DNA of 32,133 nucleotides from the IMG/VR virus record IMGVR_UViG_3300028030_000042, positions 1-32,133 of that record; one strand, 5' to 3'. This DNA is from a virus. This document shows, piece after piece, positions 1 through 32,133 of the stretch. How positions within the stretch are numbered: position 1 is the stretch's first letter; each line of letters starts with the position of its first letter. The notes under the pieces are model-generated. The model was not told where the DNA came from and did no database searches. It saw only the letters and a program-made list of their open reading frames with translations. A program made the translations under genes and the position numbers.

Positions 1-145
1 GTAATTCTTATAATAAATTTTAATAGAAAGAGGGAGGGTACATTATGATAGAAGCATTATTTGATACTTTACTTAAAGTTTTAAGGCAAGAGATAGGCAA
101 TCATCACGAAAATATTTGGATTGTTTTTGTTACAGGAGAGAAGAA
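1..145. repeat. Left copy of terminal direct repeat
   Basis: These bases match 31989-32133 except for A at 25 versus G at 32013. The repeat holds the last codons and TAA stop (21-23) of the YopX-like gene whose body lies at the right end, then the ribosome site GAGGGAGGG and the start of the gene at 45. The simplest reading is a circular or circularly permuted genome cut at an arbitrary point. A true short terminal repeat is also possible. Confidence 0.93.
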
Positions 146-275
146 AAAAGTCGATAGGATTTTTTACGGAGAGAGAGACGGTATTGTGTATGCAAGGAAA
201 GGGGAAGTGGGTTTCGTTCCTTATCAGAGCATATTAGAAATTTATTATACAATAAGAAGGAGAAGACGAGGATGA
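45..275 (+). CDS. Small basic protein, SH3/Sm-like barrel candidate
   Basis: This 76-residue protein is not recognised. Its N-terminal third looks helical (residues 1-17). The rest reads as short beta strands ending in a run of five arginines. The segment GFVPYQSILEIYY (about residues 56-68) resembles TFIPVSSIRVIIF in the gene at 25840, suggesting two related small beta-barrel proteins in the early operon. The ATG is preceded by GAGGGAGGG eight bases upstream, and the stop overlaps the next gene by ATGA. The arginine tail would fit nucleic-acid binding, which is inference only. A second partial copy of its start lies at 32033 because of the terminal repeat. Confidence 0.75.
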   Translation: MIEALFDTLLKVLRQEIGNHHENIWIVFVTGEKKKVDRIFYGERDGIVYARKGEVGFVPYQSILEIYYTIRRRRRG

Positions 276-730
276 AAATTAAAAAGTATTGCCATAAGCC
301 TACTGGTGTGCAAGCGGTACAATGGAAGATAGAGAACTGGGATAGCATTCGCAAGTTCGTTCCAAAAGATATATTAGGCAAAAATAAAAAAAGAGAGAAG
401 CATTTGCCATTAAATCTTAATCTTGAAGGTGAGAGTATAACAGTTCCTTACGGTGATTATATAGTCAAAGATATTAAAAAAGGAAAATATTATGTAGTGA
501 AGTCTGATGTTTTCCGAGATACTTATGTAGAGTGCAAAAAGGAAACAGAAGATATTGCAGCAGGTTTTGAACAGACACTTATTGCAATAAGTGTCGGCGA
601 TGTTATTAGATTTAAGAAAGGGATGCTAATGCAATCTGCTATTACGGGATTGCATTATCTTGTTAAGAAAGCCGTTTATAAAGGCAGCCACTTATGGGAA
701 GTAAAAGAGAAAAAGGAGGTGGAACGATGA
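272..730 (+). CDS. Phage [8 protein letters not shown]-type conserved protein
   Basis: A 152-residue protein. It starts KIKKYCHKPTGVQAVQW and has VPYGDYIVKDIKKGKYYVV near residues 58-76, followed by KSDVFRDTYVE. This matches the pattern of a very common small phage protein (KKPVxVEAxQW ... [26 protein letters not shown]) whose role is unknown. It differs by an extra lysine-rich stretch near residues 37-44 and a C-terminal extension of about 60 residues not typical of the family. It overlaps both neighbours by ATGA, so it is translationally coupled within the early operon. The family call is recalled, not searched. Confidence 0.8.
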   Translation: MKIKKYCHKPTGVQAVQWKIENWDSIRKFVPKDILGKNKKREKHLPLNLNLEGESITVPYGDYIVKDIKKGKYYVVKSDVFRDTYVECKKETEDIAAGFEQTLIAISVGDVIRFKKGMLMQSAITGLHYLVKKAVYKGSHLWEVKEKKEVER

Positions 731-1209
731 GCAATAATTATAACGAAGAAATGAACACAAGGCACTATGTAGAAACTATGGTTGAGAAAGAACTAATGGA
801 AGAACTGGAAGAAATGGCAGATTACTATGTGGAAGAATCTTTCAGGCTCAGGTGGGAAGAAGTAGAGATGTTCCATCTTATAGGACAGAAAATCTATTCT
901 CTAATAAGTAGAGGGGTAGATGTAGACACTATATATACTTACTTACGGAAGAATACGAAGAAGCGAGTGCAGAACTGGGAATTTGCTTTAATACTTTATA
1001 GAGCATATCCGGATTTAAACTTGCTTCCGGAAGGGAAAAATGTTTCAGTTTCGATGCTAAAAAAGAAACTGCTTCCTGAGAAAGTGCAGAAAAGAGTGAC
1101 TTTGAGGAAGATTCTGAAACAGCATCTCAGGAAGTTCCAGCATCCGAAGAATGACTACGAGAAAGGAAGGAAAGATGAAGCGGAATCACTACTCACTTCC
1201 GAAAAGTGA
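727..1209 (+). CDS. Hypothetical early protein, acidic N-terminus, basic C-terminus
   Basis: A 160-residue protein that I do not recognise. Residues 8-50 are strongly acidic and predicted helical (EKELMEELEEMADYYVEE). Residues 60-100 look like a folded helical core, and residues 110-145 are lysine-rich (MLKKKLLPEKVQKRV). The start at 727 is chosen because AAAGGAGGT lies ten bases upstream and the ATG overlaps the previous stop (ATGA). A longer frame beginning at 694 lacks a ribosome site. Acidic-then-basic layout is seen in small regulators and DNA-mimic or DNA-binding proteins, but nothing here decides a function. Confidence 0.72.
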   Translation: MSNNYNEEMNTRHYVETMVEKELMEELEEMADYYVEESFRLRWEEVEMFHLIGQKIYSLISRGVDVDTIYTYLRKNTKKRVQNWEFALILYRAYPDLNLLPEGKNVSVSMLKKKLLPEKVQKRVTLRKILKQHLRKFQHPKNDYEKGRKDEAESLLTSEK

Positions 1210-1429
1210 AACGGTGGATATATTCTTAGACATTAGGATGCCGAAGCCTGAACGATACGAGCTCGTAGAGAAACTCAGGTTTTACGACCCCGAAGCGGGA
1301 TTTATAGATAGAGAGCAGACTGTGATTCGTTGCGATATTTCCATTCCGAAACTAAAGGAGTTCCAGAAATATTATGCTATACAGTCATACTCGCTTTTGA
1401 GAAAAAATGAAAACAGTGGTAAAATATAG
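1175..1429 (+). CDS. Hypothetical protein, last gene before late promoter
   Basis: An 84-residue unknown protein. It reads MKRNHYSLPKSETVDIFLDI and then alternates strands and helices, with no motif I recognise. The ATG at 1175 is preferred over the in-frame ATG at 1151 because AAAGGAAGG sits just upstream of it. It overlaps the preceding gene by 35 bases. Its last codons contain the -35 and -10 elements of the putative late promoter, so the gene end and the regulatory region are interleaved. Confidence 0.65.
   Translation: MKRNHYSLPKSETVDIFLDIRMPKPERYELVEKLRFYDPEAGFIDREQTVIRCDISIPKLKEFQKYYAIQSYSLLRKNENSGKI
1397..1425 (+). promoter_or_regulatory. Putative late promoter (extended -10)
   Basis: TTGAGA at 1397-1402 and TAAAAT at 1420-1425 are separated by 17 bases, each one base off the sigma70 consensus. 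TG at 1417-1418 gives an extended -10 (TGGTAAAAT). The predicted start near 1432 lies about 68 bases before the first late gene. Position at the boundary between early and late blocks supports a role in starting the late transcript. Confidence 0.6.
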
Positions 1430-1447
1430 TATACGGTTGTTATTTAC

Positions 1448-1459
1448 TTATTATAATAA
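1448..1459. promoter_or_regulatory. 12-bp palindrome, possible operator
   Basis: TTATTATAATAA is a perfect palindrome just downstream of the predicted late start site. The same 12 bases, plus the following CT, occur at 26080-26091 where they overlap a -10 element. It lies within a looser inverted repeat GTTATT/AATAAC at 1439-1460. AT-rich palindromes can arise by chance, so operator status is tentative. Confidence 0.4.
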
Positions 1460-1499
1460 CTTGCGTTGAAGAAATATAGAAAAGAAGGGGGTTTTATAT

Positions 1500-2123
1500 T
1501 TGAAAAGAAAAACCGAAAAAAAGACGACTGTGAGACCGAAAAGGAAAAATCATCCCGCTTTCGAAGCGAAAAAGGGAAAAATTCAGGAGATTCTGAAAGA
1601 CCCCGCCATCGAAGCGAAAAGGCTTGCTAACCTACGGAAATCTTTAACGAATTTCAAGAACGGGAAATATGTGAAAGAGTTGCCCTATTATTGCAATAAC
1701 TGTCCTGTGAAAAACAAATGTCCGTTCTACCAAGCACCAAAGCACAAAGGGGATTTAGTAGTGTGTGCTCTTCAGAAGACATTCAGGAAGTGGTTCTCTC
1801 CGAAAGATTTCGATTACAGGGAAGAGAAGAAAGTAGAGAAAACGAAAAACCGCATTATGAATGTCCTATTGCAGCGAGCAGCGATAAATCTGTGGTTCGA
1901 AGTTCTGGAAGGCGGGAAGCAGGATAAAGCGCTCTCTCAGTTGTTCCTTGCGATACTTGATAGACTCGAGCCATCTCCAACAGTAGAGAATCACATCACT
2001 ATAAACCAAGCGATGCAGGGACTTACGCCTGAGCAGATTCGAAAAGTGAGAAAATTTCTTCCTCAGAATGCCTGGGAGGAAATACTGAATGACGACGGAC
2101 ATAGCGAAACTTCTGGAAAATGA
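1500..2123 (+). CDS. Probable terminase small subunit (Cys-rich)
   Basis: A 207-residue protein placed directly before and overlapping the large terminase by 35 bases, the usual place for the small subunit, which recognises packaging sites. Residues 1-35 are very basic. Four cysteines, C65, C68, C74 and C89 (CNNCPVKNKC...C), could bind zinc or an iron-sulfur cluster, which is unusual for small terminases. Helical segments follow from 105 to 150, and the C-terminus (MQGLTPEQIRKVRKFL) resembles a short helical oligomerisation or coupling element. Translation starts at TTG 1500, since AAGGGGG lies eight bases upstream and no ATG is available nearby. The role rests mainly on context. Confidence 0.65.
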   Translation: MKRKTEKKTTVRPKRKNHPAFEAKKGKIQEILKDPAIEAKRLANLRKSLTNFKNGKYVKELPYYCNNCPVKNKCPFYQAPKHKGDLVVCALQKTFRKWFSPKDFDYREEKKVEKTKNRIMNVLLQRAAINLWFEVLEGGKQDKALSQLFLAILDRLEPSPTVENHITINQAMQGLTPEQIRKVRKFLPQNAWEEILNDDGHSETSGK

Positions 2124-3447
2124 TGTGAGACTCCATCCCGCTCTTTTAGGAAGGAGTGTTCTTCCATTCCGCTATGAAAGACCGAAACACATTCGTATTT
2201 TCGAAAATATTATTTTGCAGCTCACAGATAGAGAGAATCAGAGATACATTATAGAGATTCCTCCGAGACACGGGAAAAGCATAGCCTTTTCCATACTACT
2301 CCCTGCCTTTTTCTTGATGAACCATCCCGACAGGAAAGTGATTTTGGCTTCCTACTCCTGGGAGCTTGCGAGTGACTTTGCTTTCCAGGTGAGAAATATT
2401 CTGATGGGAAACGGGATTCTCTCGCTTGCTAAAAAGTCGGAGTCAAAGGTAATCACAAGGGAAGGCGGGGGGTTATTTGCCGCCGGTGTAGGAGGCTCTA
2501 TCACCGGCAAGGGAGCGCACCTTCTTATTTTAGACGACCCTGTCAAAAACTTAGAAGAAGCCGAGAGCCCTACCATTCGAGAGAAGGTGTGGAAGTGGTT
2601 CGGTGCTGTCTTCCTTACCAGGGCGGAGCCCGGTGCGAACATCGTAGTTATTCAGACTCGATGGCACAAAGACGACCTCTCCGGGAGGCTCCTTCGAGAG
2701 CAGCCCGGAGAGTGGAATGAAGTGAAAATGAAGGCGATTTCAGATGGAAAAGATGACATTTTGAAAAGGAAGAAAGGGGAGCCTCTCTGGGGGGAGCGGT
2801 TTCCGAAAGATGTTCTTTTGAAAAGGAAACGAGACATCGGGACATACCTTTTTAGCGCTCTGTATCAACAGGAGCCTATCTCTTCAGAACTTTCCATATT
2901 CAGAAGAGAATGGTTTCAGTTCACAGAAAAGCCTCCGAGACGCTTTGATAGACTGGTCCGATATTGGGACCTTGCATCTACGAAAAACGCTGGGGATTGG
3001 ACTGCTGGGGCTTTGGTAGGTGAGAAAGATGGAATCACATATGTCCTGGATGTGAGAAGAAAACAGGGAACGCCATACGATATAGAGAGATTTGTGAAGC
3101 ATACGGCGATGGAAGATGGAAGAAATACTGAAATCTATTTCGAACAGGAACCAGGTGCAGGTTCGCGGTCTCTTATAGATGCGTATAGGCGGTCGGTTCT
3201 TTTCGGATACTATGTCCGAGCAGATAGGAAGAATGTTTCGAAAGAATACCGAGCACGCCTTGCGTCTCCGAGTGTGGAGGCGGGGAATGTTTTTTTAGTG
3301 AGGGCTTCCTGGAATCGTATGTTTCTTGATGAGATAGAGGCGTTTCCGGAAGGAAAACACGATGATATGGTAGATGCTTTCACAGGGGCTTTCTTCTATG
3401 CAGCGAAGCCTGTGAAAGAAATTTCAGAGAAACCGAAGGGGGTATAG
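2089..3447 (+). CDS. terL: Terminase large subunit
   Basis: A 452-residue DNA-packaging motor with ATPase and nuclease domains. Walker A is PPRHGKS at residues 58-64, Walker B is LLILDD at 145-150, and the coupling motif QTRWHKDD lies at 189-196. The RNase H-like nuclease follows, with D294 (RYWDLAS), E352 (FEQEPGAG) and HDDMVDA at 424-430 as probable metal ligands. It acts at the portal to translocate and cut concatemeric DNA. ATG 2089 has GGGAGGA eight bases upstream. Length and motif order are complete for the family, and the portal gene follows after four bases. Confidence 0.97.
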   Translation: MTTDIAKLLENDVRLHPALLGRSVLPFRYERPKHIRIFENIILQLTDRENQRYIIEIPPRHGKSIAFSILLPAFFLMNHPDRKVILASYSWELASDFAFQVRNILMGNGILSLAKKSESKVITREGGGLFAAGVGGSITGKGAHLLILDDPVKNLEEAESPTIREKVWKWFGAVFLTRAEPGANIVVIQTRWHKDDLSGRLLREQPGEWNEVKMKAISDGKDDILKRKKGEPLWGERFPKDVLLKRKRDIGTYLFSALYQQEPISSELSIFRREWFQFTEKPPRRFDRLVRYWDLASTKNAGDWTAGALVGEKDGITYVLDVRRKQGTPYDIERFVKHTAMEDGRNTEIYFEQEPGAGSRSLIDAYRRSVLFGYYVRADRKNVSKEYRARLASPSVEAGNVFLVRASWNRMFLDEIEAFPEGKHDDMVDAFTGAFFYAAKPVKEISEKPKGV

Positions 3448-3451
3448 ACCT

Positions 3452-4849
3452 ATGAAAAATTTTTTCGAGGTAGGAAAAAAATTTCCACCTGAAGAAGAGA
3501 ACGACAGATTCGAAATGTATGAAAAGAATCGTCTTCTTTATGAGAACGAGCACGATAGTGTGTTTTGGGGCTCTCGTACTACTATACTACAGGGCTCGAG
3601 TTACCAAAGGGAATTCAATTTGAATTTATTCAAAATTGCTTCGCGGGTATTTGCTGACCTTCTTTTCGGAGAGGAGCCAAAAATAAAACTTCCGGAGAAC
3701 CATCCTGCTACCGATTTTCTTTCTTCTTTCGTTCTTCAGACTCACTTCCAGGAAAAAATGTATTCAGTGGCTATTGATGTGCACAGATACGGCACAGGTA
3801 TAGCAAAAGTGTATATGGAAAATGGAAATGTATATGTGGAAGCAATTCCACCTACAGGATGGATACCTGTTTTCAATGACGGTCGACCGAAACAGGTAGC
3901 AGAGCATATTCTTTTCTCGGAAGTGAATGGTGTTCTCACTACAGAGGAACATCTTCCCGGGGCTGTAAGAGTTCAGCATTTTTCCGTGAGAAACGGAATC
4001 ATAGAGGAACTCCTGGACAGTGAAGAGAAAGCGACGGGAGTAAATGACTTCTTGGTAGTAGACTTCCAGAATTCTTTGGTATCAGACAGATATATAGGTT
4101 ATGATGAATATCGGGACATCGAAACTATAGTGGACGGGCTCGAAACGAGGTTCATTCAGAGAGCGAAAATCCTGGATTCACACTCGAATCCAGCGATGCA
4201 GGGTCCAGACTATTTGATAAAAAGGGACCCAATCACGGGAAAGGCGTATGTCGATGTAGGTGGTGGAAAGTATTTCCCTCGCAGCGGAGACGACCCTGAA
4301 GTGAAGTATATTACTTGGGACGGGAAACTCGAAGCAGTTCAGAAAGAGATAGATGACCTGGAAAGGATGTTTTATATTATTTCCGGAGTTTCCCCAGCAC
4401 TTTTAGGGATTATAAAGCCTGGACTTGCGGAAAGCGGTTCGGCTCTGAAAAGACTGCTAATACACACACTCGCAAAAGTGAACTCTTACAAAAAGATTTT
4501 CGATGTGAAAATGAAACAAGTCATTTCCATTGCTTCCGAGCTTGCAGTCGCAAATGGAGTTGAAGGAGCGAAAAAGATAGACATCACTGATGTCGTAATA
4601 GATTGGCAAGATGGAATCCCGAATGACTATACGCAGCAAGTTCAGGATGAATCGCTTGCAGTTTCCGCTGGTCTCACATCGAAACGCTCTGCTATGAAAA
4701 GGCTCTATGGACTCGATGGAAAGGCTCTCGATGCGGAAGAGAAACAGATACACCAGGAAGAACAGATAGAAAGGATTATTACGACAGCGGAAGCACCGTC
4801 TCTGAAGGAATCGATGGGATATATAGAGAAAAAAATAGGAAATGGATAG
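3452..4849 (+). CDS. Portal protein, SPP1 gp6-like
   Basis: A 465-residue portal that forms the dodecameric ring at the capsid vertex through which DNA enters and leaves. Position directly after the terminase, length, and the segment ISGVSPALLGIIKPGLAESG (about residues 311-330), followed by helices with ALKRLLIHTLAKV, fit the SPP1-type family. The early region carries the typical pattern RYGTGIAKVYMENG near residues 113-126. AAGGGGGT precedes the ATG. The end overlaps the MuF gene by eight bases, consistent with coupled synthesis of portal and minor head protein. Confidence 0.92.
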   Translation: MKNFFEVGKKFPPEEENDRFEMYEKNRLLYENEHDSVFWGSRTTILQGSSYQREFNLNLFKIASRVFADLLFGEEPKIKLPENHPATDFLSSFVLQTHFQEKMYSVAIDVHRYGTGIAKVYMENGNVYVEAIPPTGWIPVFNDGRPKQVAEHILFSEVNGVLTTEEHLPGAVRVQHFSVRNGIIEELLDSEEKATGVNDFLVVDFQNSLVSDRYIGYDEYRDIETIVDGLETRFIQRAKILDSHSNPAMQGPDYLIKRDPITGKAYVDVGGGKYFPRSGDDPEVKYITWDGKLEAVQKEIDDLERMFYIISGVSPALLGIIKPGLAESGSALKRLLIHTLAKVNSYKKIFDVKMKQVISIASELAVANGVEGAKKIDITDVVIDWQDGIPNDYTQQVQDESLAVSAGLTSKRSAMKRLYGLDGKALDAEEKQIHQEEQIERIITTAEAPSLKESMGYIEKKIGNG

Positions 4850-7604
4850 TTACCTCCAAGAGTTTCTTCAGTGGCACCTCAATACAGTACAGGATGTTCT
4901 TCATTCTGTTATTACATCGGAGTTCGATATAGCGATGGTTCAGAAGAACCTCGAAAAAGAAAACTTTCGGACTCTGAATGAACGCTATCTGGGAAACAGA
5001 AATATCAGGCTTATAAACGAAATTAAAAGACTCGAAGAAGACCTTTCTAATGTTCTGAACGGCGTCAAAAATGAAGGCGTTCCGAAGGCTTTTCAGGCGG
5101 GAGAGAATTATGCAAGCATCTCTTTAGGTGCAAGTTTCGAATCCGATGTGATTCAGAATCCCTACATTCTGAAAGCATATGCAGAGAATATGAACGAAAG
5201 ATTCGAAGAAATCCTGAATGTTTTAGGGCGTAGACAGGAACACTATCAGAAACTTTTTGAAAATGAACAGGAAATGCTTTCTCAAGGGAAAAACATTCGG
5301 GCTCTAAATATTAGAATCTCGCAGCTCCAGAGTCTGGGATTTCTTACAGTTCAGGAAGCAGCTCATATCTACGAACAGAATATGAAGCAGATGCTTTCGA
5401 GTGCCTACAGAAATGAGGATGTTTCCTATGTACACGACAGCGCTGGAAGAAAATGGAAGATAGGAGCGTATGCTCTTCTTCTTGCACGAACAACACCGAT
5501 GGAAGCCTATAGGTTGGGTTCGATGGCTCAGTATGAGAAGATGGGTATCGATGTAGTGCAGATGACATCAGACATTCTTCCGAATACCTGTGATGCCTGC
5601 AAAAAATGGGCTGGGAAGAAATTTAGTCTTTTCGGAAAAACTCCAGGAATGCCAACACTAAAAGACCTTCTCAATGATGGAGTCTTCCATCCTAATTGTA
5701 TTCATACCTGGTTTGTAGTGAATCCTGATGTCAATTCTTTGAAAAAAGAGACTACAAAACTAAAAGAGTTTCTTCTTCGCGGGAAACCACTTACACCTGA
5801 AAAAGAAAAAACACCGGAGACTCCCCAAAAAAAGAAAGAATTGAAATCTGAAAGTAAAACCTGGAAAAAATGGAGAGAATATGAGGAAGCCTATAAGAAA
5901 TGGCTTTCCCGTCCGTATTATGTACCTTACAGCAATAAAGAAACAAGATATGTACGGCGAGCAGGAACAACATACTTACAAGAAATAAATAAATTCAAAG
6001 AGATGCTTCTTGAAAATGAACCTCGTATTTTCCGTATAGTGAAAAATGATGATACACTTCAGAAATTCCTCTTTAATCCTGATTTGGTAGGAGATTATCT
6101 TTTAGGCTTTCTTCCTGCGCCTCCCAGAGTTTCGTGGGAAGGAGTAACTCGAAGGATGTATGGTTCTTCTGCTGCCTGGATTGAATTGAACTGGAAGCGA
6201 AGCGGAGGGCTGAGAGGAAATGCGGCTTCGAGCGAAATGCCATACGAGCAAGCTCTTCTTTCAGTGTGGGCTCACGAGTGGAACCATATATTTCAAGGAA
6301 TGATGAAAGAAGATGAAAAAGTAGAGTCTATGCATCATATATGGAATCTTTTAGTGCCTTCGGGGACACTTGTCCCGGAAGAGTTTTTGAGATTTTCGCA
6401 GGGAATTCCTGTGTATGCAGCGCCTATCAGAGAATCCCTGCTGCGTCCATTTTTGGAATCTTTAGGAGTAGAGGAACACCTTTCTTACGAGGAAATTAGA
6501 GAATTTGCGAATGCACCGGCGCATATGGAAGAATGGATAGAAAAACTCCACCTACCGGAGAAAGTGAAACATTTTATGGAACACGCTTTTACACAAGCCA
6601 ACAAAGGATATATGTTCGAAAACAGGAGCGAATTCGAATCGGTCATAGTGGAAGGAAGGGCTCTTGGATTATTTAGAAAAAACACTCCTTTCTGGAAGGC
6701 TTCACAATACCTTTTAGAAAGAGATATGGAGTTACCGTTACATTTATCCTCTTTGGCTGCAACGGCTCTAAAAAGGACATTCATTCAGAATGCACAGGAC
6801 TCAGTGGGTCCTGATGGGGTGTATACTCATTTTGTTCGATATATACTACAGAAATATATGAAATCAGTAGACTTTGAATCGAATCCCGAACTTCTCAGAG
6901 AAGATGAAATATGGAAGATGGCTATGGATTTTTCCCAGAGCAGGTATCCTATCGATATTGGAAAAATAGTCAAAGCCGCTGATAAAAAAGCGAAAGCCAT
7001 AGAAAAAGATGCTCCCTCAAGTGTGTATGGAAATAAAAAATGGAAAGCAGTTTTCGATATAGTTTCAGAAGTGATTACGACTATCTCTCACGCATCCGAT
7101 TTCTTTTATGTTCTTCAACCTGAGGTTCTGGAATCGAAAGGGCTTTTCCGGGCTCTTCAGCTCACGGTTTCAGTGAAAGGATTCCAAGACATTCTGAAAT
7201 ACCATCTTCCCGTCTCGAGCCGTTTTCTATATCCGCTCCAGCTCGTTCAGGAAATATATGAAAAATACGGAGACAAAATCAAGAAATATTCAGATGCTTT
7301 CGGTCCTGTTTTTCAGATGCCTTTCGAAAGTATTCTCTCCTCAGCAGGGGGAGAAGTCGTAGATGAGCAAGTTCTCTCGCATCTCTATACATACATAGTG
7401 GATACTACTACGATGCTGGATGCTTTTCACGATGCCACAGACAAGGACCCCGACTCTACAGTGCAGCTCGTAGTATCCAGCAATCTTTTCCAGAAGTATT
7501 TCGAGCCTGAAAAATTCGATGAAAAAGCGTTTGATAAGCGATGGAAAGAAATTATAGAAGACTATAAGAAGAAACATTATAGAAGGAGGAAAAAAAAGAA
7601 ATGA
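4842..7604 (+). CDS. MuF-type minor head protein with HExxH C-terminal extension
   Basis: A 920-residue protein, about two to three times the usual MuF length. Residues 1-235 are helical and portal-associated. Residues 240-292 hold the MuF signature, with C250 and C253 (TCDAC) and H283, C286 and H288 (FHPNCIH). After a charged linker (residues 305-345) comes a large extra region. It contains HEWNH at 478-482, a zincin-like metal site, and NRSEFES at 594-600, a candidate third-ligand segment. MuF proteins sit inside the capsid, and some carry C-terminal enzyme or toxin domains delivered with the DNA. The end is very basic (HYRRRKKKK) and encodes an A-AAA-AAG heptamer. Whether the peptidase is active, and whether it acts on head proteins or in the host, is unknown. 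Confidence 0.9.
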   Translation: MDSYLQEFLQWHLNTVQDVLHSVITSEFDIAMVQKNLEKENFRTLNERYLGNRNIRLINEIKRLEEDLSNVLNGVKNEGVPKAFQAGENYASISLGASFESDVIQNPYILKAYAENMNERFEEILNVLGRRQEHYQKLFENEQEMLSQGKNIRALNIRISQLQSLGFLTVQEAAHIYEQNMKQMLSSAYRNEDVSYVHDSAGRKWKIGAYALLLARTTPMEAYRLGSMAQYEKMGIDVVQMTSDILPNTCDACKKWAGKKFSLFGKTPGMPTLKDLLNDGVFHPNCIHTWFVVNPDVNSLKKETTKLKEFLLRGKPLTPEKEKTPETPQKKKELKSESKTWKKWREYEEAYKKWLSRPYYVPYSNKETRYVRRAGTTYLQEINKFKEMLLENEPRIFRIVKNDDTLQKFLFNPDLVGDYLLGFLPAPPRVSWEGVTRRMYGSSAAWIELNWKRSGGLRGNAASSEMPYEQALLSVWAHEWNHIFQGMMKEDEKVESMHHIWNLLVPSGTLVPEEFLRFSQGIPVYAAPIRESLLRPFLESLGVEEHLSYEEIREFANAPAHMEEWIEKLHLPEKVKHFMEHAFTQANKGYMFENRSEFESVIVEGRALGLFRKNTPFWKASQYLLERDMELPLHLSSLAATALKRTFIQNAQDSVGPDGVYTHFVRYILQKYMKSVDFESNPELLREDEIWKMAMDFSQSRYPIDIGKIVKAADKKAKAIEKDAPSSVYGNKKWKAVFDIVSEVITTISHASDFFYVLQPEVLESKGLFRALQLTVSVKGFQDILKYHLPVSSRFLYPLQLVQEIYEKYGDKIKKYSDAFGPVFQMPFESILSSAGGEVVDEQVLSHLYTYIVDTTTMLDAFHDATDKDPDSTVQLVVSSNLFQKYFEPEKFDEKAFDKRWKEIIEDYKKKHYRRRKKKK

Positions 7605-8023
7605 TACACATAGAAGATATCCCGAAAGGAAGCGGGATTCTTGTGATTCTGGACGGGAATCGAGGGAAGACGGTTCCTATATCTCTCACATACGCATATG
7701 TAGAATCTCCTGAAATACCTCGCACTCTCATAGCAGTGACATTTTTCGCTACATATGAAAAGTCTCTACAGTCTCTTTTGGAATCGATTCCAAAAGTAAA
7801 TTTTTCACAGCATCCCATTCCTTTTCACATTGATGTACCTCACAGCATCCCGGAAGTATATGTGTGGGGAAAACACTACACACCGACAGCGTTTCTTTCA
7901 AAATTACTCGTAAACAGGTATCTTCCATTGAAAGGATTAGAGGGAGTAGAGTATTGGGACCTGATGCCAAGAGAATTTTTCTTTGGCAAGGAATTGAAAC
8001 AGACATATAATAAAGTAGAATAA
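7601..8023 (+). CDS. Hypothetical protein coupled to MuF gene
   Basis: A 140-residue protein with no motif I recognise and no membrane segment or signal peptide. It has several beta-strand-like stretches (SGILVILDG, TLIAVTFFA, VPHSIPEVYVW). Its ATG overlaps the MuF stop (ATGA) and uses AGGAGG inside the end of the MuF gene. A -1 slip on the A-AAA-AAG at 7592-7598 would enter this same frame and fuse the two proteins. It could be a head accessory protein or, since MuF effectors are often followed by partner genes, an inhibitor of the HExxH domain. Both ideas are inference. Confidence 0.8.
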   Translation: MIHIEDIPKGSGILVILDGNRGKTVPISLTYAYVESPEIPRTLIAVTFFATYEKSLQSLLESIPKVNFSQHPIPFHIDVPHSIPEVYVWGKHYTPTAFLSKLLVNRYLPLKGLEGVEYWDLMPREFFFGKELKQTYNKVE

Positions 8024-8031
8024 AATATTTA

Positions 8032-8066
8032 CTCTCGAAAGAGAGGAATCTACCGCTACCCGGCGG
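8032..8066 (+). promoter_or_regulatory. Two hairpins in the scaffold-gene leader
   Basis: CTCTC-GAAA-GAGAG at 8032-8045 is a stem with a stable GNRA tetraloop. A few bases later CCGC-TACCCG-GCGG gives a second short stem. Both lie in the 59-base gap ahead of the AAGGGGGT ribosome site of the scaffold gene. No T-tract follows, so they are not a classical terminator. An mRNA-stability or processing role is possible. Confidence 0.45.
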
Positions 8067-8082
8067 GAAAGAAGGGGGTTTT

Positions 8083-8592
8083 ATGGGAGACGAAAAAAAA
8101 GAGAATTTTGGAACGCAAGAGCAGGCGGAAAACACTACTTCGCAATCAGCAAGCGAAGGAAAAACATTCACTCAAGAAGAGCTGAATAAAATCATTTCTG
8201 AACGCCTTGCTCGTGAGAAAAAGGCGCGTGAGGAACTCGAAAACAAGTTGAAACAGTATAAAGAACAGGTCGAAAAAAATCTTCCAGAAGCAGAGCGCTA
8301 CAAAAGAGAAGCAGAAGAGTATAAAAAGCAGTTTGAAGCAGCGCAAAAGGCTCTTCACGATGCTCAGGTGACTCAGATGAAATATGAGATGCTGGAAAAA
8401 GAAGGACTTCCGAAAGCCTGGGCTCGGCGTATTCAGGGAGAAACAGAGGAAGACATTCGAAATGATATAGCCGAGCTGAAAAAACTTCTGGGGGTTCAGA
8501 GTGGTGTAGGAAATGCAGTGTTTCCTCAGTCAGGGAAGCCTGCAAGTATTAACGATTTAATCAACTCGGCACTGAGGCGTGCCAAAAAATAA
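8083..8592 (+). CDS. Capsid scaffolding protein, Gp20-like
   Basis: A 169-residue, highly charged protein that guides assembly of the procapsid and is then removed. After a low-complexity N-terminus, residues 27-42 read KTFTQEELNKIISERL, the hallmark start of the phage minor structural Gp20/scaffold family. A long coiled coil follows to about residue 105, rich in Lys, Glu and Gln. The C-terminus (INDLINSALRRAKK) is a short basic helix typical of the capsid-contact end. It directly precedes the major capsid gene and has AAGGGGGT five bases before the ATG. No protease domain is visible, so removal may need another enzyme or simple exit. Confidence 0.9.
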   Translation: MGDEKKENFGTQEQAENTTSQSASEGKTFTQEELNKIISERLAREKKAREELENKLKQYKEQVEKNLPEAERYKREAEEYKKQFEAAQKALHDAQVTQMKYEMLEKEGLPKAWARRIQGETEEDIRNDIAELKKLLGVQSGVGNAVFPQSGKPASINDLINSALRRAKK

Positions 8593-8614
8593 AACAACAA
8601 TAAGGGGGTAAACT

Positions 8615-9613
8615 ATGGCGTATAATGGGAATGTAATAGGAAAATCTAATATCGAGGGCGTCCTTCCGGAACAGTATTCTAAGCAGGTTATAGAAGGAGC
8701 TATCGAGCAGTCTATTACACTTAGACTTATGAAGAAACTTCCGAATATGAGTGCGGGGACTCTGAAAATGCCTGTCCTGGACCTTCTTCCTATGGCTTAT
8801 TTCGTAGATTCTTCAGGAGAGACTCCAGGAAAGAAAACTCCATCCGCACTTGCCTGGAAGAACAAAACAATCACAGCGGAAGAGGTGGCTGTAATCATTC
8901 CAATTCCTGAAGCATATCTTGACGACGCTTCTTTCGATGTATGGGGCGAAGTAAAACCAAGAGCAATGGAAGCATTCGGAACGCTTATTGACAGTGCAAT
9001 CCTTTTCGGAACAAACAAGCCCGCTTCTTGGCCTGATGGCGTTGCAGTGCAGGCTCTTTCCGTAGGAAATGCAGTGAATATCGGAACAGGTTCCGACCTT
9101 TATGAAGACATTATGGGAGAGAGCGGCGTTATTTCTAAACTCGAACAGGAAGGCTTCCTTGCGGATGGCTTCGTTGCCGACCTTTCTATGAGAGCGAGAC
9201 TCAGAGGAATCAGAGGCACGAATGGAGAGCTCATATTCACGAATTCTATGCAGGGAGCTACTCCGTATATGCTGGATGGACAGCCTATCTTCTTCCCCAG
9301 GAACGGAAGTTTCGCTAATAACAAGATAGCAGATGATGGAACGAATCACACATATGCGGAGCTTATTGCGGGTGAATGGAAGCAGGCTGTATATTCTATC
9401 AGACAGGATATGACTTTTAAGATTCTTTCTGAGGGTGTGATTCAGGACCCGAGCACGGGAAATATTCTCTATAACCTCGCACAGCAGGATATGGTGGCTC
9501 TTAGGATGGTAATGAGACTTGGATGGCAGCTCCCGAATCCTGTGAATGCAGTTCAGACAGACGAGACTAAGAGATACCCGTTTGCAGTTCTGAACCTCTA
9601 CACAACAGCGTAA
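8615..9613 (+). CDS. Major capsid protein, HK97 fold
   Basis: A 332-residue shell protein. The pattern is that of HK97-fold capsids with no N-terminal delta domain: residues 25-50 (VIEGAIEQSITLRLMKKLPN), then MPVLDLLPMAYFVDSSGETP, the strand pair ITAEEVAVIIPIPEAYLDDA around residues 89-108, and the spine helix VKPRAMEAFGTLIDSAILFG. The preceding scaffold gene supplies the assembly function that the delta domain has in HK97. ATAAGGGGGT lies seven bases before the ATG. The 3' untranslated region carries two hairpins, fitting high-level expression. Confidence 0.93.
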   Translation: MAYNGNVIGKSNIEGVLPEQYSKQVIEGAIEQSITLRLMKKLPNMSAGTLKMPVLDLLPMAYFVDSSGETPGKKTPSALAWKNKTITAEEVAVIIPIPEAYLDDASFDVWGEVKPRAMEAFGTLIDSAILFGTNKPASWPDGVAVQALSVGNAVNIGTGSDLYEDIMGESGVISKLEQEGFLADGFVADLSMRARLRGIRGTNGELIFTNSMQGATPYMLDGQPIFFPRNGSFANNKIADDGTNHTYAELIAGEWKQAVYSIRQDMTFKILSEGVIQDPSTGNILYNLAQQDMVALRMVMRLGWQLPNPVNAVQTDETKRYPFAVLNLYTTA

Positions 9614-9634
9614 TAGTGTAGAGTAATGGAAATG

Positions 9635-9649
9635 GATGCTTTTAGCATC
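9635..9649 (+). other. Short perfect hairpin after capsid gene
   Basis: GATGCT-TTT-AGCATC forms a six-pair stem with a three-base loop, 22 bases after the capsid stop. No T-tract follows. It is the first of two stems in this untranslated gap. Confidence 0.5.
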
Positions 9650-9667
9650 ATCTCCTTTCATATATCA

Positions 9668-9710
9668 CGGGGAAGAGGAGAGACTCCAATCCTCCACTCC
9701 TTCTTCCCCG
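9668..9710 (+). other. Strong hairpin in capsid 3' untranslated region
   Basis: The arm at 9668-9680 (CGGGGAAGAGGAG) pairs with 9697-9710 (CTCCTTCTTCCCCG), with one bulged base and a 16-base loop. It is one of the strongest stems in the genome. Because no T-run follows, it more likely protects the capsid mRNA 3' end or attenuates readthrough than terminates fully. Confidence 0.6.
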
Positions 9711-9731
9711 CCATAAATAGGGGGTAATATA

Positions 9732-9905
9732 ATGAAGGTAAAAATACTCGCATCAGGTTTCGTGCTTCGTGGAAAGAAGTATGAAAAAGGAAAGACATAC
9801 GAAATAGATGAGAAACAGGGAAAGAGGTGGATAGCATATCATATCGCTACTGAAGTCGTAGAGAAAAAGAAGAAGGTAGAGAAAAATGCTCGTGACTCTC
9901 GATGA
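9732..9905 (+). CDS. Small structural-operon protein
   Basis: A 57-residue protein between capsid and connector. It begins MKVKILASGFVLRGKKYEKG and ends in a lysine-rich tail. The pattern of a strand pair around GKKYEKGKTYEID resembles small SH3-like phage proteins often found after the major capsid gene, whose role is not settled. TAGGGGGT is nine bases before the ATG. It overlaps the next gene by 20 bases. It may be a head-completion or decoration factor, which is inference from position. Confidence 0.78.
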   Translation: MKVKILASGFVLRGKKYEKGKTYEIDEKQGKRWIAYHIATEVVEKKKKVEKNARDSR

Positions 9906-10335
9906 TGCAGATGCGTATTTCCATACTCGACCCGCATCTGAAAAGTGGTTCGAAAAAAACGGTGCAGACCGTCTGAAATATCTTACGCTTGCCAATAGAC
10001 ATATAAACGGGCTTCCGTTCATAGGGGAGAGAGTCTCTCCAGACCAGGAAGATGCCTTCCCTCGTTTCATTTTCGTGCATTTCCCGGATGCTATTCAAGA
10101 GATTGCATACAATCGTATAGACACTCCAAAAGAAATTAAGGAAGCAGTATATGAAGAAGCGTATGCAGTGATGCTCTATTTCGAAAGTGATACTTATCGC
10201 TTTAAGGAGATGGGATATACTCGAACGAATCAGGACGGCGTCGCTGTGGAGTTCTCAGGGAAAAATAGGCTTCTTCTTTCAGACGAAGCGATGCTTCTTG
10301 TAAAGGATTGGGTTGTAAGTTCTGTGGTCATATGA
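9886..10335 (+). CDS. Head-tail connector (DnaT-like/gp6-like)
   Basis: A 149-residue protein in the first connector position after the capsid. It begins MLVTLDDADAYFHTRPAS and continues with ADRLKYLTLANRHINGLPFIGERV, a pattern shared by phage adaptor proteins often annotated as DnaT-like or gp6-like. The family forms a ring under the portal. Residues 90-110 (KEIKEAVYEEAYAVMLYFES) are the expected central helix. It overlaps the upstream small gene by 20 bases and ends in ATGA with the next. The call is from pattern and gene order. Confidence 0.82.
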   Translation: MLVTLDDADAYFHTRPASEKWFEKNGADRLKYLTLANRHINGLPFIGERVSPDQEDAFPRFIFVHFPDAIQEIAYNRIDTPKEIKEAVYEEAYAVMLYFESDTYRFKEMGYTRTNQDGVAVEFSGKNRLLLSDEAMLLVKDWVVSSVVI

Positions 10336-10817
10336 ACAGCGTAGATACCATTTTCCAAGTCGATTTTTCGGATGTAATGAAAGGGCTTTCGAAATATAGG
10401 AAGGCTTTTCAGAAAGCACTTCCGAGAGCTCTGGAAAGAGCGGGATTACGAGTTCTGGTTCCTGAGGCTATGAAAAGAACGCATATAGGAGAGACAGGAC
10501 ACGAAAAAGCATCCTGGAGGGTGGCTATACACTCTTCCGATACGCTTCTTTTCGGAAATATACAGCCATATTGGAAATTTACAGAATACGGGACAGGGAA
10601 ATATAATATGTTCGGAAATGGCAGACAGAAAGCCTGGATATGGTATTCACGGACTGCTCGGTGGGGCGGCTTTTTCGTGAAAGGAAAAGGATATGGACAT
10701 CGCACTCACGGACAGAAACCTCAGAGAACAGGATGGCACACAGTTCAGGAATCCCAGGAACTGTTCAAATGGACAGCAGCGAAAGAACTTCTGAAAGAGG
10801 TGAAAAACTCGCTATGA
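10332..10817 (+). CDS. HK97 gp10-like head-tail joining protein
   Basis: A 161-residue protein of the gp10/stopper-neck type. It has an N-terminal helical region (FSDVMKGLSKYRKAFQKALP), TGHEKASWRVAI near residues 53-64, and QPYWKFTEYGTG around residues 79-90, which is the recurrent signature of this family (YAxxxExGTG). The C-terminal helix follows from residue 135. The ATG at 10332 is chosen because it overlaps the previous stop (ATGA). The reading frame extends further upstream but has no ribosome site there. It connects the finished head to the tail. Confidence 0.85.
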   Translation: MNSVDTIFQVDFSDVMKGLSKYRKAFQKALPRALERAGLRVLVPEAMKRTHIGETGHEKASWRVAIHSSDTLLFGNIQPYWKFTEYGTGKYNMFGNGRQKAWIWYSRTARWGGFFVKGKGYGHRTHGQKPQRTGWHTVQESQELFKWTAAKELLKEVKNSL

Positions 10818-11164
10818 TTTTCATAGAAGCCATAAAAGATAGACTGAAAGATGTTAATATAAAATATGTCGAGCATTTCGAGCCAAAAGCAGTGAAAGAA
10901 GAACAGTTCTATCAGTATTCTCTTACTGAGCATCCTTCTAAGCCTTATAGCGTAGGATACCAGACGACGGTGGAAATGAGAATCCTAACTCCGGACTTCC
11001 AGGATGATATTATAGGGGAAATCCTTTCCCGGCTCGGAAGGGGGACATATGGAAACGCATATGTGCAGATGGTGGAAATAGGTTTTGAGACACCTCAGGA
11101 AATACTTGAGGGACTCTACATTCAACAAATAAATCTCACATTTACCTGGGAGGCGTTGCAATGA
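10814..11164 (+). CDS. Tail completion/terminator protein candidate
   Basis: A 116-residue protein starting MIFIEAIKDRLKDVNIKYVE. It occupies the place of the tail terminator, between the gp10-like gene and the tail tube, and has the expected alternation of an N-terminal helix with strands (TVEMRILTP, INLTFTWEAL). The terminator ring caps the tail tube when it reaches its length. ATGA overlaps occur on both sides, so it is coupled to its neighbours. A longer upstream frame from 10640 is a shadow of the gp10-like gene. The function is assigned by order and size, not by a diagnostic motif. Confidence 0.75.
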   Translation: MIFIEAIKDRLKDVNIKYVEHFEPKAVKEEQFYQYSLTEHPSKPYSVGYQTTVEMRILTPDFQDDIIGEILSRLGRGTYGNAYVQMVEIGFETPQEILEGLYIQQINLTFTWEALQ

Positions 11165-11355
11165 CTAAAAAATGGATTCAATCTGCGATAAAAAATAAGG
11201 GAGCATTACGACGCACACTGAAACTGAAGAAAAACCAGAAACTCACAGCGTCGAAACTCTCTAAAGTAATCAAATCGAAAAAAGCAAGTGCAAAAACAAA
11301 AAGGAGAGCAAGACTCGCTCTCACTCTCTTAAAACTCAGAAGAAAGAGGAGGTAA
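11161..11355 (+). CDS. Very basic 64-residue protein in tail operon
   Basis: A tiny, extremely Lys/Arg-rich protein. It begins MTKKWIQSAIKNKGALRRTL, and its end is ASAKTKRRARLALTLLKLRR. The pattern of Trp-Ile near the start, then GALR, then a basic helix with RRARLALTL recalls small phage proteins that I have seen in many genomes without known function. It could neutralise packaged DNA, or bind DNA or RNA. It is joined to the preceding gene by ATGA, so it belongs to the late operon rather than being an early regulator. Confidence 0.8.
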   Translation: MTKKWIQSAIKNKGALRRTLKLKKNQKLTASKLSKVIKSKKASAKTKRRARLALTLLKLRRKRR

Positions 11356-11361
11356 TATAAT

Positions 11362-11700
11362 ATGGCAACACAAGTGACGGTACAGACGCTTTCACCTACA
11401 GGTGGAGAAATAACTTTCCAGGATGTAGATGGGACAAATGGAAACTCTTTCCTGAACACAACAGGAAGGATAATAATGAGGATAAAGAACACAGATACAT
11501 CAGACCACACAGTTCACATAGCAAGCCCTACACCGTGTAACCAGGGATATACGCACGACATCGACGCGACGGTTACCGCAGGCACAGAAGTTTCGTTCGG
11601 ACCGTTTTCTGTCGCAAGATTCAACGATGAGAATAATATGGTCAATGTGACATATCCAGATGGTGGAACAGGACTTCAGATAGCAGTGATACAAATATAG
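11362..11700 (+). CDS. Decoration-like beta-sandwich protein
   Basis: A 112-residue, beta-rich protein with few charges. Residues 37-100 read as an Ig-like sandwich: IIMRIKNTDTSDHTVHIASP, then an intervening CNQGYTHDIDATVTAGTE, then FGPFSVARFNDENNMVNVTY. This pattern is common in small virion proteins placed near head-tail genes and sometimes called decoration or head-fiber proteins. There is no signal peptide. GAGGTAATATA precedes the ATG. It may decorate the capsid or the tail tube. Location between terminator and tube leaves both open. Confidence 0.78.
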   Translation: MATQVTVQTLSPTGGEITFQDVDGTNGNSFLNTTGRIIMRIKNTDTSDHTVHIASPTPCNQGYTHDIDATVTAGTEVSFGPFSVARFNDENNMVNVTYPDGGTGLQIAVIQI

Positions 11701-11713
11701 GGGGTGAAATGAT

Positions 11714-12097
11714 ATGGCTAAAAAGATATTCGGAATTGCTTCCAGCTCTCTCGGAACCGTTATTACGGGGGCTGTGGTAGATTCTGCAGACTACGGACTG
11801 GGAGGCGATAAGAAAGAACTTGCAGGGAATCCTCCGACATCTATAGTAGATGTGAGGATGGCGAAAGTAGTGGAATCTCTTCATATCGTTGCGAAGTTCG
11901 AAAGCACAGCGGACGCAAATACAATAAAACAACTTATGAAAGACGCCACAACTGTCACGGCTTCAGTGACTTCGATGGACGGTGATTCTGTTTCCTGCAC
12001 AGGTATTATAACAGAGTTTAAGAAGAACGCAAAAAAAGATGATTGGTGGGATGCTGAATTCACAGTCGAAGGCGTCGACTCCGGAACAACAACATAA
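11714..12097 (+). CDS. Major tail tube protein
   Basis: A 127-residue protein of the size and position of a siphovirus tail tube subunit, immediately before the tail chaperone and tape measure genes. It is rich in beta strands, with VVESLHIVAKFESTADA near residues 55-71, then TVTASVTSMDG and DDWWDAEFTVEGV at the end, matching the tube fold's strand-rich C-terminus. It stacks in hexameric rings around the tape measure. TAGGGGGT lies upstream of the ATG. It is short for the family, with no added Ig domain. Confidence 0.8.
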   Translation: MAKKIFGIASSSLGTVITGAVVDSADYGLGGDKKELAGNPPTSIVDVRMAKVVESLHIVAKFESTADANTIKQLMKDATTVTASVTSMDGDSVSCTGIITEFKKNAKKDDWWDAEFTVEGVDSGTTT

Positions 12098-12106
12098 GGG
12101 GGATAA

Positions 12107-12358
12107 ATGAAGCCTAAAGATATAGAACTCTGCTATGAAATGACGGGAGTCAACATTCTTTCACTTCTGGATACGAATGGAGTGAAGGACCTCCAGCGTG
12201 TCGACCCGAAACTCTATCGATGGCTGGTATGGTGGAAAAGAAAACAGGACGGGAAGAAGGTCGACTTTTCTGAAATGGAAGATGAGAATCTCGACCTCGT
12301 AGAGATTAGGGATGCCATCCGCACTTTTTTCGGGTTAGGGAAGCCAGCCGAGAAGTAA
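12107..12358 (+). CDS. Tail assembly chaperone, short form (gpG-like)
   Basis: An 83-residue product of the zero frame. It reads MKPKDIELCYEMTGVNILSL and is acidic and helical towards the end (DENLDLVEIRDAIRTFFGLG). In siphoviruses two chaperones coat the tape measure: this short form and a longer form made by ribosomal frameshifting. The short form ends at the TAA 12356-12358, eight codons after the slippery site. ATAAGGGGG precedes the start, which allows strong translation. Confidence 0.88.
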   Translation: MKPKDIELCYEMTGVNILSLLDTNGVKDLQRVDPKLYRWLVWWKRKQDGKKVDFSEMEDENLDLVEIRDAIRTFFGLGKPAEK

Positions 12359-12567
12359 TAAACGCTTTTCTCTTCATCGCCTCCAAAGGTTTCGCTTCCC
12401 TAACCTATACTGATGTAAAGGGGATGGACTTCGAAGATATAAAATACATTCTGGAGCAGCTCGGAGTCGATATAGAAGAAGACACAAGCGAGGAAGAGTA
12501 TCAGAAAGCGAAAGAGAAACTGAAAGAAAAACTGCTTGCGATGGTAAAGGGAGACAATAATGGATAA
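12107..12567 (+). CDS. Tail assembly chaperone, -1 frameshift long form (gpGT-like)
   Basis: The heptamer T-TTT-TTC at 12325-12331 is in phase with codons Thr-Phe-Phe of the short form. Slipping back one base and resuming at 12331 opens a frame of 78 codons with no stop until 12565-12567. The extension reads RVREASREVINAFLFIASKG and then an acidic helical tail (DFEDIKYILEQLGVDIEED). No start with a ribosome site precedes it, so frameshifting explains its expression. The fusion has 153 residues (75 plus 78). It ends within the first codons of the tape measure gene, as in lambda G/GT. Confidence 0.9.
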
Positions 12568-14128
12568 TGAACTCTGGATAAAAATAAAAGCAGACATCGA
12601 TGATGTGAAAGGCAAATTCGGAAGCCTTTCCGCACTTTCAGGGAAGATAGGAAGTGCTATACAGAAGAATCTCGGAAAGGCTCTCCTAATAGGCGGCGCG
12701 CTGGGAGGTATAGGCGGGCTTTTCGTAGATTTCGGGCGTAAAAGTTTCAATGCGTTCGTAGAGAGCGAGCAGGCGACGCAACGATTCAATACTCAGCTCA
12801 AAAATCTCGGTGTGCCTACTAATTTGCTTCCCGACCTCGACTCTCTCACTAATGAACTTCAGAATGTCACGAATTTCGATTCGAACGACATAGAAGCAGC
12901 ACTGTCGACACTAATGCGGCGTTTTAACGACGCTAAAACAGCGGGGCTTGCTCTTCAGGTTTCGATGGAGTATGCACGGGCTTCTGGGGAATCTCTTCAG
13001 GCTTCCGCTTCCAGAATAGGTACTACAATACAATCGGCTCTTTCAGGAAAAGGCACTTCGGCTCTAAAAGAATTCGGAATCGTGGCTACGAAAAACTCTA
13101 CTGCCATAGGTCTTCTGAATGAAATGCTAAAGAAGTTCCAGGGAAGTATGGTAGATTTCGATATGTCTTCCGCCGGAGACCTCGCTTCGATGCAAACTGC
13201 TATCGGAAATCTCGAAACTGAATTCGGTGCGAAACTCGCTCCCGCAGTGGAAGGACTTACACAATCGCTGGTGACACAGCTCGGGGTATGGACTGCTATG
13301 GGCGAGGCAGGAAAAACCAATATGGCGGACCTGAAAGACTACGCTTTCACTTTTGGAAATATCGTGGGTGCTATAGGCACTTCTGTCGGTTTCCTGGGGA
13401 TTACTCTGGGGATTCTTCCAGAACTTTTCAAGGAATCCCTGGATAAAATGAAAACGGATATTCAGAAGTGGTGGGGCGATGTGAAGTCGTTTTTCAGAAA
13501 TAGTGCGGAACAGACCGCTTCTGATACAGCAGATATTTTCGACCTTTCTAATGTTCACGGTGCGAAAGAAGGATTCACAGGAAGCGCAGACTTTCACGGT
13601 GCAGGTAGTGGAGGGAGCCTCGTAGAGGGCGATAAAATAAAAAGGGATACTGCGGCTGTGAAAGAGCAGTTCCTAGCAGTGGAAGAGATGAAAAACCTGC
13701 TTGCTCAGCTCCGTGAGAGCTGGGAAAAGGTGCTAACACTCCCGAAAAATAAGGATGCGAAAGAAACGAAAAACAGTATAGAATCTATTTTCGCACAACT
13801 CCAGAAACTCCTGAATGGACTGAAACTTCTCGGAGATTCGTATGAGAACGCATCGAAAAAAGCGAAGGAATTCGGGAAATGGGGAACGATTTCGATGATG
13901 GGAGGGCAGGTGGACGCCCTCACAAAATTCATAGGAAATCTACGGTATATCCGTCCTATCACTTCGGTTCAGAAAAAGACTGTCGATGTAAATGTAAAAG
14001 TTTCAGGAGCAGTCACAGGAGTTCCGAATAGTATAGCATCCCAGACGGTTCCAGCGATAAAGAATGTCGTGGGAAATGATATTTATGTTTCTCACGGTGG
14101 AAACTACGGTCTGGAAGGTGGTGGATAA
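12560..14128 (+). CDS. Tape measure protein
   Basis: A 522-residue protein that sets tail length and is coated by the two chaperones just upstream. It has two hydrophobic stretches, roughly residues 33-60 (KALLIGGALGGIGGLFVDFG) and 262-290 (FGNIVGAIGTSVGFLGITLG). Between them is the family segment of helices with SALSGKGTSALKEFGIVA near residues 155-172. The C-terminal third is helical, then ends with strands VDVNVKVSGAVTG. At about 0.15 nm per residue the tail would be near 75-80 nm, short for a siphovirus. No lytic peptidase domain is visible. It overlaps the long chaperone by eight bases. Confidence 0.92.
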   Translation: MDNELWIKIKADIDDVKGKFGSLSALSGKIGSAIQKNLGKALLIGGALGGIGGLFVDFGRKSFNAFVESEQATQRFNTQLKNLGVPTNLLPDLDSLTNELQNVTNFDSNDIEAALSTLMRRFNDAKTAGLALQVSMEYARASGESLQASASRIGTTIQSALSGKGTSALKEFGIVATKNSTAIGLLNEMLKKFQGSMVDFDMSSAGDLASMQTAIGNLETEFGAKLAPAVEGLTQSLVTQLGVWTAMGEAGKTNMADLKDYAFTFGNIVGAIGTSVGFLGITLGILPELFKESLDKMKTDIQKWWGDVKSFFRNSAEQTASDTADIFDLSNVHGAKEGFTGSADFHGAGSGGSLVEGDKIKRDTAAVKEQFLAVEEMKNLLAQLRESWEKVLTLPKNKDAKETKNSIESIFAQLQKLLNGLKLLGDSYENASKKAKEFGKWGTISMMGGQVDALTKFIGNLRYIRPITSVQKKTVDVNVKVSGAVTGVPNSIASQTVPAIKNVVGNDIYVSHGGNYGLEGGG

Positions 14129-14472
14129 TGGCGTATAATCTGAATCCTGATTTTTCGAAAACGGGTGTGGCAGTGATTTCTGATTCAGGCGACATTCCCG
14201 TGAATGTAGGTTCTACTGTAGTAGGACTGAACGGACTCATCCAATATAAGAAAAACTATTACAAGCGGGAAGTGACAGTAGAACTCCGCTCAGAAGCATC
14301 GAAAAATGCTTTTGTTTCAGGGATAGATTCGCTGGAGATTTCATACGACGGACATTGTTATTATTTACGGAATGCGACTCTCGTGGAACAGTTCAGCGGT
14401 GGAACGAAAGGCGTATGGACATACTCTATAGAGATGATTCGAGGCACGAATGCCGTTAGTTGCGATTCCTGA
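14128..14472 (+). CDS. Distal tail-like minor protein
   Basis: A 114-residue protein directly after the tape measure, joined by TAATG. It is beta-rich (REVTVELRSEASKNAFVSG, then HCYYLRNATLVEQFSGGTKG, then WTYSIEMIRGT). It is too short for a full Dit but could be a Dit-like ring protein lacking its galectin arm, or a small component joining tube to hub. The next gene starts within its last 23 bases. The assignment comes from gene order. Confidence 0.65.
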   Translation: MAYNLNPDFSKTGVAVISDSGDIPVNVGSTVVGLNGLIQYKKNYYKREVTVELRSEASKNAFVSGIDSLEISYDGHCYYLRNATLVEQFSGGTKGVWTYSIEMIRGTNAVSCDS

Positions 14473-15490
14473 CAAATATTCGATTCAAGCGGAGGGAGTA
14501 GAAATCCTTCGTGACGACAGGATTCTTTTATCTTTACGATGGGGCGGCGGTCTCTTTAAGGATGCCTATGCGGAAGCTCAGATATACGACCCGAATTCAG
14601 TGTTTCCTGTCTCATCGTATGGTGGTATATGGGACATCTATGTAGGTGGGCAACACATATTTCGAGGATATGTTTCCGAGCCCGTGAAAGAGAGAGGAAT
14701 GGGTGGTCAGGTTTTCACCATAGGCTTCAGGGGAACGATGGAATCCTGGGATGTCCTTCTCACAAATCAGACATTCGGGCCGAACGGCGCAGACCACACA
14801 GTCACAAGTGTAGTAGATTATATTAGATACCTTGTAGAAACGGTTTCTGCAATGAGTGGAATTCCTTTTCAGGGACCACTTCCGCAAAACAATAAGCAAT
14901 TCACGGATATATACCAGGATGGAATCCTTGCTGTGACGAATTCTACATACCTTTCAGAAATTAGGCGAGCCTGCCAGGCACTCGGATTTATTATTTTTAA
15001 CGACCCTGTAGGCACGATTCGGATTATAGATGCTACGAATCCACCGGGAACTGTCATTTTTACGAGCGCAGCGCACTCAGATAAACTTCTCACAGGAATT
15101 TTCAGAGAAGTTCTTTCACATATACCCGCTACGGTTCTTGTGAATGATGATGTTCTGAATGAAGGCGCGGCGTATGGACACCTGGGGACACCGCAAAATA
15201 ATCAAAACTACAACGAAACTAAAATAGATAATATAACATTCGCTACGACGGTAGGGATGAAGAAAGAAGCACTTCCAGAAATCGCTGAACATATCTACAC
15301 GGTTTCCAGGAAAGCATCGAAAAAACTCCATATTGAATGGGCTGGGATACCTACAGCAGAGCAGATTCTCGGATACCAGATGAGTTGGACGGATTCAGCA
15401 GGAGCACAGGGTCAGTACACGATTTCAGGATACGAAGTCGACATCACGCCTTCCGAAATGAAGACAGTAATGGAGGGATATATCTCGTGA
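14450..15490 (+). CDS. Tail hub/baseplate protein (gpD/XkdQ-like candidate)
   Basis: A 346-residue protein. Its N-terminal half (RDDRILLSLRWGGGLFKDAY, then YVGGQHIFRGYVSEPVKERG, then VFTIGFRGTMESWDVLLTNQ) follows the strand plan of tail hub proteins that form the ring at the tail tip. Residues 155-180 (LSEIRRACQALGFIIFNDPVG) recall the hub domain that binds the central spike. The C-terminus closes with YTISGYEVDITPSEMKTVME, matching a common ending in hub proteins. No peptidase or lysozyme motif is present. The stop overlaps the next start as GTGA. Confidence 0.78.
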   Translation: MPLVAIPDKYSIQAEGVEILRDDRILLSLRWGGGLFKDAYAEAQIYDPNSVFPVSSYGGIWDIYVGGQHIFRGYVSEPVKERGMGGQVFTIGFRGTMESWDVLLTNQTFGPNGADHTVTSVVDYIRYLVETVSAMSGIPFQGPLPQNNKQFTDIYQDGILAVTNSTYLSEIRRACQALGFIIFNDPVGTIRIIDATNPPGTVIFTSAAHSDKLLTGIFREVLSHIPATVLVNDDVLNEGAAYGHLGTPQNNQNYNETKIDNITFATTVGMKKEALPEIAEHIYTVSRKASKKLHIEWAGIPTAEQILGYQMSWTDSAGAQGQYTISGYEVDITPSEMKTVMEGYIS

Positions 15491-15792
15491 GTGTAAAAGA
15501 AATCGAAAGGATAGTTCAGACATACCACCATTCGAATCCGCAGATACTTCGATATGGCGGCGTGGCAAATGTAAATGGTGAGGTAGATATAGATTTCGGT
15601 GTGAAATTCGTGAAAAAACCGTTTTTCCTTTGTGAGGAAGTAGAAATCGATAGCACGAATACCGACCCGATTGTGTGTTTCCTTTCAGATTGGATTCAAG
15701 ATGGCGACGGATACTACACAGGAGCAAAAGTACAGAGTGACGGCAAAGGTACAGGACTGATGTGGATGGCTATAGGAGTGGCAATCAAATGA
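15487..15792 (+). CDS. H-type lectin/gp53-like receptor-binding protein
   Basis: A 101-residue protein. GTG at 15487 overlaps the previous stop (GTGA), and the product starts SVKEIERIVQTYHHSNPQIL. A longer frame from 15337 lies in shadow of the hub gene. The body has the layout of H-type lectin or tail-fiber gp53-like domains: VDIDFGVKFVKKPFFLCEEV, then DSTNTDPIVCFLSDW, then a final MWMAIGVAIK that matches the common W-x-AIG end. Such domains trimerise and bind glycans. It may be a baseplate-attached receptor binder or a cap on the spike. Confidence 0.7.
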   Translation: MSVKEIERIVQTYHHSNPQILRYGGVANVNGEVDIDFGVKFVKKPFFLCEEVEIDSTNTDPIVCFLSDWIQDGDGYYTGAKVQSDGKGTGLMWMAIGVAIK

Positions 15793-16463
15793 CAGGTTCA
15801 GGAACAATAGAAGACCCTTATGTTATAACGACTTGCCAGGACCTCCAAGATATGTCAAATGACGAAACTGCGCATTATATTATAGCGAACGATATAGATT
15901 GCAGCGGCTTTGCTTTTACACCTGTCGGTGATTGGAATGGTTTCACGGGCTCTCTCGACGGACAAAAACACACAATCAAAAACCTTTCTATAGATGCAGG
16001 AAATCAGAATGCAGGGCTTTTCCTCGACATAGGAACTGGGGCGGTAATCCAAAACATAAATTTCGATTCACCTGTGATAAGTAGCAATTACGATTCTGGT
16101 GTTCTCGCATATGTGATATATCCTGATTTTCAGGTAATAAAGAACATCAATATCTATAATGCAGATGTGACTGCTGGATACGATGCCGCTGGACTTGTTT
16201 ATGAAATGTATTTTAGTCCTAATGATGTAAGTTTTCAGCGAAAGATTTCCAATATTCACATAGACGGAACAATCGCAGGGAAATTAGGGGCAGCAGGTTT
16301 CGTGTATATGATAGACTCGAGTATCCCCGCTGGCGCTTCAGATTATCCTGTTCTTATGGAGTGCATCGATATAGATGTAGTTTTGAAAGCGTCAGATTCA
16401 AGTGTTTCTGTAGTTGATATGGGCGGATTTATAGTCGATTTGCACGCGGAGGTACAGAGTTAA
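15789..16463 (+). CDS. GLUG-type beta-helix spike, N-terminal part
   Basis: A 224-residue protein. It begins TGSGTIEDPYVITTCQDLQD, followed by AHYIIANDIDCSGFAFTPVG and GFTGSLDGQKHTIKNLSIDA, the standard opening of GLUG-repeat parallel beta-helices. Repeating coils follow with IQNINF, IKNINI and ISNIHI about every 35-45 residues. The usual helix cap is missing, and the protein stops at EVQS. The next gene carries more coils and a typical GLUG-protein end, so the two together look like one spike. ATG 15789 overlaps the previous stop (ATGA), and the end is joined to the next by TAATG. Confidence 0.82.
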   Translation: MTGSGTIEDPYVITTCQDLQDMSNDETAHYIIANDIDCSGFAFTPVGDWNGFTGSLDGQKHTIKNLSIDAGNQNAGLFLDIGTGAVIQNINFDSPVISSNYDSGVLAYVIYPDFQVIKNINIYNADVTAGYDAAGLVYEMYFSPNDVSFQRKISNIHIDGTIAGKLGAAGFVYMIDSSIPAGASDYPVLMECIDIDVVLKASDSSVSVVDMGGFIVDLHAEVQS

Positions 16464-17617
16464 TGCCTGTAAGCGGCGGAGGAGGTTCAGGTCCAACATT
16501 CAAAATTAAAAATGTGAAAATAAAGGTTCAGGTGCAGCCGCTTTTATACCAAAGCTCTCAAGACAATAATGAAGCAAAGACACTTTCAGGAAATCCCCTT
16601 GTAGACGCAACAACAGGATGGAACACAGATTGCGACCCGCCAAACGAATGCGTGGAACTCCATAGGCAATACACAGATGTGCAAGTGGGAAATCTGGCAG
16701 CTCAAGATATAGACGAAAATGCGAATCCTCAAAAAACATCCTGGACGGGATTAAATCTCACGAAGAATGATGTGAACTCTATAGCATTGAAACTACACGC
16801 CTGGGTGCAAAGCGCAGGATGTACAGATTGCGCAACAACTCAAACGCAGGAAGAAACAAATGCCTGGAGCTCAACGCTTGATTTTTCAGACCTTCCCAAT
16901 GGTGCTCAGATTACGCAAGTGGATGTAGAGATTACTCAGGAATCGTGGAGTAATGAACCAATAGATGCTTCTGGCACCTCGACTATTTCTATGACTGAAA
17001 TTCAAATCACAGTTTACTATACTATCACTTCCGAAAAGTGGAACACAGATGCAGCAGGTATTATCAGAAGTATTGCTTTTGGTTCCGATGAAACAGTAGA
17101 CATTGAAGATGTGCGAGTTTACGAGAGTGATATAAAAGGGCAGAACGCAACAGGAGGATTCTATCAGATAGGGAACCAAGATGGCAATATAATAGCAAAG
17201 GATATCAGTATAGAATCAACTGTCGAAATAAACACAGATGGATATAAATCGGGGTTCTGCACGGATATTTCCACAAATACGAGTGATGTCGAAAATGTAG
17301 TTTCTAATGCGACTATGGACGATTCACATAACAACAACAGCAAAGGTTTTATAGTAAATGCCGAAAATCAAACTCCGAGCGAATTTTCAGAATGCTATTT
17401 CAACAAAGATTTGTTAAATTTTTCAGATGCGGGTGTATACGCCGCACCACTCTCGGATGCCCAAATGAAAGACCCATCAAACTTCCAAAACTTCGATTCG
17501 GCGATATGGGACATAGAAGCGAACCAATATCCATTTGTGCGGTGGCTGTGTAATCTTTTCCAGGCGTTTTCGGGAGCGTATAAAAAAATAAAGCAGCAAG
17601 GTTTTATTGACTTTTAA
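16463..17617 (+). CDS. GLUG-type beta-helix spike, C-terminal part with inserted domain
   Basis: A 384-residue protein. After a Gly-rich start, one coil appears (FKIKNVKIKVQVQ). Then comes an unrelated segment of about 140 residues between two copies of WNTD (residues 53-56 and 193-196). This insert is beta-rich, with a Cys pair near residue 118 (CTDC) and DVEITQESWSNEP. GLUG coils then resume (IEDVRVY, AKDISIES, VENVVSNAT). The end reads LSDAQMKDPSNFQNFDSAIW followed by DIEANQYPFVRWL, a typical ending of GLUG proteins. It overlaps the preceding gene by one base. The insert boundaries carry a 12-bp direct repeat. It likely acts as a tail spike for host binding. Confidence 0.8.
   Translation: MPVSGGGGSGPTFKIKNVKIKVQVQPLLYQSSQDNNEAKTLSGNPLVDATTGWNTDCDPPNECVELHRQYTDVQVGNLAAQDIDENANPQKTSWTGLNLTKNDVNSIALKLHAWVQSAGCTDCATTQTQEETNAWSSTLDFSDLPNGAQITQVDVEITQESWSNEPIDASGTSTISMTEIQITVYYTITSEKWNTDAAGIIRSIAFGSDETVDIEDVRVYESDIKGQNATGGFYQIGNQDGNIIAKDISIESTVEINTDGYKSGFCTDISTNTSDVENVVSNATMDDSHNNNSKGFIVNAENQTPSEFSECYFNKDLLNFSDAGVYAAPLSDAQMKDPSNFQNFDSAIWDIEANQYPFVRWLCNLFQAFSGAYKKIKQQGFIDF
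16619..16630 (+). repeat. Direct repeat copy 1 at spike insert boundary
   Basis: TGGAACACAGAT, encoding Trp-Asn-Thr-Asp in frame, is identical to 17039-17050. The copies are exactly 420 bases (140 codons) apart and bracket the non-helix segment of the spike protein. Confidence 0.7.
17039..17050 (+). repeat. Direct repeat copy 2 at spike insert boundary
   Basis: This is the second copy of TGGAACACAGAT, in the same reading frame as the copy at 16619. Removing one copy plus the insert would leave an uninterrupted reading frame joining two beta-helix coils. Confidence 0.7.
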
Positions 17618-17672
17618 CACTTCGGCAGGAAACGAAAAATAAGTATAATATAGAATATAAGGGGGCTGGGAA

Positions 17673-18023
17673 ATGGCAACAAAACTTAATTTTAATGTTT
17701 TTAGAGGAGATACTTTCAAAAAGACACTAAAATTCACAGATGAAAATGGAAATCCAATCGACATTACGGGGTGGACTGTGTATTTCACAGTGAAAAAACC
17801 TGCGTATGTTCCAGATGACTCAGACGATTCCGAAGCCCTCAAACAAATCATCATAAATGTCGCATCTGGAACAAGCGGGGTCTGCACGATTTCGTGGGAA
17901 AATGTAGATATATCTCCGTTCGAATATGCCTATGACATCCAAATCAAAAAGGCAACAGGCGAAGTTCTTACGATGCTATACGGGAAATTTATCGTAGAGG
18001 CGGATGTGACGAGGACGGTGTGA
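17673..18023 (+). CDS. BppU-like baseplate protein, N-terminal-domain type
   Basis: A 116-residue protein. It begins ATKLNFNVFRGDTFKKTLKF, then DENGNPIDITGWTVYFTVKK, and ends YDIQIKKATGEVLTMLYGKF. This is the strand pattern of the N-terminal domain of phage baseplate upper proteins, which anchors receptor-binding proteins to the tail tip. Here only that domain is present, so receptor binding must be supplied by the neighbours. The 55-base gap before it holds TATAAT at 17644-17649 without a good -35, then ATAAGGGGG seven bases before the ATG. Confidence 0.8.
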   Translation: MATKLNFNVFRGDTFKKTLKFTDENGNPIDITGWTVYFTVKKPAYVPDDSDDSEALKQIIINVASGTSGVCTISWENVDISPFEYAYDIQIKKATGEVLTMLYGKFIVEADVTRTV

Positions 18024-18024
18024 T

Positions 18025-18366
18025 ATGGCAGATATAAATGTCGAGATTATAGATGAGACAATACAACTGCAAATTATGGAAACGCCCATCAATATTTCTG
18101 CCAATGTGCCAGGAGTTTCCAAATTTACACAACTCGAGGATGTTCCACAGAGTTTCGAGGCTGGGAAATTCCTAAAAGCAGAAGCCGATAGATTAGTTTA
18201 TGCCGTGCCTTCTGGCAGTGGAGATATGCTAATGTCAGTCTACGACGCAAATGGAAATGACATCGTAGATTATGCGGAAGGTGCAAGAGTTTTGAGCGAT
18301 TTTCCTGCAAATTCAAAACAGGGTGACATTGTAGTAGTGAATAACAAAGTTTACATAAATTTATAA
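18025..18366 (+). CDS. Short tail fiber/baseplate protein
   Basis: A 113-residue protein. The N-terminus is strand-rich (NVEIIDETIQLQIMETPINI), then comes VSKFTQLEDVPQSF, then AGKFLKAEADRLVYAVPSGS, which is a common linker in phage tail fibers. It ends DIVVVNNKVYINL. It begins one base after the BppU-like gene, so the two are probably made together. It is probably a small adaptor or fiber base. No catalytic motif is visible. Confidence 0.7.
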   Translation: MADINVEIIDETIQLQIMETPINISANVPGVSKFTQLEDVPQSFEAGKFLKAEADRLVYAVPSGSGDMLMSVYDANGNDIVDYAEGARVLSDFPANSKQGDIVVVNNKVYINL

Positions 18367-18379
18367 GGGGGTATAAAAT

Positions 18380-18847
18380 ATGGCTTGGAAGAAATTACTA
18401 CTTGAAGGCGACGCTATTGAGTCGCCATCAGGTGCAGCACAGGGAGACATTCTTTATTTTGACGGAACGAATTGGACAAGGCTTCCTGCAGGGACAGCAG
18501 GACAGCTCCTTTCCACACAGGGAGCAAATGCGAATCCGCAATGGGTCGATGTATCTGGAACAACAGATGAAAAAGTGAAAGCAGACGCAAATGATACTAC
18601 AGCAGGGTATCTAAGTGATAAAGTCGATGGTGCGACAATTATAGAGGACGGAACAAATCACAACATTAAAGTTGGAACGATAAAAACTGCAAATATAAAC
18701 ATAGACGCAGACCTCTCTGTGAACTATCACCATCTCACACAGGTTCTCATACAGAGCGAAACGACACTTCCTAACACAGGTTCCGAAGCAGCAGGCCAAC
18801 TCGTGTTTAATGCGAGCGATGGACATCTGTATGTCTATACTGCATAG
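18380..18847 (+). CDS. Tail fiber protein
   Basis: A 155-residue protein with the familiar fiber repeat DILYFDGTNWTRLPAGTAGQ followed by LLSTQGANANPQWVDVSGTT. Next is a segment with KADANDTTAGYLSDKVDGAT, seen in many trimeric fibers. It ends SEAAGQLVFNASDGHLYVYT, again a typical fiber module. These suggest a short trimeric shaft with a small tip. ATAAGGGGGT lies upstream of the ATG. It shares the AGxLxFxxxDGxLYxY theme with the ends of the large fiber at 19135. Confidence 0.82.
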   Translation: MAWKKLLLEGDAIESPSGAAQGDILYFDGTNWTRLPAGTAGQLLSTQGANANPQWVDVSGTTDEKVKADANDTTAGYLSDKVDGATIIEDGTNHNIKVGTIKTANINIDADLSVNYHHLTQVLIQSETTLPNTGSEAAGQLVFNASDGHLYVYTA

Positions 18848-18850
18848 CCT

Positions 18851-19132
18851 ATGAGTAGAAAAAAGAAAGCAGTGCCTATGAAACCCGTAAAAAAAGAAAA
18901 AGCAGTAGAGGACACTGAGCAAATAATCGGGAAGCTCGTAAAAGATGAGATATCTCGTGCGAAAAACATCTATGAAACGAAAAAGAAACAGGAAATTGAA
19001 ACTTTACATAACAAAATCATAGATGCTATACAGGAAACGGGTGCTCATCCTACTTCTGTAGTTTTCGTGCTTGAGCTCATAAAGGAAGAAGTATTGAGGC
19101 AGTTTTTAGGAAAAATAAAGACGGGTGATTGA
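18851..19132 (+). CDS. Charged helical protein between fiber genes
   Basis: A 93-residue protein that I do not recognise. The first 20 residues are basic (SRKKKAVPMKPVKKEKAVED). The rest is predicted helical, with a probable coiled coil near residues 30-55 (KDEISRAKNIYETKKKQEIE). It has no signal peptide or membrane segment. Position between two fiber genes suggests a fiber assembly chaperone, which would be non-structural. This is inference from place and charge only. Confidence 0.72.
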   Translation: MSRKKKAVPMKPVKKEKAVEDTEQIIGKLVKDEISRAKNIYETKKKQEIETLHNKIIDAIQETGAHPTSVVFVLELIKEEVLRQFLGKIKTGD

Positions 19133-19134
19133 CA

Positions 19135-21156
19135 ATGGCTACTTACACTTCCAGATATCCGCCACAACAAAACAGCGATTATGTTAAAGCATATTACTAT
19201 GCATCCGATTCATATCCCTGGTATGCTACAGACCCGAATAAAAACCTGACGGGAGGCGCAGGATACAATAGTTGGAAGGACAATGCACAAAAATCGAATC
19301 AAAGATTTCATATCGATTTGGGACAGCCCTTTGTAATTCGTCGTATTTACTACGAGAATTTCCACGATTCGGGGAATTCTACCGAAAGAGGTGCAAAGAA
19401 TTTTACATTATGGGGGTCGAATAGTGCTGATGCCTTCAATAATTTGGACTATAACGATGATACGGGGTGGACGCAAATCCCCACAGAAGAAATATATTTC
19501 CAGAAACATATCGCTGCTGACCAAGAAGACCCACATTATATTTTGGTCAATAATGCAACTCCATATCGTTATTATGCAATTAAGATTGCAGATAACTATG
19601 GTGATACAGCATATATAGGACTACGCCGAATCGAACTTCAAACTGAAGACGGATATAGCGGAAGATGGAGAAAAATCATACTCGATAAAGAGAATCATCT
19701 TGCACTTACACCTGCAAGTAGAACGGATGTGCCTGCTGAGGCGGGAGTTCTTTACATCGACAAAGATGACACAACAGGATATATAAATACTGATGGCACT
19801 TGGCAGAAAATAGGAAAACTAAATGCGATAAAGGATGACGATACTCCAAAGCTCGGTGGGAACCTCGACACGAACGGCTTCCAAATCGTGAACGGGCTGA
19901 TAGTAGATGGGAATCCTGTTCTCGTCGCGACAGCATCAGAAAAGATTATATATGTGGATAATACAAATGGTGATGATACTAATGGCGACGGAAGTGAAAA
20001 CAATCCTTACGCTTCTATTTCTCGCGCACTCGAAGATATCCCAGACAGTATCACAAAAAGCATTACAATTCATATAAAAGCATCAACAACAAAATACGGC
20101 AGCCTGATACTCAGCAACAAAGTTTTCACGAACACAGATGGCTCTTTAACTATTGAAGGAGAAATGTCTCAGTTAGATAATGGTACGATAAGCGGGTATG
20201 TTTATTCTGCGACTGACCCAGAATATCCTAATGCAAATACTCTAAAAGTGACAGATGATTCGAAAAATTGGACATCAAATCAATTCAAATATAAATTATT
20301 ACACATTTTTGACGATAATGGTTTTGATTTCTATACTATTATCGACAGCAATGATGCAACAAATCTATATTGTTCGCATATGTATTACGGTGACATTACG
20401 AATAAATCGTATGAAATTCTTGATTGGGCTACGCAAATAGAATCTATATATTTATCTGCTTTGACAGGTCCCGTCACAGTCCAAAAATTGTGGGTGAATA
20501 GCTCATCAAACAAGGTTGTTAATTTAAATGCTCTTGGAAAATTCGTTATGAAAAATAGTCGGATAGATAAGAATTATGACGGAGCTTCGGGATTCTATTT
20601 TACATCATCGGATATTAGCCTCACGGAAATATATCTCGAAGGTCACGATACAAATTATGATGGTATCGTGGGCGGATACGGGAATGCCAGCAGGCTGTAC
20701 ATTGCTGGTACAAAAATACACAATTTTCGATATGGTATCAATTTAAGTGGCACAGTAGTTTACGGATTTTTTAGGGGAGGCGGAAGAATTATAGCAGATA
20801 ATAATAGTTCAATAGCATTAAGAGGAATCTTACTGAACGGGCCAGCAAATATGAGCTTTTACTCATCGCGAGGTAAAGTAGTCATTAGTGGGTATCCCAC
20901 AGGGATAGCGATGTGGGGACTCTCTAAAATACAGTATGACAATTTTATTGTTTTTTCCGATGTCGTGAAACAAAAAGATATGTTTTCAGCATTAGATTAT
21001 GCTGGCGACTATGAAATTAAAGGTAATTTCAGGATAAGACCTGTTTCTGCAGCGCCATCAGATACACCTGACAATGGAGGAGTTCTATATGTACAAAACG
21101 GAGCTTTATATTATCGCGGAAGCAATGGAACAATAACAAAGTTAGGTGATGCATAA
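19135..21156 (+). CDS. Large tail fiber: discoidin domain plus beta-helix
   Basis: A 673-residue receptor-binding fiber. Residues 10-175 resemble an F5/8-type C (discoidin) domain: FHIDLGQPFVIRRIYYENFH, then NFTLWGSNSADAF and, at the end, YRYYAIKIADNYGDTAYIGL followed by RRIEL. A fiber module AGVLYIDKDDTTGYINTDG follows near residue 204. Then a pectate-lyase-like helix starts with YVDNTNGDDTNGDGSENNPY near residue 275. The end repeats the module as GGVLYVQNGALYYRGSNG, so the helix is bracketed by related motifs. ATG 19135 is preferred over TTG 19129, which overlaps the previous stop. The end joins the lysin gene by TAATG. Confidence 0.88.
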   Translation: MATYTSRYPPQQNSDYVKAYYYASDSYPWYATDPNKNLTGGAGYNSWKDNAQKSNQRFHIDLGQPFVIRRIYYENFHDSGNSTERGAKNFTLWGSNSADAFNNLDYNDDTGWTQIPTEEIYFQKHIAADQEDPHYILVNNATPYRYYAIKIADNYGDTAYIGLRRIELQTEDGYSGRWRKIILDKENHLALTPASRTDVPAEAGVLYIDKDDTTGYINTDGTWQKIGKLNAIKDDDTPKLGGNLDTNGFQIVNGLIVDGNPVLVATASEKIIYVDNTNGDDTNGDGSENNPYASISRALEDIPDSITKSITIHIKASTTKYGSLILSNKVFTNTDGSLTIEGEMSQLDNGTISGYVYSATDPEYPNANTLKVTDDSKNWTSNQFKYKLLHIFDDNGFDFYTIIDSNDATNLYCSHMYYGDITNKSYEILDWATQIESIYLSALTGPVTVQKLWVNSSSNKVVNLNALGKFVMKNSRIDKNYDGASGFYFTSSDISLTEIYLEGHDTNYDGIVGGYGNASRLYIAGTKIHNFRYGINLSGTVVYGFFRGGGRIIADNNSSIALRGILLNGPANMSFYSSRGKVVISGYPTGIAMWGLSKIQYDNFIVFSDVVKQKDMFSALDYAGDYEIKGNFRIRPVSAAPSDTPDNGGVLYVQNGALYYRGSNGTITKLGDA

Positions 21157-21857
21157 TGAAAAAGATTGTTATATATATTCTCTTGTTTATTTCAGTGTGT
21201 TTTTTGGCACATTCAGCGCCACAGAAAAAACCTACTGTGTCTGACACTGCTATCCAAATAGCACAGACTACTACTATACTCCGACCATCGTTTATCCCCG
21301 TAGAGACTCTGAGGAAATACCTCGCAGGGACAGGACTGGATGGATATGCGAGTGCGTTCATAGAAGCAGAGAAAGAAACGGGAATCGGTGCCGATTGGCT
21401 CGTTGCTATAGCACAGCACGAAAGTGCGAACGGAACGAATTACTGGTGGAAACGGTGGAACAATTGTTTTAGTTGGGGTATTACAGATTCAGGACCGACT
21501 CAGGAAGCGAAATTTATAAAAGATAATCTCACGAAATGGCAGGCTATAGTGTATATTTCCCGCAGGTTTTATGCTCTTTATCTTTCCGAAAACGGGACAT
21601 ATCACTCAGGAAATACGCTATGGGATATAGGAAAATATTATGCACACGATGGCTCCTGGACGCGGAAGGTTCTCTATTGGCACGATAGGATTGAAAAGTT
21701 CCTTCCTGAAGACATTCGAGCGAAGGAGTGGGTGATGCAGACAGGTATCTTGAGAGGGAATCTTTCCAGGCCGAAGTATGTGACGCCTGATTACTTTTCC
21801 CAGCCTGTCAACCGAAAAACGCTTGCAATTATTTTATATCGACTAAATCGACCATAA
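21156..21857 (+). CDS. Secreted endolysin, glucosaminidase type with SLH-like end
   Basis: A 233-residue lytic enzyme. Residues 1-20 form a signal peptide (KKIVIYILLFISVCFLAHSA). The catalytic domain (about 48-175) fits the glucosaminidase family, with H88-E89 in AIAQHESANGTN and NNCFSWGI near residue 102, E89 being the probable acid. Residues 183-231 read AKEWVMQTGILRG, then PVNRKTLAIILYRL, which resembles a single S-layer-homology-like motif that could bind cell-wall polymers. The signal suggests Sec export rather than holin-dependent escape. It opens the lysis module. Confidence 0.88.
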   Translation: MKKIVIYILLFISVCFLAHSAPQKKPTVSDTAIQIAQTTTILRPSFIPVETLRKYLAGTGLDGYASAFIEAEKETGIGADWLVAIAQHESANGTNYWWKRWNNCFSWGITDSGPTQEAKFIKDNLTKWQAIVYISRRFYALYLSENGTYHSGNTLWDIGKYYAHDGSWTRKVLYWHDRIEKFLPEDIRAKEWVMQTGILRGNLSRPKYVTPDYFSQPVNRKTLAIILYRLNRP

Positions 21858-21868
21858 GGGGGTGCAGT

Positions 21869-22063
21869 ATGAATTTCAAGGAATTCCTGAATTTCGTCCA
21901 GGAAAAAGAAGATGACTTCACAGTGAAGGAAATAGGTGTGAAAACGGATATGTGGATGTATATATATCGTGATGGAGATGTGAGAATAGAAAGAATGGAA
22001 AAAGAAAGAGGTGTCCGTGAAAAATGGGATGACAGTTCGACATCTACGGGGGTGGTGGAATGA
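21869..22063 (+). CDS. Small acidic protein in lysis module
   Basis: A 64-residue protein that I do not recognise. It begins NFKEFLNFVQEKEDDFTVKE and has a beta hairpin-like middle (WMYIYRDGDVRIERM). It has no signal or membrane segment. ATAAGGGGGT lies eight bases before the ATG, and its end overlaps the holin-like gene by four bases. Lying between lysin and holin candidate, it could be an antiholin-like regulator, but nothing in the sequence proves it. Confidence 0.72.
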   Translation: MNFKEFLNFVQEKEDDFTVKEIGVKTDMWMYIYRDGDVRIERMEKERGVREKWDDSSTSTGVVE

Positions 22064-22455
22064 AACTCACAGGATTTCTTCTCTGGATAGGAATGTCGAC
22101 GCTGGTGTGGTATGTAGGCACTATTATTTTCCGATTTTCTATCTTCCAGAAAGAATATTGGAACTTCGGAAAGGTGAGGGTGAAGGTCGCTGATATGAAA
22201 CTTGTAGTTCTCATCACGCTGTCTGAAATCGTGATGATTTCATACATCCGCATCAATACTGTGCTGGGGATTTTCGGATACTTCGGAATCTTCCTATATC
22301 CTTTAGAAGACGGGATTCTTTCAGGGCTTCTCGTATCAGGCGGGTCGGATTTTATTTATCAAATTTACAAAACAATAATAAACTACAAAGACCTTCTGAA
22401 CGCAAAAAAGGAACTTTTCGAAAAGGCAGGTGGAAAAAATGAAGTGGGGAAATGA
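22060..22455 (+). CDS. Holin-like membrane protein
   Basis: A 131-residue protein with three probable membrane segments: residues 3-24 (LTGFLLWIGMSTLVWYVGTI), 47-65 (KLVVLITLSEIVMISYIR) and 68-94 (VLGIFGYFGIFLYPLEDGIL). A charged tail follows (KDLLNAKKELFEKAGGK). Gene position two genes after the lysin and this topology suit a holin, which would form lethal membrane lesions. The polar segment between the first two helices is longer than in many holins. The end overlaps the next gene by 17 bases. Confidence 0.72.
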   Translation: MKLTGFLLWIGMSTLVWYVGTIIFRFSIFQKEYWNFGKVRVKVADMKLVVLITLSEIVMISYIRINTVLGIFGYFGIFLYPLEDGILSGLLVSGGSDFIYQIYKTIINYKDLLNAKKELFEKAGGKNEVGK

Positions 22456-23320
22456 AAAAAATAAAGCGCAGACTATATTCTATTATTTGGGCACTGTCGT
22501 TCTTATTCTTGTGATTTTCTTTATGTTAGTAGATTATATTAGTTGGAGAGACGCGATAGGAATGATTAAGAAAAATCTTCCTTCTGACGCTTCTGTGATA
22601 CTCCAGGAAGGAAATAGTTCTGTAAAATGGAATCCCCTGAGATGGAGAGGACCTCTTCGGGGAAGAGTATACCTCTTTTCGAATGAATCTCTTACTACTG
22701 AGTCTCGAGATGTGAATTGGAACGGAGAGAATCTGAAAGATGTCGCTGGTTTTCTGGATGGCTCTGTGAGAGGGATTTCAGGAGTGGACATCCCTCTTTT
22801 CCAGAAATCGGAGATTCGATATGATGGGGAAAAAATACTTCAGAACGCATCAGGTTCGCATTCTTTTCACATTTCAGTCTATCTTTTGGACACAGGGGAA
22901 AAAGTATATAGAGATGTTTTCCGGGGATATGAGGCTGTAGACTATCCCATCACTCCCTCTATCATAACAGCATATCGTGAAAGCATAGACCAGGAAAGAG
23001 ATATGACTGAGGAAGATGTGAAATGGCTATGCACTTTCACGCACGATTCTCTTCACGATTTCGTGCTTTCCTTTTTCCGGAAAAATGAAGTTCCGAAACT
23101 TTTCCAGAAACCGAATATTTACGCATACCGACTCGACCAAAAAATTTCAAGTCAAGTAGAGTGGAAAAAGAAATATGAAAAAGTATGGACAGGAGAGAGA
23201 AAAGGAGCCTGTATAGGAATCATATATCGTGTCGATGGAAAAGTATATGTCCGAGTCGTTTATGATGCCTGGTGGCTCGGTTGCAAAGGCGGAGGTTACA
23301 TATTCAATTTTTGGAAGTGA
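22439..23320 (+). CDS. Membrane-anchored protein of unknown function
   Basis: A 293-residue protein with one N-terminal membrane anchor at about residues 13-34 (FYYLGTVVLILVIFFMLVDY), so most of it likely lies outside the cytoplasm. Beyond are beta-rich stretches (SVKWNPLRWRGPLRGRVYLF; SHSFHISVYLLDTG), then a helical part and a Gly-rich end with Cys residues (ACIGIIYRV; WWLGCKGGGYIFNF). I recognise no family. ATG 22439 is preferred over GTG 22430 because AGGTGG is just upstream. It belongs to a run of three anchored proteins after the holin candidate. Envelope disruption or exclusion of other phages are possible roles. Confidence 0.8.
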   Translation: MKWGNEKNKAQTIFYYLGTVVLILVIFFMLVDYISWRDAIGMIKKNLPSDASVILQEGNSSVKWNPLRWRGPLRGRVYLFSNESLTTESRDVNWNGENLKDVAGFLDGSVRGISGVDIPLFQKSEIRYDGEKILQNASGSHSFHISVYLLDTGEKVYRDVFRGYEAVDYPITPSIITAYRESIDQERDMTEEDVKWLCTFTHDSLHDFVLSFFRKNEVPKLFQKPNIYAYRLDQKISSQVEWKKKYEKVWTGERKGACIGIIYRVDGKVYVRVVYDAWWLGCKGGGYIFNFWK

Positions 23321-23323
23321 AAT

Positions 23324-23482
23324 ATGAGAAAAAGAAAAATTCTCTTTGCGATACTGGTTCTTTTGTGTTTTAGTTTTGGCTTGCTTTTAGGTGTGAGGAA
23401 AAAAGTCGTTTCGAAATCTTTTTCTATATCGACAGGGATGCCTGAAACAGCACGAGAAGAACTCATCCGGAAAATCCCATAG
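23324..23482 (+). CDS. Tiny single-pass membrane protein
   Basis: A 52-residue protein not long enough to stand out by length. It starts RKRKILFAILVLLCFSFGLL, a basic start followed by a hydrophobic span, then a short exposed part with EELIRKIP at the end. It begins three bases after the preceding stop. A Cys at residue 15 lies in the span, but the residues around it do not make a convincing lipobox. It could be a small spanin-like or holin-regulating subunit, or a partner of the flanking anchored proteins. Confidence 0.65.
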   Translation: MRKRKILFAILVLLCFSFGLLLGVRKKVVSKSFSISTGMPETAREELIRKIP

Positions 23483-23494
23483 ATAGGAGGGAAA

Positions 23495-24205
23495 ATGAAA
23501 AAAATGATGGTATGGAAGGTTATTTCGCTTTTTATCGCGGCAGGTTTAATTTTTTTTGCAGTTTTTGCGCGGCAGGGATATATAGCAGTGAAAAGAGATA
23601 GGTTTATCGTTCGAGGAAAATATTACGGGCTGGACAGAGATGTTCGTGATTGGATTACGCCGCAAGAGGAGGAGCTTCCCGTCTTTCAAGGAACAGACTT
23701 CCAGAAAGTTTCCCAGGCGTATGACTATCTTGAAAAGCACTACCAATATGTTCCGGATAAGGATATTGAGTGGACAAACGGAAGCGTCCGCTTCAATATA
23801 AACGGAGACTTTTGGCAAACACCTGCAGAGACGCAGGCAATAATAAAGAAGGTGGGACATTTCGAAGGGGACTGTGAAGATGGAAGTTTCTGGCTCCAGA
23901 GTGACCTCGAAAAGAATCGTGTTCCTAACACATTCGTGTGTATAGGAACAGTGGACTTGGAATCGGGAACATATGGACACGCCTGGGTTATTTGGAGACG
24001 GCTCGGGAAAGATTATCTTCTGGAAACTACTCTCGGAAGAAGTCTCGAAACCCTCAAGGTGGTGCCGTCCTTTTACCATCCCGATTTCGTTTTCAATTCC
24101 AAAACAGTCTATGCTATTACAGGCGTAGACATAAACGAAGTTATTACTCGGCCGCCTCTTCCTCCTGCGGATGTGAACGAACTACGAAAAGCCCTGGGAT
24201 ACTGA
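23495..24205 (+). CDS. Membrane-anchored transglutaminase-like protein
   Basis: A 236-residue protein with an N-terminal anchor (residues 6-26, VWKVISLFIAAGLIFFAVFA) and an exposed domain. GDCEDGS around C127, GHAWVIW with H162, and DYLLETT with E177 (or D173) have the spacing and surroundings of the Cys-His-Asp/Glu site of transglutaminase-like cysteine peptidases. The fold class cleaves or cross-links amide bonds and also includes peptidoglycan-targeting enzymes. The C-terminus has Pro-rich RPPLPPADVNE. It is the last late gene before the terminator. A role in envelope breakdown, or in modifying host surface proteins, is possible. The substrate is unknown. Confidence 0.82.
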   Translation: MKKMMVWKVISLFIAAGLIFFAVFARQGYIAVKRDRFIVRGKYYGLDRDVRDWITPQEEELPVFQGTDFQKVSQAYDYLEKHYQYVPDKDIEWTNGSVRFNINGDFWQTPAETQAIIKKVGHFEGDCEDGSFWLQSDLEKNRVPNTFVCIGTVDLESGTYGHAWVIWRRLGKDYLLETTLGRSLETLKVVPSFYHPDFVFNSKTVYAITGVDINEVITRPPLPPADVNELRKALGY

Positions 24206-24242
24206 AAAGAATTTCTAAAGGAAAATGAAAAATATTTTTCCG

Positions 24243-24293
24243 AAAAGGGGAAGGATATAGGAAGAACCTATGTTTTTCCCTTTTTTTTTTTTT
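24243..24293 (+). terminator. Strong rho-independent terminator
   Basis: AAAAGGG at 24243-24249 pairs with CCCTTTT at 24278-24284. The stem continues through mostly wobble and AT pairs to ATAGG/CCTAT with an AAGAA loop, about 18 pairs with one bulge. A run of 13 T at 24281-24293 follows. It lies 37 bases after the last late gene and 22 bases before the early -35, separating the two operons. Confidence 0.92.
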
Positions 24294-24315
24294 CTATATT
24301 TTTTTCAAAAAGCCC

Positions 24316-24343
24316 TTGACTTTTTTTACAGTTGTTATATTAT
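24316..24343 (+). promoter_or_regulatory. Putative early promoter
   Basis: TTGACT at 24316-24321 is one base off the -35 consensus, and TATTAT at 24338-24343 is the best -10 with a 16-base spacer. TATATT at 24336 or 24341 are alternatives. It follows the terminator and precedes the first early gene by about 20 bases, leaving a very short leader that starts at the ribosome site. Confidence 0.75.
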
Positions 24344-24366
24344 ATTAGTGAAAGGAGATGATGAAG

Positions 24367-24822
24367 ATGTTAGAAAAAGTAAATTTAGCAGAAATGAATC
24401 TTTCAGAACTGGAATCCCTTCTTGAAAAAGTAAAAATTGAAATCGAAAACAGAAAACGAAGCAAAAAAGTATTCACATTTCATTTTGAATTTGAGAGTGA
24501 CCCCAGAAAAGGGAAACCTTATGCAGCAAGGCTCTTTTTGAAAGATGGGAAACTTCAGAGACAGTTTTTCGACCTCGACAGAAATTATGGAAAACATTCT
24601 ATACTTGTATCAGGAGACTATGAAGCGCACGCAGGAGATGTGATAGAAGAAAGGCAGGGAGGAAGTTGGAAGAACGACTACAGGTATTGGTTCGTGATTA
24701 CAGAAGACGGTGAAAAAATTATGGTTGCTGATATAGATGACCCGACATCGAAAGCATTAGTTCTGAACTACCTCAGAGGAAAGATTAGTTTACCAGCGCT
24801 TTTAGAAAAAATTAAAAAATAA
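24367..24822 (+). CDS. First early gene, hypothetical protein
   Basis: A 151-residue protein that I do not recognise. Residues 1-32 are helical (LEKVNLAEMNLSELESLLEK), and the rest is mixed, with FHFEFESDPRKGKPYAARLF and SILVSGDYEAHAGDVIEERQ, which reads like a small beta-barrel. ATG 24367 is chosen from three in-frame ATG codons (24358, 24361, 24367) because AAAGGAG at 24351-24357 would touch the first two. As the promoter-proximal gene it should be the most strongly made early protein, a place phages often use for host take-over factors. Confidence 0.78.
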   Translation: MLEKVNLAEMNLSELESLLEKVKIEIENRKRSKKVFTFHFEFESDPRKGKPYAARLFLKDGKLQRQFFDLDRNYGKHSILVSGDYEAHAGDVIEERQGGSWKNDYRYWFVITEDGEKIMVADIDDPTSKALVLNYLRGKISLPALLEKIKK

Positions 24823-24840
24823 AGAAAGGAGATGAGAAGT

Positions 24841-25170
24841 ATGGCAATCAAACTTGTAGTTGAAAGGTATGTGAAGTCAAATGGTGTAAAAGGATACATC
24901 GTGAAGAGTTTCGACCTTCTCAGAGAAAGTAAACTTCCGAAGATGTATCTCGACAAGAAACCTAATTGCTATAAGACCACTTGGCCGACCAGAATTATCC
25001 TTAATGGTGAAGAATGGAGGGAAATCAGGGAAGGTGATTTCTTGACAGAAGAAGAATTGCAGGACATTCTTGCCTTCCTTCGTGTATGCGGAAACAGATT
25101 AAAGAAAATCAACGAGAAGTTATCGCAGATGCGAGAGGAATGGAACGGAATTGAAGAATTTGAAATATAG
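24841..25170 (+). CDS. Hypothetical early protein
   Basis: A 109-residue protein without a motif I know. The first half reads AIKLVVERYVKSNGVKGYIV, then LYLDKK-like PKMYLDKKPNCYKTTWPTR, and the second half is helical (EELQDILAFLRVCGNRLKKI). The in-frame ATG at 24832 lies within the ribosome site GAAAGGAGATGA, so 24841 is used. The leader bases GAAAGGAGATGAGAAGTATG are repeated before the gene at 29265. Confidence 0.75.
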   Translation: MAIKLVVERYVKSNGVKGYIVKSFDLLRESKLPKMYLDKKPNCYKTTWPTRIILNGEEWREIREGDFLTEEELQDILAFLRVCGNRLKKINEKLSQMREEWNGIEEFEI

Positions 25171-25181
25171 GAGAGGCAAGT

Positions 25182-25475
25182 ATGTATCTAAGGATTAAAG
25201 AAAAAATCAAAGCGATAGAATTAGAACAAGGTAACTTCATCACGGAGGGGAAATCCCTCCGTATGGAGGAATCGCCGAATGGCTTCGAGTTTTCTGTGAA
25301 TGGCTATCTCTATGATGCTTCGGTTCCTGTCCCGAAGGCTGTCACTCTTGTGATATTTATGGATTTTCAGACACTTCAGAAGATAGGAAGAATCCCTGAA
25401 GGACACGAAATTCTGAAACATAGAGAATGGTGGACTGATTATGTTATCGTAGAAAGAAAAGGAGTAAGAAAATGA
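25182..25475 (+). CDS. Hypothetical early protein with internal hairpin
   Basis: A 97-residue unknown protein. Strand-rich segments are seen (EFSVNGYLYDASVPVPKAVT; TLVIFMDFQTL) and the C-terminus is basic. A very strong hairpin lies 60 bases into the coding region (25242-25262), which could slow or gate translation. TAGGAGAGG precedes the ATG, and the end overlaps the next gene (ATGA). Confidence 0.72.
   Translation: MYLRIKEKIKAIELEQGNFITEGKSLRMEESPNGFEFSVNGYLYDASVPVPKAVTLVIFMDFQTLQKIGRIPEGHEILKHREWWTDYVIVERKGVRK
25242..25262 (+). other. Strong intragenic hairpin
   Basis: ACGGAGGG at 25242-25249 pairs perfectly with CCCTCCGT at 25255-25262, plus one G-T pair, around a three-base loop. It sits about 20 codons into the gene at 25182. 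It is GC-rich against an AT-rich surround. It contains GGAGGGG, so it could hide or present an SD-like sequence. Confidence 0.6.
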
Positions 25476-25843
25476 ACGAAGAAACGATAGAATATACACT
25501 CCAAAAATATATATTTATACAGGAAAAGATTAAAAGTCTAAAAGCAGAAGCAGAAAAATTGAAAAAAGAAATCAGAGAGAGTATGGGAGAGGAAAGAGAA
25601 AAAAAAGTAGGAAATTTCGAAATCAGAATCCAAGAAAGAATCCGGTACAAGTATGACCCTTATATTTTAGAAGCATCAGTGGGTCCAGATATTCTTAAAC
25701 TCGTGAAAATAGAATCAGTTGATAAAAAGAAACTCGAAGGACTCGTAAAAGCGGGGATTGTTTCCCGTGAAGACATTGAGCCCGCAATGAAAATCGTCTC
25801 AAGAGCTGAAGCTCTCGTGGTAAAGGAGGTCGGTCGCAAATGA
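25472..25843 (+). CDS. Coiled-coil early protein
   Basis: A 123-residue protein. Residues 1-50 form a coiled coil (YTLQKYIFIQEKIKSLKAEA, then EKLKKEIRESMGEE), followed by a short folded part with VGNFEIRIQERIRYKYDPYI. The plan, a coiled coil then a small alpha/beta piece, resembles phage proteins found next to annealing proteins, sometimes treated as accessory factors for recombination. That link is only context. ATGA overlaps occur on both sides. Confidence 0.75.
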   Translation: MNEETIEYTLQKYIFIQEKIKSLKAEAEKLKKEIRESMGEEREKKVGNFEIRIQERIRYKYDPYILEASVGPDILKLVKIESVDKKKLEGLVKAGIVSREDIEPAMKIVSRAEALVVKEVGRK

Positions 25844-26061
25844 CTAAAATAGAATACCAGGAAATTCTGGAGGAGATTCAGAAAGAAAGAAACAAATATA
25901 ATCACATCACTATATACATTACAAGCGACCATCCTTTTTTAACTTTTATGCCTCACAAAAGTGTTCTTTTCAAAGACGATTATATCGTAGTGCAAGGTAG
26001 AAGAGGGAAGACATTTATCCCGGTCTCTTCTATCCGTGTTATTATTTTTTCAGAAGATTAG
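25840..26061 (+). CDS. Small protein, possible SH3/Sm-like barrel
   Basis: A 73-residue protein, helical at first (EYQEILEEIQKERNKYNH), then strand-rich (ITIYITSDHPFLTFM; SVLFKDDYIVVQGR), ending GKTFIPVSSIRVIIFSED. The end aligns by eye with that of the gene at 45 (GFVPYQSILEIYY), suggesting a shared small barrel. It may bind nucleic acid or form rings, but no function can be assigned. It overlaps the previous gene by ATGA and is the last gene before an internal promoter. Confidence 0.74.
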   Translation: MTKIEYQEILEEIQKERNKYNHITIYITSDHPFLTFMPHKSVLFKDDYIVVQGRRGKTFIPVSSIRVIIFSED

Positions 26062-26089
26062 TTGCATTTTTGCAAAACATTATTATAAT
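26062..26089 (+). promoter_or_regulatory. Internal early promoter with palindromes
   Basis: TTGCAT at 26062-26067 and TATAAT at 26084-26089 are separated by 16 bases. TTTTGCAAAA at 26068-26077 is a perfect 10-bp palindrome between the elements. The -10 lies in TTATTATAATAA (26080-26091), the palindrome also seen at 1448. The promoter would drive the recombination and replication genes. Confidence 0.68.
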
Positions 26090-26112
26090 AACTAATGAAA
26101 GGAGATGGAAAT

Positions 26113-26292
26113 ATGAGAATCCTAATTCGAGTCTATGGAAAGACTCAGAAAGAAGTCGAAAACGCCATTCAGAATTTTCAGGCTGAACTATTCGGAAGAT
26201 GGCGGGTCGTCTCTATTCAAAAATCGATTCCAAGAAGAGAAGGATGGGAAAAGGATGCATTTTTCGAAAAAGAAGGTGTGAAAAATGAATAA
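26113..26292 (+). CDS. Small hypothetical protein before annealing gene
   Basis: A 59-residue protein: RILIRVYGKTQKEVENAIQN, then FGRWRVVSIQKSIPRREGWE. It reads as a strand, helix, strand unit, ending in a charged tail. It is not recognised. The in-frame ATG at 26095 is passed over because AAAGGAGATGG sits downstream of it, eight bases from ATG 26113. It overlaps the annealing candidate by eight bases, so it may help or regulate it. Confidence 0.7.
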   Translation: MRILIRVYGKTQKEVENAIQNFQAELFGRWRVVSIQKSIPRREGWEKDAFFEKEGVKNE

Positions 26293-26992
26293 AGAGAATG
26301 AAATCGTTTCTATCGAAAACTCTCCGGTGGAAATTATCCAGAAAGGTAGGGAAATGGCACGGATGCTTCAGGCTATCGTGTCCCAGACCAAAGGGGCTCT
26401 CGTTTTGAATGGCAAGCAGTATTTACGCTTTGAAGATTGGCAAACGCTTGCCAAATTTTTCGGTCTTACAGTGAAGACCGGAAAAACAGAAATACTCGAA
26501 AATGGAGCGAAAGCAGTTGCAGAGGTTGTGAATCGGGATGGTATCGTAGTAGGTGGAGCAGAAGGATACTGTTTCCGTGATGAAAAGAACTGGGCAGGGA
26601 AGCCTATGTTTCAGATTATCTCTATGGCTCAGACTCGAGCCGGTGCGAAAGCACTCAGAAACATACTCGGATGGGTTGCGGTGCTTGCTGGATTCGAAGG
26701 TACTCCAGCAGAGGAAGTCGAAACAGAGCAGAAAGTAGAGAAACACACATCAAAACTTTCCGATAAGCAGCGCAGAGCCATATTTGCCTCCGCTGGGGAA
26801 CTCGGAATCTCAGAAGAAGAAATACACGAAAGAGTAAAAAAGATGTTTGGAAAAGAACACATATCGAACCTTACATCGAAAGAAGCCCGAGAGTTAATCA
26901 ATGCTATCAATAAGGAAATCTATCTGAAAAAAAAGAAAGAAAAGGAAAAAGAAGTCAAAGAGGATGCAGACGCACTTTACGGAGCAAGATAG
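26285..26992 (+). CDS. Single-strand annealing protein candidate
   Basis: A 235-residue protein. Residues 42-140 read LNGKQYLRFEDWQTLAKFFG, then GAKAVAEVVNRDGIVVGGAE, then MFQIISMAQTRAGAKALRNI followed by LGWVAVLAGFEGTPAEE. The order, a strand-turn-strand region then an Arg/Ala helix, is like Rad52/Sak- or Erf-related phage annealing proteins, which pair complementary strands in recombination and concatemer formation. Residues 155-210 form a helical tail (LSDKQRRAIFASAGELGISE), similar to C-terminal regions of such proteins. The family call is by pattern only. Location just before the replication initiator supports it. Confidence 0.68.
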   Translation: MNKENEIVSIENSPVEIIQKGREMARMLQAIVSQTKGALVLNGKQYLRFEDWQTLAKFFGLTVKTGKTEILENGAKAVAEVVNRDGIVVGGAEGYCFRDEKNWAGKPMFQIISMAQTRAGAKALRNILGWVAVLAGFEGTPAEEVETEQKVEKHTSKLSDKQRRAIFASAGELGISEEEIHERVKKMFGKEHISNLTSKEARELINAINKEIYLKKKKEKEKEVKEDADALYGAR

Positions 26993-26995
26993 TCT

Positions 26996-27706
26996 ATGCA
27001 ATATACCATCCTGGGTTTTAATCAGAAAAAAATGATAGAACTCGGTCTCGATGTAAAAGACGCTCTCATACTTCGATGGATGGTAGACTTTCAGAATACA
27101 GGGAAAATGAGGGAGCTCATCATAGACGGGAAGAAATACATATGGGTGAACTATTCTACCATCGTAGATGAGCTCCCTATTCTTGGATTTCAAAAAAAAT
27201 CTGTGATGCTTCACTTAGGAAAAATGGTGAAAGCCGGACTTTTGGAGAAATTCATCTACAAAAAAGCAGGGAACTTCACATTTTTCCATATAGTGGAGGA
27301 TGTCTACTATAGTCTCGTTTCAGACGGTGGAAAAAAATTTCCTACCTCTGAAAAAAATTTCCATAGGGTATGGAAAAAAATTTCCATAGGGTATGGAAAA
27401 AAATTGCAAGACATAGATTCTTCAATAAATGATTCTTCTATAAGTAATAATACTGTCACATACAAAAATGAAAAACTCGAAATTCCAGAACCATTCCTGA
27501 AAAAACTGAAAGAATCTTTTCCATCTATAGATGTAGAGAGTGAAATAAAAAAGATGGAAGCGTGGCTGCTTGCGAATCCGAAAAAAAGAAAAAAGAACTA
27601 CGCTCGTTTTATTGTGAACTGGCTTTCCCGGATTCAGAAGCCGGTAGGGAAACATTTCGAGCCGGAGCGTTATAATGGAAAAGAAGAGGTGAAATTCTAT
27701 GAGTGA
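26996..27706 (+). CDS. Replication initiator, DnaD-like winged helix
   Basis: A 236-residue protein. Residues 1-90 have the winged-helix plan of phage DnaD/initiator proteins: GLDVKDALILRWMVDFQNTG, then YIWVNYSTIVDELPILGFQK, then SVMLHLGKMVKAGLLEKFIY. A lysine-rich stretch around residues 110-140 is encoded by A-rich iterons (27329-27407). The C-terminal part (PFLKKLKESFPSIDVESEIK and NYARFIVNWLSRIQKP) matches the DnaD-like end that contacts the helicase loader. It precedes and overlaps that loader by eight bases. An origin inside the initiator gene is typical of lambda-like and related phages. Confidence 0.83.
   Translation: MQYTILGFNQKKMIELGLDVKDALILRWMVDFQNTGKMRELIIDGKKYIWVNYSTIVDELPILGFQKKSVMLHLGKMVKAGLLEKFIYKKAGNFTFFHIVEDVYYSLVSDGGKKFPTSEKNFHRVWKKISIGYGKKLQDIDSSINDSSISNNTVTYKNEKLEIPEPFLKKLKESFPSIDVESEIKKMEAWLLANPKKRKKNYARFIVNWLSRIQKPVGKHFEPERYNGKEEVKFYE
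27329..27407. other. Probable replication origin, four iterons
   Basis: GGAAAAAAATTTCC occurs at 27329-27342 and 27372-27385. Near-copies lie at 27350-27362 and 27395-27407. The spacing is 20, 23 and 23 bases, about two helical turns, so sites face the same side of the helix. Copies are joined by CCATAGGGTATGG, itself an inverted repeat (27361-27373, 27384-27396). AT-rich DNA (27418-27475) follows and could melt. All lies in the initiator gene. Confidence 0.78.
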
Positions 27707-28373
27707 AAAAAAGACTCCAGAAGAATTCTCAGAAGAGATTCGGAATCTTATAGAAGCGAATCGTTCAGAATACCAGAAAAGTCTTCAGAAAGCATATGAA
27801 AATATGCTTCGTGCGATTCCGTCGCATTTGGTGAGGGTTTTCGGGAACGGATACATTCAGAAATTTTCAGAGAAAGAAGTCATAGCACGAAAACATATTG
27901 AAAGAATCATTCCATCTATATTTTCCGGGGAAAAGGGACTTATTATTTCCGGGTCGGTTGGTGTCGGAAAGACGATGGCTATGATATATATCTACAAAAG
28001 ACTCCTCGAAATGAAAGCAAAAAAAGCTCTGGAATCTGAAGATATGTTTCTTCTGGATATATACAGGATGAAACAGGATTTCGCTTTCTATTATGTCCCC
28101 GAGATATTCACTGCTTTCCATATGGGGCAAAAGGTTTCCCTGAGAAAGTATATTTTCCTGGACGATTTTGGAACTGAATACTCCGAGCCTTTCGCACTTT
28201 CGAACTTCGACGCTTGGATAGAAAAAATCTATCGAAGGGGTTTCTACGGGATAGTGATGACTACGAATCTTTCACATCACGACTTTCTGAACAGACAGGG
28301 ATTCATTCGAATCTCAGATAGACTGAATCAGATGTGCGCTTTTTTAGAAGTGAAAGGGGCTTCCAGGAGATGA
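27699..28373 (+). CDS. DnaC/DnaI-like helicase loader
   Basis: A 224-residue AAA+ ATPase that would place the host replicative helicase at the phage origin. Walker A is GSVGVGKT at residues 85-92, Walker B is YIFLDDFG at 151-158, sensor 1 is MTTN at 187-190, and R208 in RISDRL is the likely arginine finger. The first 60 residues are helical and would contact the helicase. No helicase, polymerase or primase gene is seen, which fits recruitment of host proteins. It overlaps its neighbours by eight and four bases. Confidence 0.93.
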   Translation: MSEKKTPEEFSEEIRNLIEANRSEYQKSLQKAYENMLRAIPSHLVRVFGNGYIQKFSEKEVIARKHIERIIPSIFSGEKGLIISGSVGVGKTMAMIYIYKRLLEMKAKKALESEDMFLLDIYRMKQDFAFYYVPEIFTAFHMGQKVSLRKYIFLDDFGTEYSEPFALSNFDAWIEKIYRRGFYGIVMTTNLSHHDFLNRQGFIRISDRLNQMCAFLEVKGASRR

Positions 28374-28645
28374 GCCAATTTGTAGAGTATATTTACTATG
28401 TCGAGAGAGCGTATCCTGAAATCCGAAAGTATCCGCTTCCAAAGGAAAAAAGAATCGTGTCTGTTTTTAGGCAGCTCTATGCCATATTTGATTCTCCGCT
28501 TGCTTTCGCCGCTGTGCATTCTATTCAGGATTTAAAGGATGTTTTGAAATCAAGGCAACGGGGACTGAAATACAATCACATCACGGAAGACGACATCGAA
28601 ATTGCTTGCACATTGTTTTATAGAAAGGAGATTGAAAAAATATGA
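28370..28645 (+). CDS. Hypothetical early protein after helicase loader
   Basis: A 91-residue helical protein (SQFVEYIYYVERAYPEIRKY, then KRIVSVFRQLYAIFDSPLAF, then HITEDDIEIACTLFY). ATG 28370 is chosen as ATGA overlap with the loader. The alternative at 28334 would overlap by 40 bases. It is not recognised. Its alpha-helical pattern and place suggest a replication accessory protein or a partner of the loader. Confidence 0.7.
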   Translation: MSQFVEYIYYVERAYPEIRKYPLPKEKRIVSVFRQLYAIFDSPLAFAAVHSIQDLKDVLKSRQRGLKYNHITEDDIEIACTLFYRKEIEKI

Positions 28646-29259
28646 TTTTGCTGAGGAGGTTATTTGAAGATGGTTACACATTTTATCACAAATATAATAA
28701 TAAATACGAGGCTCTTATGAAAGCGAAAAGTAGAAGAAAGAAAAAACATAGAGCCCGAGTTGTGAAGGTCGGAGATTACTATGAAGTGTGGGAAAAGAAG
28801 CCTCCGAAAAAAAGAGAGAAAAAGAAACTTATTAAAGAGAATGACATTTTATGGTCTCTTATAGTTCGGAAAAGGGATGGATATGTATGTCAGCTCTGTA
28901 GGTATTTTTTTGAAACGGGAGTGAAAGATGAGGAGCCTATACCTTCGAAATATATGGCTGCGCATCATATTTTTGGGCGTTCGAAAAAAGCAACTCGATG
29001 GGACACACGGAATGGAATCACTCTTTGTTATTACCACCATAGATTCTATATTCACGGTGGGAAAATGACGCCTTCCGAGATGGCGGAATTTTATGAGTGG
29101 TTTCTTGGGAAAGATACATATGAGGAACTCGAGCAGAAATCCCGGGAAACTGTGCGATTTAATTACGATTTTGTGAAGGAATGGAATGAAAAACTCAGAG
29201 AGGAATTCGAAATGACTTTTGGAAAAACTTTTGAAGAATGGAAAAAAGAAAGGAGATGA
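28642..29259 (+). CDS. HNH endonuclease
   Basis: A 205-residue protein. Residues 1-75 are highly basic. The HNH centre spans about residues 80-140: CQLC (C83, C86), AAHHIFGRS (H108, H109), TRNGITLC (N124, C129), and YYHHRFYIHG (H132, H133, H138). Zinc is probably held by the Cys/His set, with H109, N124 and H133 as the catalytic trio. Such phage enzymes cut DNA in recombination, replication or homing. Placement within the replication operon argues for phage DNA processing, not a homing insert. It overlaps the preceding gene by four bases. Confidence 0.9.
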   Translation: MILLRRLFEDGYTFYHKYNNKYEALMKAKSRRKKKHRARVVKVGDYYEVWEKKPPKKREKKKLIKENDILWSLIVRKRDGYVCQLCRYFFETGVKDEEPIPSKYMAAHHIFGRSKKATRWDTRNGITLCYYHHRFYIHGGKMTPSEMAEFYEWFLGKDTYEELEQKSRETVRFNYDFVKEWNEKLREEFEMTFGKTFEEWKKERR

Positions 29260-29264
29260 GAAGT

Positions 29265-29456
29265 ATGAAGAAAAAAGATTTGAAGAGGCTTTTGGTAGGT
29301 TTCGTGTTCTTCCCAGATGAGAGTATCAGAAAGCAGCTCGAAAAAGAAGGGATGCTTCATAGGGGAATTGAACTCAGAAAAGTAGTGATGGAATTTGCAG
29401 AAAACGAAGCGAAAAAGTATGTCGTAGGTGAGAAAGATGGAATACTACAGAGATGA
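29265..29456 (+). CDS. Small charged helical protein
   Basis: A 63-residue protein: KKKDLKRLLVGFVFFPDESI, then KQLEKEGMLHRGIELRKVVM, ending EKDGILQR. It is predicted helical and unrecognised. ATG 29265 follows GAAAGGAGATGAGAAGT, the leader also used at 24841. The in-frame ATG at 29238 lies in the HNH gene and has no ribosome site. The end overlaps the methyltransferase by 20 bases. Confidence 0.68.
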   Translation: MKKKDLKRLLVGFVFFPDESIRKQLEKEGMLHRGIELRKVVMEFAENEAKKYVVGEKDGILQR

Positions 29457-30405
29457 CACTGGTGTGATATACCAGGGAGATGCCCGCACTATTTTGAGGG
29501 CTCTTCCAAAGGAAAGCGTTGATACTGTAGTGACATCTCCTCCGTATTGGCAGCTCAGGGATTACGGTATAGAGGGGCAGCTCGGCCTGGAAGAGTCTTT
29601 TGAAACCTATCTTCAGAAACTGTGGGATATATTTGACGAGGTTTATAGGGTATTGAAAAAGTCGGGTTCGGTGTGGGTCGTTCTGGGTGACACATATAAC
29701 GGAAACAAAAAAGGAAAAACAGATATGCTGGTAAAGAACTATCTCCGAGAGACATCAGAAAAAATAGAGAAAAAGAAGATTTCGAATCTGAAACCGAAAA
29801 CACTTCTTCTTATCCCTCATAGGTTCGCTATAGGGATGATAGAAAGAGGGTGGATACTCCGGAATGACATCATATGGAGGAAACCGAATGCGATGCCTTC
29901 CAGTGTGAAAGACAGATTCACTGTAGACTATGAGCATATATTCTTTTTCGTAAAGAGGAAAAAATACTATTTCCATCAGGTTTTCGACCCGTTCCGAGAC
30001 ACTACGATGCAGAGAATCGAGCATCAATTCAACAAAACGAAAAGCGAAAAAGAGTCGATAAAAGTATCTGGGGTTCGGCGTTTCGTGGCAAATGTGAAGG
30101 CGGGAAGGCTTCCCGGAAGAAACCGGCGTGCGGTGTGGGACATCTCTACGAAGGCTTTTCACGAACTTCATTTTGCAGTTTATCCTCCTTCTATACCTGC
30201 GAGGTGTATAGAAGCGGGATGCCCTCAGGGGGGGGTGGTGCTGGACCCGTTTTTTGGAAGTGGCACGACGGGATATGTAGCGAAGAAAATGGGATGCCGT
30301 TGGATAGGAATTGAGCTGAATCCGGCTTATTGTGTGATTGCAAAGAAGCGTGTGAAAAGTGTCCCGAAACATCTTTTCTTGGAGGTGGAGAGTGAAAACA
30401 GATAA
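29437..30405 (+). CDS. DNA methyltransferase (N4-cytosine or N6-adenine, beta order)
   Basis: A 322-residue S-adenosylmethionine-dependent enzyme. The catalytic motif is TSPPYW (S34-Y37) and the cofactor motif DPFFGSGTT is at residues 270-278, so the order is that of the beta class. Between them, residues 100-255 form the probable target-recognition region (NDIIWRKPNAMPSSVKDRF; RRAVWDISTKAFHELHFAVY). SPPY favours N4-cytosine, but N6-adenine enzymes can have it. No restriction nuclease gene pairs with it, so protection of phage DNA from host restriction is likely. ATG 29437 is preferred over GTG 29428, as AGGTG is six bases upstream. Confidence 0.92.
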   Translation: MEYYRDDTGVIYQGDARTILRALPKESVDTVVTSPPYWQLRDYGIEGQLGLEESFETYLQKLWDIFDEVYRVLKKSGSVWVVLGDTYNGNKKGKTDMLVKNYLRETSEKIEKKKISNLKPKTLLLIPHRFAIGMIERGWILRNDIIWRKPNAMPSSVKDRFTVDYEHIFFFVKRKKYYFHQVFDPFRDTTMQRIEHQFNKTKSEKESIKVSGVRRFVANVKAGRLPGRNRRAVWDISTKAFHELHFAVYPPSIPARCIEAGCPQGGVVLDPFFGSGTTGYVAKKMGCRWIGIELNPAYCVIAKKRVKSVPKHLFLEVESENR

Positions 30406-30688
30406 AGAAAAAAGACGCATCAGGAACGAGAGAGCAAAAAAATGGTATAGAGAGCACTGGGAAGAAGCGAAGCGTAAAAAACGGGAATATATGAGAAGAA
30501 ATAGAGAAAAATTCCGTGCATATGCGAAAAAGTATTATAGAGAGCACCGGGAAAAATTTCTGAGGTATAATCACGAATACTATAAAAAGAAGAAGGAAGA
30601 AAGGAAAAAAATAGCGGAAGACCCTTTCGCATATTGGGATGCCGCACTGCAAGAAAAAGAAAGAAAGGAGAGTGAGAAATGTGGATAA
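30392..30688 (+). CDS. Arg/Tyr-rich repeat protein
   Basis: A 98-residue, very basic protein with short helical repeats: KKWYREHWEEAKRKKREYMR, RRNREKFRAYAKKYYREHRE, KFLRYNHEYYKKKKEERKKI. Tyr or Trp, Arg and Glu recur every 10-12 residues. Similar repeats occur in small phage proteins linked to HNH or AP2 families as DNA-contacting tails. GTG 30392 is chosen because GGAGGTGGAG lies just upstream. It overlaps the methyltransferase end by 14 bases. Binding to nucleic acid is likely but not proven. Confidence 0.75.
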   Translation: MKTDKEKRRIRNERAKKWYREHWEEAKRKKREYMRRNREKFRAYAKKYYREHREKFLRYNHEYYKKKKEERKKIAEDPFAYWDAALQEKERKESEKCG

Positions 30689-30986
30689 GCGTATATGCGT
30701 AGAAATTATTGATGGGTTGAACATAGGCTATAAGCAGACAGTAGAGAAGTTGATGTCCGTAATAAAGAAAATGCCTTCTGGTATATCGGGATTGCTTTTC
30801 CGTGATATTCAAGAAATAAACGGGGGGAATCTCGTAGAAACCAGGGAAATTATAGAAAAATTAGGGAAGATTCTGGATGCTGCTGCTACCTGTAGAGAAA
30901 TCTATGAAAAATTGGATATAGATAAAGATGAAAACAATGAGGAAGGCAGTAATTGGGAAACAGTAATTAAAAACAAAAATATATGA
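30681..30986 (+). CDS. Hypothetical early protein, helical
   Basis: A 101-residue protein: DKRICVEIIDGLNIGYKQTV, then EKLMSVIKKMPSGISGLLFR, then VETREIIEKLGKILDAAATC. It is unrecognised and mostly helical, with an acidic end (DIDKDENNEEG). GTG 30681 is used. AAAGGAG lies ten bases upstream, while GTG 30672 touches it. It overlaps the preceding gene by eight bases. Confidence 0.68.
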   Translation: MDKRICVEIIDGLNIGYKQTVEKLMSVIKKMPSGISGLLFRDIQEINGGNLVETREIIEKLGKILDAAATCREIYEKLDIDKDENNEEGSNWETVIKNKNI

Positions 30987-31008
30987 CATAAAAGGAGGTG
31001 AAAAAATA

Positions 31009-31200
31009 ATGACTGAAAAGGATATGGAGCAACTACTACAAGAACTTCTTGAAGAATGTGACAACGAAAAATTTGTGGACGGTGTGTCTACTTTCAAAGA
31101 TGATAAGTGGGCGGGAAACGAGAAGACAAAAAAGCACGGACTTATTATCACTACTCCAGATGATTCGTGGTTTCTTGTTACGATAGAGAAGGTGATATGA
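31009..31200 (+). CDS. Small acidic early protein
   Basis: A 63-residue protein. The acidic helical start (EKDMEQLLQELLEECDNEKF) is followed by strands (HGLIITTPDDSWFLVTIEKV). It is unrecognised. AAAGGAGGT stands ahead of the ATG with ideal spacing, one of the best ribosome sites in the genome, so it may be abundant. Small acidic early proteins are sometimes inhibitors of host DNA-binding proteins; no direct sign of this is seen. Confidence 0.72.
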   Translation: MTEKDMEQLLQELLEECDNEKFVDGVSTFKDDKWAGNEKTKKHGLIITTPDDSWFLVTIEKVI

Positions 31201-31538
31201 TGAAACTCATAGAAGTGCATATTGAGGGACTTTTGCGAGATTCTGCCAGGAAAGAGCCGATGTGCTACACGCCTGATATTACGAAGCGTTTCAAAACCTG
31301 GGGGGAAGTGAAGGAGTTTTTAGAATTTGAATATCGTTTTATAAAAAAACTTATTTACAAGAAAAACTTAGTTTATACTGATAAAGAAAAACAAATACCA
31401 ATTGGGTTTACAATCTCATATTGGTGTCGTGACTTCGGCTGTTCTCCCAAAAAGTGGCTTCATACTGATACAATCACTTTCAGATATGTTATACCAGCAC
31501 CAGATTTTTTGAAGAAATTAGGAGGTAAGCGGCGATGA
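31200..31538 (+). CDS. Hypothetical early protein
   Basis: A 112-residue protein: KLIEVHIEGLLRDSARKEPM, then ITKRFKTWGEVKEFLEFEYR, then IGFTISYWCRDFGCSPKKWL followed by HTDTITFRYVIP. It is unrecognised and of mixed alpha/beta type. It has three cysteines, two of them in CRDFGC. ATG 31200 is preferred over the adjacent ATG 31197 for spacing to AAGGTG. It overlaps the next gene by four bases. Confidence 0.7.
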   Translation: MKLIEVHIEGLLRDSARKEPMCYTPDITKRFKTWGEVKEFLEFEYRFIKKLIYKKNLVYTDKEKQIPIGFTISYWCRDFGCSPKKWLHTDTITFRYVIPAPDFLKKLGGKRR

Positions 31539-32011
31539 ATATTGCAACTAATTTATTAAAAGGTTGGAATGAAGAAAGGGGAATGTGGGTATATGGAAGT
31601 TTAGTTGTAGAAGCAATCCAGAATAAAAAAAATTATTACATTGCAGATTTGGATGTGAGGGTAGATATAGAAGACGATGCGAGCGCCTTTTTGCAAGGTC
31701 TTTATAAAGTTGACCCTGTGAGTGTCAGTCAATTTACAGGATTTTTTGACGATACAGGGTGGGATACACTCACAGTGGAAGATAAGGAGGTTTATAAATG
31801 GCTGTATGATACATTAGGCTTACAGTTGTGGAGAGGGCAACTGATTTTTGGAGGCGATATATTAGATGGCGTAGATGCTTTTGATGAACAGATAAGAGGA
31901 AAAGTATATTGGAATATAAATGGTTGGTATGTGGGTGGTAATTTTAATAATTACCTGAATGAAATAATATTGCCTCATTATGTAGTCGGTAATTCTTATA
32001 ATAAATTTTAA
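31535..32011 (+). CDS. YopX-like protein
   Basis: A 158-residue protein. LKGWNEERGMWVYGSLVVEA near residues 8-27, YYIADLDVRVD, then VDPVSVSQFTGFFDDTGW near residues 60-77 recall the YopX family (FRxWD...WVYG...VDPETVGQFTGLxDKNG). The later part, with GQLIFGGDILDGVDAFDEQI, would match the GDIV strand. The segment between is longer than usual. YopX proteins are widespread in phages and have no settled function. AGGAGGT precedes the start. Its stop lies in the terminal repeat and so also appears at 21-23. Confidence 0.76.
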   Translation: MNIATNLLKGWNEERGMWVYGSLVVEAIQNKKNYYIADLDVRVDIEDDASAFLQGLYKVDPVSVSQFTGFFDDTGWDTLTVEDKEVYKWLYDTLGLQLWRGQLIFGGDILDGVDAFDEQIRGKVYWNINGWYVGGNFNNYLNEIILPHYVVGNSYNKF

Positions 32012-32133
32012 TGGAAAGAGGGAGGGTACATTATGATAGAAGCATTATTTGATACTTTACTTAAAGTTTTAAGGCAAGAGATAGGCAATCATCACGAAAA
32101 TATTTGGATTGTTTTTGTTACAGGAGAGAAGAA
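31989..32133. repeat. Right copy of terminal direct repeat
   Basis: These bases match 1-145 except for one (G 32013 versus A 25). The copy includes the end of the YopX-like gene, an intact ribosome site, and the first 33 codons of the small barrel gene. A difference within the repeat shows that the copies come from at least two molecules, or that two real copies have diverged. Confidence 0.93.
32033..32133 (+). CDS. Partial second copy of gene at 45
   Basis: These are the first 33 codons of the gene at 45, cut by the window end. It is not a separate gene if the genome is circular. The reading frame and ribosome site are identical to the left copy. Confidence 0.85.
   Translation, partial: MIEALFDTLLKVLRQEIGNHHENIWIVFVTGEK

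Follow-up and report, generated by a model that had tools for sequence, protein, structure and literature searches.

A probable replication origin inside the initiator gene of a small uncultured phage, within a family that pairs varied iterons with a winged-helix domain

The window analyzed here, the whole stretch of 32,133 bases covering positions 1 to 32,133 of IMG/VR virus record IMGVR_UViG_3300028030_000042, is from a small, uncultured tailed phage. It encodes a terminase, a portal, a minor head, a major head, and a tail protein and an endolysin-like protein, along with a DnaC-like loader, an HNH/NinG-like nuclease, and a DNA methyltransferase. The two ends of the contig share 145 bp, apart from a single mismatch (window 1-145 against 31989-32133), indicating a genome that is either circular, as a preliminary description of this DNA had assumed, or circularly permuted, and the circle would therefore comprise about 31,988 bp. 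No close relative of the phage was found in the collections searched, the best relatives recovered with the portal or tail protein as the query being only 27-43% identical, and the initiator profile found no match in eight records of portal relatives, some of which are fragments. At the locus of interest, a gene for a putative replication initiator (P0001) is directly followed by, and overlaps by 8 nt, the gene for the DnaC-like helicase loader that the preliminary description had placed there (Table 1). Just past the loader region, at 28642-30405, lie the HNH/NinG-like nuclease gene and, after it, the gene for an N6/N4 DNA methyltransferase.

P0001 is predicted to consist of a winged-helix N-terminal domain, a disordered linker, and a helical C-terminal domain, and the predicted linker is the part of the protein coded by the iterons and AT-rich repeats described below. 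Searches with P0001 returned no match in Pfam, no meaningful match in NCBIfam, a weak match to PHROG 11527 (unknown function), and no match among replisome-organizer family models or to the C-terminal domain of Phg_2220_C/TIGR02220 replication proteins. Among the distant relatives recovered by tblastn, those in phages of Campylobacter and Tetrasphaera are annotated as RepO or replication initiation protein and that in a Pseudomonas phage as a primosomal protein, while a Fusobacterium relative, annotated as hypothetical, adjoins a replication initiation protein gene. In the PDB, the P0001 model finds weak structural matches, most of them to winged-helix regulators such as ArsR, and the top match in the viral library is the relative from Tetrasphaera phage TJE1. 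The part of the gene coding for the winged helix also contains, at 27110-27178, a perfect 12-bp inverted repeat, AGGGAGCTCATC / GATGAGCTCCCT, with its arms 45 nt apart.

Table 1. Features of the initiator locus, in window coordinates or residues of P0001
Feature	Position	Strand	Sequence or basis
Replication initiator gene, 236 aa (P0001)	26996..27706	+	Phage relatives (tblastn) annotated as RepO or replication initiation protein
Winged-helix N-terminal domain (predicted)	aa 1-110 of P0001		AlphaFold2, 46 homologues; pLDDT mostly above 90
Disordered linker (predicted)	aa 111-164 of P0001		AlphaFold2
Helical C-terminal domain (predicted)	aa 165-213 of P0001		AlphaFold2
Iteron 1	27329..27342	+	GGAAAAAAATTTCC, exact
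Iteron 2	27349..27362	+	TGAAAAAAATTTCC, 1 mismatch to GGAAAAAAATTTCC
Inverted repeat CCATA-GGG-TATGG	27361..27373		CCATAGGGTATGG; links iterons 2 and 3
Iteron 3	27372..27385	+	GGAAAAAAATTTCC, exact; inside palindrome TATGGAAA-AAAA-TTTCCATA
Inverted repeat CCATA-GGG-TATGG	27384..27396		CCATAGGGTATGG; links iterons 3 and 4
Iteron 4	27395..27408	+	GGAAAAAAATTGCA, 2 mismatches, ends TTGCA; weakest copy
AT-rich stretch between iterons and C-terminal-domain coding part	27409..27475		Base composition
Tandem 15-bp AT-rich repeats (proposed duplex-unwinding element)	27416..27445	+	GATTCTTC(A/T)ATAA(A/G)T
DnaC-like helicase loader gene	27699..28373	+	PHROG 3277 (E 1e-12), PHROG 50, NCBIfam PRK08116

The four iterons, which bear out the earlier claim of four GGAAAAAAATTTCC-type sites at a spacing of 20-23 bases linked by inverted repeats, begin at nt 334 of the initiator gene, advance in start-to-start steps of 20, 23, and 23, and all lie within the open reading frame, between the coding parts for the predicted DNA-binding and C-terminal domains. 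They are imperfect inverted repeats about two helical turns apart. Among direct repeats with a spacing of 12-60 in the whole window, the longest is a 33-nt identical run at a shift of 23, starting at 27350, and the runner-up, at 15 nt, falls in the same array. The longest run in 500 synonymous-codon shuffles of the initiator gene was 20 nt, so that none reached 33 nt. A looser test, using 12-mers with at most two mismatches, did not separate the window from shuffles (83/200), a consequence of the many AAA lysine codons in the gene. As the iteron spacing is not a multiple of three, the same DNA gives different peptides in the four copies (GKKFP, EKNFH, WKKIS, and GKKLQ), and the fact that the copies are read in all three frames implies that selection acts on the DNA. 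One further exact copy of the iteron core occurs at 3473-3486, near the start of the portal gene, as part of a 42-bp stretch that matches the origin region at 83% in inverted orientation. This copy was rejected as a second origin: it encodes the G-x-x-(F/Y/W)-P-P start of the portal protein, and in eight portal relatives the protein motif is kept and the DNA is not. The copy is thus probably a coincidence, despite only about 0.008 exact core copies per strand being expected by chance.

On the loader side, the array adjoins AT-rich DNA, as had been claimed, with the first 60 nt after it being 77% AT compared with 63% for the gene, and this stretch contains the tandem repeats for which a role in unwinding is proposed. 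Two other expectations did not hold. A switch in GC skew near 27.4 kb is absent, both overall and at fourfold sites: cumulative skew rises monotonically, with the genes on the plus strand, and fourfold-site skew is positive throughout the window, a test that has little power here because all of the genes are on one strand. The best arc of change in fourfold skew lies at 29.8-30.7 kb (P 0.05), and over the methyltransferase gene, at 29784-30683, fourfold sites are 89% G compared with 61% elsewhere (P 0.05). Nor is strong bending of the array supported, its predicted curvature in a wedge model being ordinary (72nd/64th percentile). By the preliminary description, the lack of a skew or depth signal, together with the absence of the repeats from close relatives sharing the initiator, would have refuted the origin. 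The results do not amount to this refutation: the skew switch is absent, but close relatives were not found, and in distant relatives, the exact iteron sequence changes and the array stays.

These distant relatives form an initiator family of considerable breadth. A search with three N-terminal domains as queries recovered 62 viral and 21 genome loci, most of the latter clostridial and two from spirochaetes, and removal of near-duplicates left 61 initiator genes, including that of the window. At least three iterons are present in 41 of these 61 genes compared with 40 of 305 synonymous shuffles, the remaining 20 lacking a clear array with the method used. The arrays start at a median of nt 344, with steps of 20-25 bp that are spread evenly modulo 3. 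In one relative (L073:1454-1630), the iterons number eight, double what is usual, and follow one another at an unchanging step of 23 bp. No distant extra copies were found in three records of relatives. The iteron sequences vary from member to member (TCGGA..TCCGA, TACGGTAAAAATACCG, CGACTCAAAAGTCG, GGACAAAATGTCC, and others) on a common plan of inverted half-sites around a mostly A/T center, with a mean of 4.48 of 6 arm pairs forming dyads compared with 3.19 for column shuffles, and centers that are 79% AT.

Across the family, iteron similarity is correlated with how similar the N-terminal domains are (Mantel r 0.34, P 0.0015), and it remains so when the C-terminal domain is controlled for (partial Mantel r 0.32, P 0.0005), whereas it shows no correlation with the C-terminal domain once the N-terminal one is controlled for (partial Mantel r -0.01). 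This is the covariation expected if the N-terminal domain reads the iterons, and part of it could stem from linkage, the iterons and the DNA-binding domain being near each other in one gene. The C-terminal domains are diverse, with Phg_2220_C found in 11 of 46 aligned members, and the N-terminal domain, iterons, and AT-rich part therefore appear to travel as one unit joined to different C-terminal modules. At one Clostridium magnum locus (L091:3001-4170), a single frame joins the initiator to DnaC-like loader sequence, possibly a natural initiator-loader fusion or a frameshift.

An element akin to the tandem repeats of the window is enriched at the same place across the family. This second repeat has the core TCTA(C/T)TA on the coding strand just past the array, in a context like AAAgATTC(A/T)TCTA(C/T)TAAA. 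In the 90 nt after the 41 arrays, TCTA[CT][TA] matches 60 times, compared with an expectation of 3.4 based on the remainder of these genes and with a mean of 15.5 and a maximum of 25 in synonymous shuffles, while its reverse complement matches only seven times in the same regions. Twelve of the 60 matches lie in a second reading frame, and enrichment on one strand and in two frames implies that the element is selected as DNA and is strand-specific. When a strict tandem form of the motif was used as the query over viral contigs, all seven matches belonged to this initiator family; a loose form returned 60 stretches, mostly chance, and those with at least three upstream iterons were all in this family or a truncated member.

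The strand-specific repeat after the iterons is new here and may mark the site of strand opening. Its resemblance to elements of bacterial origins is a lead rather than a demonstration. The DnaA-trio has been given as 3'-(G/A)AT-5' (PMC10797057) or 3'-GAT-5' (PMC8287927), and in Bacillus subtilis oriC, the DnaD recognition element (DRE) lies opposite the trios (PMC10201434). The complement of the core, 3'-AGAT(G/A)AT-5', amounts to two trios in a row, and its top strand carries TnnT repeats like those of the DRE. Paired trios occur 50 times in the family regions, compared with 8.9 (rest of the gene) and 13.2 expected and a shuffle maximum of 19, and on the opposite strand this doublet shows no enrichment (29 compared with 24.4 in shuffles). 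The window itself fits the trio reading weakly, its pair GATTCTTCAATAAAT and GATTCTTCTATAAGT having at most one canonical GAT trio per copy. A DnaA-box with at most one mismatch was found in only 4 of the 41 family regions and not at the window array. In lambda gene O (L108:619-690), there is exactly one CTATTA-type doublet, 12 bp past iteron 4, the position at which the second repeat of the family lies. A bolder reading is that the family couples phage-specific iterons to an unwinding element copying the oriC code of the host, with trios on one strand and TnnT/DRE on the other, so that the initiator either opens the DNA itself or hands over to host DnaA/DnaD through the host's own single-strand motif, the lambda CTATTA being the same element; we consider this unlikely as it stands.

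Taken together, three lines of evidence accord with an origin located within the initiator gene, namely the anatomy of the locus, the retention of iterons at the same gene position in 41 of the 61 diverse members of the family, and the way in which iterons and DNA-binding domain vary together, and we consider it highly probable that the array region, in the linker-coding part of this gene, is the replication origin of the phage, as had been proposed. By analogy with lambda, the winged-helix domain, probably as a dimer, would bind each of the four iterons at half-sites GGAAA/TTTCC about an A-tract center, about two helical turns apart. Initiators on the iterons would then assemble an O-some-like complex that opens the adjacent AT-rich tandem repeats (27416-27445), and the C-terminal domain would recruit the DnaC-like loader encoded by the next gene, which would bring the replicative helicase.

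Other roles for the array fare much less well. The weak structural similarity of the winged-helix domain to ArsR/MarR-type regulators would suit autoregulatory operators, bound by a repressor or regulator inside its own gene and having no origin function, but the array lies some 330 nt into the gene, with the conserved AT-rich second repeat after it, the next gene in the window is that of the helicase loader, and relatives are annotated as RepO or replication initiation protein, all of which makes this explanation very improbable. There is even less reason to favor a role in partition, with the array as a centromere-like site for a winged-helix protein of the TubR/ParR type: iterons occur in partition sites as well, and TubR is among the weak structural matches (rank 28), but no partition motor gene was recognized among the neighboring genes searched, the next gene encodes a DnaC-like loader, and across the family the array is inside the gene rather than upstream of it. 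Repetition at the protein level in the linker, with no function of the DNA, would accord with the disordered, lysine-rich nature of this segment and with the loose k-mer result, but it has just as little to recommend it given copies in three frames that encode different peptides, a 33-nt run beyond the reach of the shuffles, and family spacings that are even modulo 3.

An origin inside the initiator gene on a lambda-like plan is of a known kind, although the initiator family here is not one named by Pfam; its interest beyond the ordinary lies in the many pairs of domain and iterons that vary together and in the strand-specific repeat that the family shares downstream of the array. The lambda layout, in which the origin is coded in the linker of the initiator, is thus kept in a family for which no similarity to lambda O could be detected and whose members come from clostridial and spirochaete genomes as well as from Campylobacter, Tetrasphaera, and Pseudomonas phages. 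The dozens of natural pairs of DNA-binding domain and iteron constitute a data set for DNA recognition by winged-helix initiators and a means of locating origins in phages that have not been cultured, and the shared downstream repeat provides a concrete sequence for tests of origin opening.

Among known systems, lambda ori is the closest in plan. The lambda O protein binds to a set of four iterons located midway through its own gene, and the minimal fragment for unwinding comprises two iterons and the AT-rich tract (PMC7466680), while lambda P brings DnaB (PMC3985674). Examined with the same tools, the lambda array begins at nt 349 of its initiator gene and proceeds in steps of 20, 24, and 23, compared with nt 334 and steps of 20, 23, and 23 in the window, and the two loci share an initiator gene followed by a loader gene, four mid-gene iterons, dyad half-sites about an A-tract, and an AT-rich flank on the loader side. 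They differ in that the iteron sequence of the window is unrelated and its loader is DnaC-like, and no homology between P0001 and lambda O was detected (BLASTP E 11; hhalign probability 0.1%; no match to PF04492, Phage_rep_O). On this comparison, the window origin would work like lambda ori, with an initiator outside the lambda O protein family. In Francisella phage KIRK, the replication gene 43, which encodes a Phg_2220_C protein, has been proposed from one genome to contain a lambda-like origin comprising four repeated sites (PMC7924643), and P0001 lacks the Phg_2220_C match that 11 of the 46 aligned family members have. In SPP1, a phage initiator and a phage loader likewise start theta replication, at oriL with the replisome organizer G38P and the loader G39P (PMC5615212), whereas P0001 matches no replisome-organizer family model. 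Finally, the bacterial basal unwinding system has the same succession of double-strand sites, a short spacer, and then a strand-specific repeat (PMC8287927, PMC10201434), but in the phage family the iterons stand where DnaA-boxes would be, and no copy in the window contains more than one GAT trio.
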